From positions 372,001 through 436,000 of the forward strand of contig NZ_SMFX01000001.1 in NCBI RefSeq assembly GCF_004339085.1: a stretch of DNA of 64,000 nucleotides. The letters run 5' to 3'. The stretch is from Thiogranum longum (GTDB lineage: Bacteria > Pseudomonadota > Gammaproteobacteria > DSM-19610). The position numbers and the translations under genes were made by a program. Position 1 is the stretch's first letter. Every line of letters begins with the position of its first letter. Positions 1-64,000 of the stretch are shown here, in pieces. Below the pieces are notes generated by a model, which saw only the letters and a list, made by a program, of their open reading frames with translations, did not search any database and was not told the origin of the DNA.

Positions 1-1
1 C

Positions 2-1996
2 GTAAAGGTGGGCTCACATAAAAGGACGATGTATCTGATTGCAGCACTTCTGCTGTCATTGGGCGCCATGGTCAGCGTATTCTGGTACGTTGGCATTCAG
101 GCCAACTATGACAAGGAGTACATCGGGTACACCAGTGAACAGCAGGTGCTTTCCCAGCAGATTGCGAAGTACGCGCTGGAGGCATCTTCGGGCGTGGACA
201 GTGCATTCGACCAGCTGGTCCAGTACCGTGATCGATTTGAGCAGATTCTTGGTTACGAGGAAAATGGTAACGTGGTTACCGGGCTTCCTCCGAGTAGCGA
301 GGCCATCAAGGATGACCTGGAGGCGATGAAAGCGTCCTGGTCGAAGTTCCGTGAAAGTATTGACTTCGTTGTGGACGGAAAGGAAAGCGTGGCAGTCGTT
401 TCCGAGGCCAGTAAGGTCATAAATGAAATCATGCCAAAGCTGCAGGCCTACGATGAAGAGATCGTGGATATCCTGATGAACAGCAAGGCCAGTCGCGAAA
501 CCATTAACATCGCAACACGCCAGCTTATGCTGAGTCAGCGTATAGCAAACAACATCAACCACGCACTGAGCGGTGAAGGTGTGGAGACGGCGATTGAGCG
601 GTTCTCCGAGGACGTCGAAGCGTACGGCACGGTGCTGGATGGCATGGTTCGTGGTAACGACACCATGAAGATGGTCAAGAACGAAGACGTACAGACCAAA
701 CTGTTTGAAACGTCGATGCTGTTTACCATTGTCTCGGATTATGTTGAAGAGTTGCTCGACATGTCTGAAGATCTGCTGGAGATTCAGAAATCAGCCAGGA
801 GCATAGCATCCCAGTCTGACGAGCTGTTTGCCGGTGCGCTGCGCTTGCAGAATGCCTATTCGTTGGCAGCAGACCTGCGCACAGTTCAGCCCGAGATGGC
901 ATACGTCTTTGGTGTAGTCAGTCTCCTGGTGCTGTTCCTGCTGGGTATGCAGGTGTATCGCGATCAGGAAACCCGTCGTAAACAGGCAGAGAAAGAAAAC
1001 ACCGACAACCAGGAAGCTATTCTTCGTCTTCTTGATGAAATGGGCAACCTGGCCGATGGTGATTTGACAACTTATGCTACTGTGACCGAGGATTTTACCG
1101 GCGCTATTGCTGACTCGGTCAACTATACCATCGACGCCCTGCGTGACATGGTGACGACCATCAATGAAACATCCGGCCAGGTATCGGCGGCAGCCAGGCA
1201 GACGCAGGAAACTGCGCAGCACCTGACAGAAGCCAGTAGTCACCAGGCAGAAGAGATCACCACTGCCACAACAGCGATTAACGAGATGGCCGTATCGATC
1301 GACGAAGTGTCCCGCAATGCCGAGGACACGGAACAGATGGCGGTGAAATCGGTTGAATTCGCCGGTAAGGGTGGTGACACCGTTCGTCGTAACATCGAAG
1401 GTATGGATCGCATTCGTGAAAACATCCAGGAAACGTCGAAACGTATCAAGCGCCTGGGCGAAAGCTCCCAGGAAATCGGTGATATCGTTGAACTGATCAA
1501 CGACATCGCAGAGCAGACCAACATCCTGGCATTGAACGCCGCTATCCAGGCGGCAATGGCTGGTGAAGCAGGCCGTGGTTTCGCGGTGGTTGCTGATGAA
1601 GTCCAGCGTCTCGCTGAGCGTTCAGGTAATGCTACCAAGCAGATTGAAGCACTCGTTAAAACCATCCAGACCGATACCAATGAAGCGGTTATCTCCATGG
1701 AGCAGAGTACTGCGGGTGTGGTAAACGGTGCACGACTGGCCGAGGAGTCCGGGGAAGCGCTGGATGAGATCATGAATGTGTCTGATGACCTTTCTTCCCT
1801 GATCCAGAACATCTCTGCATCTGCCCGCCAGCAGTCCAAAGCGGCAGCGAATATCTCCGAAACCATGCATGTTATTCAGGAGATCACGACCCAGACATCT
1901 GCCGGTACCAACGAAACGGCAGCATCCATCGGTAATCTGGCAGGTCTTGCAGACGAGATGGGCGGATCAGTCGCCGGCTTCAAGCTTCCGGAATAA
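2..1996 (+). CDS. pilJ: Type IV pilus methyl-accepting chemoreceptor PilJ (5' partial)
   Basis: Inner-membrane chemoreceptor of the Pil-Chp system that controls twitching motility and surface sensing. The frame is open to the window edge. The first usable start is GTG at 8, but family members begin about 15-30 residues earlier, so the 5' end is probably cut. A first membrane helix lies near residues 8-28 and a second near 297-316. Between them is a periplasmic region holding two similar PilJ-type modules, each with an LSQ-IA core ([10 protein letters not shown] and [10 protein letters not shown]). A HAMP-like stretch follows, then a long methyl-accepting signalling coiled coil. Its hairpin tip reads [15 protein letters not shown] near residue 500, and [15 protein letters not shown] follows. 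The gene is followed after 21 bp by pilK, in the usual order of the cluster. Confidence 0.95.
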
Positions 1997-2017
1997 CGGA
2001 GAGGAAACGGAGCGATC

Positions 2018-2902
2018 GTGTCAGATCCGGCCGGACAATCCGGTGCAGTATGCGAACCCCGGCAACAAGCCGGGTGTTCACAGCATATTGATGATCGCCA
2101 GTTTGCCAGATGGACACGGCTGCTTGAAGGACGCGCAGGGCTGTTTATTGCCCCGGAGCGAAAGTCCTTCCTGGCAAGTGGGCTCAGGGCAAGGATGCGT
2201 GAAACCGGGTGTGAGGATCTCGCTGAGTATTATCAGCTTCTTTCATCACCTGCCATGCAGGCAAGGGAATGGCCGCTGCTGGTTGATCAGCTTACGGTTC
2301 ATGAGACTTGCTTTTTCCGCCACGCACCATCTATGCGCCTGGTAGAAAAAGTGGTTTTGCCGGAGCATTCTGCAAGCATGACGACCTTCAATGCATGGAG
2401 TGTTGCCTGTTCAACGGGCGAGGAAGCCTACAGTCTTGCAATGCTGATTGACCATTTTTATGCAGGTAACAGTACAGCCAGGCGGTTTGGTGTGACTGGA
2501 ACAGATATCAGTCTTCCAGCCCTGCAGCAGGCAAGAACCGGGGCCTATATGGATCGACGCCTCAAAGATATCCCCGAAGATTTTCGGGAAAGATATTGTA
2601 CCCCGGTAATACAACGCCGGTTCGAGGTGGAGAAAGAGTTGCGTGAACGAGTCTGTTTTGCGCAGCTGAATCTTCGAGATGTAGCTTCTGCGCCGATGGC
2701 AGATATGGACCTTGTTTTTTGTCAGAATCTTTTGATTTATTACGATCGGGAACGGCGGCTGGAAATTGTTAACAGCCTGTCGGATTGCCTCAGACCGGGG
2801 GGGGTGTTGGTGCTGGGGCCGGGGGAATTGCTGAATTGGCAACATCCACATATGGAGAAAGTGCGTTACCAGGATACGCTTGCGTATCGCCGCACGGACT
2901 AA
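2018..2902 (+). CDS. pilK: CheR-type protein-glutamate methyltransferase PilK
   Basis: Predicted to methylate glutamates of the PilJ receptor using SAM. The GTG start at 2018 is preceded by a purine-rich GGAGAGGAAACGG. The protein is 294 aa, a normal CheR length. The N-terminal helical CheR domain contains FFRHAPSM near residue 98. The SAM-binding core shows WSVACSTGEEAYSLAML and later TGTDISLPALQQA, and the C-terminal part has LVFCQNLLIYYD and LRPGGVLVLGPGE. The gene sits between pilJ and chpA. It overlaps no neighbour, and its stop lies 32 bp before the chosen chpA start. Confidence 0.93.
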   Translation: MSDPAGQSGAVCEPRQQAGCSQHIDDRQFARWTRLLEGRAGLFIAPERKSFLASGLRARMRETGCEDLAEYYQLLSSPAMQAREWPLLVDQLTVHETCFFRHAPSMRLVEKVVLPEHSASMTTFNAWSVACSTGEEAYSLAMLIDHFYAGNSTARRFGVTGTDISLPALQQARTGAYMDRRLKDIPEDFRERYCTPVIQRRFEVEKELRERVCFAQLNLRDVASAPMADMDLVFCQNLLIYYDRERRLEIVNSLSDCLRPGGVLVLGPGELLNWQHPHMEKVRYQDTLAYRRTD

Positions 2903-2933
2903 AAGCACTTGGTGCAGGATGGAAGGAACTCAA

Positions 2934-5900
2934 ATGAATCAGGTAATCGACTTCAGTACACTGACGTGGGTTAAGAACGAGCTGGACGAAACGCTTAAAG
3001 AGGCGCGCCAGTCACTCGAGGCATACGTTGAAGACACGTCGGATGTTGCCCGGCTGGGCTTCCTTTCGGCGCATTTGCACCAGGTCTACGGGACCCTGCA
3101 AATGGTCGAGTTATACGGCGCTGCATTACTGGCAGAGGAGATGGAGCAGGTTGCAGTGGCGCTGGCCGATGGCAAGGTTGCTCAACAGGATGATGCTTGC
3201 AATGTGCTTATGCGTGCAATTCTGCAATTGCCCGATTATCTTGATCGTCTGATTTCAGGTAGCCAGGACATACCTCTGGTGCTGCTGCCGATCCTGAATG
3301 ATTTACGCGCCGTCAGGGGGGCAAACCTGCTTTCCGAAAATGTTATGTTCTCCCCTGATCTGGGTGCAGCATTACCTGGAGATGTTGCGTCTTATACCGT
3401 CGAAGGGGACCTGGTTGCTGATGCCAAACAATTGCGCCATCGGTTCCAGATTGGTCTGCTTGGCTGGTTCCGTGCTGGAGCAAATGAACAGAAGTCGCTG
3501 GATTCCCTGTCCGAGGTGCTTGACAAACTTCATGGTCTGGGTGGCGATGTATCTGTCACACGCCTCTGGTGGATTGCAGCGGGTGTGATCGATGCGGTAC
3601 AGGCAGGCAGCCTTGAAGGCGGTGTGTCAGTAAAGCGCCTTATGGGTCAGGTTGACAGGCAGATCAAACGACTTGTTGATCAGGGCGAAGCTGCACTTGC
3701 GAAAGAACCGGCCACTGATCTTGCTAAAAATCTACTGTTTTATGTTGCGCAGTCCAGCGGGGCCGGTGAGCGCGCCGAGGCCATACAGGCGACCTATCAG
3801 TTACAAGAGCTCCTGCCCGGTGAGGAAGAGATGGCATCCGCCAGGGAGAGTCTGTCTGGCGCAAATACCGATTTGTTCGAAACCGTTGCTGTCGCAGTCA
3901 AGGAAGAGCTGGCGCGTCTGAAAGACCAGCTGGATGTTGCGCTGCGCGGTGGATGTGAAGACTCCGATGCACTTGGTGAAATGGTGCAGACACTGGGTTC
4001 CCTGGGCGATACGTTGGGTATGTTGAGCCTTGGTGAGGCGCGTGCTGCAGTTGTTTCCAAGGTTGACGAAATAAAATCGTACCAGAATGCAGGTGAGGCA
4101 CCGCCGGACACGGTATTGATGGATGCTGCCAGTACTCTGCTGTTTGTCGAGTCCTCTGTTGAGTCCATGGGTTCCGGGCGTGCTATTGACGTATCGGAAG
4201 AAACTGTCGATGAGCACCTGGCGAAGTCTGAATTCAACCAGGTTATGGATGTTGTCCTCCAGGAAGCAATCGCGGATCTTGCGCGTGCCAAGGAAGCGAT
4301 AGTTGGTTTTACCAAGGGTGGTGAGGATGCCGGTGACCTTGGTGAAGTTCCCCAGTGGTTCAACCAGGTCAAGGGTGGGCTGCTGTTACTGGAAGAGACA
4401 CGCGCCGCGTCGATTATTGATGCCGCCGCAAGATATATAGAAGACAAGCTTATCCCCGGTGATGCAGAAGTAGCGACGCAGGAACTGGATTCACTTGCGG
4501 ATGCGATTTGTGGCCTGGAGTATTATCTGGAAAGTCGCCGCGAAAACCGCATGTATGGTCATTCAGCGATGAATGTGGCCGAGAAAGGTGTCGAGACACT
4601 CGGCTACTCTATTCAGGGTGATGAAGCCGGACAGCCGGAGGATAGCCCGGAAGGTCAGGCTGAGTTTAACGATGTGCTGGAACCCTTTGATCCGGATCCG
4701 GGCAGAGAATCGGAAGCAGCCGGAACTGACGATACAATTGAAGATGCCGGGCAGGCGGATATTGACGTCGATGTACAGGCCAGTGATAAAGAAGCTGTTG
4801 CGATTAGCGACTTGCCGGACTTGCCTGATAGGGATGTTGTTGAGCTGCCGGCGGCGGAACAGCGGGAAAATAGTGCTGTAGCTGAAGAAGGTCCTGAAGT
4901 TGCGGAGCACGTTGATGAGTCTGGGCTGTCAGCTGATGAAGAGGTCTCATCAATCGAGGAAGAAGATGATGGCCTCGCCATCATTGGTGACGAGGTCGAT
5001 GAAGAAATCCTGGAGATCTTTATCGAGGAAGCCGAGGAAGAAATCGAGAGTCTCGGTACCCGCCTACCGATGTGGATTCAGAATAATGAAGACCGTGATT
5101 CCCTGGATACGATTCGACGTTCATTCCATACGCTGAAAGGCAGTGGTCGGCTGGTCGGCGCCATGCGTATCGGAGAATTCGCCTGGGCTTACGAGAATAT
5201 GCTTAACCGGGCCATTGACGGGACCATCGAAGTAAATGCTCCGATGACGGATATCCTGGAACGCGCGCTCGATGCACTTGTTGACCTTGCAGGGCAGGTA
5301 AAGAACGGTTCTCCTGTAACCAGGCCCGTTGGTTGGCTGATGAAGGCTGCGGATGCTATCAGTAAGGGAGAGGAACTTCCGATAGCACCGGAACCCCTCG
5401 CTCAGGCCGCAGTACCTGATGTGGAGGTAGATACAACGCCGGAATCAATCACACTGCAAGAGCCCGTGCTGGAAGATGTGGCACCTGAGCTTGTAGAAAC
5501 GGATTATCAGGATCAGGCCGACGAACCGGCTGAACTGGCGGCGGGCGATGACGACCTTATTGTCGACAGTGTAATGGACCCGATGCTGTACGAAATATTC
5601 AACTCGGAATCGCGCGGTCACCTGGAAGTTATTCGCCAATTCCTTTCCAGGGTCGACAATGGCGATTCCTGTATTGATGATACCTTGATACGTGCCCTGC
5701 ATACGCTGCATGGCAGTGCGCACATGGCGGGAAGTGACCCGATTGCAGATCTTTCGGGTGAGCTGGAGCAGTATACCAGGCGGTTGTTCATGGCCCAGGA
5801 AGGTATGCCTGAGCCGGGTTGTGCCGCACTACAGGAAAGTGTGTCGCAGATCCAGAGTATGCTCGACGTACTCCCCGGGGAGCACCGCGCGCCGGAAGGT

Positions 5901-8834
5901 TTTGATGAGATTCTGTCGCGTATCACGGCATTGCGTGAATCTGCACCGTCTGTGCAGGCAGTGGCAGAGCATCCGGAGGACATTCATGAAGCAGAAGCCG
6001 GAATCGACAGTGATGCTGAGCCGGAATCTGTCGGGGAAAGCCGGCTTTACGTTGACATAGACCCGGAGCTGCTGGAAATCTTCCTGGAAGAGAGTGACGA
6101 AAACCTGGAAACAAGTGATGCTGCACTGAACCGGTGGCGTATGGACAGCAATGATCGTGAGGCACTGGCCGAGCTGCAGCGCGCGTTACACACCGTAAAG
6201 GGTGGTGCGCGGATGGCTGACCTTGGTCCGGTAGGTGACCTCGCTCATGCAGTTGAATCCCTGATTATTACTGTTAATGACTGTGGTAGCGGCGAAAACG
6301 AACAGGCTTTGCATGGTGTGCAGAGTGCCCAGGATGCCCTGGTCGGCATGCTTGACGAGGTGCGTGGAAACAGGCCGCTGAGCACGCAGAACGAACTGAT
6401 CGAGGAACTCCAGGCATTGCGCGAAAGCGTGCTGTCCAGGAGTCATGATGATGGAAGCCCGGTAGAAGAACCTGAATCGCCGGCAGAAGAACTCCCGGTT
6501 GCCAATGACCCCTATGCTGAAACAGACCCTGAGCTGCTTGAAGTGTTCCTTGAGGAAGCGGCAGACATACTCGAACACAGTGAAGAGACGCTTCAGAACT
6601 GGAAAGATGATACTGAAAACCGTGAATTAATGGCGGAATTCCAGCGTGAACTGCACACGCTGAAAGGTGGTTCCCGTATGGCGGACATCACTGCCATTGG
6701 TGATATTTCGCACGCTGTGGAGTCGCTTGTAGAGAAAGTTGGTGCCGGAGAGGCTGAGGCGACCCCGCAGGTATTCGGGTTGTTGCAGGAAGTACACGAT
6801 GTGCTGGCTGGCATGGTGGCAGATGTTGCAGAGCACAAGCCGGTTGCCGACACGCCAGAGCTTGTTGCCGAGCTCGAAGCGCTTCGCGAGGGGAGAAAGC
6901 CCGCCAAGCGTAAAAAGCGGAAACCTGCAAAGGTGGAACCTGCTGTACAGCCAATGGTTGTCGAGAAAGATGTTGAGACTGAGGAGCGTCGGGTCCATTC
7001 CAGATCCAGCCAGGAGCTGGTCAGGGTAAAGGCTTCCTTGCTTGATAATCTCGTAAACTATGCCGGTGAGGTGAGTATTTATCGCTCACGTCTCGAGCAA
7101 CAGGTTGGTGCTTACCGCTTCAACCTGGTCGAACTGGAGCAAACAGTTTCGCGTGTGCGCGAACAGTTGCGCAAGCTGGAGATTGAGACCGAGGCGCAGG
7201 TATTGTTCCGCTATGAGCGCGAGGCAGAGGAAAATGACGGTGAGCAGGAGTTCGATCCACTGGAAATGGATCGCTATTCCCATATGCAGCAGCTGTCCCG
7301 CTCTCTTGTGGAAAGTTGCAGCGATCTGGGCAGCTTGCAGGGTCTGCTTGATAACATAACCCGCGAATCAGAAACATTATTGTTACAGCAATCACGGGTT
7401 AATACAGAATTACAGGAAGGGCTGATGCGTACCCGCATGGTGCCGTTCCTCGGGCTTGCGCCACGCATGCGTCGGATCGTTCGCCAGACTTGCCAGGAAC
7501 TGGGCAAGCAGGCAGAGCTGGAACTGTCCGGCGCTGAAGGCGAAATGGACCGTGCAGTGGTTGACCGGATTATTGCGCCAGTGGAACACATGTTGCGTAA
7601 TGCAATATCCCACGGTATCGAGACACCCGAGCAGCGTCTCAAGGCGGGCAAGCCGGAAGCCGGAACGATACGTATTACTTTCGAGCGTGAATCCTCTGAC
7701 GTGGTGCTCAGGATGTCAGACGACGGTGCAGGTATCAGCCTGGACGCAATCCGTGACAAGGCGATTGAGCGTGGGCTGATGGAAAAAAATGCCGTACTAA
7801 GTGATAACGAAGTGCTTCAGTTTATTCTCGAGACCGGCTTCAGTACCGCAGATAAGGTCACGCAGGTTTCCGGGCGTGGTGTCGGTATGGATGTGGTGAA
7901 CAGTGAAGTCAAACAGCTTGGTGGCTCACTGCATATTGATTCCAGGCAGGGTGAAGGTACGACTTTCACTGTCCGTCTGCCCTTTACCCTGGCATTGAAC
8001 CAGGCTTTGCTCATCGAAGTTGGTGAAGATACCTACGCAGTTCCGCTGTCAAGCATTGAGGGTATCGTGCGTATGCGCCGTGAGGATCTGAAAGCTTACT
8101 ACGATGATCCCGAGTCTCGTTTCGAATACGGTGGTTACGAGTACGAAGTACGCCACCTGGGCAGTGTATTGGGAACCGGAGCGCCACACCTGGGCAGCGC
8201 GCAGAAGCGATTACCGGTGCTGCTTGCACGAACCGGTGATCATGGAGTGGCTTTCCATGTCGAGAATCTTCTGGGTAGTCGTGAAATTGTCGTCAAGTCA
8301 GTCGGCCCGCAGATCAGCACAGTTCGGGGCGTGTCCGGTGCAACCATCCTGGGTGACGGGCGTGTGGTCATGATTCTTGATGTGGTTGCCATGTTGCGTA
8401 GTGTCGGGTCTGGCAGTGGTATGATGGAGCAGGTTGAAGAGCTCATGCAACGGCCGGCAGAGCGGCAGGGTGTGACAGTCATGGTTGTCGATGATTCGAT
8501 TACGGTGCGCAAGGTAACCACCCGTCTGCTCGAGCGCAACGATATGAATGTCATATCGGCAAAAGATGGTGTCGATGCCGTTTCCAAGCTACAGGAAAAT
8601 ATCCCTGATATAATGCTGCTCGATATCGAAATGCCACGCATGGATGGTTTTGAGCTTGCAACACATATTCGCAATGAAGCACGCCTGCGCGATATTCCGA
8701 TCATCATGATTACGTCACGTACGGGCGACAAGCATCGCCAGCGCGCCATGCAGATTGGTGTAAATCGCTACCTGGGTAAACCCTTCCAGGAAAGTGACCT
8801 GATGGAAAATATAACGGAATTGCTCGAGGAATAG
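2934..8834 (+). CDS. chpA: Hybrid chemotaxis histidine kinase ChpA (PilL), multi-Hpt CheA-like
   Basis: Central kinase of the Pil-Chp system. ATG at 2934 is chosen because GGAAGGAA precedes it by a normal distance; an upstream in-frame TTG has no such site. The protein is 1966 aa. An N-terminal Hpt-like module contains HLHQVYGTLQM near residue 47. Four clear Hpt modules follow, with histidine motifs HTLKGSGRL (about 731), HTLHGSAHM (about 922), HTVKGGARM (about 1086) and HTLKGGSRM (about 1240), joined by acidic linkers. The ATPase has an N box near 1551 (LRNAISHGIE), DDGAGIS and GRGVGMDVV near 1647. A CheW-like domain covers about 1686-1822. A C-terminal receiver from about 1849 has VVDDS, phospho-site LLDIEMPRMDG and GKPF. 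The layout matches pseudomonad ChpA, apparently with fewer intact Hpt modules. Confidence 0.94.
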   Translation: MNQVIDFSTLTWVKNELDETLKEARQSLEAYVEDTSDVARLGFLSAHLHQVYGTLQMVELYGAALLAEEMEQVAVALADGKVAQQDDACNVLMRAILQLPDYLDRLISGSQDIPLVLLPILNDLRAVRGANLLSENVMFSPDLGAALPGDVASYTVEGDLVADAKQLRHRFQIGLLGWFRAGANEQKSLDSLSEVLDKLHGLGGDVSVTRLWWIAAGVIDAVQAGSLEGGVSVKRLMGQVDRQIKRLVDQGEAALAKEPATDLAKNLLFYVAQSSGAGERAEAIQATYQLQELLPGEEEMASARESLSGANTDLFETVAVAVKEELARLKDQLDVALRGGCEDSDALGEMVQTLGSLGDTLGMLSLGEARAAVVSKVDEIKSYQNAGEAPPDTVLMDAASTLLFVESSVESMGSGRAIDVSEETVDEHLAKSEFNQVMDVVLQEAIADLARAKEAIVGFTKGGEDAGDLGEVPQWFNQVKGGLLLLEETRAASIIDAAARYIEDKLIPGDAEVATQELDSLADAICGLEYYLESRRENRMYGHSAMNVAEKGVETLGYSIQGDEAGQPEDSPEGQAEFNDVLEPFDPDPGRESEAAGTDDTIEDAGQADIDVDVQASDKEAVAISDLPDLPDRDVVELPAAEQRENSAVAEEGPEVAEHVDESGLSADEEVSSIEEEDDGLAIIGDEVDEEILEIFIEEAEEEIESLGTRLPMWIQNNEDRDSLDTIRRSFHTLKGSGRLVGAMRIGEFAWAYENMLNRAIDGTIEVNAPMTDILERALDALVDLAGQVKNGSPVTRPVGWLMKAADAISKGEELPIAPEPLAQAAVPDVEVDTTPESITLQEPVLEDVAPELVETDYQDQADEPAELAAGDDDLIVDSVMDPMLYEIFNSESRGHLEVIRQFLSRVDNGDSCIDDTLIRALHTLHGSAHMAGSDPIADLSGELEQYTRRLFMAQEGMPEPGCAALQESVSQIQSMLDVLPGEHRAPEGFDEILSRITALRESAPSVQAVAEHPEDIHEAEAGIDSDAEPESVGESRLYVDIDPELLEIFLEESDENLETSDAALNRWRMDSNDREALAELQRALHTVKGGARMADLGPVGDLAHAVESLIITVNDCGSGENEQALHGVQSAQDALVGMLDEVRGNRPLSTQNELIEELQALRESVLSRSHDDGSPVEEPESPAEELPVANDPYAETDPELLEVFLEEAADILEHSEETLQNWKDDTENRELMAEFQRELHTLKGGSRMADITAIGDISHAVESLVEKVGAGEAEATPQVFGLLQEVHDVLAGMVADVAEHKPVADTPELVAELEALREGRKPAKRKKRKPAKVEPAVQPMVVEKDVETEERRVHSRSSQELVRVKASLLDNLVNYAGEVSIYRSRLEQQVGAYRFNLVELEQTVSRVREQLRKLEIETEAQVLFRYEREAEENDGEQEFDPLEMDRYSHMQQLSRSLVESCSDLGSLQGLLDNITRESETLLLQQSRVNTELQEGLMRTRMVPFLGLAPRMRRIVRQTCQELGKQAELELSGAEGEMDRAVVDRIIAPVEHMLRNAISHGIETPEQRLKAGKPEAGTIRITFERESSDVVLRMSDDGAGISLDAIRDKAIERGLMEKNAVLSDNEVLQFILETGFSTADKVTQVSGRGVGMDVVNSEVKQLGGSLHIDSRQGEGTTFTVRLPFTLALNQALLIEVGEDTYAVPLSSIEGIVRMRREDLKAYYDDPESRFEYGGYEYEVRHLGSVLGTGAPHLGSAQKRLPVLLARTGDHGVAFHVENLLGSREIVVKSVGPQISTVRGVSGATILGDGRVVMILDVVAMLRSVGSGSGMMEQVEELMQRPAERQGVTVMVVDDSITVRKVTTRLLERNDMNVISAKDGVDAVSKLQENIPDIMLLDIEMPRMDGFELATHIRNEARLRDIPIIMITSRTGDKHRQRAMQIGVNRYLGKPFQESDLMENITELLEE

Positions 8835-8841
8835 ATTCCAG

Positions 8842-9831
8842 ATGGACGATATGCCAGAGGATGTTCTGCGCGTTGCTGTATTGGCAGGCGAGCATGAGCG
8901 AGGCAGTTTTCGCAACGTGCTCGAGGGTGAAGGGTTGGAGGTTGTTCTCGACGGGGCACTGGAATTGCCACTGCCTGCCACCTGGAACGGTGCGGATGTG
9001 CTGCTGGTCGCCATGGAGGGTGAGCAGGTCGACAGGACAAAGGTGCAAGGTGTCCTGCAGCAATCCCCTGTCCCTGTTCTGCTCAATCATGGTGGTATCG
9101 GCGCCAGTGAAATATGGAGCAGGCGCCTGATCGACAAATTACATACGCTGGCACGCCGCGCACTTCCCCATGCCTGGGTGGATGCTGTTCAAGACAATCG
9201 GCCTGAACTACGGGTGGTCAGGGATTCAGGAACATTACCCGACAACTCCAGCCCATGGCTCGTTGTATTGGGTGGATCGATTGGCGGCCCCAGGGCGCTG
9301 GCACAATTTCTCGAAGCGCTGCCGGAGCAGCTTCCCGTAGTGCTGCTTGTAGCCCAGCATATCTCGGAATCCTACCAGGACTTGCTGGCCGAGCAGCTTG
9401 ATCGCTGCGGAAGCTGGCCGGTTGCCCTGGTGGGTGATGAACAAACGCTTGAAGCCGGGCAGGTCTGGATGGTTCCCGCCGAAAGTGCCGTTGAACTTGA
9501 TGACCAGGCCAGGGTGATTCGATCTGGCCATGCCTGGGACTCGATTTACCAGCCAGATATTGATGCGTTGCTGGAACAGGTTGCAGGTGCATGGGCTGGG
9601 CGCTGCGGCGTCATACTGTTCAGTGGTCTGGGAGAGGATGGGTCGCGGGGTTGCACGACCATATCCGGCGTTGGTGGCTTCGTGTGGACGCAAAGTGCCG
9701 AAAGCTGCACGATATCCAACCTCCCCGATGCTGCAGGACGGAGTTGTCGGGTAGAGTTCAGCGGTACGCCGGCACAGCTGGCCAGACAACTGGCGCTGCG
9801 CTGCCAGCCGGCACAACCCGGCATAAACTGA
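8842..9831 (+). CDS. chpB: CheB-type methylesterase ChpB with degenerate receiver
   Basis: Predicted protein-glutamate methylesterase that reverses PilK methylation of PilJ. The start at 8842 is 8 bp after the chpA stop, and the likely ribosome site (GAGGA) lies inside the chpA end. The C-terminal half has the CheB catalytic triad: Ser in GGSIGG near residue 146, His in VAQHIS near 172 and Asp in GLGEDGSRG near 264. The N-terminal 110 residues occupy the receiver position, but they lack the acidic pair (AVLAGEHER stands where a DD is expected) and the phospho-acceptor Asp (LLVAMEGE). Control by phosphorylation is therefore unlikely. Length is 329 aa. Confidence 0.9.
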   Translation: MDDMPEDVLRVAVLAGEHERGSFRNVLEGEGLEVVLDGALELPLPATWNGADVLLVAMEGEQVDRTKVQGVLQQSPVPVLLNHGGIGASEIWSRRLIDKLHTLARRALPHAWVDAVQDNRPELRVVRDSGTLPDNSSPWLVVLGGSIGGPRALAQFLEALPEQLPVVLLVAQHISESYQDLLAEQLDRCGSWPVALVGDEQTLEAGQVWMVPAESAVELDDQARVIRSGHAWDSIYQPDIDALLEQVAGAWAGRCGVILFSGLGEDGSRGCTTISGVGGFVWTQSAESCTISNLPDAAGRSCRVEFSGTPAQLARQLALRCQPAQPGIN

Positions 9832-9854
9832 ATTTTGACAGGGAGTAGTAGATT

Positions 9855-10346
9855 ATGAATGCAGTTGTTGAATCGGTAAGAAGCCTGTGGGTACCACTGG
9901 AAGGTGTAAACCTGTTGCTTCCCAATGTCGCTATTGCTGAAGTTATCAATTACCAGCCACTGGACATGATCCAGTCGGGACCTGACTGGCTGCTGGGTGG
10001 ATTGCTCTGGCGTGAGAAACAGATCCCGATTATTTCCATGGAGCGTTTATGTGGTTTCAGTCTCCCGCAGGGCGGGCGGGGTGCACGCATCTCCATCATG
10101 AATTCAGTTATGCCGGAATCAGAGCTTTCTTTTTATGCAATGGTAACAACCGGTATCCCTCGCTTGTTCAGTGCAGATGAGGATGCGCTCGGGCCTTCCC
10201 TGATGGCAACAAACAATCTCCCTGAAACCGTGGCTGACAGTGTCCAGATCGGTAGTGAGCAGGCACTTATTCCGAACCTGGAAGTGGTGCAGACTGTGGT
10301 CTCCGAAGTCTGGAAAGGCCTGTCTGATCAGGTTTCTCGCGGTTAA
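9855..10346 (+). CDS. chpC: CheW-like adaptor ChpC
   Basis: Small CheW-fold coupling protein, 163 aa, the last gene of the visible Pil-Chp cluster. It starts with ATG at 9855 behind an AGGGAGTAGTAG-like purine run. CheW-type features include SLWVPLEGVNLLLPNVAIAE near the start and WLLGGLLWREKQIPIISMER near residue 46. It probably links the receptor or another input to ChpA, as ChpC is thought to do in Pseudomonas. It ends convergently with rsmE, and the two stop codons overlap by 4 bp. No terminator is visible between them. Confidence 0.85.
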   Translation: MNAVVESVRSLWVPLEGVNLLLPNVAIAEVINYQPLDMIQSGPDWLLGGLLWREKQIPIISMERLCGFSLPQGGRGARISIMNSVMPESELSFYAMVTTGIPRLFSADEDALGPSLMATNNLPETVADSVQIGSEQALIPNLEVVQTVVSEVWKGLSDQVSRG

Positions 10347-11074
10347 GCAGAAAGATCGCCCCACAGTACTTGCAGAGCTGTGAGTGTTGCCAGGGCGGCC
10401 GTTTCTGTACGTAAAATCCGCGGGCCGAGGCGGATGGCCTGAAAACCGTTTGCTTCGGCTGCGCGTATTTCATCTTCCTGCAGTCCACCTTCAGGGCCAA
10501 TCAGTATGCGAATATCGCTTGCGGGTTGTAAATCCTTCAGTGTCTTTCCCGAGCAGGGGGAGAGCACCAGGTCCAGGCTGTCTGTCGGTGCCTCAAGCCA
10601 GCTGGCAAGATCGGAGGGTGGTCTGATTTCGGGCAGCGTGAGGCGACCGGACTGCTCACAGGCTGAAACCACCACACCCTTCCAGTGCTCCAGTCGCTTT
10701 TCCAGTCGCTTTTCATCCAGTCGTACCTGAGAATGCTGCGTCCATAGTGGAGAAATAACACTGGCGCCGAGTTCCACCGATTTCTGAAGGACAAAATCCA
10801 TGCGTTCACCTCGCGCGATACCCTGACCGATTTCGATATGCAGGGGGGATTCACGTTGTGGTGCCATGCGTTCAAGTATGCTGACCACAGCCTGCTTTTT
10901 TGTTGCCTGCTCAAGCCGGGCGTTGTACTCAAAGCCATTCCCGTTGAACATGATCAGTGCATTGCCGGGTTTGAGTCGGAGTACGTGCAGCAGGTAGTGG
11001 CTGCTGTTTTTATCCAGAGTGAGCTGAATGCCCTCATCCATGGCTTGGTCAGTATAAAGGCGGGACAGGCGCAT
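10343..11074 (-). CDS. rsmE: 16S rRNA m3U1498 methyltransferase RsmE
   Basis: SPOUT-fold methyltransferase that uses SAM to make 3-methyluridine 1498 of 16S rRNA. The protein is 243 aa, typical for the family. The N-terminal PUA-like domain begins MRLSRLYTD and includes HYLLHVLRL. The knot region shows ILIGPEGGLQEDEI near residue 190 and LGPRILRTETAALATLTALQ at the C-terminus, both family signatures. Its ATG shares one base with the bioA stop (TGATG), so translation is probably coupled to bioA. The gene lies in a run of SAM-related genes. Confidence 0.95.
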   Translation of the reverse strand: MRLSRLYTDQAMDEGIQLTLDKNSSHYLLHVLRLKPGNALIMFNGNGFEYNARLEQATKKQAVVSILERMAPQRESPLHIEIGQGIARGERMDFVLQKSVELGASVISPLWTQHSQVRLDEKRLEKRLEHWKGVVVSACEQSGRLTLPEIRPPSDLASWLEAPTDSLDLVLSPCSGKTLKDLQPASDIRILIGPEGGLQEDEIRAAEANGFQAIRLGPRILRTETAALATLTALQVLWGDLSA

Positions 11075-12438
11075 CAGTCAGTGACGGCTTTCAGAATGCC
11101 TTCCCAGGCAACCCTGGCCAGGGTATCGATTTCATCCTTGCTGATGACATACGGCGGCATAAAATACACCACGTTTCCGAGTGGGCGAAGCAGTACGCCA
11201 CACTCCAGGCCGTGACGATAGACTTTCAGTCCCCGTCTTTCCTGCCAGGCATAGGGCTCTCGGGTTTTCCGGTCTTTTACCAGTTCGATTGCCAGTATCA
11301 TGCCCGTCTGGCGAACTTCGGCGACGTTGGGATGTTCCTGGAAATGCGCGGTGGCGTTTGCCATATACCGTGCAAGTTCATGGTTTTGCCCGATGACATC
11401 CTGTCCGGAAAATATCTCCAGTGTGGCGAGTGCGGCGCGGCAGGCGAGTGCATTGCCGGTGTAGCTGTGCGAGTGCAGGAAAGCCGACAGTTTTTCGTAG
11501 TCATCGTAGAAGGCCTGGTAAACCACGTCCCGTGTCAGCACAGTAGACAGTGGAAGGTAACCCCCGGTAAGCCCTTTGGACAAGCACATAAAATCCGGGC
11601 TGATGCCTGCCTGTTCGCAGGCGAACAGCGTCCCGGTCCGCCCAAAGCCGACGGCAATCTCGTCGGCGATAAGGTGAACATTGTGGCGGTCGCAGGCTTC
11701 ACGCAGCAGGCTGAGGTATACCGGGTCATACATGCGCATGGAACCGGCGCACTGCACCAGTGGTTCAACGATAACAGCGCAGACTACGCCGGCATGTTTT
11801 TCGAGGGCATTTTCCATATGCGAAAATGCACGCCGGCTATAGTCGGCGCACGACTCACCCTGCTCGCGCAGGAAGCAGTCCGGTGAAGGTACGCGAATGG
11901 TTTCCATCAGTAACGGGCCGTACGTATCGCGGTACAATTCCACATTGCCGACGGCGAGCGCGCCCAGGGTTTCGCCGTGGTAACTGTTTTCCAGCGTAAT
12001 GAATTTTGTCCTGCCAGGCTCGCCCTGGTTGAGCCAGTAGTGAAAGCTCATCTTCAGTGCAACTTCGATGGCCGATGAGCCGTTGTCGGCAAAAAAACAG
12101 CGATCCAGTCCGGGGGGCGTAACCGATACCAGTTTCTCCGCCAGTTCGATTGCGGCCGGGTGAGTAAAGCCGGCCAGCAGGGTGTGCTCCAGTGTATTGA
12201 GCTGTTCTGTCAGGGCGGCATTGATGTGCGGGTTACAGTGCCCGAACAGATTGACCCACCATGAGCTGATGGCATCCATGTAACGGTTGCCTTCGAAATC
12301 TTCCAGCCAGATACCCTCGCCACGACGGATAGGGATCATCGGCAGCGACTCATGGTCCTTCATCTGTGTGCAGGGATGCCACACAACGGAAAGGTCGCGT
12401 GCAGCGAGGTCGGCATTATGTTGTATGGGCCGGTTCAT
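11074..12438 (-). CDS. bioA: Adenosylmethionine-8-amino-7-oxononanoate aminotransferase BioA
   Basis: PLP enzyme of biotin synthesis that makes 7,8-diaminononanoate, using SAM as the amino donor. The 454-aa length is within the family range. Class III aminotransferase features include the N-terminal WHPCTQMKDHE, SSWWVNLFGHC, ADNGSSAIEVALKMS, LIADEIAVGFGRTG and the PLP-lysine motif CLSKGLTGGYLPLS. It follows metF by 6 bp and is coupled to rsmE downstream. No other bio gene is in the window. Its placement beside metK, ahcY and metF fits its unusual use of SAM as a substrate rather than a biotin operon. Confidence 0.95.
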   Translation of the reverse strand: MNRPIQHNADLAARDLSVVWHPCTQMKDHESLPMIPIRRGEGIWLEDFEGNRYMDAISSWWVNLFGHCNPHINAALTEQLNTLEHTLLAGFTHPAAIELAEKLVSVTPPGLDRCFFADNGSSAIEVALKMSFHYWLNQGEPGRTKFITLENSYHGETLGALAVGNVELYRDTYGPLLMETIRVPSPDCFLREQGESCADYSRRAFSHMENALEKHAGVVCAVIVEPLVQCAGSMRMYDPVYLSLLREACDRHNVHLIADEIAVGFGRTGTLFACEQAGISPDFMCLSKGLTGGYLPLSTVLTRDVVYQAFYDDYEKLSAFLHSHSYTGNALACRAALATLEIFSGQDVIGQNHELARYMANATAHFQEHPNVAEVRQTGMILAIELVKDRKTREPYAWQERRGLKVYRHGLECGVLLRPLGNVVYFMPPYVISKDEIDTLARVAWEGILKAVTD

Positions 12439-12444
12439 GGATAC

Positions 12445-13296
12445 TCAGCCGAGGTTGAGTCGTTCCCAGATTTGGCGTGTCGGTCCGGCCTGATTCATGG
12501 TGTAGAAGTGCAGGCCCGGAGCGCCGGCATCCAGCAGGCGCTGGCACATATCCGTTACGACATCAGCGCCGAACGCACGGATGGCGTCACGGTCATCGCC
12601 GCAGGCCTCCAGCCGCTTGCGAATCCAGCGCGGAATTTCCGCGCCACACATATCGGAGAAACGCGCAAGTTGTGTGTAGTTGGTTATCGGCATAATGCCG
12701 GGAACAACAGGGATGTCGATACCGCGTTCCTCGCAGGCATCGACAAAACCAAAATAGGCATCCGCGTTGAAGAAGTATTGTGTAATCGCGCTGTCTGCAC
12801 CGGCTTCGACCTTACGTTTGAAATTATCGATATCAACATCTGCATTCGCGGCCTGTGGGTGAAACTCCGGGTAGGCTGCGACTTCGATATGAAAATGGTC
12901 GCCGGTTTCGGCGCGAATAAATGCTACAAGCTCGTTGGCATAGCGGAATTCGCCGGGTTGCCCCATGCCCGAAGGCAGGTCGCCACGCAGCGCGACAATA
13001 TGGCGAATGTTCTCTTTCCGGTAAAGATCAAGAATCTCGCGGATATTATCTTTTGTCGATCCGACACAGGACAGGTGTGGGGCCGCCTCGATGTCCGAGT
13101 CGTGTTGTATCTCGCTGACAGTATCAAACGTACGCTCGCGTGTTGAACCACCGGCACCAAACGTAACGGAAAAAAAACGCGGTTTGAGTTTCGCCAGCTC
13201 ATTACGTGTGGCGCGCAGTTTGGCGGCACCCTCGTCGGTTTTGGGTGGAAAGAACTCGAAACTGTATACGCGGGGATATTTTTTTTGTGATTCCAT
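12445..13296 (-). CDS. metF: 5,10-methylenetetrahydrofolate reductase MetF
   Basis: FAD-dependent TIM-barrel enzyme that reduces 5,10-methylene-THF to 5-methyl-THF, the methyl donor for methionine synthase. Length is 283 aa. Diagnostic motifs are SFEFFPPKTDEG near residue 12, FSVTFGAGGSTRERT, HIVALRGDLP and DSAITQYFFNADAYFGFVD. It lies downstream of ahcY after a 157-bp spacer that holds a perfect inverted repeat (13356-13398) and directly upstream of bioA. It may share a transcript with ahcY and so fall under the SAH riboswitch, unless the spacer hairpin ends transcription. Confidence 0.96.
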   Translation of the reverse strand: MESQKKYPRVYSFEFFPPKTDEGAAKLRATRNELAKLKPRFFSVTFGAGGSTRERTFDTVSEIQHDSDIEAAPHLSCVGSTKDNIREILDLYRKENIRHIVALRGDLPSGMGQPGEFRYANELVAFIRAETGDHFHIEVAAYPEFHPQAANADVDIDNFKRKVEAGADSAITQYFFNADAYFGFVDACEERGIDIPVVPGIMPITNYTQLARFSDMCGAEIPRWIRKRLEACGDDRDAIRAFGADVVTDMCQRLLDAGAPGLHFYTMNQAGPTRQIWERLNLG

Positions 13297-13355
13297 GAGT
13301 GTCGATCACTCCGGCATGGATTGATAGAACTTAAGTACACCTGAAAATTTCCCCC

Positions 13356-13398
13356 GTCATTGCGATGCCCTGACCCGAAGGCAGGGCATCGCAATGAC
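13356..13398. repeat. Intergenic inverted repeat, GTCATTGCGATGCC family, copy 1
   Basis: Perfect 17-bp inverted arms (GTCATTGCGATGCCCTG and its complement) around a 9-base loop, between ahcY and metF. The same arm GTCATTGCGATGCC appears in the spacer 25357-25401, and a related shorter end occurs at 24103-24236. This marks a dispersed short repeat family. The hairpin has no T-tract on the minus strand, so it is a poor intrinsic terminator, but it could stabilise the upstream ahcY mRNA end. Confidence 0.8.
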
Positions 13399-13453
13399 AG
13401 GAAAAGTTCAATCAGGCCGGCCGTCCCCTGTGGCGGGACGACCGCAACCCGGC

Positions 13454-14872
13454 TCAGTAGCGGTAATGGTTCGGCTTGTACGGGCCTTCCACCGGAATGC
13501 CCAGGTACTCGGCCTGTTCCGGCGACAGACTGGTCAATTGTGCACCGATTTTCTGCAGATGCAGGCGTGCAACCTTTTCGTCCAGGTGTTTGGGCAGAAC
13601 GAAAACGTTGTTCTCGTAGCTTTCACCGTTATTGAACAGTTCCATCTGCGCCATCACCTGGTTGGTGAAGGATGCTGACATCACAAAACTCGGGTGACCG
13701 GTCGCACAACCCAGGTTTACCAGGCGACCCTTGGCAAGAATGATGATTTTCTTGCCATCCGGGAAGATTACGTGATCCACCTGCGGCTTGATTTCTTCCC
13801 ACTGGTATTTTTCCAGTGAGGCGATATCGATTTCAGAATCGAAGTGTCCGATGTTGCAGACGATGGCTTCATTCTTCATCGCCGCCATATGGTCGTGTGT
13901 AATCACGCTCATGTTGCCGGTAGTGGTGACAAAGATGTCGCCGATGGCGGCGGCGTCTTCCATGGTCACGACACGATAGCCTTCCATCGCGGCCTGCAAG
14001 GCGCAGATAGGATCGATTTCTGTCACCATTACAGTGGCACCCATGCCGCGATAGGCCTGTGCGCAACCCTTGCCAACATCTCCGTAACCCAGCACCACGC
14101 AGATCTTGCCGGCAATCATCACATCAGTGGCGCGCTTGATGCCGTCGAGCAGTGATTCACGGCAGCCGTACAGGTTGTCGAACTTGGACTTGGTGACCGA
14201 GTCGTTGACGTTCATGGCGGGGAACAGCAGCTCACCGGCTTCCTGCATCTGGTACAGGCGGTGAACGCCGGTAGTGGTTTCCTCGGTAACGCCCCTGATA
14301 CTCTCAGCCATCTTCTGCCACTTGCCCGGCTCACTTGCCAGATTGCGGCGCAGCACATCCAGAATGGCTTTCCATTCCTCGTTGTCGTCGGCTTTGGTTT
14401 CCGGAACAGCACCGGCCTTTTCGAATTCGACACCCTTGTGGATCAGCAGGGTGGCATCGCCGCCATCGTCGAGGATCATGTTGGGCATCTGACCGTCGGG
14501 CCAGTTCAGTGCCTGTTCGGTACACCACCAGTATTCTTCGATAGTTTCGCCTTTCCAGGCGAAGACCGGTATGCCGGCAGCGGCAATCGCCGCCGCGGCC
14601 TGATCCTGGGTTGAATAGATGTTGCAGGATGCCCAGCGTACTTCGGCGCCCAGGTCGATCAATGTTTCGATCAACACGGCCGTCTGGATGGTCATGTGCA
14701 GGCTGCCGGTGATGCGCGCGCCCTTCAGTGGTTTTTGTGCGCCAAACTCTTCGCGCAGTGCCATCAGGCCGGGCATTTCGACTTCCGCAATGAGAATTTC
14801 CTTGCGGCCCCAGTCGGCCAGTGAAATATCGGCGACTTTATAATCGTTACTTGAATTGAGTACAGCGTTCAT
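13454..14872 (-). CDS. ahcY: S-adenosylhomocysteine hydrolase AhcY
   Basis: NAD-dependent enzyme that splits S-adenosylhomocysteine (SAH) into adenosine and homocysteine, relieving product inhibition of methyltransferases. The protein is 472 aa and contains the insertion typical of long bacterial forms. Motifs: [34 protein letters not shown], the NAD loop [25 protein letters not shown] and the C-terminal end YKPNHYRY. The start has GGGAGAGG upstream. A canonical SAH riboswitch occupies the leader at 14903-14974. The gene follows metK on the same strand with a 182-bp spacer. Confidence 0.98.
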
Positions 14873-14902
14873 GGTGCCTCTCCCTTAAAGGTTGCTTAAG
14901 GT

Positions 14903-14974
14903 CGAGCGCCGTTGTTTTGAGATGCTGGTTTCCCCGAGCCTGGCGGGCATCGCCCGCTGCAGCGCCCCTCGGGG
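14903..14974 (-). promoter_or_regulatory. SAH riboswitch in the ahcY leader
   Basis: On the minus strand the RNA begins CCCCGAGGGGCGCUGCAGC. It continues through a hairpin with GCGGGC/GCCCGC arms (14943-14957), then GCCAGGCUCGGGG and, after a linker, CAACGGCGCUCG. P1 pairs CCCCGAG (14974-14968) with CUCGGGG (14938-14932). The pseudoknot pairs GGGCGC with GCGCUC, with one G-U. These are the conserved blocks of the SAH riboswitch class, which turns ahcY on when SAH accumulates. Downstream, CCUUAA and UUAAGG can form a hairpin that reaches into the ahcY ribosome site, a plausible off state. Confidence 0.93.
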
Positions 14975-15012
14975 AACACAGCCAAATTTGAAGGTCTGCA
15001 ATTATAGATTAG

Positions 15013-15037
15013 TGGGGACAGATTTCAAATCTGTCCC
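15013..15037. repeat. Near-perfect 25-bp palindrome GGGGACAGATTT/AAATCTGTCCCC
   Basis: Two 12-bp arms separated by a single C sit just after the metK stop and before the SAH riboswitch. The hairpin has no T-tract. I recall similar GGGGACAGATTT palindromes as dispersed REP-like elements in Proteobacteria, often near RAYT transposases, but I see no transposase and no second copy here. It may help end the metK transcript. Confidence 0.75.
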
Positions 15038-15054
15038 CTGTAAACACAGGCGTT

Positions 15055-16221
15055 TTAGATGCCGGCATCCGCCCGCAGGTCTTCCGCCTTGTCCGTGTTC
15101 TCCCAGGTAAAGCCCTCATGCTCACGGCCAAAATGTCCGTAGGCCGCAGTCTTGCGGTACTTGATCTGGTCGGTATTGAGCAGATCAAGCATGGTGAGAA
15201 TGCCATAGGGTCGCAGATCAAAGTGCTCGCGCACCAGCTCAGTGATGCGCTCGTCGCTGATCTTGCCGGTGCCAAACGTCTCGACCATGATTGACGTCGG
15301 GTTCGCTACACCAATGGCATAGGACACCTGGATCTCGCAGCGATCTGCCAGCCCGGCCGCGACAATATTCTTGGCGACATAGCGCCCGGCATAAGCGGCG
15401 GAACGGTCCACCTTGGAGGGGTCCTTGCCCGAGAATGCGCCACCACCGTGACGTGCGGCGCCCCCATAGGTATCGACAATGATCTTGCGTCCCGTCAGGC
15501 CGGCATCGCCCATCGGGCCGCCAATCACGAAGGCGCCGGTCGGGTTAATGTGATATTGCGTATCAGCCGTCAGCCATTCGCTCGGCAGTACCGGCTTGAT
15601 GATGTGTTCCATCACGGCTTCTTCCAGCTCCACATGGTCGATGTCCGGTGCGTGCTGGGTAGACAGCACAACGGCGTCGATGGCGACGGGTTTGCCATCC
15701 TTGTAGCGGAACGTGACCTGGCTCTTGGCATCCGGGCGCAACCAGGCAAGGATGCCCTTGTGGCGCATTTCCGACTGGCGGTGAACCAGACGGTGCGCGT
15801 AGGTGATTGGTGCCGGCATCAACACATCGGTTTCGTTGGTGGCATAGCCGAACATCAGGCCCTGGTCGCCTGCACCCTGGTCTTCCGGTTTTGCGCGGTC
15901 AACACCCTGATTGATATCCGGAGACTGAACGCCCAGCGCCGTCATGACAGCACAGGTTTCATAATCAAAACCCATCTCGGAGCTGGTGTAGCCGATCTGC
16001 TTGATGGTGTCGCGCATGATGTGCTCGTAATCCGGCTTGGCGGTGGTGGTAATTTCACCTGCAATCAAGACCATACCGGTTTTGAACAACGTCTCGCAGG
16101 CGACACGCGCATGCGGGTCTTCGGCGAGGATGGCGTCGAGAACGGCGTCCGACACCTGGTCTGACATTTTATCCGGGTGGCCTTCGGATACGGATTCCGA
16201 GGTAAAAAGGTGTTCGCTCAT
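15055..16221 (-). CDS. metK: S-adenosylmethionine synthetase MetK
   Basis: Makes SAM from methionine and ATP. Length is 388 aa. Family signatures are visible: [18 protein letters not shown] at the N-terminus, [12 protein letters not shown] near residue 116 and [19 protein letters not shown] near 257. The start is preceded by GGGAGATCAATATA. The leader carries a SAM-II/V-like aptamer followed by an intrinsic terminator, so expression is probably attenuated by its own product. It heads a minus-strand SAM-cycle block with ahcY, metF, bioA and rsmE. Confidence 0.98.
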
Positions 16222-16235
16222 TATATTGATCTCCC

Positions 16236-16274
16236 AAAAACAAAAAACCCGCCTGGCATCAGCTCAAGCGGGTT
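16236..16274 (-). terminator. Intrinsic terminator (attenuator) in the metK leader
   Basis: On the minus strand AACCCGC (16274-16268) pairs with GCGGGTT (16252-16246) and is followed by TTTTGTTTTT. It sits between the riboswitch-like aptamer and the metK start, so it is best read as a regulated attenuator. AAGCG at 16300-16296, inside the aptamer 3' end, can pair with CGCTT of the terminator arm (16270-16266) as an antiterminator. Confidence 0.88.
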
Positions 16275-16292
16275 CTGGAAATGCTTTGTTTT

Positions 16293-16346
16293 CCTCGCTT
16301 TAGCCGAATTTATAGAGCGCCCGCAATCTGATTTCAAATCGGCGCT
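16293..16346 (-). promoter_or_regulatory. SAM-II/SAM-V-like riboswitch upstream of metK
   Basis: The minus-strand RNA has P1 arms AGCGCC (16346-16341) and GGCGCU (16321-16316). The loop starts GAUUUG and ends AUUGC, and P1 is followed by AUAAA and GCUAAA (16304-16299). GAUUUG, UUGC, the A-rich stretch and GCUAAA are the conserved positions of the SAM-II/SAM-V pseudoknot aptamers. Placement before metK and a downstream terminator support a SAM-sensing off switch. The exact subclass is uncertain from reading alone. Confidence 0.8.
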
Positions 16347-16353
16347 TTAAAGT

Positions 16354-16382
16354 ATTGTGGTGGAAATTCCGGTGTGGGTCAA
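16354..16382 (-). promoter_or_regulatory. Predicted sigma-70 promoter of metK
   Basis: On the minus strand TTGACC (16382-16377) is followed after 17 bp by CACAAT (16359-16354). Transcription from here would begin at about 16347, right at the first base of the riboswitch P1 stem. That agreement supports both calls. Confidence 0.6.
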
Positions 16383-16428
16383 ATCCTCTCCGGGCAGAGT
16401 CCGGCGTGGTTGCCGAACCCGTTTAAAA

Positions 16429-17745
16429 TCATGGTGCTACGGTAGTACGTGCAGCTTTACCCATGCGTGTTCGCATATATGTATAGGCTTTCAGGTATTT
16501 GGTCGAGCCTGGGTCAAGCTCGACAGCTCTTTGGTATTCTGACAGCGCCTGGTTGTACTGACGCATGTCACGGTAGGTTTTGGCCAGCCAGTAGGCCGCA
16601 TGTGCACTGCCAGGGTTTTTTTCCACGCGGCTGCGCGCTGTGCGGAGCGCACGCTGCAGATGTTGTCGGGCGCGGGCTTCATCGCCTCGTTGCCGGTAAC
16701 TTCTCGCCAGTGACAGGTTGGTGGAGACTTTTCCGGGGTTGCGGGCATAGATCTTCAGGGCGGTATCGATCGCCATCTGGTTGTAGCGGAGGAACAGTGC
16801 ACGGTTGCCGGTCTGCTGATAGCAATTGGCGATTTTTCGCATGATGGAGGTACGCGCAGGTTCTTTCCGGTGTACGGCGAGATAAAGTTTCAGGGCTGTC
16901 TGCCACTGGTCGTAGCGCTCGTAACGATGGGCGAATTTCTCGTAGCCGTTTAGCAAGCGCCCTTGAATTCTTGGCGCTTTCCCCGGGTCAGATAACATGG
17001 AATTGGTTGTTACTGTGGCAAGGGCTATTGCTCCGCCGAGGATACCAGTCATCAGCAGGGCAATTTTCCACGAAGGGATTGAATTCCCAAGCGTTTCCGG
17101 CTGGTGCCGAAGCAGCCAGTAGTGGGCGCTCATCGCGGCCAGCGCAAATGCAATCAGAACTTCGGCGATTTCGGCTTCATTGAAATTCAGTTGTCCAAGC
17201 TCCAGGAATGCCGCAGTAACAAAAAACGGCCAGAGGTAGAGAGGGGGTGCTACAAGACCTGATGATTCCAGGGTCAGGGCCGGCTGCCACCTGGCCCTGA
17301 TCAGGAGGGGGTAGACCAGGCCGTACAGTGTCAGTGCGCTGGCAAGCGCGTATTCGATGAATTGTTTTGTCAGCGTGCTGACCGGCCCGACCAGCAGATT
17401 GTGGATGTTCGTTTCATCCTGCAGGTTGTAGCGCCGGAAGAAGTCGGGTGTTTCGAAACCGAACAGCCGCTGGCCCCAGGAGATTTCTTCCATTACGACA
17501 TAGAAGAGCGCAATGGACAGCAGAATAAAGAAAGGTCTCTGGCGACGGTTCGGGGAGGTCGTCAGCAGAAGTGACAGGACAAACGCAGTCGCGAACAGAA
17601 AAGTCTGCGTCCATTCTCCATACATGTCTTCATAGGTGGCACGGATATAGTCCACCGGGTAATAAATGGCCAGCGTGACGTAGGTGCCGGTTATCAGAAT
17701 AAACAGCAGGGTGGCGGTGTACCGGTGTGCGTTACCCTCGATCAT
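16429..17745 (-). CDS. Polytopic membrane protein with C-terminal TPR repeats
   Basis: Unknown function. The protein is 438 aa. About seven membrane segments fill residues 8-250, for example TATLLFILITGTYVTLAIYY and IALLMTGILGGAIALATVTT. After the third segment a loop contains EEISWGQRLFGFETP and QDETNIHNL, a motif I have seen in uncharacterised membrane proteins. Residues 270-430 are soluble and helical with TPR-like units, e.g. AHAAYWLAKTYRDMRQYNQA then LSEYQRAVELDPGS. The TPR part should lie on one face of the inner membrane and bind partners. It is a single gene on the minus strand, with metK downstream and no visible SD of note. The family name cannot be given with confidence. Confidence 0.8.
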   Translation of the reverse strand: MIEGNAHRYTATLLFILITGTYVTLAIYYPVDYIRATYEDMYGEWTQTFLFATAFVLSLLLTTSPNRRQRPFFILLSIALFYVVMEEISWGQRLFGFETPDFFRRYNLQDETNIHNLLVGPVSTLTKQFIEYALASALTLYGLVYPLLIRARWQPALTLESSGLVAPPLYLWPFFVTAAFLELGQLNFNEAEIAEVLIAFALAAMSAHYWLLRHQPETLGNSIPSWKIALLMTGILGGAIALATVTTNSMLSDPGKAPRIQGRLLNGYEKFAHRYERYDQWQTALKLYLAVHRKEPARTSIMRKIANCYQQTGNRALFLRYNQMAIDTALKIYARNPGKVSTNLSLARSYRQRGDEARARQHLQRALRTARSRVEKNPGSAHAAYWLAKTYRDMRQYNQALSEYQRAVELDPGSTKYLKAYTYMRTRMGKAARTTVAP

Positions 17746-17854
17746 AGGCTTTGCCTGAAAGACAGGGATTCCAGTGAGTTCGACATAACCCTAGTGTAAC
17801 AAGTCCTGTGGGCGGTAAGGTAGGTCTGGATGTTTCGCGCCAGAAGAGCGCACA

Positions 17855-17884
17855 TAAAAAAGCCCCGCCGGGTGGCGGGGCTTT
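17855..17884 (-). terminator. Intrinsic terminator after the secreted Asp/Ser-rich protein gene
   Basis: A 9-bp GC-rich stem (AGCCCCGCC with GGCGGGGCT) and six T on the minus strand lie 35 bp after the stop at 17919. It closes the minus-strand unit of 17919-19811 and insulates the TPR membrane gene. Confidence 0.92.
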
Positions 17885-17918
17885 CGGGTGATGATCCGGT
17901 TCTCCCGGACCACCCGGT

Positions 17919-19811
17919 TCAGTTGTTAATCGGGCATCCTTTCTTGTTCTGTTCCTTCAGGATGTTCTTCGCCGTGTCGTAATCACCGGTTGCGTAAGCG
18001 TCTACGACTATCGAGATAACCTCGCCGGTCGTGTACATGTAGTTCACGTCCGGATTGGCGGCATTGAGCATGGCTGCCGTGGCGTGGCGTCCCAGACCCT
18101 GGCTTTTCTTGCCCTTGCTCTTCAGGGTACGTTTCAGGCTCTTGTTGCCTGCCGCATCGACACCGAAGATCGAGTCAAAGCGGTCACCCGGTGAGTAGGC
18201 TGTCCATGCGCCGATGTTGCTATTCTTCTTCCAGAAGGACGGGCCGCAACCTTCGTAGATAATCGGTGTGGGCGGCATCGTGTCGCTGTCACCATCGCAG
18301 TCGAGGTCACCGCTGTCGGCATCACTGTCATCCGAGTCACCGTTGGCGTTGCCGTCATAGCCACTGTCGCTGTCACTGTCGACCGAACCCATGCAAGGGT
18401 CAGGTTCTGGTGGTTGCAACATTTCGACGGTGACCGTTGCTGTGTTGGAGCTGCAGGTCTGGCCGTCAGCCAGCAGGCCCGAGGCATTAGCGATGTTGGT
18501 TGTTGTCTCGAACAAGCAGGCATCAGCCGTGAAGGAGGCACTGCTGTTCGCTAGCAGGTCAACTGGCCCACCGACCGGGTCAACCATCTTGTCGTCAGTT
18601 ACGACCAGGCCGGTGACATCAGTGCCGCTGTTGATCACCGTGTAGGTGTATGTCACCTGCTGGTTAACCGGACAGGCTGTCGGATCCATGGGGCAGAGTG
18701 GTTGCGTGAGCTTGCGACTGTTGCCGGAAAGCACCACGAAGTCCCCTACGACCTTGCCGGGTCCAATCGGTTCCGAGCAACTGGTGTGCAGTTCGACGGG
18801 CTCGCCACCATCGACGCTAAGGCTGATGGCAACACCCAGGGTGCCTTTGAAACCCTTGGGTCCAAAGTCGATGCCGGAAACGGTGAAAGGCACACCGTTC
18901 TGTACGGTACCGTCGAACAGGTCGGAGGCAAACGGCCCGACGCGATTGACATCCACGTTGACAGTGCCTGCGCCCGTGTACATCAGTTCGAGATCTGTCA
19001 CCTTGCCCTTACAGCCACAGGTCAGGCTGGCGGGGTCAACGTCGCTGTCGTCCGAGTCACCGCTGCCATCCTTGTCATCGCCACTGTCACTGTCATTATG
19101 TTCGCCGATCTGGTCGGATATCATGGCGTCTATCGGTCCGACTGTGCTGACATTCGCAACCTTTTCCAGCGTCAGGCCACACTGTGTGACCAGGGGCGGA
19201 TCCAGTGTGACAAATTCACAGACCGCATTATCCGGTACCAAGTCATCCGGCTGTCCATCGGCGAAACTGGCAATGAAGCTGAAGGCACCAAAGTTCACCG
19301 AGGTTGTGGAAACGCCCAGTGCGGTTTTGAATGCCATCAGGTCAGTAATGGTCAAAACATAGCGGTCGAGCAGTACGTCAAACGTAACATACTGATCAAG
19401 ACCGGTGATCTGGCTGTCGGTCGGAGCGACCGTCAACGTGTTGTTCGTGTAGATGAAGACAACGTTCGGTACGCAGGTCCCTGTGCCCTGGTCTGTCGCG
19501 CCGCACTCCATATCGATTTCGAGATACTCGAGCGAGCCAACCCCGGGTTCATCCGGGATGGTGGAGCTGGAAGCGTTAGGGTCACCATCGCCATCGGTGT
19601 CACCCGGGATGCCCGTAGGGAAGATTTCTGCGGTCAGGGAAAAGTCTGCGTTCAGGGTAAAGGTAATTTCCTTGATGTCATACCCGCTCGGAAATGCCAG
19701 TTCGTTAGCGTCCAGAATGGTGTAGGTGTTGGCTGCAGTCGCTGAAAAGCTGGTGGTTAGCGCCAGTGCTGCGGACAGTAAAGCCGACTTGATTGGTGTT
19801 ATTATCTTCAT
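17919..19811 (-). CDS. Secreted Asp/Ser-rich multidomain protein (DUF7467/DUF11-like)
   Basis: Exported protein of 630 aa with an N-terminal signal peptide (SALLSAALALTTSFSATA, cleavage near residue 27). The start has AAGGAGCC upstream. The order is: an N-terminal domain with Asp-rich loops (GDTDGDGDPNA); an acidic SD-repeat segment near 240; a CGCKGKVTDLELMYTG domain ending HTSCSEPIGPG, like DUF7467; a DUF11-like beta domain (VTYTYTVINSGTDVTGL); a second SD-repeat linker (SDSDSGYDGNANGDSDDSD) with calcium-type Asp spacing; and a C-terminal domain with GCGPSFWKKN and TTGEVISIVVDAYATGD. No membrane anchor or sorting tail is seen. A surface or matrix role is inferred. It follows the PEP-CTERM-type gene 19924-20700 on the same strand. 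Confidence 0.82.
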   Translation of the reverse strand: MKIITPIKSALLSAALALTTSFSATAANTYTILDANELAFPSGYDIKEITFTLNADFSLTAEIFPTGIPGDTDGDGDPNASSSTIPDEPGVGSLEYLEIDMECGATDQGTGTCVPNVVFIYTNNTLTVAPTDSQITGLDQYVTFDVLLDRYVLTITDLMAFKTALGVSTTSVNFGAFSFIASFADGQPDDLVPDNAVCEFVTLDPPLVTQCGLTLEKVANVSTVGPIDAMISDQIGEHNDSDSGDDKDGSGDSDDSDVDPASLTCGCKGKVTDLELMYTGAGTVNVDVNRVGPFASDLFDGTVQNGVPFTVSGIDFGPKGFKGTLGVAISLSVDGGEPVELHTSCSEPIGPGKVVGDFVVLSGNSRKLTQPLCPMDPTACPVNQQVTYTYTVINSGTDVTGLVVTDDKMVDPVGGPVDLLANSSASFTADACLFETTTNIANASGLLADGQTCSSNTATVTVEMLQPPEPDPCMGSVDSDSDSGYDGNANGDSDDSDADSGDLDCDGDSDTMPPTPIIYEGCGPSFWKKNSNIGAWTAYSPGDRFDSIFGVDAAGNKSLKRTLKSKGKKSQGLGRHATAAMLNAANPDVNYMYTTGEVISIVVDAYATGDYDTAKNILKEQNKKGCPINN

Positions 19812-19923
19812 GCTTGGCTCCTTGAAGGACGCTGGATCATCCTTTCCTGATTCCAGTGTCAGTAAGTATTCTTAGTGGTGCGCATGCTTTTTCCGCACCC
19901 TGGGTCTTGTTGCCCCGTGTGGT

Positions 19924-20700
19924 TCAGGCCGGGCGTCGCCGACCCAGGCCAACCAGGCCGAGCAGGCCGGAACCGAACAGCCAGACGGCTGCGGGTACGG
20001 GTACCAGTTGAGTGTTGATCGTGGCGAAATCCTCCGGGCCGAAGTTGTTGCCTGTGCCGGCAAGGAATTCGACAGTGAGATCCAGCGGGTTGGCAAAAGA
20101 GAAGCCCAGTGGCCCCAGGCCGGTGACGCTGAATTCAACGCCGTCGTTGGCTTCGCTCGCAATCCAGTTGACGGTTGCGCCTGCAGTGTTATCGGCCCCA
20201 AGTATTGGCGATTGTTCGCTGTTAAGTCCACTGTCCACAATGGCATCGCCTTTTACGTCGAACTGGAACTCAATGATGCCGCCAGAGCTGCCGTCACTGC
20301 CCAGATCGATTGAGAAGCCCACGTTCTCGCACCCGTCAAACAGGCCGGCTGCACCACTGTTACCTCCGGGCTGGTCCAGGTTGCAGCTGGGGAAACCAAC
20401 GCCTTCGTTGCCACCGGCAGTACCGAAAGCCCCGAAAGTCTGGAAGCCGAGGTAAAAGGTGTCGGAGGCGATATCGTAGGTGAAGTAGGCGTTTGTGATG
20501 TCGAAACCATTGTTTTCAGCATCATCGCCGGGATCAACTACGCTGCCTGACTGGTTTGGCGCTGCGTTGACGGTTGCGATCAGGTCGGTCAGGTCTCCAT
20601 CCAGTGTGATAGCGGCAGAATGACTGGCAGTCGAGGCCAGCAATAACCCCATGCCGACCAGTGGAAGCACAAGCTTCCTGTGTGCTGTTTTCCGTATCAT
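19924..20700 (-). CDS. PEP-CTERM/VPxPA-type exported protein
   Basis: Exported protein of 258 aa, start at 20700 chosen because GGAGGAG lies about 10 bases upstream. The N-terminal signal is KLVLPLVGMGLLLASTASHS. The middle region is a Gly/Asp-rich beta-type domain with ITLDGDLTDLIATVN and little else recognisable. The C-terminus is a three-part sorting signal: VPVPAAVWLFGSG, a hydrophobic helix (LLGLVGL) and GRRRPA. This is the form recognised by exosortase systems (PEP-CTERM, VPLPA variants), usually linked to exopolysaccharide. No exosortase is in the window. Function of the mature domain is unknown. Confidence 0.88.
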   Translation of the reverse strand: MIRKTAHRKLVLPLVGMGLLLASTASHSAAITLDGDLTDLIATVNAAPNQSGSVVDPGDDAENNGFDITNAYFTYDIASDTFYLGFQTFGAFGTAGGNEGVGFPSCNLDQPGGNSGAAGLFDGCENVGFSIDLGSDGSSGGIIEFQFDVKGDAIVDSGLNSEQSPILGADNTAGATVNWIASEANDGVEFSVTGLGPLGFSFANPLDLTVEFLAGTGNNFGPEDFATINTQLVPVPAAVWLFGSGLLGLVGLGRRRPA

Positions 20701-21204
20701 TATTTTCGACTCCTCCGAGAGCTTGTCTTTTAGTAATATTTTCCAAAGTGTCAGGCAACCCGCATGGGGTGCCAACCTTTGTCGAGCAAGACATCCTGCT
20801 TTCTCGCCCGTTTTTAGTTATTCCGGCTTCGCGGCTTGATTTTTACAGGGATAACCCTGCTTATACGCAAAGACACGCCAAACACGTAAGCAATATTTAT
20901 TCCCAAGTTAAAATAGTCAGGATAAACAAATCATTACATGTTTGAGCATTATTGAGGATGAATTTTTCGTTAAAGTATCCGACAGTGGTGTTAATCTCCT
21001 TTGGCGTGACTAGTCATTAAAAAGACATATTTATCAGTTAAATAGGTTCTGTCGTTGACCGGGAGGTAGTCGTTCGTTCATTGTCGAAAATCAAGACAGT
21101 CTTCTGTAAAGTCCGGGTGAACATGCGCGCGCTGATCATGTTGCTGCGGTAGAGCAGGTTACGGCAAGTCTGGTTATGTTCAGGATCATCAGGGGCAAGT
21201 AGTT
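20701..21204. other. 504-bp intergenic region, divergent promoters
   Basis: AT-rich spacer between the minus-strand PEP-CTERM gene and the plus-strand redoxin gene. On the minus strand GGTTGGCACCCC and GGGTTGCC form an imperfect inverted repeat around 20758-20781. No convincing ORF, terminator or RNA fold was found. It probably holds promoters for both sides. Confidence 0.5.
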
Positions 21205-21768
21205 ATGGTTTCATTGAAAACACCAGTTTGTGATTTCGGTACGCCGGTCATTGATTTCGCCTTGCCCGGCGTCGATGGCAAGGTCTGGACGCTGGACCAG
21301 TGCAAGGGCGAGAAAGGCCTGCTGGTCATGTTTATCTGTAACCATTGCCCCTATGTAAAAGCCATTCTGGACCGCCTGGTAAGGGACACCCGCGAGCTCA
21401 GGGATCTGGGGGTAAACAGCGTGGCCATCATGTCCAATGATCCGGCCGAGTATGCCGAGGACTCGTTTGAAAACATGAAAGCAGTCGCCGAGCGGGAAAA
21501 TTTTCCCTTCCCTTACCTTATAGATGAAACCCAGGACGTCGCCCGCGCCTATGGGGCGGTCTGTACGCCGGATTTCTTCGGCTACAACGCCGACCTGGAA
21601 CTGCAGTACCGGGGTCGCCTCGACGCCAGTCGCAAGGAAGCCGCGTCAGCCGATGCCCGCCGCGACCTGTTCGAGGCCATGGCGCAGGTGGCCCATACCG
21701 GTAAGGGGCCGGAGGAGCAGGTGCCGAGCATGGGTTGTTCCATAAAATGGAAGAATGACGCCGCCTGA
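21205..21768 (+). CDS. Thioredoxin-fold redoxin (AhpC/TSA-like)
   Basis: Thioredoxin-fold protein of 187 aa, probably cytoplasmic because no signal peptide is seen. The motif FICNHCPYVKAILDRL near residue 48 holds two cysteines as CxxC within CNHC, at the position of a redox-active site. A cis-Pro is visible in the later VCTPDFFGYNAD. A third conserved cysteine lies in PSMGCSIKWK at the end. This family is widespread and annotated as thioredoxin family or redoxin; the substrate is unknown. It stands alone before the carbon-metabolism genes, with a 327-bp spacer to tkt. Confidence 0.85.
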   Translation: MVSLKTPVCDFGTPVIDFALPGVDGKVWTLDQCKGEKGLLVMFICNHCPYVKAILDRLVRDTRELRDLGVNSVAIMSNDPAEYAEDSFENMKAVAERENFPFPYLIDETQDVARAYGAVCTPDFFGYNADLELQYRGRLDASRKEAASADARRDLFEAMAQVAHTGKGPEEQVPSMGCSIKWKNDAA

Positions 21769-22095
21769 GTCTGGCTGAGTAATATTTATACCTTTATAAG
21801 GGTAACTTTGCGTTCCGAAGGTGTGGGCGTCAATGAATCGTCGCCTGTATAAATCAACGGTTGCCCCCGCTCCCCATCTGTTGGAGAATGTCGCGCTCGA
21901 TCCGACCCGGCCAGATGGCCGACGCGCAGGTTTGCGCCACGCGCCGGATGCGACGCCAGATGCGCGGTCAGGTACAGCGCACGGCTTGGCAGAGAATACA
22001 TTCACAGTCGGTCGCACCCGTGCGGGTGTGGCGGCTTCGCTGCTTTTCGATTCTGGCGGCAACCGGTTTTTAAGACACTGAAACAGGAGACAGCG
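21769..22095. other. 327-bp spacer before tkt
   Basis: Contains no gene I can support. Open frames here have no ribosome site and no recognisable protein. The last bases carry AACAGGAGACAGCG, the tkt ribosome site. A promoter for tkt is expected in this spacer but no clear -35/-10 pair stands out. Confidence 0.45.
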
Positions 22096-24084
22096 ATGGC
22101 CTCGCGTAGAGAACTAGCGAATGCGATTCGTGCCTTGAGCATGGACGCGGTACAAAAAGCCAAATCCGGCCACCCCGGTGCGCCCATGGGCATGGCGGAC
22201 ATCGCCGAAGTGCTGTGGAACGATCACATGCACCACAACCCCAACAATCCCAAGTGGGTCGACCGCGACCGGTTTATCCTGTCCAACGGTCACGGCTCCA
22301 TGCTGATCTACTCCCTGCTGCACCTGACCGGCTACGACCTGTCAATCGATGACCTGAAGAACTTCCGTCAGCTGCACTCCAGGACCCCGGGTCACCCGGA
22401 GTACGGTTATGCACCGGGTGTCGAAACCACCACCGGTCCGCTGGGTCAGGGCATCACCAATGGTGTCGGTATGGCGATTGCTGAAAAGGTCATGGCCGGA
22501 CAGTTCAATCGCGACGGCCATCACATCGTCGATCACAACACCTTTGTGTTCATGGGCGACGGCTGCATGATGGAAGGTATCTCCCACGAATCCTGCTCGC
22601 TGGCCGGCACCCTGGGTCTCGGCAAGCTGATTGCTTTCTGGGATGACAATGGTATTTCTATCGATGGTCACGTCGAAGGCTGGTTCAGCGATGATACGCC
22701 CAAGCGTTTCGAAGCCTACGGCTGGCACGTGATCCGCGACGTCGACGGTCACGATGCTGCGGCCATCGACAAGGCGATTCATGAAGCCAAGTCAGTCAAT
22801 GACAAGCCCACACTGGTCTGCACCAAGACCGTCATCGGTTATGGCGCGCCGAACCTGTGCGGCAGTCACGACTGCCACGGCGCACCACTGGGTGATGACG
22901 AAATCAAGGCCACCCGTGAGAACCTGGGCTGGAATCATCCGCCCTTCGAAATTCCCGAAGACATCTATGCCGGCTGGAATGCAAAGGACAAGGGTGCGGC
23001 TGCCGAAGCGGAGTGGAACGAAAAGTTTTCGGCCTACAAAGCGGCTTATCCGGATCTGGCCGCCGAGTTCGAACGTCGCATGGCAGGCGACCTGCCGGCC
23101 AACTGGACGGAAGGTGCTGCGAAGTTCATAAACGAAGTCAACGAGAAAGCCGAGACCATTGCTTCGCGCAAGGCTTCACAGAATGCACTCAACGGCTTCG
23201 GTCCGCTGCTGCCGGAATTCCTCGGCGGTTCGGCTGATCTGGCCGGCTCCAACCTGACCATCTGGTCCGGCTCCAAAGGCATCAGCAATACGGTATCTGA
23301 CGGTAACTACATTTACTACGGTGTGCGTGAGTTCGGTATGTCCGCCATCATGAATGGCGCTTCACTGCACGGTGGCTTCATTCCTTACGGCGCTACCTTC
23401 CTGATGTTCTCCGAGTATGCCCGTAACGCCCTGCGTATGGCGGCACTGATGAAGATCCAGAGTATTTTCGTTTATACCCACGACTCCATTGGCCTGGGCG
23501 AAGATGGCCCCACGCACCAGCCGGTAGAGCAGACTGCAACACTGCGCATGATTCCGAATATGCAGGTCTGGCGCCCGTGTGACGCGGTTGAATCTGCGGT
23601 GTGCTGGAAGGCTGCCATCGAACGCAAGGACGGCCCGAGCAGCCTGATCTTCTCGCGCCAGCCTCTGGCCCACCAGAATCGCAGTGCCGACCAGATTGCC
23701 GCCATTGAACGCGGGGGTTATATCCTCAGGGACTGCGACGGTACGCCGGACGCCATCATCATCGCCACCGGTTCCGAAGTAGAGCTGGCCATGAATGCGG
23801 CGGAACAGCTCAGCGGCAAGAAGATCCGCGTGGTTTCCATGCCTTCCACCAATGTATTCGATGCCCAGGACGATGCTTACCGTGAATCGGTGCTGCCGTC
23901 TTCCGTGAAGGCGCGCGTGGCAGTCGAAGCCGGCGTGACCGATGGCTGGATCAAGTACGTAGGTCTGGACGGCAAGGTGGTCGGTATCAACCGCTTCGGC
24001 GAGTCTGCACCGGCCAGTGAGCTGTTCAAGTACTTCGGCTTCACCACGGAGAACGTGGCCAAGGCCGTAGAAGACGTACTGTAG
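22096..24084 (+). CDS. tkt: Transketolase
   Basis: Thiamine-diphosphate enzyme of the pentose phosphate and Calvin cycles that moves two-carbon units between sugar phosphates. Length is 662 aa, the usual size. N-terminal motifs are [39 protein letters not shown] and the ThDP loop [13 protein letters not shown]. The middle domain has [19 protein letters not shown] and [21 protein letters not shown] ribosome site (CAGGAGA) precedes ATG. It starts a plus-strand series tkt-gap-pgk-pyk-fba, which in autotrophic Proteobacteria serves Calvin-cycle regeneration and lower glycolysis. Confidence 0.97.
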
Positions 24085-24102
24085 GTTTTTTTATAACGCC
24101 CC

Positions 24103-24236
24103 GTCATTGCGAGCAAAGCGAAGCAATCTCCAGCAACCTGGCAGCAGACCAAAGAGGTTGCCGCGCTTTGCCCATAGAAGCCCTGCGGGCTTCATTACGG
24201 GTACCTTACCCTTGCGGGTCAAGGTATCGCAATGAC
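24103..24236. repeat. Intergenic repeat, GTCATTGCGA family, copy 2 (composite)
   Basis: A 134-bp element after tkt bounded by GTCATTGCGAG and ATCGCAATGAC in inverted orientation. The left part (GCAAAGCGAAGCAATCTC) is a sequence often seen as a dispersed repeat in bacterial genomes. The right part, CCTTACCCTTGCGGGTCAAGG, is shared with copy 3 at 25357-25401. It lies between two enzyme genes and contains no ORF. Confidence 0.75.
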
Positions 24237-24265
24237 AGGGATGGTTGAAATTTTATTACAGTTAA

Positions 24266-25297
<1,032 letters not shown>

Positions 25298-25356
25298 CCG
25301 GTTGGATAGCAGGCCCTGATTAACTGAACCACCCGCGTCATTGCGAGAATATTCCC

Positions 25357-25401
25357 GTCATTGCGATGCCTTACCCTTGCGGGTCAAGGCATCGCAATGA
25401 C
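25357..25401. repeat. Intergenic inverted repeat, GTCATTGCGATGCC family, copy 3
   Basis: Arms GTCATTGCGATGCC and GGCATCGCAATGAC flank CTTACCCTTGCGGGTCAA (itself with a short CCTT...AAGG pairing) between gap and pgk. An outer partial copy, CGTCATTGCGAG at 25336 and CTCGCAGTGACGGG at 25409-25422, makes a nested hairpin. Same family as 13356-13398 and 24103-24236. Confidence 0.8.
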
Positions 25402-25490
25402 AGGTTGACTCGCAGTGACGGGTTAATCAGAGGCTTTTGCCAAGCACCGCTGTTTGGCAAAAGTTTCTGAAAAAATAACGGAGTTCCATC

Positions 25491-26672
25491 ATGTCTTTTA
25501 TCAAGCTGACCGATCTCGATCTTGCCGGCAAGCGTGTGTTGATTCGCGCTGATCTCAACGTTCCTGTCAAAGATGGCAAAGTGACGTCCGACGCACGTAT
25601 CACCGCCTCCATGCCGACCATCGAACACTGTGCAAAAGCCGGTGCGAAAGTGATGGTCATGTCACACCGCGGACGTCCGGAAGAGGGCAAGCCTGACGAA
25701 GAGAACTCCATGGCGCCGATCGCGGCCAACCTGGCCGAAAAGCTCGGCAAGGACGTGCGCCTGATCAAGGACTACCTCGATGGTGGTTTTGATGTTGACG
25801 AGGGTGAGGTCGTACTGCTGGAAAACGTCCGCTTCAACGTTGGCGAGAAGAAAGACGACGAGACGCTGGCAAAGAAATACGCGGCCCTGTGTGACGTGTT
25901 CGTAATGGATGCCTTCGGTACCGCGCATCGCGCCCAGGCGTCCACCCACGGCGTAGGTAAATTCGCCCCAGTCGCCTGCGCCGGTCTGCTGCTGGCCAGC
26001 GAACTGGAGTGCCTCGCCAAGGCACTGGCCAACCCGGCGCGCCCGATGGTAGCCATCGTTGGTGGTTCCAAGGTATCGACCAAGCTGACCGTGCTGGAAG
26101 CCCTGTCTGAAAAAGTCGATCAGCTGGTTGTCGGTGGCGGTATTGCCAACACCTTCCTCAAGGCTGTCGGTTGCAACGTAGGCAAGTCGTTGTGCGAAGA
26201 TGACCTGGTGGACACAGCCAATGCGCTCATCGAAAAAATGAAAGCCCGCGGCGCCAACATCCCGATTGCCGTGGACGTGGTGTGTGGCAAAAAGTTTGAT
26301 GAAAACGAACCCGCTGTGATCAAGGATGCCGACAAGGTAGAAGACGACGACATGATCTTCGACATCGGGCCGAAATCCGCACAGGAACTGGCAGACATTA
26401 TCGAGAAGGCCGGTACCATCGTCTGGAACGGTCCGGTCGGCGTGTTTGAATTTGACCAGTTCGGCGAAGGCACCAAAACGGTTGCCATGGCAATTGCCAA
26501 CTCAAAGGGCTTCAGTCTGGCCGGTGGCGGCGATACTATCGCTGCAATCCAGAAATACGATATTTACGACAAGGTTTCCTACATTTCTACCGCCGGCGGC
26601 GCGTTCCTCGAGTACCTCGAAGGCAAGACGCTCCCGGCTGTCGCCATGCTGGAAGAACGTGCCCGCGGTTAA
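25491..26672 (+). CDS. pgk: Phosphoglycerate kinase
   Basis: Transfers phosphate between 1,3-bisphosphoglycerate and ADP, reversibly. Length is 393 aa, typical. Motifs include [15 protein letters not shown] near residue 15, [23 protein letters not shown] and the C-terminal [17 protein letters not shown] with [10 protein letters not shown]. The start is supported by AACGGAG upstream. It is followed 33 bp later by pyk, so the two probably share a transcript. Confidence 0.97.
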
Positions 26673-26705
26673 CGGTACAACACTCTGGGAAACAAGTAGC
26701 CCAAT

Positions 26706-28151
26706 ATGCAGCGTAGAACAAAGATAGTCGCAACACTCGGGCCGTCGACCGACGACCCCAAGGTACTGGATGCCATGATCCAGGCTGGCGTGGATGTTGT
26801 GCGCCTGAACTTTTCACATGGATCGGCGGAAGAGCACAAAAAACGCGCCGAAGCAGTACGAAACCGGGCGCGTGCACATGGCCGGCAAGTGGGCGTATTC
26901 GTCGACCTGCAAGGGCCAAAAATCCGCATCGACCGTTTCAAGGAAGGCAAGGTCGAACTCAAGGAAGGCGAGCGCTTTATCCTCGACGCGGCGCTGGACC
27001 CGGATTCCGGTACCGTCGAGCGTGTCGGCATCGCCTACAAGGCGCTGGTCGATGACGTTAATCGCGGTGACACGCTGCTACTCGATGATGGTGCGGTCGT
27101 GTTATGGGTGGAGGAAGTCAAAGGCAGCGAAATTGATACGCGCGTTGTCGTTGGTGGCACCCTGTCCAACAACAAGGGTATCAATCGCCAGGGCGGAGGA
27201 TTGTCTGCGACGGCCATTACAGACAAGGATCGCGCCGACATCAAGGTGGCCGCCGAAATGCAGGCAGACTACATCGCCGTGTCCTTCCCGCGCCATGCCA
27301 ATGATATACACGAAGCACGTGACCTGTTGCGCAAGGCCGGCGGGCATGGCGGTATTGTTGCCAAGATCGAGCGTGCCGAAGCGATGAATGCGCTGGAAGA
27401 AATTATCGAAGCGACTGACGCTGTCATGATAGCGCGCGGTGATCTCGGTGTTGAGATCGGAGATGCCGAACTTCCGGCGGTGCAGAAGCGGATCATTCGC
27501 GTTGCCCGCAGTATGGATCGTGTAACCATCACAGCAACACAGATGATGCAGTCGATGATCGAAAGTCCGATCCCGACCCGGGCCGAGGTTTTTGATGTTG
27601 CCAATGCCGTCATTGATGGTACCGATGCGGTTATGCTTTCTGCCGAAACTGCCACTGGCAAGCATGTTGCCAAGGTAATCGAAGCCATGGATCGTATCTG
27701 CCGCGGCGCCGAGACCCAACGTATGGACAACGCTGCCGAGCGGCGCAGCGCCATGCACTTCAAAGCGATCGACGAAGCAATCGCCAAGGCGGCCATGTAT
27801 ACCGCAAACCACACAGGCGTTAAGGCAATTGCTGCGCTGACCGAATCCGGCGCGACACCGCTATGGATGTCCCGTATCAGCTCTGGCATCCCGATCTACG
27901 CCTTGACGCGTCATGTCGAGACGCGTAGAAAGGTTACACTTTATCGTGGCGTCTACCCCGTCAGTTTTGACGTCACGACCACCGATCACGCACAGGTCAA
28001 TCGCGAAGCGATTGATGAACTGATGCGGCGCGGCGCGGTTCGCGACGGTGATCTCGTCATCATCACCAAGGGTGATTTGATGGGAGTACATGGTGGCAGT
28101 AATGCCATGAAAATAATTCGTGTAGGAGAACATGTAGTTAACGTCGAGTGA
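26706..28151 (+). CDS. pyk: Pyruvate kinase
   Basis: Converts phosphoenolpyruvate and ADP to pyruvate and ATP. Length is 481 aa. Motifs are RRTKIVATLGPSTDDPK at the start, DVVRLNFSHG, GIVAKIERAEAMNAL, ARGDLGVEIG and ATQMMQSMIESPIPTRAE. A C-terminal domain is present, so this is the full, probably allosterically regulated form. There is little SD upstream (AACAAGTAGCCCAAT). It lies between pgk and fba in the plus-strand carbon block. Confidence 0.96.
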   Translation: MQRRTKIVATLGPSTDDPKVLDAMIQAGVDVVRLNFSHGSAEEHKKRAEAVRNRARAHGRQVGVFVDLQGPKIRIDRFKEGKVELKEGERFILDAALDPDSGTVERVGIAYKALVDDVNRGDTLLLDDGAVVLWVEEVKGSEIDTRVVVGGTLSNNKGINRQGGGLSATAITDKDRADIKVAAEMQADYIAVSFPRHANDIHEARDLLRKAGGHGGIVAKIERAEAMNALEEIIEATDAVMIARGDLGVEIGDAELPAVQKRIIRVARSMDRVTITATQMMQSMIESPIPTRAEVFDVANAVIDGTDAVMLSAETATGKHVAKVIEAMDRICRGAETQRMDNAAERRSAMHFKAIDEAIAKAAMYTANHTGVKAIAALTESGATPLWMSRISSGIPIYALTRHVETRRKVTLYRGVYPVSFDVTTTDHAQVNREAIDELMRRGAVRDGDLVIITKGDLMGVHGGSNAMKIIRVGEHVVNVE

Positions 28152-28217
28152 TGTGCCTGCATGTATCCCCGAACACACATACAACCCTAAATACCTAAAT
28201 ACACCAAGGAGTCCGTC

Positions 28218-29282
28218 ATGGCCTTGATATCCCTGCGACAACTACTCGATTATGCTGCCGAAAATGATTTCGGTATGCCGGCTTTCAACGTGAACAACAT
28301 GGAGCAGGTACATGCCATCATGCAGGCTGCCGATGAAACCGACAGCCCCGTGATCATGCAGGGTTCCGCCGGTGCGCGTTCCTACGCGGGCGAACCCTTC
28401 CTGCGTCACCTGATTACTGCCGCGACCGAGATGTACCCGCACATTCCGATCGTCATGCACCAGGATCACGGTTCAGAACCTGCTGTTTGCCTGCGCTCCA
28501 TACAGTCCGGTTTCACATCGGTAATGATGGACGGCTCATTGATGGCCGACATGAAAACCCCGTCTACCTTCGAGTACAACGTCGACGTGACCCGCAAGGT
28601 CGTGGAAATGGCCCACGCCGGTGGCGTATCCGTTGAGGGTGAGCTGGGTTGTCTGGGATCGCTGGAAACCGGCGAAATGGGTGAGGAAGATGGCCACGGT
28701 GCAGAAGGCAAGCTGTCTATGGACCAGCTGCTGACCGATCCCGAAGAGGCAGCCAACTTCGTAAAAGAAACCGGTGTTGATGCACTGGCAATTGCCATTG
28801 GCACCAGCCACGGCGCCTACAAGTTCACGCGCCCGCCAACCGGTGACATCCTGGCCATCAACCGCATCAAGGAAATCCATGCGCGCCTGCCCAACACTCA
28901 CCTGGTGGTGCACGGTTCGTCTTCCGTGCCGCAGGAGTGGCTGAAGATCATCAACGATTTCGGTGGCGACATGGGTGAAACCTATGGCGTACCGGTTGAA
29001 GAAATCTGTGAAGGCATCAAGAACGGTGTACGCAAGGTCAACATCGACACCGACCTGCGCATGGCTTCCACCGGTGCGATTCGCAAGCACCTGGCGGAAA
29101 ACAAGTCCAACTTCGATCCTCGCAAATTCCTCAAGGCCTCTACAGAAGCCATGAAGGATATCTGCAAGGCGCGTTACGAAGCCTTCGGTTGTGCCGGCCA
29201 TGCTTCAAAAATCAATCCGATCAGACTGGAGCATATGGTTGCGCGTTATGAGTCCGGCGAACTGGATGTACGTGTTAACTGA
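28218..29282 (+). CDS. fba: Class II fructose-bisphosphate aldolase, Calvin-cycle type
   Basis: Zn-dependent aldolase joining dihydroxyacetone phosphate with glyceraldehyde-3-phosphate or erythrose-4-phosphate. Length is 354 aa, matching the Calvin-cycle (CbbA) subfamily rather than the slightly longer E. coli type. Motifs: [29 protein letters not shown] (metal ligand His), [16 protein letters not shown] and [18 protein letters not shown] ribosome site AAGGAG lies before ATG. An intrinsic terminator follows at 29307-29336, closing the tkt-fba block. Confidence 0.95.
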
Positions 29283-29306
29283 TAGCTGAACTGCCAGTAA
29301 ACCGGA

Positions 29307-29336
29307 AAAGGGCGGCGTTGGCCGCCCTTTTTTATT
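29307..29336 (+). terminator. Intrinsic terminator after fba
   Basis: AAAAGGGCGGC pairs with GCCGCCCTTTT over a short GTTG-type loop, followed by T-rich TTTTATTG. It lies 24 bp after the fba stop and ends the carbon block. Confidence 0.93.
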
Positions 29337-29432
29337 GTCCGGAGAAATGTGGCATGAAGTCGCTTTGTATATTTTGAGTTGACGGCTATAGTAATAAAGT
29401 ATTCGCGAACGATACCCGGAAGGTGACAAGTA

Positions 29433-30323
29433 ATGAATAAAAGAATGCTGGCGGTTTATGCCGTACTGTTTATGACGCTGATAAATGTGCGGCCTGCATT
29501 TGCGGCCTGCTGGCAGATCGATCTGCGGGATGGCACCCGGATCAAAGCAACAGACTTCTGGAATTTAAGCAGCAAGCTTGAGGATTCGCCGCAGAGCTTT
29601 TTACTCGGTCAGATTGATGGTGAAGATCAACAAATACCCGTTAGTGAGATTCAGTCAATTGTTTATCAGGAGGCAGAAGCAGGTGGCTGGGGCGCCTGGC
29701 TAAAGAATAGCGATACAAGTGCACAGATCAGGTTTACGGACGGCAGGGTCAGCACACTGAAAACAGGGCTGCCGGTTTTTTACCGTACCGTGGGCAAAAA
29801 AAAGCGCCTGCCAGCTTCCACAGTGATGGAGGAGCGGTCAGATAATCGCGACATGAACCTGAATATATTTTACCGTGCCAGGGGAGATGTGAAACAGGTT
29901 TCTGTAGATGCCGTATCGCAGATAGAACACTGTGATGAAGCGTCCGAGGTCGATAGTGAGGCCGATGTCATCGTGCAACATGTGGATAACAATGAGTCTT
30001 CATTGAATCCTGCTGTGCAGGACGACAGCGACGTGCTGGGTATGACGAATGGCGACATGCTTACCGGCAGAGTCACAACAACACCGATTATCTGGCAGAC
30101 AGACTATGGCGTACTTGAGATAAAGAGGAGTGAAATACGTGTCCTTGGTATCGAGGGAGAGAGCAAGCAACAGGGTGAACTGGAATTATTGAGTGGCGAC
30201 CGCATGCGCGGACGGCTTATTAACAAAACGTTAACAATTCACCTGACAATAGGTCAGAGTCTGGATGTCCCGGTTGAACAACTGCGTACACTGACGTTGC
30301 ATAAGGCAGCAACAATAAAATAA
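29433..30323 (+). CDS. Exported protein of unknown function
   Basis: Not recognised. The protein is 296 aa with a clear signal peptide (MLAVYAVLFMTLINVRPAFA). The start has GGAAGGTG upstream. The mature part has repeated beta-type units about a DGTRIKATDFW / GDMLTGRVTT / GDRMRGRLINK theme: three segments in which a Gly-Asp turn is followed by a polar strand, like small beta-barrel or SH3-like modules. Cysteines: one at the mature N-terminus (AACWQID) and one in IEHCDEA. It lies after the fba terminator and before the cytochrome pair with a 179-bp spacer, so co-transcription is doubtful. A periplasmic location is likely. Confidence 0.7.
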   Translation: MNKRMLAVYAVLFMTLINVRPAFAACWQIDLRDGTRIKATDFWNLSSKLEDSPQSFLLGQIDGEDQQIPVSEIQSIVYQEAEAGGWGAWLKNSDTSAQIRFTDGRVSTLKTGLPVFYRTVGKKKRLPASTVMEERSDNRDMNLNIFYRARGDVKQVSVDAVSQIEHCDEASEVDSEADVIVQHVDNNESSLNPAVQDDSDVLGMTNGDMLTGRVTTTPIIWQTDYGVLEIKRSEIRVLGIEGESKQQGELELLSGDRMRGRLINKTLTIHLTIGQSLDVPVEQLRTLTLHKAATIK

Positions 30324-30379
30324 ATGCGAGTGTGGTAAAAAAATGACAACAACGCAGATGTAGTACAACTTGAAAACAA

Positions 30380-30393
30380 CTGATATAGATCAA
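30380..30393 (+). promoter_or_regulatory. FNR/ANR-type operator before the cytochrome-porin gene
   Basis: CTGATATAGATCAA matches the FNR consensus TTGAT-N4-ATCAA at 9 of 10 defined positions. An extended -10 element (TGCTATCTT, 30414-30421) places the start of transcription near 30428. The operator centre is then about 41.5 bases upstream, the exact class II activator distance. This supports oxygen-responsive activation. Confidence 0.75.
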
Positions 30394-30502
30394 TGGATAT
30401 ATCCTGATCCTTTGCTATCTTAATTGGTGAGGCGAAGCTAATTTGCCAACGTAAATACCAGTGTTGTACTTGCGCAACGTATATCAGTCTGAGGAGGGCA
30501 CC

Positions 30503-31699
30503 ATGATGGATACCAAAACTGTCTTGTCCGCTTTTGGAGTTGTGGCCATGTTGTCTGCAGCCACAAGCGCCAATGCGATCCCTGCATTTGCAAGAAAGTA
30601 TCAAACCAACTGCAGTTCATGTCATACGGCGTATCCCGCACTTAATACTGCCGGTCGGAAGTTCAAGGAAGCAGGTTATCGATTCCCCAAACTCAAGGGT
30701 GAGGAGTCAGTGTCTGATTTCCTGCATTGGGACAAGGTGTTTCCTGTTTCAGCAGCGTTTATCTCGCGTCCCTTTGATAATTCCAGTAATGGAAAAAGCG
30801 ATACAAACCAGGCTGCAATACACGAACTCGAATTGTTTTCAGCGGGACGGTTGTATAAAAACGTCTCCGGATTTTTTGAGCTCGAAATGGAAGACGAGGA
30901 TGGTTTCAATACCCAGTTGGCGCATGCCGCTATGACTTACAATATGAGTGATGCGGTGAATGCCCAGGTCACGTACGGAGCGACATTGTTTGCGGATTCC
31001 TACGATACATTTAGCGACATGCGCAGGCTGACCGCATCACACGCAGCGGCACTGAACTCATCATTTGGTGGCGCTGATAATGTGGTAGCTCATGGTGGTG
31101 ACGGAGGACGATTCCGTGACCAGCGCCAGATAGTGTCGGTCTATGGGCGGCCAGTTAAACAGCTGTACTACAATCTGGGCGTTGGTGGGCTTGCAAAGGA
31201 CACCGAGGGCACAAACTCAAGAACATACTTCGGACGTGTTGCGTTCGATATTACGCCCAAGGTGATGGTTGGTGGTATGGCCATGTCGGGCAAGTGTGAG
31301 ACCAACACCTCGGACTGCACGCCTGCGACAGATCGGGATTTCAAACGCTACGCGGTTGATACCCAGGTTGATGTAGGCGACGGACGTCTGACAGGCGTAT
31401 TCATCCGTGGCAAGGACGATACTGCAGCCGGTAATGGTGAAGATGAGAATGATGCCTGGTATCTGCAGGGCATGTATGTCGTCAAGGACGATGGTCGGCC
31501 AAGCATAGTCCCCCTGGTGCGTGTCGACAGTTACGAAATGAATGATGGCAGTGATGAGTACAAGTCCTATACGCTGAACCTGGGTTATTACTTCACCCAG
31601 AATATCAAGGGCTTTGCCGAGTTCAGTGACCAGTTCGACACGCCTTCAGGTGTCGATGAAGAGCAGCGATACACTCTGCAACTGGAAGCAGCGTTCTAG
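30503..31699 (+). CDS. Cyc2-like fused monoheme cytochrome c-porin
   Basis: Probable outer-membrane protein that passes electrons between an outside donor or acceptor and the periplasm. ATG at 30503 follows GAGGAGGG; ATG at 30506 is an alternative. Length is 398 aa. After the signal peptide (ending ATSANA) comes IPAFARKYQTNCSSCHTAYP, with one heme motif CSSCH near residues 38-42, and LNTAGRKFKEAGYRFP. This is the N-terminal pattern of Cyc2-type cytochrome-porins. The remaining 340 residues are strand-rich with alternating polarity and end in YTLQLEAAF with a terminal Phe, as outer-membrane barrels do. A triheme cytochrome gene follows. Whether Fe(II) or another donor is used cannot be told. 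Confidence 0.78.
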   Translation: MMDTKTVLSAFGVVAMLSAATSANAIPAFARKYQTNCSSCHTAYPALNTAGRKFKEAGYRFPKLKGEESVSDFLHWDKVFPVSAAFISRPFDNSSNGKSDTNQAAIHELELFSAGRLYKNVSGFFELEMEDEDGFNTQLAHAAMTYNMSDAVNAQVTYGATLFADSYDTFSDMRRLTASHAAALNSSFGGADNVVAHGGDGGRFRDQRQIVSVYGRPVKQLYYNLGVGGLAKDTEGTNSRTYFGRVAFDITPKVMVGGMAMSGKCETNTSDCTPATDRDFKRYAVDTQVDVGDGRLTGVFIRGKDDTAAGNGEDENDAWYLQGMYVVKDDGRPSIVPLVRVDSYEMNDGSDEYKSYTLNLGYYFTQNIKGFAEFSDQFDTPSGVDEEQRYTLQLEAAF

Positions 31700-31774
31700 G
31701 TATTGGCGAGAGACGAGCAGCGGTACCAACGGGGTGCCGCTGCCTTGTTCGGAGTTCCATGCTGAGGATTGCTT

Positions 31775-32521
31775 ATGAGACGCATACAGAATCGGTTGGC
31801 CTGGGTGTTGTTGCTGTTTGGCCTTTGTGCAGAAATGCTTTCCTGGTCCGCCCTTGCAGCTCAGGATGGAGAAAAAATATACGAAGACCGGTGCGGTATG
31901 TGCCATGAACTGCCGGATCCCGACAAACCGCCACCAGAGGGTAAAGGGCACTGGAAGGAGCGACTCGACCTGATGGCACCGAATGCCGGATTGAGTGGGA
32001 AGGAAAAGGCCGCTGTGCTTGAATTTCTGCAGAACCATGAGAAAGGCGCCAGTAGTATGGTTTCCTTCGCGCAGGAACAGCAGGTATTCGAAAAAAAATG
32101 TAGCCTGTGTCATACCATCGACCGGGTTTTTCGCATTCCGTTAACGGACGAATCGCGTGCACATATTGTCAAGCGTATGCAGGAGCGCGCACAGGACTGG
32201 ATCACAAATGACGAGGCACATGAAATTCTCGAGTACCTTGGAAAGGTCGGTAACAAGGCACCGGGAGAAATACCCAGGGCAGGACCGGCTAGTGAGAATG
32301 AGGCGGGTGATGGTCCTGCTGCACTTTTCCGTCACCGTTGCTCGGCGTGTCACACACTCGAACGCGTCTATCTAAAGCTGGAGGAAGATCCTGCCACTGC
32401 CTGGATGCACATTGTGAGCCGCATGCAGAAAAAATCTCCGGATTGGTTGACGAGTAAAGAGGCGCAAAAGATTGCAGAATATCTAAAGACGCTTAAGCCT
32501 GTTGGTGGTGTTAATGAGTAA
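31775..32521 (+). CDS. Periplasmic triheme cytochrome c
   Basis: Protein of 248 aa with a signal peptide (WVLLLFGLCAEMLSWSALA). ATG at 31775 is chosen since GCTGAGGA precedes it; an upstream in-frame TTG is less likely. Three heme motifs are seen: CGMCH near residue 40, CSLCH near 110 and CSACH near 189. The second and third domains are clear duplicates, each with the pattern CxxCHTxxRV, then MQxxxxDWxTxxEAxxIxEYL. The first domain is divergent. Each domain resembles a small class I cytochrome. Placed 75 bp after the Cyc2-like gene, it is the natural periplasmic electron partner. It ends 14 bp from the convergent cytochrome c'-like gene. Confidence 0.85.
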   Translation: MRRIQNRLAWVLLLFGLCAEMLSWSALAAQDGEKIYEDRCGMCHELPDPDKPPPEGKGHWKERLDLMAPNAGLSGKEKAAVLEFLQNHEKGASSMVSFAQEQQVFEKKCSLCHTIDRVFRIPLTDESRAHIVKRMQERAQDWITNDEAHEILEYLGKVGNKAPGEIPRAGPASENEAGDGPAALFRHRCSACHTLERVYLKLEEDPATAWMHIVSRMQKKSPDWLTSKEAQKIAEYLKTLKPVGGVNE

Positions 32522-32535
32522 TCCTGATGGGTCCG

Positions 32536-33000
32536 TTACTTCCCTGAACTATCAATGCGATATGCTGCATGGCAGCTGACACAATTTTGCATCAGGAGCG
32601 ATAGCTGTGACAAAGCATCGTTACTATCACCCAGATCCTCGGCATCCATCGCTAATTGATCAAATCCTGAATGCGTGTCAAATCCTGATTGCTTGAATTG
32701 GATGGGAAGTTTTGCCATTAAAGTGCCTGGAACTTCAGCTTGCGCAGCTCTGCCAGCTTTACGAGCATAGTCTGCTACCAGCTGCATATCATTCTCGGAA
32801 ATTCCTTCGGTGATTTTCTGAACGCTGGTTAAAAATGCCCGCATTTCCGCCAAAACAAGGTCCCTTTCCTCAGGATTCAGGTGTATGGCCGTCCGCCCAT
32901 CGGCATTGATAGAAACACTGCCCTGGAAAATAAATTTATAAATTCCACCTGCAATAACCAGCAAAAGAATCGCAACAATTCCAAAACATTTCTTATTCAT
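32536..33000 (-). CDS. Membrane-anchored cytochrome c'-like protein
   Basis: Protein of 154 aa, starting at MNKKCFG (33000); longer in-frame starts exist but the signal anchor fits this one. Residues 5-25 form a single N-terminal membrane helix (CFGIVAILLLVIAGGIYKF). The rest is helical, and the only heme motif is at the C-terminus (CVSCHAAYR, from residue 140). The CxxCHxxYR form at the last helix is that of cytochrome c' four-helix bundles, which bind NO and other gases. Converges with the triheme cytochrome gene. It may belong to the adjoining cassette region or to the older chromosome. Confidence 0.72.
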   Translation of the reverse strand: MNKKCFGIVAILLLVIAGGIYKFIFQGSVSINADGRTAIHLNPEERDLVLAEMRAFLTSVQKITEGISENDMQLVADYARKAGRAAQAEVPGTLMAKLPIQFKQSGFDTHSGFDQLAMDAEDLGDSNDALSQLSLLMQNCVSCHAAYRIDSSGK

Positions 33001-33147
33001 GTGATTATGTCCGACCAAACCGCATATCATTACCATTTGGCTCTGTAAGGTTAAAATGGCGACCACCTGGAAATGAAAACACTGCCCTTACAATAATTCC
33101 ATAGACTCTGGTCTCTCCAGTGAAACAGTGGGTGAGAGTCTACGCAG

Positions 33148-33474
33148 CTAGTGCTCTTTGCTCGACATTTCAATCATCTCAGAAATCTCCAGGGTGCCGT
33201 TGATCTCAAGAAACGGACAGGATTGCGCCACCTTCAATGCTGCTTCCATTGAAGGCATTTTGATGATGCTAAGCCCCGACATTGCTGTTGTGGTGCCGGG
33301 TTCAAATGTACCGTCAGGATGCACGGTATGAGTGTCCTTGAACGGAATTGCAGGACTGACGACCGCATCGCCCAATGATGACAGCCATTTTTGATATTTG
33401 GTGAAATGCTTTTGCCCTTCTTCCGGGTCAGATGGTGGCACACCACCCACGTAAACGAAAATGTATTGCGGCAT
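33148..33474 (-). CDS. YciI/DGPF-domain small protein (cassette gene)
   Basis: Protein of 108 aa. It shows the YciI-like fold pattern: MPQYIFVYVGGVP, a central SLGDAVVSPAIPF, and GLSIIKMPSMEAALKVAQSCPFLEIN. Such proteins are small ferredoxin-like dimers of uncertain activity. Its start lies about 60 bp after the R'-like end of the attC-like site at 33538-33599, as expected for a gene cassette. No clear attC follows it downstream. Confidence 0.75.
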   Translation of the reverse strand: MPQYIFVYVGGVPPSDPEEGQKHFTKYQKWLSSLGDAVVSPAIPFKDTHTVHPDGTFEPGTTTAMSGLSIIKMPSMEAALKVAQSCPFLEINGTLEISEMIEMSSKEH

Positions 33475-33537
33475 TGCTATATGTCCTCATAAAAATATAT
33501 TGGTGGAATATTATCTATTCTTAATCTTTTGGTTGGC

Positions 33538-33599
33538 TCATAACGACCACGATAAGCGGCGCAGCTCTGCTGCGTCCCTCTCGAACGCCATGTTATGCC
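33538..33599 (-). repeat. attC-like recombination site, site 3
   Basis: On the minus strand it begins GCATAACATGGCGTTCGAG, has a GGACGCAGC / GCTGCGCC core and ends CTTATCGTGGTCGTTATG. TAAC and GTTA at the ends, an imperfect inverted repeat and a position overlapping the stop of the upstream gene at 33593 fit an integron attC site. Confidence 0.65.
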
Positions 33600-34471
33600 T
33601 CGGGTGGCTCATATCTTGCGGATTCCCATGCATGGATTGCCTGTTTCCGGGTTTCGCCCCAGTGGTACCCACCCAGTTTACCGCTTTTCTGAATGACGCG
33701 GTGGCAAGGAATCAGGAACGCGACAGGATTTACGCCTACCGCTTGCCCCACGGCTCTCGCAGAACCCGGATAGCCTATTGCGGTGGCAACCTGAGAATAG
33801 CTAGCCACCCTTGCCGGGGCTATCTGCAACAAGGCCCTCCACACACTGATTTGAAAGTTCGTCCCGAAAACGTGCAAAGAAATCGGGGTTAGGTGATCGT
33901 GGTTCTTTTTTTTATCAAACATGGCCTGGATCACAGCGAGCGTCTGTTGACGATTTTCGTGCACCGTCGCGTTTGGCCATTTCTTGTGTAAGCGGGTCAA
34001 ATGCTCATCGACTTGCTCACTATTCAGGAATGAAAAATTACAGATGCCTTTCGGCGTAATGGCAATAAAGGTTTTTCCAAACGGGGTGTCATGCACTGCA
34101 TACTCAATGGTTAAGCCTGCACCTCCTGTTTTGTATTCGCCAGGCGTGACCGCTTCCAGATGAACGAAGTGGTCGTACAAACGCGAGCCGCTGCTCAACC
34201 CCACGGAATCGGTAACTTCAAGCAGGGGTCTCGATTCACTCAGTAATTGCTTGGCGCGCTCCAGGGTAAGAACCTGCAGGAATCTCTTGGGCGTTACACC
34301 GGCCCATCGGCAGAACAGGCGCTGGAAATGATAAGGGCTCAGATGTAAGTGCGCCGCAATTTCATTCAGCGTCGGCTGGCTATCGACCCTGCGGGCAATG
34401 AAATCGATAGCGTCGGCGATGCGATCATAGTCTGTCATGCGTATATCCCAACGGCAGATTGCGTCAATCAC
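33593..34471 (-). CDS. AraC-type HTH / methylguanine-DNA methyltransferase (Ada-like)
   Basis: Fusion of an N-terminal AraC helix-turn-helix (residues 20-110, with HLHLSPYHFQRLFCRWAGVT) and a C-terminal O6-methylguanine-DNA methyltransferase domain. The active-site motif IPCHRVIQKSGKLGGYHWG holds the acceptor Cys. The N-terminal zinc-type phosphotriester-repair domain of E. coli Ada is absent, so it is the shorter two-domain form. GTG at 34471 overlaps the stop of the upstream flavin reductase gene (GTGA); ATG at 34438 (MTDYDR) is an alternative start. The two genes form one two-gene cassette between attC-like sites 2 and 3. Confidence 0.88.
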   Translation of the reverse strand: MIDAICRWDIRMTDYDRIADAIDFIARRVDSQPTLNEIAAHLHLSPYHFQRLFCRWAGVTPKRFLQVLTLERAKQLLSESRPLLEVTDSVGLSSGSRLYDHFVHLEAVTPGEYKTGGAGLTIEYAVHDTPFGKTFIAITPKGICNFSFLNSEQVDEHLTRLHKKWPNATVHENRQQTLAVIQAMFDKKKNHDHLTPISLHVFGTNFQISVWRALLQIAPARVASYSQVATAIGYPGSARAVGQAVGVNPVAFLIPCHRVIQKSGKLGGYHWGETRKQAIHAWESARYEPPEA

Positions 34472-35142
34472 TCCGCTATGCGGATCCGCGCCAGTTCCAT
34501 ATCCGGGCTGCGGTACATATCCTCAGGAATCGTCCCGAGAGTTGAATCCTGAAGCCGGGGCCCGAGCCCGTAAAATTGCTGAAAGCTCATAATGAGAGGC
34601 CGCCATTTGTCCGGGTCGATCCGATTCTCTTCTCCACTCATCATGATTGACGTCTCCGCATGCACGCGCTGAATGCGGGTCTCGATGCATAGAACAAATC
34701 CCCGTTGTAGCGGGTTGTCCTCGCCGACACCGTGCGAACTCGTAACGCGTGCTTCGAGTTGCACCGGGCACTCTCGCACGCGCGGCGGCGCCACCGTTTC
34801 CGAAGCCATCGGCGTCAGCCCTGCAAGCCCGAATTTATCAGCTTCATGTCGGTAGCCCTTTCTCAATTTGAACTCCGGTACCGGATCGGAGCCAGTGGTC
34901 AGCGCCAGACGATTTACCGCTGCCACCTCATTCACTGAGGGGAGGTTGAGGACGCACTCACCGGTGCGGATCATGTTCTGCGTGGTTTTCGAGAATGCAG
35001 TCAGCCCGAGCAGGCAGCGCCACCCCAGCCAGAATGCCGAGGACATCGGCGCGAGGTTGTAGCTTCCATCTTCATTCACGGTGCTGACCAGGACGACAGG
35101 TGTGCCAAGATACAATATCGGCGGTTCGCTTTTTATATGCAT
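34468..35142 (-). CDS. Flavin reductase-family (split-barrel FMN-binding) protein
   Basis: Protein of 224 aa in the flavin reductase-like split-barrel family, which binds FMN and acts with a partner oxygenase or alone. ATG at 35142 (MHIKSEPP) is chosen because AGAGGA lies 6 bases upstream. Motifs: LYLGTPVVLVSTVNEDGSYNL, APMSSAFWLGWRCLLGL, SKTTQNMIRTGECVLNLPS. Residues 120-190 continue the barrel, with HAETSIMM. It is translated just ahead of the Ada-like gene, sharing GTGA. Substrate is unknown; a role in stress or detoxification is only suggested by its partner. Confidence 0.82.
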   Translation of the reverse strand: MHIKSEPPILYLGTPVVLVSTVNEDGSYNLAPMSSAFWLGWRCLLGLTAFSKTTQNMIRTGECVLNLPSVNEVAAVNRLALTTGSDPVPEFKLRKGYRHEADKFGLAGLTPMASETVAPPRVRECPVQLEARVTSSHGVGEDNPLQRGFVLCIETRIQRVHAETSIMMSGEENRIDPDKWRPLIMSFQQFYGLGPRLQDSTLGTIPEDMYRSPDMELARIRIAE

Positions 35143-35253
35143 TGTCATTCCTCTCATAAATTAATTCTCGCAGTGACAGGAATTTGTGCCACTTCGTGCA
35201 AAGTATGGAGGTTCAAGTACTCTTCTGCGACCCGAATCTTGCTATGTTTGAGC

Positions 35254-35331
35254 CATAACGGTTTGCATAAGTGGCGCAGCGCTGCTGCGTCCAAGTGAGA
35301 GAAGCGAGCAACTTAATGCATTTGTTATACG
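35254..35331 (-). repeat. attC-like recombination site, site 2
   Basis: On the minus strand: GTATAACAAATGCATTAAGT at one end and ACTTATGCAAACCGTTATG at the other. These arms pair imperfectly with unpaired bases, as attC sites do. The core GGACGCAGC...GCTGCGCC is shared with site 3. It directly follows the stop of gene 35352-35858. Confidence 0.72.
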
Positions 35332-35351
35332 TATATATCATTTGGCGACAA

Positions 35352-35858
35352 CTAGGCTGATTCTTTAAACTTCATGAGATCGTTAAGCAGCTTATCTCGG
35401 TCAAGTAGCTGTGGAATCGTATAAATATAGGTACGACCATTTTCTTCTCTAATATTTCCAACCTGGTTCATGTCCTTTAACTTTTTACTCTCTTCCTCTA
35501 TCACTTCAATTCTCAAACCACGACTATTTAGCGGGAAGACCGCCTTTTCTATTACACCTATGTATTTCCATGGAACGTAGTAATATAGATTCTGCTCGTC
35601 GGTCTGGAAATACAGCCCTGCATTATTTGCCTGCATTGTCGCTAAATAATTTCCCTTCTTTTGATTTTTAACAATTCCAAACAATATGAGAGCTATTACT
35701 GCAGCTATTGCACCTTTGATCGAAACACTCGCAATTGGCGAATAAATCACCAAGACAATGGCTATCGACAGAATAATACCGAAAATCCAAATAACGATTT
35801 TCGGTGGAGCCACCTTTAATTTTGGCTCTAATATTTCGTTTGATAAAACTAAGCTCAT
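35352..35858 (-). CDS. Membrane protein with PH-like domain (cassette gene)
   Basis: Unknown function, 168 aa. Two membrane helices are near residues 21-57 (VIWIFGIILSIAIVLVIY and ISVKGAIAAVIALILFGIV). The following 100 residues contain FQTDEQNLYYYVPWKYIGVI and RGLRIEVIEEES, a pattern like small PH-type (YcxB-like) domains. The coding sequence is visibly AT-richer than the flanking genes, with many AAA, ATT and TTA codons, a sign of foreign origin. The start lies about 20 bp after the end of attC-like site 1 and the stop at site 2, so the gene is a neat single cassette. Confidence 0.75.
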   Translation of the reverse strand: MSLVLSNEILEPKLKVAPPKIVIWIFGIILSIAIVLVIYSPIASVSIKGAIAAVIALILFGIVKNQKKGNYLATMQANNAGLYFQTDEQNLYYYVPWKYIGVIEKAVFPLNSRGLRIEVIEEESKKLKDMNQVGNIREENGRTYIYTIPQLLDRDKLLNDLMKFKESA

Positions 35859-35871
35859 AAATTAAATTTTA

Positions 35872-35923
35872 CGTATAACGTTTTAGCCCAGCCGCAATTG
35901 TCAGCTGGAGATTTTTGTTAGCT
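35872..35923 (-). repeat. attC-like recombination site, site 1
   Basis: On the minus strand it reads GCTAACAAAAATCTCCAGC, then a short loop and GCTGGGCTAAAACGTTATACG. CCAGC and GCTGG pair, with TAAC and GTTA at the two ends. It follows the EthD-like gene and precedes the next cassette gene by about 15 bp. It is shorter than sites 2 and 3 (about 52 bp), near the lower size of attC sites. Confidence 0.65.
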
Positions 35924-35925
35924 GT

Positions 35926-36288
35926 TTATAGCTCAATTTCGTTTACAATAAATGCTGTAGATTTTGAGTGATCTATAAACTTGTTTTCATCTTCCATTAA
36001 TGATGGTGCTATCTCCTGAAATTCAGGAGAGCTCATAGCAGCCATCAAGTCTTCTTCAGATTCGAACCACACTTCCGCAACGCCATCATATGCAGGTTGC
36101 ATTCCTCTCGATTCTTTTAAGCCATCATTTAATGGTGTGTCAATAGTGTGAGACTGGATATACTTTTTAGCCCTCATTTTTGACGCACTTCCCATAAAAA
36201 AAGGAGCATGTTTATTTAGCCAATAATCTTGAAACTCTTCGCGACTCATGTCTGGACGACGAGTGCAACACATTATAAGTTTTACCAT
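35926..36288 (-). CDS. EthD-domain small protein (cassette gene)
   Basis: Protein of 120 aa with an EthD/ferredoxin-like dimeric alpha-beta domain: MVKLIMCCTRRPDMS, REEFQDYWLNKHAPFF and a C-terminal YDGVAEVWFESEEDLMAAM. ATG at 36288 is chosen because AAAGGAAA sits 8 bases upstream. EthD proteins act as small accessory or degradative proteins. This one lies at the right end of the attC-like array. It is moderately AT-rich compared with the 36.7-39 kb genes. Confidence 0.75.
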   Translation of the reverse strand: MVKLIMCCTRRPDMSREEFQDYWLNKHAPFFMGSASKMRAKKYIQSHTIDTPLNDGLKESRGMQPAYDGVAEVWFESEEDLMAAMSSPEFQEIAPSLMEDENKFIDHSKSTAFIVNEIEL

Positions 36289-36730
36289 TATTCTGTTTCC
36301 TTTATGTTGATCGGAAGAGATGAATCGAATACAGCTGACTACTGCTAGACGGCTTCTGCCGTATATCCGGAAACATGCGGCGCAGACTATATAGTTCACC
36401 CATTCGGGTGGCTATACGGCGTTTTCCGTCTATCACGACCTGGTTGAACATGTTCAGATCCCCCGTATCTCGTTGTTACTTGTATACAAACTATCGGCGA
36501 GTTTCAAGGCAAGCCGTACTAGGATGCATGCGCTGTGATATTGATGTTTTAGGCAGATAGGCGGCGCACGCCTTATATCCTGCCTTTTTTCGTTGCATAC
36601 GCAGCGTTATAACAACATGAAACGTCAGTTAAATGTTGGCTATGCCTTGATATTGAAGTACATATACCGGCGAATTTTTTCTCTCCCGCATGCTGATATC
36701 CGCTGATCGTGCCATTACTTGTGCTTGTCG
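36289..36730. other. 442-bp region to the right of the cassette array
   Basis: No gene can be supported. It carries strong dyads: TATAGTTCACCCATTCGGGTGGCTATA (36391-36417, imperfect), and GGCAGATAGGCGGC...GCCTTATATCCTGCC near 36552-36586. GTTATAACAAC occurs at 36607-36617 and could be a remnant cassette-end or attI-like crossover. No integrase ORF is visible. Confidence 0.4.
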
Positions 36731-37720
36731 TTACAGGATGGATGGCTCATCCAGTGCGCTGGCTTGTTCGCGCAGGCTCAGGATATGGTCTTCCCAGTAG
36801 CGCGGTGAATCGAACCAGGGGAAGGCGATGGGGAAGGCGGGGTCTTCCCAGCGGCGTGCTATCCATGCGGCGTAGTGCATGATGCGCAGGGTGCGCAATG
36901 GTTCGATAAGCAGCGCACTGGCTTCATCAAAGTCCCGGAACATGCGGTAACCGGTCAGCAGGTCTTCCATCTGGGTTCGCATTTCCTCGCGGTCACCGGA
37001 CAGCAGCATCCACAGATCCTGGATGGCGGGTCCGCTACAGCTGTCATCGAGATCGACAAAGTGAGGGCCATCGTCGCGCCACAGGATATTGCTTTTGTGG
37101 CAGTCGCCATGCAGGCGGATGTAGCCGACGGGACCGACAACTTCAAACAGGTTGCGTATTTTGCCAAGCAGGTCACCAGTGAGGCTGCTGTAGGCTTCGC
37201 GCAGGTAGTCGGGCAGAAAGCTTTGTTCGATGATGAAGTCACGCGAGGCGTCACCGAGACGTTCGATGTTGATCCGGGTGCGGTGTTCAAATTGCTGTGT
37301 CGCGCCGACGGCGTGCATCCGTCCAAGGAAACGTCCCATGTGTTCGCGCTGCTCGCGTGTATCGAGGTCGGGCCAGTGTCCCCCGCAGCGGGGCGATACG
37401 CCAAACAGGAAGCCGTGGTACTCATGCAGGGTTTCGCTGTGTTCGTCCTGGATGGGCGCGATGACCGGGATCTCCCGGGCAGCCAGTTCAAGCGCGAAGT
37501 TATGTTCTTCCTGGATAGCTTCCCGCGACCAGCGTCCGGGGCGGTAAAATTTGGCAATCACGGGGTCAGCGTCTTCAATACCAATCTGGTAGACGCGGTT
37601 TTCATAGCTGTTAAGAGCGAGCAGACGCCCATCGGTAACGAAGCCGCGGTCATCCAGGGCATTGAGGATGAGGTCGGGCGTCAGTTTTTCGTAGGGGTGT
37701 CCGGTGTGTTGTTGTGTCAT
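36731..37720 (-). CDS. srkA: Stress response Ser/Thr kinase SrkA (YihE)
   Basis: Aminoglycoside-kinase-like fold protein kinase; in E. coli, SrkA protects against stress-induced death. Length is 329 aa from the ATG at 37720 (MTQQHTGHPY); an earlier in-frame ATG at 37741 adds seven residues and neither has a clear SD. The sequence aligns well with SrkA: LNSYENRVYQIG, VIAKFYRPGRWS, EEHNFALELAAREIPV, catalytic RLHGDCHKSNILW near residue 205 and the metal-binding FVDLDDSCSGPAIQDLWML. No downstream partner is obvious; in E. coli it precedes dsbA. Confidence 0.93.
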   Translation of the reverse strand: MTQQHTGHPYEKLTPDLILNALDDRGFVTDGRLLALNSYENRVYQIGIEDADPVIAKFYRPGRWSREAIQEEHNFALELAAREIPVIAPIQDEHSETLHEYHGFLFGVSPRCGGHWPDLDTREQREHMGRFLGRMHAVGATQQFEHRTRINIERLGDASRDFIIEQSFLPDYLREAYSSLTGDLLGKIRNLFEVVGPVGYIRLHGDCHKSNILWRDDGPHFVDLDDSCSGPAIQDLWMLLSGDREEMRTQMEDLLTGYRMFRDFDEASALLIEPLRTLRIMHYAAWIARRWEDPAFPIAFPWFDSPRYWEDHILSLREQASALDEPSIL

Positions 37721-37872
37721 GGGGACATCATAACGAATCATGCCTGTGTTGGGTGCGACAATTTGCCACTTTGTTGTGCAACTATCGACTGCTACTTTGT
37801 CGCCTGGCCGGGCAGGGTGTTAGCTGCCTGGCAGGTAATCACATTTAGGTGTCGCAGGGGGAAGCAGTCGTT

Positions 37873-39225
37873 ATGTTCAGGCAAAATCGCGTGTTGTTGG
37901 GGTTCGTTATAGCAGTGTTCTCGAGCGTTTCGCTGGCTGGTAAAGGGGGGCGATTACCGGCACCGGTTAGTGATAGCGACTTTCAGGACTTTTCCGGAGT
38001 AAAGGTTGAGCTGGGTCGCCAGCTGTTCTTTGACAAGGTGCTGAGCGGCAACCGCAACACGTCCTGTGCCACCTGTCACCACGTGTTGACGGATACCGGA
38101 GATGGTCTTTCCCTGCCGGTAGGCGAGGGTGGATCGGGTCTTGGTGTTACAAGAGACACCGGTTCGGGTGACGATGCCGTCCATGAGCGTGTGCCGCGAA
38201 ATGCGCCTCCGGTATTCAACCTGGGGGCGGCAGAATTCACGCGAATGTTCCACGATGGCCGGGTTGAGGTGAACGCTTCATTCCCGAGTGGTATAGCCAG
38301 TCCGGCGGGCCTGGATTTGCCGGAAGGCCTGGACAGTGTGCTGGCTGCGCAGGCCATGTTCCCGGTGACATCGGCTGCCGAAATGGCGGGGCAAGCCGGT
38401 GAGAACACAGTCGCTGATGCCGCTGCTGCAGGTGACCTCGCAGGTGTGAACGGTGTCTGGGCACAGATTGCACGGCGATTGCAGGCCATTCCTGGCTATG
38501 TCGACCAGTTTGTTGCTGCCTATGACGATGTCGATGTCGCAGACGATATTACCTTCGCGCATGCGGCCAATGCCATTGCAGCCTTCGAAAGTGATGCCTG
38601 GCGTGCAACCAACAGCCCCTTCGACCGTTTTCTGCGTGGTGAGCGCGGTGCTATGAGCAAGTCAGCCGTTCGCGGCATGAAGCTGTTTTACGGCAAGGCG
38701 AACTGTTCGGGTTGTCACAGTGGTACGTTTCAGACCGATATGGATTTTCACGCTATTGCAATGCCGCAAATTGGCCCCGGCCGCGGTGACGGTTTTGACG
38801 GGCACGATGATTTCGGGCGCGCCCAGGTGACCGGGCTGGTGATTGATCGGTACAAGTTTCGTACACCCACATTGCGTAATGTTGTCCTGACCGGGCCCTG
38901 GGGACACGCGGGTGCTTACAACAGCCTTGAAGCAGTTGTCCGTCATCACCTCGATCCGGTAGCGGCGCTGTATGACTATGATCGTAGTCAGGCCGTGCTG
39001 CCATCACGTGATGATCTGGATGCTCAGGACTTTGTTGTGATGGATGACCCTTCAAGGATCGCAGACATTGCTGCGGCTGCGGCTGATTATCGTGCTGTCA
39101 GGCTGAATGCTCGCCAGGTGGGCTATTTGCTCGATTTCCTGAATGCGCTGACCGATCCGGACAGTATCGACCTGCGTGCTGACATGCCCACGTCTGTACC
39201 CAGTGGGCTTTCACTGGTTGAGTAG
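37873..39225 (+). CDS. Di-heme cytochrome c peroxidase / MauG-family protein
   Basis: Periplasmic di-heme protein of 450 aa with a signal peptide (LLGFVIAVFSSVSLAG). ATG at 37873 follows AGGGGGAA. Heme motifs are CATCHH near residue 68 and CSGCHSG near 277. Family sections are SGVKVELGRQLFFDKVLSGN at the start, RNAPPVFNLG, MFHDGRVE and, in the C-terminal domain, FRTPTLRNVVLTGPWGHAGAY. This matches the CCP/MauG family, which reduces hydrogen peroxide or carries out other di-heme oxidations. It is longer than classical CCP, with an insertion near residues 140-200. It is divergently placed relative to srkA. Confidence 0.9.
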   Translation: MFRQNRVLLGFVIAVFSSVSLAGKGGRLPAPVSDSDFQDFSGVKVELGRQLFFDKVLSGNRNTSCATCHHVLTDTGDGLSLPVGEGGSGLGVTRDTGSGDDAVHERVPRNAPPVFNLGAAEFTRMFHDGRVEVNASFPSGIASPAGLDLPEGLDSVLAAQAMFPVTSAAEMAGQAGENTVADAAAAGDLAGVNGVWAQIARRLQAIPGYVDQFVAAYDDVDVADDITFAHAANAIAAFESDAWRATNSPFDRFLRGERGAMSKSAVRGMKLFYGKANCSGCHSGTFQTDMDFHAIAMPQIGPGRGDGFDGHDDFGRAQVTGLVIDRYKFRTPTLRNVVLTGPWGHAGAYNSLEAVVRHHLDPVAALYDYDRSQAVLPSRDDLDAQDFVVMDDPSRIADIAAAAADYRAVRLNARQVGYLLDFLNALTDPDSIDLRADMPTSVPSGLSLVE

Positions 39226-39255
39226 GCCGATGAAGCGTGGGGAGCCCGCGGCAAG

Positions 39256-39723
39256 TCAGCGGGGGCTTTCACTTTCAGGCAGTGGTGTAGTGTGGTGTTT
39301 CTCATGGAAGAATTTTGCAAAATCCCTGTCGCTGTGTGAAACGTGGGCAATCAACCAGGATTTCAGTGCCTGCAGGAGTTCCGGGGTAAGGCTGCACTGT
39401 TGCTGTGTCAGTGCTTTGGCAAAGCTGGTTTTCAGTTCCGCAATCAGCATGACATGTTCTCGGGCATGTGCTGTGTAGCCCGGGTAAGCCATGTCACGCA
39501 TCATGGCTTCTTCGTGGCTGAAGTGTGCTTTGGTTGTTGTGTACAAGTCATCAAACAGCCGCGCAAGCTTTTTCAGCTTTTCTCCGCTTGGCCCTGGCCC
39601 GTCAGTCTCGGTTTTTCGGCACTCGGTAACCAGTTTGTTGATGCAGTCGACCAGGGTCTTGTGCTGATCATCCAGACTGTCGATGCCGAGCAGCCGATCA
39701 TCACTCCATGTAAGTAAACTCAC
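39256..39723 (-). CDS. Bacteriohemerythrin
   Basis: Di-iron O2-binding four-helix protein of 155 aa, soluble. Iron ligands are in the usual places: IDSLDDQHKTLVDCIN near residue 20, AHFSHEEAMMRDM near 66, HAREHVMLIAEL and the terminal AHVSHSDRDFAKFF. Such proteins bind or store oxygen, or guard oxygen-sensitive enzymes. It lies convergent with the di-heme peroxidase gene and is preceded by a small Cys-containing frame (39757-39957). Confidence 0.95.
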   Translation of the reverse strand: MSLLTWSDDRLLGIDSLDDQHKTLVDCINKLVTECRKTETDGPGPSGEKLKKLARLFDDLYTTTKAHFSHEEAMMRDMAYPGYTAHAREHVMLIAELKTSFAKALTQQQCSLTPELLQALKSWLIAHVSHSDRDFAKFFHEKHHTTPLPESESPR

Positions 39724-39756
39724 TGTATTTCCCCGCGAGCAGCCAGATCTGCATCT

Positions 39757-39957
39757 CTATCGCTTCCGGTTTCGTGAAAAGCAGTGCCCACGAGCGCACT
39801 GCCGGTACTGGTTGCAGACCAGTGAAGTCAGACGCATCCACTCTGACAATTCGACGACAGACTCCCCCGCGGAAAAGATAATCAGGCCTTCGCATAGGTC
39901 CCTTCCATCCCATTCCTGAGTGGATGGTGTGCTTCGGGGATGTAAGCGATGATCCAT
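39757..39957 (-). CDS. Possible small Cys-rich protein upstream of hemerythrin
   Basis: 66-aa frame ending 33 bp before the hemerythrin ATG. The sequence includes EWDGRDLCEGLIIFSAG and the Cys-rich end LVCNQYRQCARGHCFSRN. The cluster of cysteines and the charged end look like a real, small protein. No Shine-Dalgarno site is visible at the ATG and an overlapping frame (39701-39913) is equally open. Confidence is therefore low. Confidence 0.35.
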   Translation of the reverse strand: MDHRLHPRSTPSTQEWDGRDLCEGLIIFSAGESVVELSEWMRLTSLVCNQYRQCARGHCFSRNRKR

Positions 39958-40066
39958 ATCTTTTTAAACATAGGCCCGGGAATAGTTTGCGTCAACCGGC
40001 CAGGGGCATGCAGATCTTTTTAAGGGCAATGCAATGAGTTGTATCAACAGACCTGGTATTAGGGGC

Positions 40067-40092
40067 AAAAAAAGCCCCTCGTGAAAGGGGCT
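40067..40092 (-). terminator. Intrinsic terminator after the 39-aa small gene
   Basis: On the minus strand AGCCCCT pairs with AGGGGCT around a 6-base loop and is followed by seven T. It lies 49 bp after the stop of the small gene 40142-40261 and therefore marks a real transcript end on that strand. Confidence 0.88.
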
Positions 40093-40141
40093 GGATGTTT
40101 TGGAGGAGACCGGCCCTGAAGAGCCTGTCACCTGTTAGACG

Positions 40142-40261
40142 TTACTTGACGGTAATTTCTTCCAATTGTTTTGCCTTGATGATCTGTCCATTCAATGCGG
40201 CTTCCCTGGTGACCTGAAAAATCCTGTTACGCGGTATCCATCGTGACGCGTTCGCAGACAT
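40142..40261 (-). CDS. Small protein of 39 aa, divergent from nrdJ
   Basis: Short frame starting MSANASRWIPRNRIFQVT and ending in LEEITVK. An AGGGG run lies immediately before the ATG. A strong intrinsic terminator follows 50 bp downstream, with no other gene to account for it, which supports a real transcript. The protein is basic with an amphipathic middle. Not recognised. The NrdR-like box at 40310-40325 lies just upstream, so it may be controlled with nrdJ. Confidence 0.55.
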   Translation of the reverse strand: MSANASRWIPRNRIFQVTREAALNGQIIKAKQLEEITVK

Positions 40262-40309
40262 TACCCCTGTTTCGTGAGGAAAATACGGCCAGTTCGCCGT
40301 ATATCAGTA

Positions 40310-40325
40310 CCACAATATATAGTGT
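40310..40325. promoter_or_regulatory. NrdR-type operator, box 1
   Basis: CCACAATATATAGTGT matches the NrdR box consensus acaCwAtATaTwGtgt at 15 of 16 positions. It lies between the divergent 39-aa gene and nrdJ. A second box about 31 bp away, usual for NrdR sites, is not found; a weaker copy lies at 40490-40505. Confidence 0.65.
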
Positions 40326-40448
40326 TTTGCTGTTTGTTCGACCTGTTCAGTGCGAGTCCCGTATTGGTTCATATTCATAAACAGGATTTATGTGTAACCG
40401 ACTGTTAGCTAACCAAAATAAATGTATTCCATAGTCACTATCAGGGGC

Positions 40449-40477
40449 TTGACAGGGAGCTCCGACGGACATAACCT
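40449..40477 (+). promoter_or_regulatory. Predicted sigma-70 promoter of nrdJa
   Basis: TTGACA at 40449-40454, a 17-bp spacer and TAACCT at 40472-40477. The perfect -35 offsets a weak -10. Transcription would begin near 40484 and leave a 113-base leader with a short CCCC/GGGG hairpin at 40522-40538. Confidence 0.5.
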
Positions 40478-40489
40478 AGCTGTCTGTTC

Positions 40490-40505
40490 GCACAACATCT
40501 TGTGG
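40490..40505. promoter_or_regulatory. NrdR-type operator, box 2 (weak)
   Basis: GCACAACATCTTGTGG matches the NrdR consensus at 12 of 16 positions, just past the predicted nrdJa transcription start. It is enclosed in a wider inverted repeat CATAACC (40470-40476) and GGTTATG (40504-40510). A repressor bound here could block nrdJ. Confidence 0.4.
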
Positions 40506-40596
40506 TTATGCCGATAAGTTACCCCAACATCTCGGGGTCGCCTTTAAGCCATAAAAAATCACAAATAAAATCAAATACAAGGAGTCAGGAGTCGCA

Positions 40597-42750
40597 ATGA
40601 AATCAGTTCAGCTGAAGTCTGTTTCGACCGGTGTAGCCGATATCCCCCTGCAGGATGCCTCGATGGATATCTGGGACAAGAAGTACCGGTTAAAGCGTAA
40701 GGACGGTGTCGCGGTCGATGAAACCATCGACGACACCTACAAGCGCGTGGCGCGCGCCCTCGCCGAGGTGGAAGTGACGCCAGAGAAGCAGGATCACTGG
40801 TATGAGCAGTTCGTCTGGGCATTACGCCATGGTGCGATTCCGGCCGGCCGCATTACCTCCAACGCCGGCGCGCTGCAACACAAGCCGGCCACCTCCACGA
40901 TCAACTGCACCGTGTCCGGCACCGTCAAGGATTCCATGAACGATATTCTGGAACGGGTGCACGAGGCCGGACTGACGCTCAAGGCGGGCTGTGGCATCGG
41001 CTATGAATTCTCCACACTGCGCCCGAAAGGCGCCTACGTTTCTGGCGCCGGCGCCTATACCTCCGGCCCGCTGTCGTTCATGGATATCTACGACAAGATG
41101 TGTTTCACCGTGTCGTCGGCCGGTGGTCGCCGGGGTGCGCAGATGGCGACTTTCGATGTCGGCCATCCCGATGTGATGGATTTCGTGCGCGCCAAGCGCG
41201 AGGACGGTCGTTTGCGTCAGTTCAATCTGTCGCTGCTGATTACACGTGAGTTCATGGAGGCAGTCAGCCATGACGGTGAATGGAAGCTGGCATTCCCGCT
41301 AACAGAGCAGGAAGTCAGTGAAGAAAGCATCGATCTGTACGACGCCAGTCATGTGGTTTGGCGTGAGTGGCCGATCAGTGAAGGCTACGTCAGTAATGAA
41401 AACGGGCTGGTAGCGTGCAAGGTGTATCGCACTATCCGCGCACGCAGGCTGTGGGACATGATCATGGCGTCCACCTATGACTTTGCCGAGCCGGGTTTCA
41501 TTCTCATCGACAAGGTCAATGAGATGAACAACAACTGGTTCGATGAAAATGTCCGTGCGACCAACCCCTGTGGCGAACAGCCGTTGCCCCCCTATGGCTC
41601 CTGCCTGCTGGGTTCAGTCAACCTGACGAAGTTTGTACGCGAACCCTTTACCGAAAATGCGCATTTTGACTGGGACGAGTTCCGCAAGGTGATTTCTGTC
41701 TTTACCCGCATGCTCGACAATGTAGTTGAGATCAACGGCCTGCCTCTGGAGCAGCAGCGCGATGAAATTCTGCGCAAGCGCCGCCATGGTATGGGGTTCC
41801 TCGGCCTGGGTTCGACCAGTACGATGCTGCGCATGAAGTACGGTGAAAAGGATTCGGTGGCCTTCACAGAAAAAGTCAGCCGTGAACTGGCGCTGACCGG
41901 CTGGCAGACGGCGCTGGAGCTGGCGGAAGAGAAAGGTCCTGCTCCCATTCTCGAAGAAGACTTTGAGGTGACTGCCGAGATGCTGCGCAAGCGTCCGGAG
42001 ATGAAGCTCGACGGTTATGAAATCGGTGATCGCGTAAAGGGCAAATTGTTGCACGCGCGTTACAGCCGCTACATGCAACAGGTCAGCGAGATTGCCCCGG
42101 ACCTGGTCGAGCGGCTGGCCGAGACAGGCGCACGCTTTACTCACCATTCGTCGATCGCGCCGACCGGTACAATTTCCCTGTCGCTGGCCAATAACGCCAG
42201 CAATGGTATCGAGCCGAGTTTTGCGCATCATTATTTCCGTAATGTCATTCGCGAGGGACGCAAGACCAAGGAAAAGGTGGATGTGTTTTCGTTTGAATTG
42301 CTGGCGTATCGTTCGCGGGTGAATCCTCAGGCAGAACAGGGTAGCGAAGACCCTGCCAAACAGTTGCCGGAGTACTTTATAGCGGCAGACGATGTGACGC
42401 CAAAACAGCACGTCGATATCCAGGCGGCGGCGCAGAAATGGGTGGACTCATCCATTTCCAAGACGGCCAACGTACCAACGGATTACCCGTTCGACGAGTT
42501 CAAGGATATTTACCTGTACGCCTACGAACAGGGACTTAAGGGCTGTACGACCTTCCGTTTCAACCCGGAGGCGTTCCAGGGTGTGTTGGTAAAAGAAAAA
42601 GATCTGGAGAACACCACCTACCAGTTCACGCTCGAAGATGGCAGCAAGATGCAGCTGAGTGGGAACGAAGAAATCGAATACGACGGAGAAATTCATACCG
42701 CCGCCAACCTGTACGATGCCCTGAAAGAAGGCTACTACGGAAAATTCTAG
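40597..42750 (+). CDS. nrdJ: Class II (adenosylcobalamin-dependent) ribonucleotide reductase NrdJa
   Basis: Large catalytic subunit of the oxygen-independent class II enzyme that makes deoxyribonucleotides with a B12-derived radical. Length is 717 aa, as expected for the split NrdJa. Motifs: GRITSNAGALQHKPATSTINC (substrate pocket Cys), LTLKAGCGIGYEFSTLRPKG, the NPCGEQPLPPYGSCLLGSVN catalytic loop near residue 330 and HHSSIAPTGTISLSLANNAS. It has an AAGGAG-like ribosome site. The second part of the enzyme is encoded 31 bp downstream. No cobalamin riboswitch was found in the leader. Confidence 0.95.
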   Translation: MKSVQLKSVSTGVADIPLQDASMDIWDKKYRLKRKDGVAVDETIDDTYKRVARALAEVEVTPEKQDHWYEQFVWALRHGAIPAGRITSNAGALQHKPATSTINCTVSGTVKDSMNDILERVHEAGLTLKAGCGIGYEFSTLRPKGAYVSGAGAYTSGPLSFMDIYDKMCFTVSSAGGRRGAQMATFDVGHPDVMDFVRAKREDGRLRQFNLSLLITREFMEAVSHDGEWKLAFPLTEQEVSEESIDLYDASHVVWREWPISEGYVSNENGLVACKVYRTIRARRLWDMIMASTYDFAEPGFILIDKVNEMNNNWFDENVRATNPCGEQPLPPYGSCLLGSVNLTKFVREPFTENAHFDWDEFRKVISVFTRMLDNVVEINGLPLEQQRDEILRKRRHGMGFLGLGSTSTMLRMKYGEKDSVAFTEKVSRELALTGWQTALELAEEKGPAPILEEDFEVTAEMLRKRPEMKLDGYEIGDRVKGKLLHARYSRYMQQVSEIAPDLVERLAETGARFTHHSSIAPTGTISLSLANNASNGIEPSFAHHYFRNVIREGRKTKEKVDVFSFELLAYRSRVNPQAEQGSEDPAKQLPEYFIAADDVTPKQHVDIQAAAQKWVDSSISKTANVPTDYPFDEFKDIYLYAYEQGLKGCTTFRFNPEAFQGVLVKEKDLENTTYQFTLEDGSKMQLSGNEEIEYDGEIHTAANLYDALKEGYYGKF

Positions 42751-42781
42751 GCGAAGCGAAGGCGTCAGAGGAGTTACGCAT

Positions 42782-43480
42782 ATGACCAGAAAGATCGAAC
42801 AGAAAATTATTGACTATGAAGTGTTGAAGAAAGATGCGCCCGCCGAGCCCGAAGCGGTGGTCGCGCCGGCCAGGGAAGAGGAAAAGGTCGTTCACCTGCA
42901 CGAAAAGCTGGAGCGCCCGGAGATGTTGCTGGGTTCCACCTACAAGGTGAAGACGCCACTGACGGAACATGCGCTGTATATCACGATTAACGACGTGATC
43001 CTTAATCCCGGTACACCGCATGAATTGCGCCGACCCTTCGAGATCTTTATCAACTCGAAGAATATGGATCACTTCCAGTGGATTGTTGCATTGACCCGGA
43101 TTATTTCCGCTGTGTTCCGCAAGGGTGGTGACGTTACCTTCCTGGTAGAGGAATTGCGCTCGGTTTTTGATCCGCGTGGTGGTTACTTCAAGAAAGGAGG
43201 GAAGTACATGCCCTCACTGGTGGCCGAGATCGGTGATGCTATCGAATGTCACCTGCGCATGATCGGTATGCTCAAGGATGACGACCTGGACGATCACCAG
43301 AAAAAAATGCTGGCGGAAAAGCGCGAGCAGTTTGAACAGGCCAACAAGTCGAGCAAACCGGAAGATGCCGGTGATTTCCCGGAAGGCGCCCAGCTCTGTG
43401 TGAAATGCAATACCAGGGCGGCTATTCAGATGGACGGTTGCCTGACCTGCCTTAATTGCGGTGAATCGAAGTGCGGCTAG
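42782..43480 (+). CDS. Class II ribonucleotide reductase NrdJb (TSCPD-domain part)
   Basis: Companion of NrdJa, 232 aa, corresponding to NrdJb of Pseudomonas. It includes a TSCPD-type domain (MDHFQWIVALTRIISAVFRK and YMPSLVAEIGDAIECHLRM) and a C-terminal cysteine cluster, CVKCNTRAAIQMDGC then LTCLNCGESKCG. The terminal cysteines probably carry reducing power to the active site or bind a metal. It has GGAG upstream and is co-transcribed with nrdJa. Confidence 0.9.
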   Translation: MTRKIEQKIIDYEVLKKDAPAEPEAVVAPAREEEKVVHLHEKLERPEMLLGSTYKVKTPLTEHALYITINDVILNPGTPHELRRPFEIFINSKNMDHFQWIVALTRIISAVFRKGGDVTFLVEELRSVFDPRGGYFKKGGKYMPSLVAEIGDAIECHLRMIGMLKDDDLDDHQKKMLAEKREQFEQANKSSKPEDAGDFPEGAQLCVKCNTRAAIQMDGCLTCLNCGESKCG

Positions 43481-43502
43481 TTTTAGTGCGGGAAACCTGT
43501 CG

Positions 43503-43781
43503 ATGAACCTGCTCGATAAAGACTATCAACTGAGAAGAGATATGTTGGCACATCAAGCGATACCGGGTTACTGGTACACCAATATTCTTGGGCAATTGCA
43601 GCAGGTGCGCGTGGTACTGCACGAGGCAGATGAGCCAAGGCGGGTAGTGCTGGAGAATATTAACGGTAAACGCCAAACCGTTGATATTAACGGCTGGTAC
43701 CGGCTGGATCTCACGCTGCATTCGCCGGGTATCGAGCGCCGCCGCACCCGTGGCCAGCGTGATTCAGGCAAGCCTTCATGA
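43503..43781 (+). CDS. Conserved-looking small protein of unknown function
   Basis: 92-aa protein starting at MNLLDKDYQLRRD (43503), 22 bp after nrdJb. The middle (YWYTNILGQLQQVRVVLHE and ENINGKRQTVDINGWYRLDL) looks like a small beta-sandwich, and the end is strongly basic (RRRTRGQRDSGK). No signal peptide or membrane segment. Not recognised. It may be read from the nrdJ transcript. Confidence 0.6.
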   Translation: MNLLDKDYQLRRDMLAHQAIPGYWYTNILGQLQQVRVVLHEADEPRRVVLENINGKRQTVDINGWYRLDLTLHSPGIERRRTRGQRDSGKPS

Positions 43782-43838
43782 ACCTGTCGACGGGCCAGGG
43801 TATATGCGTCGAGTGACGGATATGTATCATCGTTTCCT

Positions 43839-44456
43839 GTGCGCGACACCCTGTTTGTAGACGGCCCGGCCGGACAACTCCAGGTGCAGCTGACCGAACC
43901 TGGAGCCTCTCCGGGAGCGCTTGCTATCATTTGTCATCCTCATCCATTGCACGGCGGGACACTGGACAACAAGGTTGTTCACCAGCTGGCAAAGAGTTTT
44001 GTCGAGTCGGGGGCTGTCAGTGTGCGCTTCAATTTCCGTGGTGTGGGCAAGAGCGAAGGTGTTTACGACGACGGGCGGGGTGAGAAAGCGGACTTGCTGG
44101 CAGTCGTCGCGTGGGCGAAGGCGCGCTGGCCCGGGTTACCGCTGTGGCTGGCGGGGTTTTCCTTTGGGGGATTCATTGCGCTGGAAGCAGCGCAATCATT
44201 GAAGCCTGACTGGTTGGTGACGGTTGCACCGGCAGTAAATTATTTTCCAGACCAGCCGGTAGCGCTTTCAGACATCAACTGGCTGCTGATCCATGGCGAT
44301 GCGGACGACATTGTGCCCTGGTCAGCTGTTGACGCCTGGTTGGCTCAACAGGCGCTTGTGCCAGAGATCGTTTGTGTAGAAGGTGCGGGCCACTTTTTTC
44401 ATGGGCGGCTGAATGATCTGCGCAACATCGTGCTGCGAGCAGCGCCCACTACCTGA
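43839..44456 (+). CDS. Alpha/beta hydrolase
   Basis: Cytoplasmic alpha/beta-hydrolase of 205 aa. GTG start at 43839, no strong ribosome site. The nucleophile elbow is WLAGFSFGGFIALEA near residue 106; Asp and His of the triad are probably LIHGDADDIVPW and GAGHFFHGRL. The start ICHPHPLHGGTLDNKVV is typical of the dienelactone-hydrolase-related family found in Proteobacteria (RVFNFRGVG-type motif is seen as VRFNFRGVGKSEG). Substrate unknown. Confidence 0.9.
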   Translation: MRDTLFVDGPAGQLQVQLTEPGASPGALAIICHPHPLHGGTLDNKVVHQLAKSFVESGAVSVRFNFRGVGKSEGVYDDGRGEKADLLAVVAWAKARWPGLPLWLAGFSFGGFIALEAAQSLKPDWLVTVAPAVNYFPDQPVALSDINWLLIHGDADDIVPWSAVDAWLAQQALVPEIVCVEGAGHFFHGRLNDLRNIVLRAAPTT

Positions 44457-44479
44457 ATATTATCTAAAGAGATCGATTT

Positions 44480-44656
44480 TCAGTGGTGCGGGACGTTTTT
44501 CGCGAACCGGAAAACATCTGAAGCGGAACTGAATGTCTTGGTGATAATCCGCTCATCGATACTGCATGCCCAGTATGCGGGAAGATTACCGCCCTTGAAT
44601 ACCGGGTTAGCACTGACGGTAACACCGTTGATTTTCTTTTCGACTTTTGCGTTCAT
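44480..44656 (-). CDS. Small protein of 58 aa
   Basis: Begins MNAKVEKKINGVTVSANP and continues KGGNLPAYWACSIDERIITK; ends FRFAKNVPHH. The ATG overlaps the stop of the upstream small membrane frame as ATGA (44653-44656), a classic coupling sign. The fold is unknown. Longer in-frame starts exist (44701), but the overlap argues for 44656. Confidence 0.5.
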   Translation of the reverse strand: MNAKVEKKINGVTVSANPVFKGGNLPAYWACSIDERIITKTFSSASDVFRFAKNVPHH

Positions 44657-44769
44657 ACAGCACCATTCTTGTTGTTTTGCATTAAAAATCCAGCAAGCCA
44701 TATGCCAATTACGATAATACCTTGAATTGTATAGATGACCTGGAGCGGGGTTTTATTCCTTGTGAGCAC
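44653..44769 (-). CDS. Small membrane protein of 38 aa
   Basis: Frame from GTG at 44769, with a charged N-terminus (VLTRNKTPLQ) and one membrane helix, VIYTIQGIIVIGIWLAGFLM, then a polar tail (QNNKNGAV). The stop TGA overlaps the ATG of the next small gene. The GTG lacks a well-spaced ribosome site, which lowers confidence. If real, the pair forms a small operon. Confidence 0.42.
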   Translation of the reverse strand: MLTRNKTPLQVIYTIQGIIVIGIWLAGFLMQNNKNGAV

Positions 44770-45068
44770 CTTCAGTGTTCAGCGTAAAGAAACCCAACAG
44801 TACGGCCAGTATATGCGTCCAATGCCTGGGTACATCCTGTTGATATTAAAATATATTTATAAAATCTTGCGCGGGTCAGGTGTTGTGTAAGCAATCCCGA
44901 CATCTATCGGGTTTGTGGCTGTTCGAACCCCGGCCAGGCTTAATCACCGGTAGCGCCGGTGGCGGGTGATTTGCCGGTTTAAGGCAGACCGGTGGTGTGG
45001 TGGGAGGACGGCGGCGCGCAGAAAGGGCATAATTGTCCAATCGCCTGTCCGGCGGCAAAAAAAGTCCT
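44770..45068. other. Spacer between small minus-strand genes and gspA
   Basis: No gene recognised. Contains an AT-rich run near 44850-44870 (ATATTAAAATATATTTATAAA), which may hold promoters, and a GC-rich stretch from 44935 with short dyads around ACCGGTAGCGCCGGT. The plus-strand frame starting at 45033 extends gspA upstream but has no supporting SD. Confidence 0.4.
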
Positions 45069-46841
45069 ATGTACGAACAACATTTCGGTCTCACAGAACG
45101 CCCGTTTTCCATCGCGCCCGATCCGCGTTTTCTCTATATGAGTCAGCAGCATCGTGAGGCGCTTGCACATCTGTTATATGGTGTTGGTGAAGGCGGCGGG
45201 TTTGTGCAGCTGACCGGTGAGGTAGGTACCGGCAAGACCACTATTTGCCGATGCCTGCTGGAGCAGGTACCGGACCATGTCGATGTAGCTCTGATCCTCA
45301 ATCCACGCGTCAGCGCCATAGAGTTGCTGGCCAGTCTGTGCGATGAGCTGGGCATCAATTTTGCGCGGGACACGGACAGTATCAAGGCATTGACTGACCT
45401 GCTGAATGCCCACTTGCTTGAAATGCATGCGCAAGGCCGGCGAACAGTGCTTATCATTGATGAGGCGCAGAATCTTGATGCCGATGCACTGGAACAGGTT
45501 CGCCTGCTCACCAACCTGGAAACCACTCGCGAGAAGCTGCTACAGATTGTGCTCATCGGCCAGCCGGAACTGCGCAGTCTGCTGGCGCGCGAAGAGTTGC
45601 GCCAGTTGTCCCAGCGGATCACGGCGCGTTATCACCTGGAGCCGATACAGCGCAATGAAACAGCGGCATATATTCGTCATCGTTTACAAGTGTGCGGCGC
45701 CAGTGAAACGATTTTCACTGATGAAGCCATCGACATGGTGCAAAAACTTTCCGGTGGTGTGCCGCGCCTGATCAATGTGATGTGCGACCGTGCCATGCTG
45801 GGCGCCTATGTAGAGGGCAAGCGCAAGGTTGATGTTGCGATTGTTGTCCGTGCTGCGGGCGAAGTGTTACCGGAAGAAGGGCTGGATGCACCGTCCGGCC
45901 ACGAGTGGTGGCGCTGGCTTGCGGCGGCAGTTGCCGCTGTATTTGTGGTGGCGTTTGTTATTGGTTACTGGCAGGAGCCGGCCCGAAATGCCGTTATGGT
46001 GACCAATAATCCGGTGGGTGGCCCGGCCGGGGCACCACTGGCGGCGGGCTCTGCACAGACAGAACCTGTTGTTGCAGCCCGGGAACCAGACCCCGGGCCA
46101 GGCGTTAGCAACCAGGCTGAAACGAATAGCGGCAAAAGTAGGCCCGATGTCATAGGCGAGGCAGGTGGTGTTGTGGCGGTGGATGCCGCCCGGCTGCATG
46201 CAGGCGGCAACGCTACACTCGAGCAACGACTGGCAGATGCCAGTCCGGTTGCTGCGGCAAAGGCCTGGGCCGGCCTGTTCAGGTTATGGGGCGTACAATC
46301 TGCCGCCAATACAGATGCCCAGGCCTGCGCGGCCGCTCCGGCGGTCGGTTTGCGATGTCTGCAAGGCGGTGGAAGCCGCACGGTATTGCAGTATTTCGAT
46401 CGGCCCGCTGTCCTGTTGCTGGTGGGTGCCGGTGGACGCAGGGTGCCGGTGCTGTTGCAGGAAATTCGTGGCGGCAACGCACTTCTGCAGATTGATGGGC
46501 AGCCAATCGAAGTCCCGCTCGACACGATGGAGGGACACTGGTTCGGTGAATACCGCTTGCTGTGGAAAACACCACCGGGAGGCAGCCCGGTACTTCGTCC
46601 GGGTGACCGCAGTCCGGTTGTGAAATGGCTGCGAGAAAAACTCAAACTGGCTACCGGTTTGTCTTCCATTGCGCCCGACCCATTGTTTTTTGATGAAGGA
46701 CTGAAAACCCTGGTGCAGGATTTTCAGCGCAGCCACGAGTTGAATGCCGATGGCGTAGTTGGTGCCAGGACATTTATTCACTTGAATAACCTTTCCAGAC
46801 AGCCGACAGTGCCGCGTCTGGGTGTTGTAACGGCGCAGTAG
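45069..46841 (+). CDS. gspA: GspA/ExeA-type AAA ATPase of type II secretion
   Basis: Inner-membrane ATPase that, with GspB, helps assemble the secretin in the outer membrane through peptidoglycan. Length is 590 aa from MYEQHFGL. Walker A is GEVGTGKTTICRCL near residue 53 and Walker B is VLIIDEAQNLD near 128. A membrane helix lies near 283-301 (WLAAAVAAVFVVAFVIGYW). The periplasmic part has a Pro/Ala-rich linker and ends in a peptidoglycan-binding domain (PVVKWLREKLK, FQRSHELNADGVVGARTF). It is followed 6 bp later by gspB. No other gsp genes are in the window. Confidence 0.94.
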   Translation: MYEQHFGLTERPFSIAPDPRFLYMSQQHREALAHLLYGVGEGGGFVQLTGEVGTGKTTICRCLLEQVPDHVDVALILNPRVSAIELLASLCDELGINFARDTDSIKALTDLLNAHLLEMHAQGRRTVLIIDEAQNLDADALEQVRLLTNLETTREKLLQIVLIGQPELRSLLAREELRQLSQRITARYHLEPIQRNETAAYIRHRLQVCGASETIFTDEAIDMVQKLSGGVPRLINVMCDRAMLGAYVEGKRKVDVAIVVRAAGEVLPEEGLDAPSGHEWWRWLAAAVAAVFVVAFVIGYWQEPARNAVMVTNNPVGGPAGAPLAAGSAQTEPVVAAREPDPGPGVSNQAETNSGKSRPDVIGEAGGVVAVDAARLHAGGNATLEQRLADASPVAAAKAWAGLFRLWGVQSAANTDAQACAAAPAVGLRCLQGGGSRTVLQYFDRPAVLLLVGAGGRRVPVLLQEIRGGNALLQIDGQPIEVPLDTMEGHWFGEYRLLWKTPPGGSPVLRPGDRSPVVKWLREKLKLATGLSSIAPDPLFFDEGLKTLVQDFQRSHELNADGVVGARTFIHLNNLSRQPTVPRLGVVTAQ

Positions 46842-46847
46842 GGTCAC

Positions 46848-47525
46848 ATGTCATACATACTCGAGGCACTGAAGAAGGCGGAACACGATCGCGAGATCGG
46901 GCAGGTGCCGCGCATCGACAGTGAACACGAGCCAGCGAGCTCTGGTTTGTCACCACGCTGGGTGATAGTTGTGGTGCTGGTTTTGCTTATTAATGCCGGT
47001 CTGCTGCTGGTGCTGTTCTGGCCAGAAGAGCCTTCCAGTCCACCACCGCAAGCTGCCGGGCCTGCGCCAGCGTTACAAGCGACCGTAACACCGGTGACCA
47101 GGCCAGAGAATCGTAACGACAGGGTTGTTGATCGTGCGTTGACGGTGGCCCCTCCTGCGGCTGCTGTTCAGCCACCGGTTGCGGTTGAGCTGCCCACGGT
47201 CGAGCCGCCAGTGCGGGCCGCTGAAGTCCCCGTCGTACCCCGGCAGCCTGTCGTTGCAGCCACAACCCGGCCTTCCTCAGGGCAATTCGGTAATCTGCCG
47301 GTCTGGCCCCAGGTGCCGGACTATATTCTGCAAAAACTGAACCGTGGCCTGCGATTGGATGTCCACGTGTACAGTGAAAGGCCGGAGGATCGGTTTGTGC
47401 TGGTCAATCTGCAAAAATACCGGGAAGGCGACCAATTACAGGAAGGGCCACTGTTGGACGCCATAACACCTGATGGCATCGTGTTGTCATTGCAGGGTGA
47501 CAGGTTCCTGGTTCGTGCACAGTAG
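46848..47525 (+). CDS. gspB: GspB/ExeB-type secretion accessory protein
   Basis: Partner of GspA. Length is 225 aa. The N-terminus MSYILEALKKAEHDREIG is the diagnostic GspB start. A membrane helix covers about residues 38-58 (VIVVVLVLLINAGLLLVLFW), followed by a Pro-rich periplasmic linker and a small C-terminal domain (PQVPDYILQKLNRGLRLDV, FVLVNLQKYREGDQLQEGP). It ends 25 bp before the subtilase gene, suggesting a link between this secretion pair and the protease. Confidence 0.92.
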   Translation: MSYILEALKKAEHDREIGQVPRIDSEHEPASSGLSPRWVIVVVLVLLINAGLLLVLFWPEEPSSPPPQAAGPAPALQATVTPVTRPENRNDRVVDRALTVAPPAAAVQPPVAVELPTVEPPVRAAEVPVVPRQPVVAATTRPSSGQFGNLPVWPQVPDYILQKLNRGLRLDVHVYSERPEDRFVLVNLQKYREGDQLQEGPLLDAITPDGIVLSLQGDRFLVRAQ

Positions 47526-47550
47526 GATCACATTCAGGCAGTCAAAATCA

Positions 47551-49104
47551 ATGTTCAGAAAATTTCTTCTGTCGTGCCTGGCAGGCAGCTTAAGTCTTGC
47601 CGGGCTATCTGTTCAGGCGCAAAGGCACATTTCACATGTTTCCGCCGAGCGGCTGATTATCAAGCTGCAGGATAGCGGTGTGCGTAAAAGCGCCTCAGCC
47701 GGCTCCAGCGAGGCTGTTCCGGACCTGAGTCTTCCTGATGGACGGAAGCTCACATATGTACGTTCCATGAGCGATGGAAGCCTTGTCGTGCGGTTACCTG
47801 AAGGGGTCAGCTCCGAAGAAGCGCATGCACTGGTTTCGCAGCTGACGCAGGAGCCTGCGGTGCTGGCAGCGCAGGTGGACAAGCGCCTTTATCCAGCCCT
47901 GGTGCCAAATGATACTCAGTATGTAAATCAGTGGCATTTGTCGGAGGACACGGCCGGCATGCGCATGCCGGCTGCCTGGGATCTGAGTACCGGTTCTTCC
48001 GGTGTCGTGATTGCCGTCGTAGATAGCGGTATTTTGTCGCACATCGATCTGGATGCGGCCCGCATTTTACCCGGCTATGATTTTATCAGTGATATTCCGA
48101 CGGCCAATGACGGTGATGGCCGGGATGCCGACCCGACTGACCCGGGCGATGCCGTTCTGGCCAATGAGTGCGATGTGGGTGAGCCGCCAACTGATGAGCC
48201 GAGTTCCTGGCACGGATTGTCAGTTGTGGGGGTAATGGCTGCGACATCCGATAATAGTAACGATGTCGCGGGAATGGATTTTGCTGCCAGGATTCTTCCT
48301 GTGAGGGTGCTGGGCAAGTGTGGTGGATTTGTATCGGACATCATCGATGCAATTCGCTGGTCGGCCGGACTTTCTGTAGCGGGCGTGCCGGATAATCCCA
48401 CCCCGGCAAAAGTCATTAATCTCAGTCTGGCGGGAGACGGCGCCTGTTCGGCGCAGGAGCAGTCAGCAATCAATGACGCTGTTGCTGCCGGGTCCGTCGT
48501 GATTGTGGCGGCGGGCAATGAGGGTATGGACGTAGCCAACTTCAGTCCCGCCAATTGCGCCAATGTTGTGACTGTAGGCGCGGTGGCGCGCGATGGAAGT
48601 ATTGCTTCCTACACGAATCGGGGTGAGGAAGTGGACCTGGTGGGACCGGGTGGAGACGGTCCGGACCCGATGGGCAGGGACGATGTGTTGACGTTGTGGA
48701 ATCTAGGTACCACAACAGCGGGCGCTGATACGCTGGCCTTTATACAGGGAACCAGTTTCACCGCCGCTGAGGTATCGGCTGTAGCTGCCCTGATGCTATC
48801 TGTGAACGGAACGCTCGATCCCGACACAGTGCGCGATATCCTGCGTGCCACGGCGCGCAGCTTCCCGGATTCCAGTTGTAACGCCAATCGGTGTGGGCAG
48901 GGTCTTGTGGATGCCGGCGCTGCCCTGGCGGGTGCGGCAGACCCTGCGTCTGTTGTTAGTGGTTCGACAATTGGCAGCAGCAACGGCGGCGGTGGCGGCG
49001 GCGGTGGTGGTTGTGTTGCGTTGCGGGTGGCAGATCGCACCGATCCGTTACTGGTCTGGCTTGCTGCGGCCGCAATAATTGGTTTGAGGCGGCGTAACCG
49101 CTAG
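47551..49104 (+). CDS. Subtilisin-like (S8) protease with C-terminal sorting-type tail
   Basis: Exported serine protease of 517 aa. Signal peptide: LLSCLAGSLSLAGLSVQA. A propeptide of about 90 residues precedes the catalytic domain. The triad is Asp in AVVDSGILSHID near 158, His in SSWHGLSVVGVMAA near 221 and Ser in GTSFTAAEVSAVAAL near 402; both latter motifs depart slightly from HGTxVAG and GTSMAAPH. The C-terminus has a run of Gly, one Cys (GGGGGCVALRVADRTDP), a short hydrophobic helix (LLVWLAAAAIIG) and RRRNR. This resembles GlyGly-CTERM or JDVT-CTERM sorting signals. Location after gspAB suggests type II secretion followed by surface anchoring. Confidence 0.9.
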   Translation: MFRKFLLSCLAGSLSLAGLSVQAQRHISHVSAERLIIKLQDSGVRKSASAGSSEAVPDLSLPDGRKLTYVRSMSDGSLVVRLPEGVSSEEAHALVSQLTQEPAVLAAQVDKRLYPALVPNDTQYVNQWHLSEDTAGMRMPAAWDLSTGSSGVVIAVVDSGILSHIDLDAARILPGYDFISDIPTANDGDGRDADPTDPGDAVLANECDVGEPPTDEPSSWHGLSVVGVMAATSDNSNDVAGMDFAARILPVRVLGKCGGFVSDIIDAIRWSAGLSVAGVPDNPTPAKVINLSLAGDGACSAQEQSAINDAVAAGSVVIVAAGNEGMDVANFSPANCANVVTVGAVARDGSIASYTNRGEEVDLVGPGGDGPDPMGRDDVLTLWNLGTTTAGADTLAFIQGTSFTAAEVSAVAALMLSVNGTLDPDTVRDILRATARSFPDSSCNANRCGQGLVDAGAALAGAADPASVVSGSTIGSSNGGGGGGGGGCVALRVADRTDPLLVWLAAAAIIGLRRRNR

Positions 49105-49113
49105 ACTACCAAT

Positions 49114-49566
49114 ATGTTACGGGCAATTCAGGATTTCTTCAGGGGGCGCATCGATCCCGGCACGGCCGGCGGGCATGACGAGCATAGCCTGCACCTGGCT
49201 ACTGCCGCATTACTGTTTGAGGTGCAGCGTGCCGATTTCGAAGAGCACGACGACGAGCGCAAGGTGCTGGAGCGTGTGTTGCAGGAGACTTTTGCGCTGA
49301 GCAAGGAAGAAACCCGGGAACTGGCCCGACTTGCACAATGTGAATCCGAAGATTCCGTATCACTTCACCAGTTTACTCACATAATCAACCAGCGCTTTTC
49401 ACCCGAGGAGAAAGTGCGAGTGGTCGAGATGTTGTGGCAGGTTGCTTTCGCTGACGGGCGTATAGATCGTTACGAGGAGGCGCTGGTGCGCAAGATTTCC
49501 GAACTGATTTATGTCCCGCACAGGGCGTATATCCAGGCTCGCCACCGGGCACAGGACGCGCAATAA
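49114..49566 (+). CDS. TerB-like protein
   Basis: Soluble protein of 150 aa with the TerB/DjlA N-terminal-type helical fold: LATAALLFEVQRADFEEHDDE, FSPEEKVRVVEMLWQVAFADG and RIDRYEEALVRKISELI. The acidic triplets can bind metal. It follows the protease by 9 bp with no ribosome site between the two that stands out. The function of solo TerB proteins is unclear; no tellurite operon is seen. Ends at a bidirectional terminator. Confidence 0.87.
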   Translation: MLRAIQDFFRGRIDPGTAGGHDEHSLHLATAALLFEVQRADFEEHDDERKVLERVLQETFALSKEETRELARLAQCESEDSVSLHQFTHIINQRFSPEEKVRVVEMLWQVAFADGRIDRYEEALVRKISELIYVPHRAYIQARHRAQDAQ

Positions 49567-49594
49567 AAAGGCAGCCCTGTAAGCTGCCTTTTTT
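49565..49594. terminator. Bidirectional intrinsic terminator
   Basis: AAAAAGGCAGC and GCTGCCTTTTTT enclose a 7-base loop between the convergent TerB-like and HU-like genes. T-runs occur on both strands, so it can end both transcripts. Confidence 0.92.
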
Positions 49595-49676
49595 GAATCC
49601 ATTCTGCTCTCCGTACCCGGCTCTTGAACCCGGATACGGAGATGCATCCTGATGTAATATTCAGGTATCTACCTGA

Positions 49677-50042
49677 TTACACCATATCTTTCAGACCCTT
49701 AAGCGGAAGAACCTTGACCACGTTGCGAGCTGGCTTGGCCTTGAATGTCATGGCCTCGCCTGTGAACGGGTTAACGCCCTTGCGTGCTTTGGTGGCTGGC
49801 TTGCGGACAACCTTGACTTTCATCAGACCGGGGACGGTGTAAACACCAGGACCCGTGCGCCGGATGTCACGTTTGATCAGTGCGGTGAGAGTTTCGAAAA
49901 CGGCGCCAACGTCTTTCTTGGTCAGGCCGGTTTTGTCTGCGATGTAGGTGAACGTTTCAGCTTTCGTGGTGGGCTTCTTTACCGCCTTGGCAGCAGCCTT
50001 TTTCTTGGCGGTTTTCTTGGCAGCTTTTTTCTTTACGGCCAT
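49677..50042 (-). CDS. HU-family DNA-binding protein with lysine-rich N-terminal tail
   Basis: Nucleoid protein of 121 aa. The first 24 residues are a histone H1-like Lys/Ala tail (MAVKKKAAKKTAKKKAAAKA). The rest has HU motifs: YIADKTGLTKKDVGAVFETL near residue 33 and, in the DNA arm, RKGVNPFTGEAMTFKAKPAR, ending in VKVLPLKGLK. Such tailed HU proteins condense DNA. It stands alone, convergent with the TerB-like gene. Confidence 0.92.
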   Translation of the reverse strand: MAVKKKAAKKTAKKKAAAKAVKKPTTKAETFTYIADKTGLTKKDVGAVFETLTALIKRDIRRTGPGVYTVPGLMKVKVVRKPATKARKGVNPFTGEAMTFKAKPARNVVKVLPLKGLKDMV

Positions 50043-50206
50043 TCAATGTGCTCCTATAAAAATGTTGGCAGAGAACTAACGGCGCAACCATAGCACAAAG
50101 AAAAAAAAGTGAAACCCTTTTTTAACTTTATACCTGCTATTCCAGACTCATATGAAGATGGCATCTATGATGCAAGGAAAATAGAGGGGTTTCCCTGCGT
50201 CAAAAT

Positions 50207-50650
50207 TCAGTGGAGTTGGTGGGCATCTGTTGTCAGGTCGGTAACTTCGTTGTCCCCGTTCTCGTCCGGACAGGGCGAAGCGTGGTGATGCGTCATGCGC
50301 CAACTGTTATCGATCAGCTGAAAAACGTTGGTCGCGATCACCGGTGGCCAGTGCGTATTGTCACCAGGTGTGCTGAGGTGTTCATAGAGTATATGTACCG
50401 CAATCAGTGCGTCCTGGGTGCGGTGAACGTTGGACAGTTTGAAGCGCACGCGCAGTCCACCTTCGAAAATTTCCCGCCAGCTTTCCTGCACGGCGTCATA
50501 ACCTTGTACACGGTCGCCCATGGGGTGAATGCATTCGATGAACTCGCGTTCGGCCCATACAGCCATCATGGCGGACAGGTCAGCATTGGCAAATGCCTCA
50601 TAGAAGGCCTGCTCGGCAGCTTCGGGTGTGGGGAAGACAGGTTTGGACAT
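50207..50650 (-). CDS. SnoaL/NTF2-like protein
   Basis: Protein of 147 aa with the cone-shaped NTF2-like fold: EAAEQAFYEAFANADLSAMM, CIHPMGDRVQGYDAVQESWR and the end VFQLIDNSWRMTHHHAS. The second part agrees with bacterial SnoaL-like proteins of unknown role that often carry a His-rich end (HHHASPCPDE). No signal peptide. It is divergent from the giant fusion gene. Confidence 0.86.
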   Translation of the reverse strand: MSKPVFPTPEAAEQAFYEAFANADLSAMMAVWAEREFIECIHPMGDRVQGYDAVQESWREIFEGGLRVRFKLSNVHRTQDALIAVHILYEHLSTPGDNTHWPPVIATNVFQLIDNSWRMTHHHASPCPDENGDNEVTDLTTDAHQLH

Positions 50651-50797
50651 ATGGCGGGCTATGGTACCAGTCTTCTTGGGTGAAGCAATGCACCTGAATT
50701 TGTGAGCAATTTCACGATTTTAAGACAGTGGTTCAGGCTAAGTTTTCGATGTTTTGTGCCGATAGCAGGGGGTGCGCAGCGCATACCTCGCAGGCGA

Positions 50798-53700
50798 ATG
50801 AAAAAGTACGTTCCGGATACCGGCAAACTCTATCGACAGGATGACAGGCAGACCATGGGAGCGGTAAAAAAACTCTTGGACAAGAAGGCGTTAAAGGATC
50901 TGGTGCCGCTCAATGCATTATCTGCAGTTCATCTTGACGAAATTTCCCGAAAAGCCGGAATTGAAACGGTACGCTCCGGGCGCTATGTGTTCAAGGCAGG
51001 TGAACGCGATCAGAAATCCGTTTACCTGCTGGAGGGCAAGATAGAGCTGGTCGATGAGGGTCGCAATGTCGTTGCTACAATCACAGGCGGTTCCGAAGCA
51101 GCGCATCATCCGCTGGCGCATAAACAGCCTCGCCAGTTATCTGCCCGTGCGTCGGGTGCAGTGACGGTCGCGCGCATTGATTCGGGACTGCTCGACGTAT
51201 TGCTGACCTGGGACGAATCATCCGGCTACGATGTCGTTGAGATCGGCGCAGATGATGATGGCGACTGGATGACGCGTATGTTGCAGTCGCAGGCATTTCT
51301 CCAGCTTCCGCCGTCAAATATTCACCAACTGTTGATGCGCCTTGAGTCGGTCAGTTTTCGGGCCGGCGACCTGGTCATCAGGCAGGATGAGGATGGTGAT
51401 TACTTCTACATCGTCAAATCCGGTCGGATGGCGGTGAGTCGAAAAGCCTCGGCACGTGGCAAGGAAGTGTTGCTGGCAGAGCTGGGGGAAGGTGCCTGTT
51501 TCGGAGAGGAGGCACTGGTTTCCGACTCGCACCGTAACGCAACAGTGACCATGCTCACAGACGGTTCTTTGATGCGACTTTCCAAAGACGATTTCGATGA
51601 ACTGCTGCGCGCACCGCTGGTGCATGAAGTGGATTTTGCGCAGGCCGGACAACTCGCCGGGCAGGGTGCCGAGTGGCTCGATGTGCGTTTGCCGGGTGAG
51701 TTTGATAATCAACATGTCAGGAGTAGTCGGAATTTCCCCTTGTCGGCACTAAGAGACCAGGCGGACAGTCTGGATGCTGACAAACGCTACATTGTCTGCT
51801 GCGACACAGGTCGCCGTAGCGCTTCGGGTGCATTTATTCTGAGGCAGCGGGGCTTCAGTGTATACACGCTGAAAAATGGACTGATGGATGTTCCGGTCGA
51901 GGAACTGGAGGGAGCTTCCACCCCGTTGCAGGAGGATACGGCCAGTCACGACGCAGACATTATCCCTTTCGAAAATGAAAGGGATGCAGAGGGACGTACA
52001 AGCGCAGAGTCGTGCCAGGATGCTGAAACTGTCTCTCCTCTCGAGGTGGAGCTTCAAGACAGCCTGGCGGCACGCGAAATATTGCAGGCTGAAGCTGAAA
52101 CCTTGCGTGAGCAGGTTGAATCGTTACAGGACTCACTGAAAGAAACAGAAAAAAAATACGGTGAACTGAACCGGCAGCTGGAGGAAGTGCAACAGGCCCG
52201 CGAATCCGGCAAAGGGGTGAATGAAAAGTTTGAAAAACAACTGGCGCAGCTGGAAGTTGAGCTGGAGCGTGTACGCGAAGACTATCAGCAGCTGGGGCAG
52301 CGCACCAGCGCGGTTGCCGGTGAGCGGGACGCGGCTAACCGTGAGCTGGAAAAAATGCGCAGTGAGCTGGAAGCATTGCAGGCCCGGGTGGATAGTCAGC
52401 AGGGTGAGCTCAGTGAACAGGTTCAGGTAGTCCAGGCGCAGCTGGATGCAAAGAGCCAGGTACTGGAGGAAGAAGCGGACAGGCGTAGTGTGCTTGAAAC
52501 AGCGCTTGCCGGGGCGGAAAAAGCCACGCGCCTGGCTGAAGAGCGGGAAACCGGTCTTCTTGAGCAGATCGAAACACTGAAGCAGCAGGCCAGTGAGCAG
52601 AGTGAGCAGCTACAGGAAACATTTCAGGCGGAAAAAGCGGAGCTTGAACAGCAGCAGCAGGTGCTGCAGCACAGTATCGAAGACTACCAACAAAAACTGG
52701 TGGCCCAGACAGGGGAACATGAATCACTTGCCGGAAAACTGGCGGATGTTGAGCAACAGCTCACGCAGTCTCAGGTAAACGAGCAGGCTCTGAATGTGTC
52801 ACTGGAGAGTGCCCGGCAAGAGGCCGATGGGGCAGAGCAGCGTATTCGTGCGCAGCTGCAACAGGAGCTCGACACTCTTGGCGAGTCACTCGACAGCACA
52901 AAAAATGCTTTTGATGAGGCCAGCAGCCAGCTCGAGGAAAGTGCCAAACGTGAGGAGCAGCTGAGTGGTCGTATTTCCGAGCTTGAGAAGCAGCTTGCGT
53001 CCAGTGAGCGTGATTTCGAATCTGATCTGGGTAGCGCACGTGAGGCAATGTCCCGGGCGCAAACCGAGGTGGACAACCTCAAACGCGAGCAGCAGCGTTT
53101 ACTCGATCGTCTGCGCAAAAACGAAGAGACCCGTGAACGTGAACGTCAGGACCATGGGGCCGAGGTCCACCGGTTACACAAGGAATTAAAACAGGCTGCA
53201 GATGGTTCGGCTGAAGGGCTGGCAGCCGAGCTGGAGGCATTGCAGGCGCAGGTTAATGAAAGTGCTCGATTGCGCGATGATCTTGAGGTCAGTCTTGGAG
53301 AGCGTAGTGCCCAGCTGGAAGATAGCCAGGCACGTGTCGAGCATTTTGAGCAGCAACTGAAGCTGGCCCGGCAGAGCGCCCAGGCTGCCGAGCAGCAGCT
53401 GGTCGAGGCCAATCGCCTGGCCAATGATGAAATGGAAATTCGTCTTGGCACTGAACAGGGTATACAGGATGGGTTGCGCGAAGCCCTTGAAGCCTCGGAA
53501 AGAGAACGCAATACCCATCAGGAGACCATCACGGTTATTAACCAGGAGCTGGAGGAGCTGCGTGATGCTTACCAGCAGTCGAAGCAGGTTCTGGAAAGTA
53601 ACGAAGACGCTGTTACCCGGCTGGCTGACCTGGAAGTACAGCTGGATGCTGTCGGATCAGAACGTGATGAGCTGAAATCATCAGTCGATGTGTTGAAGAA

Positions 53701-55312
53701 TGAACTCGACCAGTTGAGAGCAGAAGCCGAAGTACATCGTGGCCTGGAGGGTATGCTGTCTGATGAAGGTGGTGATTGTGAGGAAAACGAAGCTTTGCAG
53801 CAGGCCAAACAGAATGTCGAGGTAGCTGTACGCCTGCGTGCCCAGGCGGAAGAACAATGTGAAAGTCTGCGCGAGGAAGTCGAACAACTCAAAACCCGGT
53901 TGAGCCAGGCAGTCGCGGCATCTGAGCCCGCCATGCTGGATGGTGCGATCCCGTCACTGGATAACAGCGACCCCCAGGCTTCGAATCCCATGTTACTGAA
54001 TGTGCCTGAATTCGAAGAGGACGATGTTCTTGCGCCGGCGGTATTGCTGGACGAAGAACTGGCGAGTGCGCAACCACATACTGCCGCAGTGCCAAAATCA
54101 GGTCTGGTCAAAGGGTTGATGGTCGGTCTGGTTATCGGTGTCGTGGCAGGAGCCGGGTTGTTCTGGTGGCAGTCAGATGCAGGGACGTCGGCTGCCGCTC
54201 AATCCGGAGCTGTAAATCGCCAGCTTGTTGCACCGGAACCGGCCGTTGACCAGGAAGCCGGAGATCATTTGACCAGTAAAGTGACCGCCGAAGTGAAGCA
54301 ACGCTTGCCGGAAGCGCCCGTGGTTTCAGAAAAAGTTGGTGCAGCGGCAGAAAAGCCTGCCCCGTCTGTCTCTGCGGCCAGGTCTTTTCCGCTTGCGCGT
54401 GGCATGTCTGATCTGCCACGCGGCGCATCAACATCGACGGAAGATACTGCAACCCGCCAGCATCCTTCTTCTGGCGAGAGGGTGAAAAAAGCAGGGCAGG
54501 CCAGCGAAGACATAACTTCCATGACATCACGCCCGGATGCGGGTGAAACGGCGGAGCCGCTTGTGCAACCTGCGGTTGAGCAACCGGCAGGACGTTTCCG
54601 GGATCGTCTGGGTGATGGCTCACCAGGTCCGCTGATGGTGCGCTTGCGTGCGGATCACTTTTTGATGGGAAGCAGCGCTATTTCCCAGCAGTTTGATGAA
54701 CGCCCACAGCATGAAGTCAGACTTGCGCCGTTTTCGATTGCAGCCCACGAAGTGACATTTAATGACTATGACACTTTTGCGCGCACAACAGGCCGCCGGT
54801 TGCCTGGTGACAAGGGCTGGGGGCGTGGTGACCGCCCTGTGATAAATGTCAGCTGGGAGGATGCAAAGGCCTATGCGCAATGGTTATCTGCACAAACCGG
54901 CAAGTCTTATCGTCTGCCGAGCGAGGCTGAATGGGAATTTGTGGCGCGTTCAGGTTCGTCCACACGCTACTGGTGGGGTGAAGACGTTGGTAAAAACCAT
55001 GCCAACTGCTTTGATTGTGGCAGTACGGATAGCGGGATACAGACCTCGCTGGTGGCCAGTTATGCGGCAAGCCCCTGGGGTGTGAGTGACATGGCCGGCA
55101 ATGTGCGCGAGTGGGTAGCGGATTGCTACACACCGAACTATAGTCGTGCACCGATTGATGGTCGAGTTGTTGAAACGGGTGGCTGTGCCGGGCGTGTTGT
55201 GCGCGGTGGAGCATATAGCAGTCCTTCAGCCCAGCTTCGCAGTGCGGCGCGTGACCGGATGGATGTACAAAGTCAACTGGATAACCTTGGCTTTCGCGTA
55301 GTGCGCGAATAA
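50798..55312 (+). CDS. cNMP-cNMP-rhodanese-coiled coil-TM-FGE domain fusion protein
   Basis: Very large protein, 1504 aa from ATG 50798 (MKKYVPDTGK); GTG 50702 and ATG 50855 are other possible starts. Order: two cyclic-nucleotide-binding domains (about 25-135 and 163-271, the second with GEGACFGEEALVSDSHRN); a rhodanese domain (about 289-367) with an active-loop IVCCDTGRRSASG; a coiled coil of about 620 residues (411-1034); one membrane helix (LVKGLMVGLVIGVVAGAGLF, near 1102-1124); a low-complexity linker; and a C-terminal formylglycine-generating-enzyme-like domain (RLPSEAEWEFVARSGSS, GVSDMAGNVREWVAD, FRVVR). Topology from flanking charges is N-in, C-periplasmic. Function is unknown: it could transmit an intracellular second-messenger or sulfur-state signal across the membrane. 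Confidence 0.85.
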   Translation: MKKYVPDTGKLYRQDDRQTMGAVKKLLDKKALKDLVPLNALSAVHLDEISRKAGIETVRSGRYVFKAGERDQKSVYLLEGKIELVDEGRNVVATITGGSEAAHHPLAHKQPRQLSARASGAVTVARIDSGLLDVLLTWDESSGYDVVEIGADDDGDWMTRMLQSQAFLQLPPSNIHQLLMRLESVSFRAGDLVIRQDEDGDYFYIVKSGRMAVSRKASARGKEVLLAELGEGACFGEEALVSDSHRNATVTMLTDGSLMRLSKDDFDELLRAPLVHEVDFAQAGQLAGQGAEWLDVRLPGEFDNQHVRSSRNFPLSALRDQADSLDADKRYIVCCDTGRRSASGAFILRQRGFSVYTLKNGLMDVPVEELEGASTPLQEDTASHDADIIPFENERDAEGRTSAESCQDAETVSPLEVELQDSLAAREILQAEAETLREQVESLQDSLKETEKKYGELNRQLEEVQQARESGKGVNEKFEKQLAQLEVELERVREDYQQLGQRTSAVAGERDAANRELEKMRSELEALQARVDSQQGELSEQVQVVQAQLDAKSQVLEEEADRRSVLETALAGAEKATRLAEERETGLLEQIETLKQQASEQSEQLQETFQAEKAELEQQQQVLQHSIEDYQQKLVAQTGEHESLAGKLADVEQQLTQSQVNEQALNVSLESARQEADGAEQRIRAQLQQELDTLGESLDSTKNAFDEASSQLEESAKREEQLSGRISELEKQLASSERDFESDLGSAREAMSRAQTEVDNLKREQQRLLDRLRKNEETRERERQDHGAEVHRLHKELKQAADGSAEGLAAELEALQAQVNESARLRDDLEVSLGERSAQLEDSQARVEHFEQQLKLARQSAQAAEQQLVEANRLANDEMEIRLGTEQGIQDGLREALEASERERNTHQETITVINQELEELRDAYQQSKQVLESNEDAVTRLADLEVQLDAVGSERDELKSSVDVLKNELDQLRAEAEVHRGLEGMLSDEGGDCEENEALQQAKQNVEVAVRLRAQAEEQCESLREEVEQLKTRLSQAVAASEPAMLDGAIPSLDNSDPQASNPMLLNVPEFEEDDVLAPAVLLDEELASAQPHTAAVPKSGLVKGLMVGLVIGVVAGAGLFWWQSDAGTSAAAQSGAVNRQLVAPEPAVDQEAGDHLTSKVTAEVKQRLPEAPVVSEKVGAAAEKPAPSVSAARSFPLARGMSDLPRGASTSTEDTATRQHPSSGERVKKAGQASEDITSMTSRPDAGETAEPLVQPAVEQPAGRFRDRLGDGSPGPLMVRLRADHFLMGSSAISQQFDERPQHEVRLAPFSIAAHEVTFNDYDTFARTTGRRLPGDKGWGRGDRPVINVSWEDAKAYAQWLSAQTGKSYRLPSEAEWEFVARSGSSTRYWWGEDVGKNHANCFDCGSTDSGIQTSLVASYAASPWGVSDMAGNVREWVADCYTPNYSRAPIDGRVVETGGCAGRVVRGGAYSSPSAQLRSAARDRMDVQSQLDNLGFRVVRE

Positions 55313-55377
55313 AGAGGTAGTCGCTGTCACGCCCTGGTGATTTGAAATTGTGCGTGTAACTGCCTAATCTGCGGTGC

Positions 55378-55731
55378 ATGGTGAATTGGCTGAAAATTTG
55401 TGATTTGTCAGCGCTACCCGAAGATAGCAGCCGTGGGTTTTGTATTTCAACCTCGGCTGGATTGGCGGATATCTTCCTGGTACGTAAATCCGGAGAAGTT
55501 CGCGGCTATCTCAACCAGTGCCCGCACACGGGCGGCCCGCTCGACTGGGTGCCGGATCAGTTTCTGGATCTGGATCGTCGCTTGATCCAGTGTGCGACAC
55601 ACGACGCCCTGTTTCGTATTGATGATGGAGTATGTGTGGCCGGACCCTGCGCAGGACAATCGCTGGTAGCAATTGATCTCAAGCAGGAAGGTAATGATGT
55701 CTGTATGAGGGATGTTGTTTCTGAAAAATAA
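55378..55731 (+). CDS. Rieske-type [2Fe-2S] protein
   Basis: Small soluble Rieske protein of 117 aa. Cluster ligands are in NQCPHTGGPLDWVPDQF (Cys-x-His near residue 48) and LIQCATHDALFRIDDG (Cys-x-x-His near 72). C-terminal GPCAGQSLVAIDL is typical of the small ferredoxin-type Rieske family. No signal peptide or Tat motif, so cytoplasmic. Lies 65 bp after the giant fusion gene, and might share its transcript. A terminator overlaps its stop. Confidence 0.92.
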   Translation: MVNWLKICDLSALPEDSSRGFCISTSAGLADIFLVRKSGEVRGYLNQCPHTGGPLDWVPDQFLDLDRRLIQCATHDALFRIDDGVCVAGPCAGQSLVAIDLKQEGNDVCMRDVVSEK

Positions 55732-55764
55732 AAAACCGGCAGCGTTTAACGGGCTGCCGGTTTA
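55729..55764. terminator. Bidirectional terminator after the Rieske gene
   Basis: AAACCGGCAGC (55733-55743) pairs with GCTGCCGGTTT (55753-55763). On the minus strand it is followed by five or more T, so it ends the small Cys protein gene; on the plus strand the T-run is shorter. Confidence 0.88.
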
Positions 55765-55780
55765 ATGTTTGCTTGGTACG

Positions 55781-55999
55781 TCAGTCTTCGAGTGACTTGA
55801 TCAGGGCTTCAACAGATGCGGCGGGAAGTGTACGGGCTTCACTTTGCGTTCTGGCCTCGACCATGGCGAGCTGCAGGTGCGGCTCTTCGATCGCGCATGG
55901 CGTGTCACAGGCCGAATTTTCAGCCTTGCATACAAGCTTGCACGATGGTTCTTCAACCGGAAATTCCGTTCCACTTGCCATATCCATGAAATATGCCAT
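55781..55999 (-). CDS. Small acidic Cys-containing protein of 72 aa
   Basis: Starts MAYFMDMASGTEFPVEEP after an excellent ribosome site (GGGAGGTGGGCC). Four cysteines form KLVCKAENSACDTPCAI plus an earlier one at EPSC. The C-terminal half is helical and acidic (VEALIKSLED). Not recognised. It could bind a metal or a redox partner. Its terminator is shared with the Rieske gene. Confidence 0.7.
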   Translation of the reverse strand: MAYFMDMASGTEFPVEEPSCKLVCKAENSACDTPCAIEEPHLQLAMVEARTQSEARTLPAASVEALIKSLED

Positions 56000-56122
56000 G
56001 GCCCACCTCCCTCGATAGTAATGGCTGATAACGCAGCCGTTATAAAGGCTATCGGCGTCGGGATATAAACATTAACCCTGATAAATTTTCACACGGAATC
56101 CAGCAGGTTAGAGGATTCATGG

Positions 56123-56635
56123 CTAGGGAAACGCAGGGATAGTGGGCTCAATGCCGTGCATATCGGCTTCCGGGTGGTGTCGTTTGATCATGTTGGTGAC
56201 CGTTTCGATCCGGTCTTTCGGTACATCAATCATCATCAGGATCTGTCCCTGTTCAACGGCATGCTGGAATTCCTTCAACTGACTGTTGGGTACATCGGTT
56301 CCGATCATGCCTGACACCCAGGCACCGATAATTGCACCTGCGAGAGCGCACGCCAGAATGGTCCAGCCGCCGAGCGCAATGCCACCTGGCGGGAAGGCGA
56401 CGGCGATAAGTCCTGCCAGTACACCGGTAGCGCCACCGACACCCAGACCTATTTCTATTCCATGTATAAAGTCGCTGCGTTGCAGCAGGCTTGCCCTGGG
56501 GAGGTCTCCCAGTGACAAGCCGTCTTTTGCCAATACGTGAATATGACGGTCATCAATACGTGCCAGCAGAAGTTCATCAACAACCTGCCGTGCACGCGCT
56601 ACGCTGGGTAAAAGAAAATAGAGTCTGCGTCTCAT
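56123..56635 (-). CDS. Membrane protein of general stress/DUF1269-like type
   Basis: Protein of 170 aa; start at 56635 chosen by GGAGGTGCAGC. The N-terminal 55 residues are a ferredoxin-like region (YFLLPSVARARQVVDELLLA with HIHVLAKDG). The middle has a long Gly/Ala-rich hydrophobic section (IEIGLGVGGATGVLAGLIAV, LACALAGAIIGAWVSGMIG), as in general-stress glycine-zipper proteins of the DUF1269 or 17M type. The C-terminus (LMMIDVPKDRIETVTNMIKR) folds back in a similar pattern. Role unknown. Confidence 0.82.
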   Translation of the reverse strand: MRRRLYFLLPSVARARQVVDELLLARIDDRHIHVLAKDGLSLGDLPRASLLQRSDFIHGIEIGLGVGGATGVLAGLIAVAFPPGGIALGGWTILACALAGAIIGAWVSGMIGTDVPNSQLKEFQHAVEQGQILMMIDVPKDRIETVTNMIKRHHPEADMHGIEPTIPAFP

Positions 56636-56731
56636 GCTGCACCTCCTGTCCCGCACCGGGCTGAATTGGCCTAACCGGCCAGCTACTCCGGGTTAGACCG
56701 CTAAATCCAGTATAGTTGCGTTTTCAGTCAG

Positions 56732-57031
56732 TCACGTCAGGCGGTAGTCCATACGTTCGATCTGTCTCATCCAGTCTTCAGTTTCTGCCCAGATATCAGT
56801 CTCTTCGGTATCTTCAGGTGATATATCCATGGATCCGCTCCAATCTTCCGGTGGCTCTACGGGTTGCGGATGCAATGTTTCCCAGGTCTCACGATCCAGT
56901 TCTTCGATGGTGCCATCGAAATATTGAAGCTCCAGTGTGTCGTCATCGTCGTCACTGGCGACAACTTCGAAAGCGTCGCCGACGGGGGATTTGTACCAAT
57001 CGCCGATTTGCGGTGAAGGTTGTACTGCCAT
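56732..57031 (-). CDS. Small acidic conserved protein
   Basis: Protein of 99 aa with a strong ribosome site (AAGGAGGTAAACCGCT). It starts MAVQPSPQIGDWYKSPVGD, has DDDDDTLELQYFDGTIEEL and an acidic tail ending in IERMDYRLT. The N-terminal half looks like a small beta-barrel (SH3-like) with WETLHPQPVE. I have seen similar proteins in other Gammaproteobacteria but cannot assign a role. Divergent from the 57173 gene. Confidence 0.75.
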   Translation of the reverse strand: MAVQPSPQIGDWYKSPVGDAFEVVASDDDDDTLELQYFDGTIEELDRETWETLHPQPVEPPEDWSGSMDISPEDTEETDIWAETEDWMRQIERMDYRLT

Positions 57032-57172
57032 AGCGGTTTACCTCCTTGCTTAAACTGCTGATACTTGGCGTTCCGGGTGCTTGTTATGAAGGTCCAAGAA
57101 CCTTGCTTGATTTATATGCCCATAAAAACAGGTTTGCAACGAGAGAAATTTGACGCTCTTCGAGGATCATAT

Positions 57173-57571
57173 ATGAGTATCGAGATCGTAGTGGTGGATG
57201 CGGGGCAGTTAGCAAAGGGTGTCGAGTTTCCGCCGCTGAAAATTCCGAAATATAGCTGGGAAGAATACCCGGGGCTGGATGCCGAAGGCATCGAAGAACG
57301 CTGTTGGCGAACTGATGTAGTGGTCGTCATGGCGTCTGCTATCTCCGGAGAATTACTGAAAAAAATGCATCGTTTGAGTCTGTTGATAACGGTGGGTGAA
57401 GCCTGCCATCGGCTTGATCAGGCGGCGGCCCTTGAGCAAGGCGTCGAACTTTTGGCTTTTCTGGATGCTGATGGCAGCAATGAGGAAGACGCGCAGGATC
57501 TGTGCGATCGTATAGTGCAGGCGATTGAACATTACGTCGCCAATGGTGTGAAAAACGAGGAAAATGTATGA
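57173..57571 (+). CDS. Stand-alone N-terminal-like fragment of D-2-hydroxyacid dehydrogenase
   Basis: Protein of 132 aa starting MSIEIVVVDAGQLAKG at ATG 57173, which follows CGAGGATCAT. It resembles the catalytic N-terminal half of glycerate dehydrogenases: YSWEEYPGLDAEGIEERC, TDVVVVMASAISGELLKKM, SLLITVGEACHRLDQAAALE. The NAD-binding Rossmann domain is absent. It may be a stable binding protein or a degenerate gene. The stop overlaps the djlA start by 4 bp (ATGA), so the two are co-translated. Confidence 0.68.
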   Translation: MSIEIVVVDAGQLAKGVEFPPLKIPKYSWEEYPGLDAEGIEERCWRTDVVVVMASAISGELLKKMHRLSLLITVGEACHRLDQAAALEQGVELLAFLDADGSNEEDAQDLCDRIVQAIEHYVANGVKNEENV

Positions 57572-58350
57572 GTTGGTGGGGTAAGTTACTGGGCGGGGCT
57601 TTCGGTTTCATGCTGGGTGGCCCGCTGGGCGCATTGATTGGCGCGGCATTCGGGCACAATTTCGATAAGGGCATGGGACGTATCGGGGAAGGTTTCGCGC
57701 CTGGTGCACAGGAGCGAGTACAGACGGTGTTTTTTACCACCGTGTTTTCTGTGATGGGGCATCTTGCCAAGGCAGATGGCAAGGTTTCAAAAAGCGAGAT
57801 TGATCTGGCACGCCAGATCATGCAGCAGTTCAATCTTGATGATGAGCGTCGCAAAGTCGCTATCAACCTGTTCAACCAGGGCAAGCAGCCTGACTTCCCG
57901 CTTGAAGATGTGCTACGCCAGTTTCGGCAGGAATGTCATGGTCGCCGCAACCTGATGCAGATGTTTGTTGAAATTCTGATGCACGCGGCATATGCCGATG
58001 GTGATTTACACGCCAGTGAACGTCAGTTGCTGGAGCAGGTGCGTGTATCGCTGGGCTTTACACAACAGGCTTTCCAGCACATCGAGGCGATGGTGCGAAA
58101 TGCACAACACTTCGCGAGCGGGGGTGTTTCACCGGGTGATGTCTTGCGCGAAGCGTACGAAGTACTTGGTGTTGATGAGAGCGCCAGCGATGCGGAAGTC
58201 AAGAAAGCCTATCGTCGCCTGATGAACCAGCACCATCCCGACAAGCTGGTTTCAAAAGGGTTGCCTGAAGAAATGATAAAGCTGGCTACCGAAAAGAGTC
58301 AGGAAATTCGTCGCGCCTACGATACGATCCGGAAAGCGCGTCGCAGCTAG
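57568..58350 (+). CDS. djlA: DnaJ-like co-chaperone DjlA
   Basis: Membrane-associated J-domain partner of DnaK. Length is 260 aa. The N-terminus MSWWGKLLGGAFGFMLGGPL is the usual glycine-rich membrane anchor, followed by a TerB-like domain (AKADGKVSKSEIDLARQIMQ and HAAYADGDLHASERQLLEQ) and a C-terminal J domain (YEVLGVDESASDAEVKKAYR) with the HPD triad in NQHHPDKLV. The start overlaps the upstream gene. Confidence 0.95.
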   Translation: MSWWGKLLGGAFGFMLGGPLGALIGAAFGHNFDKGMGRIGEGFAPGAQERVQTVFFTTVFSVMGHLAKADGKVSKSEIDLARQIMQQFNLDDERRKVAINLFNQGKQPDFPLEDVLRQFRQECHGRRNLMQMFVEILMHAAYADGDLHASERQLLEQVRVSLGFTQQAFQHIEAMVRNAQHFASGGVSPGDVLREAYEVLGVDESASDAEVKKAYRRLMNQHHPDKLVSKGLPEEMIKLATEKSQEIRRAYDTIRKARRS

Positions 58351-58368
58351 CAACCCCCCCGGCCATAC

Positions 58369-58432
58369 CGGCGCAAGCCGGTATCCAGGCCATTGAAACC
58401 ACTGGATTCTGGCATACGCCAGAATGACGGAA
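58369..58432. repeat. Dispersed-type intergenic repeat with two hairpins
   Basis: Contains ATACCGGC-GCAA-GCCGGTAT, then CCAG...CTGG and TTCTGGC-ATAC-GCCAGAA, ending in ATGACGG. Sequences of this kind (CCGGCGnAAGCCGGnATCCAG) are common intergenic repeats in Proteobacteria. It lies between djlA and the convergent CopD-like gene and may help end both transcripts. Confidence 0.72.
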
Positions 58433-58453
58433 AAGGCGTTAAATAGAGGTTCC

Positions 58454-58930
58454 CTAGAGGGGTGCCTGGATAAAACGACCGCCTGCTGCGACGGCAATAA
58501 TCAGTATGCCCAGCAGCAGGTTGATGCCCACGATCTGGCGAATCTGGTTCAGGCGCTTGCCGGCTTCCGGCCACTGCTCTGTGATCACAGCTTCTTTCAG
58601 GCGCCTGAAAGGCGCGAAGTAAAGGTGCATGTAAAGCAGAATCATCAACCATCCCAGTCCCTGCATAATATGGATATGCAGGCCAACGGCGCCCATGCCG
58701 CCGTACAGGCTGAACACCAGCCAGTAACCGCTGGCGGGCAGCAGGATGACAAACAGCCACACCCAGGGAAAGAAGCGGCTGAATACCTGTGCCCATAGCT
58801 TAAGGCGCTGCGGGGGTTCTAACAGTTGAGCTGCAACCGGTCGTAGTACCTGGTGTGCGAAAAACATACCGCCGACCCACAGGACGGCAGACAGGATGTG
58901 CAGGCTGATAGCGATGCTGTACTGGGACAT
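58454..58930 (-). CDS. CopD-family membrane protein
   Basis: Protein of 158 aa with four membrane helices, e.g. AISLHILSAVLWVGGMFFAH, FPWVWLFVILLPASGYWLVF, IMQGLGWLMILLYMHLYF and IVGINLLLGILIIAVAAGG. The LHxLxAVxWVGGMFF start and the HIHIMQGLG segment are those of the CopD/YhaI-like family, which may bind heme or copper. It follows the hydrolase gene by one base and is probably co-transcribed. Confidence 0.8.
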   Translation of the reverse strand: MSQYSIAISLHILSAVLWVGGMFFAHQVLRPVAAQLLEPPQRLKLWAQVFSRFFPWVWLFVILLPASGYWLVFSLYGGMGAVGLHIHIMQGLGWLMILLYMHLYFAPFRRLKEAVITEQWPEAGKRLNQIRQIVGINLLLGILIIAVAAGGRFIQAPL

Positions 58931-58931
58931 G

Positions 58932-59735
58932 TCAGTTACTCTTTTTCTTGACGTAATGGGTTTTCAGCCAGCCGTAGACGCGGCGGACCAACGCATCTTG
59001 CATACCGGTGAAAAAATGATCCGCACCTTCGACTTCAGTCTGGCGGTAGAGTTTGTTACCGGCGCTACGGGCCGCTTTCCGGCGTGCTTCAGGTGTTGCC
59101 AATAGTGTATCGAGGTCGCGGCTTCCATAGATATCCAGTACCGGTAACGTGATCTTTGCCAGTGACAGCAGGCTGTTGGTTTTCTCGTCGATGGTGGAGC
59201 CGCCGACACTGACCAGCACCAGACCCTGTACAGGCGGTTTTTTCTTGCTGGCAACGTACCAGGCCGACATGGTGGCGCCGAGGCTGTGGCCAATAAGCAC
59301 GATAGTCTTGTTGCCACGTTTGCGTAGCATGGCGGCGGCGGCATCAAGGCGTGGCGAGACCTCATCAAACAAAGGCACATAATCCTGCAGTGAAGCATCA
59401 TTGGGCAGTACAGGCATTTGTATGGACAGCGTAGCCCAGCCGTGGTCGGCCAGTCCGGTCCGTAAGGGATAAATGACGTCTGCCCAATCCGGGTGTGCAC
59501 CCATGCCATGCGCAATTATGACGGCGCGGCCGGTAAAGCCGTCGCTGGCCTCGGTATAGATACCCATGAAGGGTGTGCCGCCGGCATCCAGCTCGCAGGT
59601 TTCCCCGTCGACCAGGCTGTCACCGATTTGTTCAGCCCAGCGCTTTTCCTTTTGCTGGTCGGAGGCAGCAAAGGCAAGTGTTGTGTGGCTTCCTGAAAAA
59701 GCTAGTATAGCCAGCAACTTAAGTATACGGTGCAC
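58932..59735 (-). CDS. Exported DUF3530-like alpha/beta hydrolase
   Basis: Protein of 267 aa, GTG start at 59735 chosen by GGAGGGGAT. The signal peptide is [20 protein letters not shown]. Residues of the hydrolase fold are [20 protein letters not shown] and the nucleophile [18 protein letters not shown]; the catalytic His is probably ADHFFTG. The family (DUF3530) is periplasmic with unknown substrate. Divergent from rpe. Confidence 0.85.
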
Positions 59736-59864
59736 AGCAATATCCCCTCCATCTACAGGATTGGTTTCCCGACACAATTTCCCGGGCTGAAATCATGCGG
59801 CGGTTCCGGTAAAGTGCGCGATCCTGAATTACCAGCGCAGCAAACACTTTACGAGGCCCGGATT

Positions 59865-60554
59865 ATGCCAGATTACAAGATCGCACCGTCTATTTTGTCA
59901 GCCGATTTCGCCCGTTTGGGCGAGGAAGTGGATAACGTCCTCAAGTCCGGAGCCGACATTGTCCACTTTGATGTCATGGATAACCATTATGTGCCCAACC
60001 TGACCATCGGTCCGCTGGTCTGTGAAGCCCTGCGCAAGCATGGCGTCAGCGCCGAAATCGATGTGCACCTGATGGTCAAGCCGGTGGATCGTATTATTCC
60101 GGACTTTGCCAAGGCCGGTGCCAGTTACATTACCTTCCACCCGGAAGCCAGTGAGCACATCGACCGCACCCTGCAACTGATCAAGGGTGAAGGCTGCAAG
60201 TCTGGCCTGGTGTTCAATCCGGCAACGCCGCTGGACTACCTGACCTACGTGATGGACAAGGTCGATATGGTGCTGCTGATGTCCGTTAACCCGGGCTTCG
60301 GGGGCCAGAGCTTTATCCCGGCCACGCTCGACAAGCTGCGTGAAGCGCGCAAGATCATCGATGCATCCGGTCGTGACATCCGTCTGGAAATTGATGGCGG
60401 CGTCAAGGTCGACAATATCCGTGAAATCGCCGAAGCGGGCGCCGATACTTTTGTGGCCGGTTCCGCTATCTTCAGTGCTGCCAGCGACAGTGATGCGAAT
60501 GTGTACGACACGGTTGTCAAGGCCATGCGCGACGAACTGGCCAAGGCTGGCTGA
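59865..60554 (+). CDS. rpe: Ribulose-5-phosphate 3-epimerase
   Basis: TIM-barrel enzyme that interconverts ribulose-5-phosphate and xylulose-5-phosphate, needed for the Calvin and pentose phosphate cycles. Length is 229 aa from [19 protein letters not shown]; longer in-frame starts exist upstream but lack support. Signatures are [20 protein letters not shown] and [18 protein letters not shown], and [12 protein letters not shown]. The gph ATG follows directly after its stop. Confidence 0.97.
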
Positions 60555-61235
60555 ATGGCTATCCGCACGCCCGATATGATCCTCATCGACGTGGACGGCA
60601 CGCTGGTCGACAGCGTGCCGGACCTTGCCTTTTGCGTCGATGAAATGATGAAACAGCTGGGTCGCGAACCCTGGGGTGAAACCCGCGTGCGTGACTGGGT
60701 GGGTAATGGTGTAGAACGCCTGGTGCGCCGTGCGCTGATCGGACAACTGGATGGCGAGCCGGACGAGGCCGAGTTTGAAAAAGCCTACCCGGTTTTTCTT
60801 GACCTGTACGCGGAAAATACGTCGAAACGCTCCGTGCTGTACCCGGGCGTAAAAGAAGGCCTGGACTACCTGCGCGCGGCGGGCTACCCGCTGGGTTGTG
60901 TCACCAACAAGGCGGCGCAGTTTACCCTGCCGCTATTGAAAGACCTGGGAATTTACGACTACTTTGGTATCGTGGTCAGTGGCGACACGCTGGAACACAA
61001 GAAACCGCACCCGGCCCCGTTGCTGCACGCGGCGGAATTCTTTAAGGTAAGCCCTGAGCGGTCGCTGATGGTTGGCGATTCGATCAGTGATGTAAAAGCC
61101 GCGCGCGCGGCAGGCTTCCAGATTGTCTGCCTGCCCTACGGCTATAACCACGGTGAGGATATCCGCATAGCGGAGCCTGACCTGGTCATTGAGACCCTGG
61201 CACACCTGAAAGGCGAACTCGAACAGGCCGCATGA
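60555..61235 (+). CDS. gph: Phosphoglycolate phosphatase
   Basis: HAD-superfamily phosphatase that removes phosphate from 2-phosphoglycolate, the Rubisco oxygenation product (also called CbbZ in autotrophs). Length is 226 aa. HAD motifs: LIDVDGTLVDSVPDLAFCVD near residue 10, VTNKAAQFTLPLLKDLG and MVGDSISDVKAARAAG. It starts at the base after the rpe stop, implying coupling. The order rpe-gph-trpE is usual in Gammaproteobacteria. Confidence 0.95.
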   Translation: MAIRTPDMILIDVDGTLVDSVPDLAFCVDEMMKQLGREPWGETRVRDWVGNGVERLVRRALIGQLDGEPDEAEFEKAYPVFLDLYAENTSKRSVLYPGVKEGLDYLRAAGYPLGCVTNKAAQFTLPLLKDLGIYDYFGIVVSGDTLEHKKPHPAPLLHAAEFFKVSPERSLMVGDSISDVKAARAAGFQIVCLPYGYNHGEDIRIAEPDLVIETLAHLKGELEQAA

Positions 61236-61237
61236 TG

Positions 61238-61337
61238 CTCACCGTAGAGACACGAATGCACGAGAAGGAGGAACGATGGTGGCGTTGATCCGCTGTCTGT
61301 AACTGCCTTCGTGTATCAAAAATGTCTCAACGGTGAG
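61238..61337 (+). promoter_or_regulatory. trpE leader hairpin with mini-ORF
   Basis: CTCACCGTAGAGACA (61238-61252) is the reverse complement of TGTCTCAACGGTGAG (61323-61337) with one mismatch. The inner arm ACGAGAAGG/CCTTCGT adds pairing. The 3' arm contains the trpE ribosome site GGTGAG, so the hairpin would hide it. In the loop, AAGGAGG precedes an 8-codon frame (61276-61302, MVALIRCL then TAA). It contains no Trp, so it is not a classical attenuator. Confidence 0.6.
61276..61302 (+). CDS. Putative leader peptide MVALIRCL upstream of trpE
   Basis: Eight-codon frame with an ideal SD (AAGGAGG at 61265-61271, about 4 bases before the ATG). It lies inside the leader stem-loop. No Trp codon, so any role in sensing is not by Trp-tRNA in the usual way. 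The ribosome on this frame could open the stem and free the trpE site. Confidence 0.35.
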   Translation: MVALIRCL

Positions 61338-61341
61338 AACC

Positions 61342-62889
61342 ATGACTCCTGAACAATTCGAACAACTGGCCGGTGAGGGATACAACCGTATCCCGGTAAT
61401 GCGCGAGGTGCTGGCCGATCTCGACACCCCGTTAAGTACCTACCTCAAGCTCGCCAGCGGGCCCTATTCCTATTTGTTCGAGTCCGTACAGGGCGGTGAG
61501 AAGTGGGGGCGCTACTCCATTATCGGTGTGCCGTGCCGCACCGTCGTGCGTGTCTATGGAGAACGTATCGAGGTGCGCACCGAGGGTGAACTGGTCGAGG
61601 AAGTCCACAGCGATGACCCGTTGCAGTGGATCGAGGATTTCCAGCAGCGTTTCCGTGCCCCGGATCTGGAAGGCCTGCCACGCTTCGGCGGCGGACTGGT
61701 GGGCTATTTCGGTTACGACACCGTGCGCTACATCGAACCGCGCCTGAAAGATAGTGCCAACAAGATGAATCCTGCCGCAGGCGGGAGAGAGGATGCCCTG
61801 GGCGGCGAAGATACGCTGAATACGCCCGATATTCTGTTGATGGTGTCAGACGAAGTGGTGGTGTTCGACAACCTGGCCGGCAAGCTGCTCATGGTGGTTC
61901 ACGTCGATACCTCGCACGACGATCCCTGGGCGTATGGCCAGCACCGCCTCGATGTATTGATGAATCGCCTGTGTCAGCCGGTAACGATCCCCGGTGCGTT
62001 GCAGAACCCGTGTGAGGTGTCGGAAGACGACTTTGTCTCCGGTTTTACACGCGAGGGCTTTGAGTCTGCCGTGGAGCGTGTGAAGGACTACATCGTCGAA
62101 GGTGACGCCATGCAGGTGGTGTTATCGCAACGGCTGTCGATTCCGTATCACGCACCGCCGCTCGACCTGTACCGCGCGCTGCGCGGGTTGAATCCGTCGC
62201 CGTACATGTTCTTCCTGGACCTGGAAGATTTCCATATTGTCGGTTCCTCCCCCGAGATTCTGGTGCGCCTCGAAGATGATGTGGTGACGGTGCGTCCCAT
62301 TGCCGGCACCCGTCCGCGCGGTGCGACTGAAGCCGAAGACAAGGTACTGGAAGAAGAACTGCTGGCCGATCCCAAGGAGCTGGCCGAACACCTGATGCTC
62401 ATAGACCTGGGCCGCAATGATGCCGGTCGTGTCAGCGAAACCGGCAGTGTCGAACTGACTGACAAGATGATTATCGAACGTTATTCGCACGTCATGCATA
62501 TCGTTTCCAATGTGACCGGGCGGATACGTCCGGGCCTGTCGGCCATCGACGTGCTGCGCGCCACTTTCCCGGCCGGAACAGTGAGCGGTGCACCGAAGAT
62601 CCGTGCCATGGAAATCATCGATGAACTGGAGCCGGTCAAGCGCGGTGTGTACGCCGGTGCGGTGGGCTACCTGTCATGGTCCGGGAATATGGATACGGCC
62701 ATCGCCATTCGTACCGCCGTCATCAAGGACGAAGTCCTGCACATCCAGGCCGGCGCCGGTATTGTCGCCGACTCGGTGCCTGCCAACGAATGGGCCGAGA
62801 CCATGAACAAGGGGCGTGCCATATTCCGCGCCGTAGCCCATGCGCAGGCCGGACTGGATGGAAATCATTGCAAGGGGGCGCAGGACTGA
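61342..62889 (+). CDS. trpE: Anthranilate synthase component I TrpE
   Basis: Converts chorismate to anthranilate using ammonia supplied by TrpG, in tryptophan synthesis. Length is 515 aa from ATG 61342; GTG 61333 is an alternative. Motifs: [20 protein letters not shown] (Trp feedback site near LLES-type region), [43 protein letters not shown] and [18 protein letters not shown] hairpin in the leader may sequester its ribosome site. Stop and trpG start overlap as TGATG. Confidence 0.96.
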
Positions 62890-63467
62890 TGCTGTTGATG
62901 ATCGATAACTACGACTCCTTCACCTATAACCTGGTGCAGTACTTCGGCGAGCTGGGTGCGGACGTGCGCGTGTTTCGTAACGACCAGATCACCGTGCAGG
63001 AAATCGAAAAGCTGGCACCGGAAAAGATTGTGATTTCTCCTGGTCCCTGCACGCCCAACGAGGCGGGTGTATCGGTGGAAACCATCAAAACCCTTGCCGG
63101 GCGTATTCCGATACTCGGCGTATGCCTGGGGCACCAGAGTATTGGCCAGGCGTTCGGCGGCCGTATTGTTCATGCAAAAGAAATCATGCACGGCAAGACG
63201 TCGATGATTTATCACCGTGACCAGGGTGTGTTCCGTGGTCTGTCCAATCCGCTGGAAGCGACCCGTTATCACTCGCTGGTGATCGAAAAAGACCGTCTGC
63301 CGGCGTGCCTGGAAGTGACCGCCTGGACCGGTAGCGCGGAGGGAGAGGTTGATGAAATCATGGGTGTGAGGCATCGTGAACTGCCCGTCGAGGGCGTGCA
63401 GTTCCACCCCGAGTCGATCCTGACCGAACACGGTCATGACATGCTGAAAAACTTTCTGGAGGGCTGA
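62889..63467 (+). CDS. trpG: Anthranilate synthase component II TrpG (glutamine amidotransferase)
   Basis: Class I glutamine amidotransferase of 192 aa that feeds ammonia to TrpE. Motifs: [34 protein letters not shown], catalytic Cys in [15 protein letters not shown] near residue 79, and catalytic His and Glu in [13 protein letters not shown]. Start overlaps the trpE stop. It may also serve folate synthesis (PabA), as in many bacteria, since no separate pabA is in view. Confidence 0.95.
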
Positions 63468-63470
63468 GCG

Positions 63471-64000
63471 ATGGATATGCCGACAGCGATACGCTGTGTC
63501 ACAGAACGCCAGGACCTGAACGAAAATGACATGCATGATGTCATGCAGCTGATCATGACCGGCCAGGCTACGCCGGCACAGATCGGTGGCTTCCTGATCG
63601 GGCTGCGTATGAAAGGTGAAACCGTCGACGAGATTGCCGCGGCTGCAAAAGTCATGCGTGAACTGGCGACACCGGTACCGGTCAGGGGCGACCACCTTGT
63701 CGATACCTGTGGAACCGGGGGTGACGGCGCTTCGACCTTCAATATCTCGACCGCCAGCGCCATGGTAACCGCAGCGGCCGGTGCGCAGGTTGCAAAGCAC
63801 GGTAACCGTTCGGTGTCATCGAGCTGCGGCAGTGCGGATGTACTGGAGGCTGCAGGCGTTAATCTCGATCTCACGCCGGAGCAGGTCGCGGAGTGTGTGG
63901 ACAAGGTCGGTGTAGGATTCCTGTTTGCACCCAAACACCACAGCGCCATGAAGCACGCCATCGGCCCGCGCAAGGAAATGGGCGTACGTACCCTGTTCAA
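63471..64000 (+). CDS. trpD: Anthranilate phosphoribosyltransferase TrpD (3' partial)
   Basis: Runs off the window end; 176 residues are visible. It adds phosphoribosyl pyrophosphate to anthranilate. The translated part starts [20 protein letters not shown], with [20 protein letters not shown], the phosphate loop [39 protein letters not shown] and [20 protein letters not shown]. It begins 3 bp after the trpG stop behind GGAGGGCTGAGCG. Confidence 0.95.

Follow-up and report, generated by a model that had tools for sequence, protein, structure and literature searches.

A recurrent gammaproteobacterial protein fusing a cyclic-nucleotide-binding and rhodanese head, a coiled-coil rod and one membrane helix to an FGE-like domain

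Gene and domain layout

The stretch of DNA analysed here (the window, 64,000 nucleotides of the Thiogranum longum genome) carries an open frame of 1536 aa on the + strand, running from a GTG through to position 55312 without an internal stop (50702..55312 in the open-frame list). The first-pass annotation had placed the start of this gene at 50798, which is residue 33 of the frame; the ATG at 50855 is the likelier start, because several relatives begin to align at residue 52 and because the matches that reach into residues 1-51 contain stops (in G016, G003 and G017, with the positions of the stops within the match not given). The probable translated part, as judged from the alignments of relatives, thus covers 50855-55312 and amounts to about 1485 aa; residue numbers below refer to the 1536-aa frame. 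Pfam finds PF00027 in two stretches (E 1e-29), PF00581 at residues 321-395 (E 5e-11) and PF03781 at residues 1310-1535 (E 1.5e-51), and the same scan finds neither a kinase nor a DNA-binding domain. Together with periodicity and hydropathy, these matches agree with the layout first proposed for the locus, in which a single long frame encodes two cyclic-nucleotide-binding domains, then a rhodanese, a rod, one helix and an FGE-like domain, FGE being the formylglycine-generating enzyme. Promoter and terminator scans returned chance numbers only.

The head: two cyclic-nucleotide-binding domains and a rhodanese

The canonical cassette of cyclic-nucleotide-binding domains (CNBD) is a phosphate-binding Gly-Glu ... 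Arg motif. The second domain, CNBD2 (51311..51610, + strand; best PF00027 stretch, residues 217-303), has it in the form FGEEAL.....RNATV, with Glu269 present in 86 and Arg278 in 94 of the 96 rows of the head alignment, and with both residues in all 39 full-length rows. The first domain, CNBD1 (50855..51310, boundary approximate; second PF00027 stretch), departs from it: Glu does not exceed 29 of the 96 rows in any column of residues 126-145. CNBD1 has a conserved cassette of its own, of the type HPLAxxQPRQ, in which Pro143 is kept in 92/96 rows and Arg144 in 81/96. Of the two domains originally read here, CNBD2 has a canonical cassette and CNBD1 a variant one. CNBD2 is a predicted cyclic-nucleotide site; its base preference is not legible from the sequence, and it may bind c-di-GMP or no ligand.

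The rhodanese follows at 51662..51886 (residues 321-395). A Cys within a six-residue CxxGxR loop is the mark of the rhodanese sulfurtransferases, and the loop C367-D-T-G-R-R372 has this size and pattern. Its Cys, Gly and Arg are found in 87, 90 and 78 of the 96 head rows; the Cys is present in 38 of the 39 full-length rows (the exception is L111) and is also missing in eight relatives that lack the FGE-like domain. The intact loop had been noticed at the outset with its Cys near residue 334; the loop holds, and the position is corrected to 335 in the frame then used, or 367 in the 1536-aa frame. An AlphaFold model of the whole head (m80fa67901221) has a mean pLDDT of 84.6, and Foldseek ranks PKA/PKG-type regulatory domains first for it. 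The TM-scores over the whole head are low (0.27-0.32 in the rows shown), and the assignments in the head were therefore made domain by domain only.

A stand-alone paralogue of the head, about 30% identical, occurs at eight loci (L065-L072; for example L072:8668-10666, - strand). It retains the rhodanese Cys, and its cassette Glu is replaced by Cys in 8/8. A metallo-beta-lactamase-fold protein adjoins it in 7/8 loci; the nearest model of the one such metallo-hydrolase that was scanned is the Blh sulfur transferase/dioxygenase, below the cut-off.

Rod, helix and topology

Behind the head lies a coiled-coil rod (52022..53911, residues 441-1070, bounds set by eye) with a single proline in 630 residues. 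The residues L/I/V/M/F recur in it with a period of 3.5 at a power of 0.85 versus 0.17 +/- 0.04, and 0 of 2000 shuffles reached as high a value. A single transmembrane helix follows at about residues 1135-1153 (54104..54160), with a mean hydropathy of 2.12, one Lys/Arg on its N-terminal side and none on the other. In 40 full-length genes, L025 not being among them, the most hydrophobic 19 residues between the rod and the FGE-like domain have a mean hydropathy of 1.55-2.84, with 37 of the genes reaching 1.6 and three below it; the test takes the best stretch by construction and has no control. The helix is followed by a linker rich in Ala (17%), Ser (12%) and Pro (9%), at about residues 1154-1290 (54161..54571), which probably lies outside the inner membrane. 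In the same 40 genes the span from head to helix (rod plus linker) varies from 367 to 1295 residues, and the gap from helix to FGE-like domain from 52 to 159.

Lys/Arg are in excess on the N-terminal side of the helix in 34/40 genes, equal on both sides in five, and in excess on the opposite side in one (L107). From this charge bias and from the cysteine pattern of the FGE-like domain (below) we infer the topology: both favour an N-in/C-out protein, its head in the cytoplasm and its FGE-like domain in the periplasm, which is also the orientation put forward in the first-pass annotation.

The FGE-like domain

The frame ends in a domain of the PF03781 family (54572..55309) that is FGE-like or, more closely, PvdO-like. 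We aligned it in 42 rows, consisting of 39 uncut giants, the contig-cut halves L074 and L075, and L024, whose status as a giant is not established. Four cysteines (1436, 1439, 1475 and 1495, the first two as CxxC) are invariant in 42/42 rows and are accompanied by no others in 41/42, a pattern that fits an oxidising compartment; in all, 32 columns are invariant. A true FGE has a copper-binding Cys pair near its C-terminus. In the alignment to 6muj and 2q17, none of the 42 rows has a Cys in the stretch of the copper cysteines, and because this catalytic pair is missing throughout we reject formylglycine-generating activity: the name first given to the domain is kept for its fold and dropped as an enzyme label.

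The AlphaFold model of the domain has a mean pLDDT of 95.6, and Foldseek places PvdO (5hha) first with a TM-score of 0.88. The domain falls well short of membership in the PvdO family (NCBIfam NF051459, 144 bits versus a cut-off of 500), and likewise in the sulfoxide synthase families EgtB (59.6 versus 360), OvoA (33.1 versus 400) and SenA (46.9 versus 420).

Related FGE-like modules are found in other settings: behind a PP2C phosphatase and a helix (L136 and L137 by Pfam, L138 by eye), behind another coiled coil and helix (L133, by eye), and near a hydrophobic, signal-peptide-like N-terminal start (L134, L135 and L140, by eye). In a quick tree of 50 rows the PP2C, L133 and L134/L135 rows are interspersed with the domains of the giants, for the most part on branches that do not reach the starred level of support; L139, L140 and L024 are left unresolved near the base. 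The proteins of L136, L137 and L138 represent another transmembrane signalling design that shares the same periplasmic-type module.

Distribution and phylogeny

The head and the FGE-like domain occur together in one frame at 41 loci, the window included, under 17 family labels of the window's class; the loci were chosen by open-frame length and match rank and not at random, so that 41 is not a frequency. The frames range from 1216 aa (L035, with an incomplete head) to 1984 aa, and some of the full-length loci lie in single-contig genomes (for example G140 and G150). The genome of the window is itself a single contig of 2.92 Mb, and its best named matches are Thiohalobacter MAGs. All genomes are species representatives, many of them drafts, and the family labels stand for taxa. 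Since L020 duplicates L025 and L021 duplicates L012, the loci L020, L021 and L012 were left out of the counts; L025 is among the 41 and stands outside the alignments as well as the hydropathy test, L035 is in neither alignment, and the head alignment excludes L130 (at a contig end) and L078.

Some match to the protein was found in 51 of 56 genomes, a count that includes genomes in which the FGE-like domain alone matched. In the class sample the head module is present in 172 of 369 genomes, and among the matches listed many frames are of about 340-430 aa, that is, heads alone. In the phylum sample 32 of 398 genomes match, and the only frame above 1000 aa is the window's own, which speaks against the giant form being common beyond the class sample. 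Besides the full form, the head module is found by itself, joined to a soluble rod, or joined to a rod and helix that are followed by no recognised domain. In 12 variants without the FGE-like domain, the C-terminal part gave no named Pfam match, weak coiled-coil-type matches below the cut-offs being ignored; a piece of L113 scanned with them had no match either. At L112 the FGE-like part and the head-rod-helix part are encoded in two adjacent frames (L112:3056-3646 and 3701-8629, - strand), which may reflect a genuine split or a mistake in the draft assembly.

Maximum-likelihood analysis of 96 heads gives a clade of 39 rows with a support of 99/97, made up of 32 full genes and seven that are cut by contig ends, so that all 32 uncut genes of this clade have the full architecture; a quick tree agrees. 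The label 'full' takes 11 changes on the 96-head tree versus a shuffled mean of 30.5, the contig-cut rows inflating the 11. Seven further full rows sit in small groups elsewhere, so the tree does not show that the full form arose only once.

Gene neighbourhood

A Rieske-type [2Fe-2S] protein (55378..55731, + strand; PF00355) begins 65 bases past the stop of the giant gene. Within 3 kb downstream and on the same strand, the 41 full-length genes are followed by a PfkB-type kinase in 19 cases and by a Rieske protein in 23, with both in 13, either in 29, and neither in 12. The 29 genes span 11 family labels, no case being found in six labels, and they include L113, where the kinase match has only 27% identity. 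Among 49 uncut relatives without the FGE-like domain, just two (L061 and L124) have a kinase or Rieske gene behind them, as against 29/41; this set leaves out two contig-cut genes and the split L112 but includes L078, whose 255-aa frame covers part of a head. The Fisher value for this contrast overstates the independence of the data, because the sequences are related and the set was chosen by hand. The one kinase that was scanned, L038:11424-12329, has solved ketohexokinases as its best relatives (E 3e-65). Its cluster comprises bacterial PfkB-type kinases near the giant at 22 loci. With the L038 kinase, from genome G001, as query, no ketohexokinase-like kinase was found at E 1e-5 in the window's own genome, in a search that had no positive control.

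Upstream, a gene for a TerB-domain protein (49114..49566, + strand; PF05099) is a conserved neighbour, present within 3 kb of 26 of the 41 full-length genes under eight family labels; the four other TerB-bearing loci are contig-cut relatives in the giant clade. Within the window's own family, part of the conserved gene order is ordinary synteny. Also upstream in the window are a gene with a T2SSB domain and one for an ATPase that carries a peptidoglycan-binding domain; neither reaches the NCBIfam cut-offs. Next to the giant we recognised no sulfur gene.

Two further observations concern the surroundings of these genes. At 47473-49104 (+ strand) the window encodes an S8-type protease that has a run of glycines, a cysteine and, towards its C-terminus, a hydrophobic stretch closed by basic residues; by eye this resembles a C-terminal sorting tail. 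The protease gene lies near a T2SSB-domain gene and an ATPase match of XrtA/PEP-CTERM type that is below the cut-off. Elsewhere, the giants of L123, L125 and L127, which have the transmembrane helix and lack the FGE-like domain, follow clusters of TonB/AgmX-like and ExbD-like genes (families confirmed for L127 only), which suggests a link to an energised envelope machine in this lineage.

cAMP supply

Cyclases were sought as PF00211, PF01295 and PF01928. The genome of the window gave no match to PF00211, and the conclusion that it has no cyclase was overturned by a match to PF01295, the class I adenylate cyclase, which is present in 23 of 24 selected genomes, the window's included (the exception, G008, is 82% complete). 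The search with PF01928 gave one CYTH match. Given this class I enzyme, the giant could plausibly have cAMP as its ligand. Nine frames of the same genome carry cyclic-nucleotide domains, and one of them, about 10 kb downstream of the giant, is a Crp-type regulator by eye.

Proposed function and alternatives

The reading that we place first, tentatively and at somewhat less than even chances, is that of a membrane-anchored, cAMP-responsive signalling scaffold with a periplasmic binding domain. The giant would sit N-in/C-out in the inner membrane and self-associate through its rod; with a helix rise of 0.1485 nm per residue, the 630 residues would extend over about 94 nm if they formed one straight helix. 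CNBD2 would bind cyclic AMP from the class I cyclase, and this would change the conformation or the partners of the head, whose rhodanese would carry or receive a persulfide. The head may act with its operon partners, the Rieske protein and, in many relatives, the ketohexokinase-like kinase, and the periplasmic domain would bind an envelope ligand or partner rather than make formylglycine. The first-pass annotation had left the choice between a transmembrane sensor of a second messenger or of sulfur and a scaffold. The conserved CNBD2 pocket, the helix with its charge bias and the class I cyclase speak for a second-messenger sensor or scaffold; for a sulfur sensor there is the conserved CxxGxR loop, and against it the want of a recognised sulfur gene next to the giant. 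We rank the scaffold above a PvdO-like enzyme, a structural landmark and a sulfur relay, which are weighed below.

A broader claim, possible and in our opinion rather doubtful, is that the family is a widespread, undescribed and non-transcriptional cAMP effector, a receptor-scaffold that spans the membrane. Its tandem CNBD head, similar to PKA-R, would gate a rhodanese at the tip of a rod of ~90 nm; the rod would connect across the inner membrane to a periplasmic sensor of PvdO type, and the protein would work with an operon dedicated to it, of the ketohexokinase-like/Rieske kind. If the cAMP reading is right, cAMP in Gammaproteobacteria would act directly on the membrane and envelope as well as through Crp-type transcription, and would be tied to persulfide chemistry and to an unexplained family of periplasmic domains. 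An apparently unstudied protein of 1.3-2 kresidues that is conserved across many families is a good target, with its operon partners as handles.

The FGE-like domain might instead be an oxidase like PvdO that works in the periplasm, is positioned and regulated by the cytoplasmic head and is tied to the Rieske protein and the kinase. PvdO is its nearest solved structure and family (the NCBIfam name is dihydropyoverdine dehydrogenase), the fold is modelled at a pLDDT of 95.6 with 32 invariant columns in 42 rows, and a Rieske gene stands behind 23/41 full-length genes. We nonetheless consider this unlikely: the score of 144 is far under the cut-off of 500, the copper cysteines of FGE are absent from 42/42 rows, the Rieske and kinase proteins, if cytoplasmic, lie across the membrane from the domain, and the same fold appears in the Foldseek list as the PorK ring protein of the T9SS, which has a structural role.

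To a similar degree improbable is a structural role like that of PodJ, as a landmark for polarity or the envelope, in which the rod and the periplasmic anchor are the function and the sensor domains are modulatory or a relic. Landmarks of the PodJ type are marked by polar localisation and a role as organiser, and the giant may resemble them. The free variation of the rod and linker length (367-1295 residues) would agree with such a role, as would the T2SSB-domain gene and the peptidoglycan-binding-domain ATPase upstream in the window and the relatives that keep the rod without helix or FGE-like domain. The nucleotide cassette and the rhodanese Cys are, however, strongly conserved, which is not expected of relics.

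Less probable again is a cytoplasmic sulfur relay, in which cAMP regulates a persulfide-carrying rhodanese and the rod and anchor merely tether it. The CxxGxR loop is of sulfurtransferase size and its Cys is kept in 87/96 rows, and the stand-alone paralogue has a metallo-hydrolase beside it in 7/8 loci, one of these being nearest Blh, below the cut-off. The cassette of that paralogue is changed, though (Glu to Cys in 8/8), and the giant itself has no recognised sulfur gene beside it. Finally, two genes joined by a sequencing or assembly error, or a lone chimera or oddity, can practically be dismissed: the separate FGE frame of L112 tells us that split versions occur in drafts, but the full architecture recurs at 41 loci, some of them in single-contig genomes.

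Comparison with known systems

The first-pass annotation had allowed that the architecture might prove to be common and already characterised; it is common in the window's class, and among openly licensed papers we found none that describes it. The rhodanese survey of Burroughs and Aravind (2023), outside that set, may mention fusions of the head type, and passages of PMC12604733 (unrelated gene lists) and PMC12419801 do not contain the architecture.

The nearest structural relative of the C-terminal domain, PvdO of Pseudomonas aeruginosa (5hha), has an FGE-type fold that matches it along its full length (TM 0.88, 36% identity, by Foldseek). The cysteines of PvdO align with the later two of the giant (DC...C), whereas the CxxC pair of the giant faces a Cys-free stretch; and the solved chain of PvdO has neither rod, helix nor cyclic-nucleotide head. 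FGE/SUMF1 (2q17, 6muj and 1y1e) has the fold in common with the giant at TM-scores of 0.74-0.79 in the rows shown, but possesses two copper-binding cysteines that the giant's family lacks in 42/42 rows. The PP2C-TM-FGE proteins (L136 and L137) and the coiled-coil-TM-FGE protein (L133) likewise combine a domain of cytoplasmic type with a single hydrophobic stretch and an FGE-like domain that is 47-50% identical to the giant's and has four Cys, their helix and coiled coil being assigned by eye; unlike the giant, they have no cyclic-nucleotide or rhodanese domain.

On the side of the head, the giant resembles the PKA/PKG and Crp-type proteins in its two tandem domains and in the CNBD2 cassette FGEEAL.....RNATV, and differs from them in its fusion partners, a rhodanese and a rod anchored in the membrane, with no kinase or DNA-binding domain found on it. 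The family 2 encapsulins (PMC8346489) offer a parallel in their variant 2B, where a cNMP domain is fused to an assembly-forming protein, and in variant 2A, which has a cysteine desulfurase as cargo and rhodaneses in the operon. In contrast to the giant, they form an HK97-fold shell without a membrane anchor or FGE domain, and in the passages of PMC8346489 no one variant unites the two features, the cNMP domain being that of 2B and the sulfur cargo that of 2A. Each part of the giant is of a known kind, and it is their combination, its stability and its neighbours that, against the openly licensed papers searched, appear to be new.
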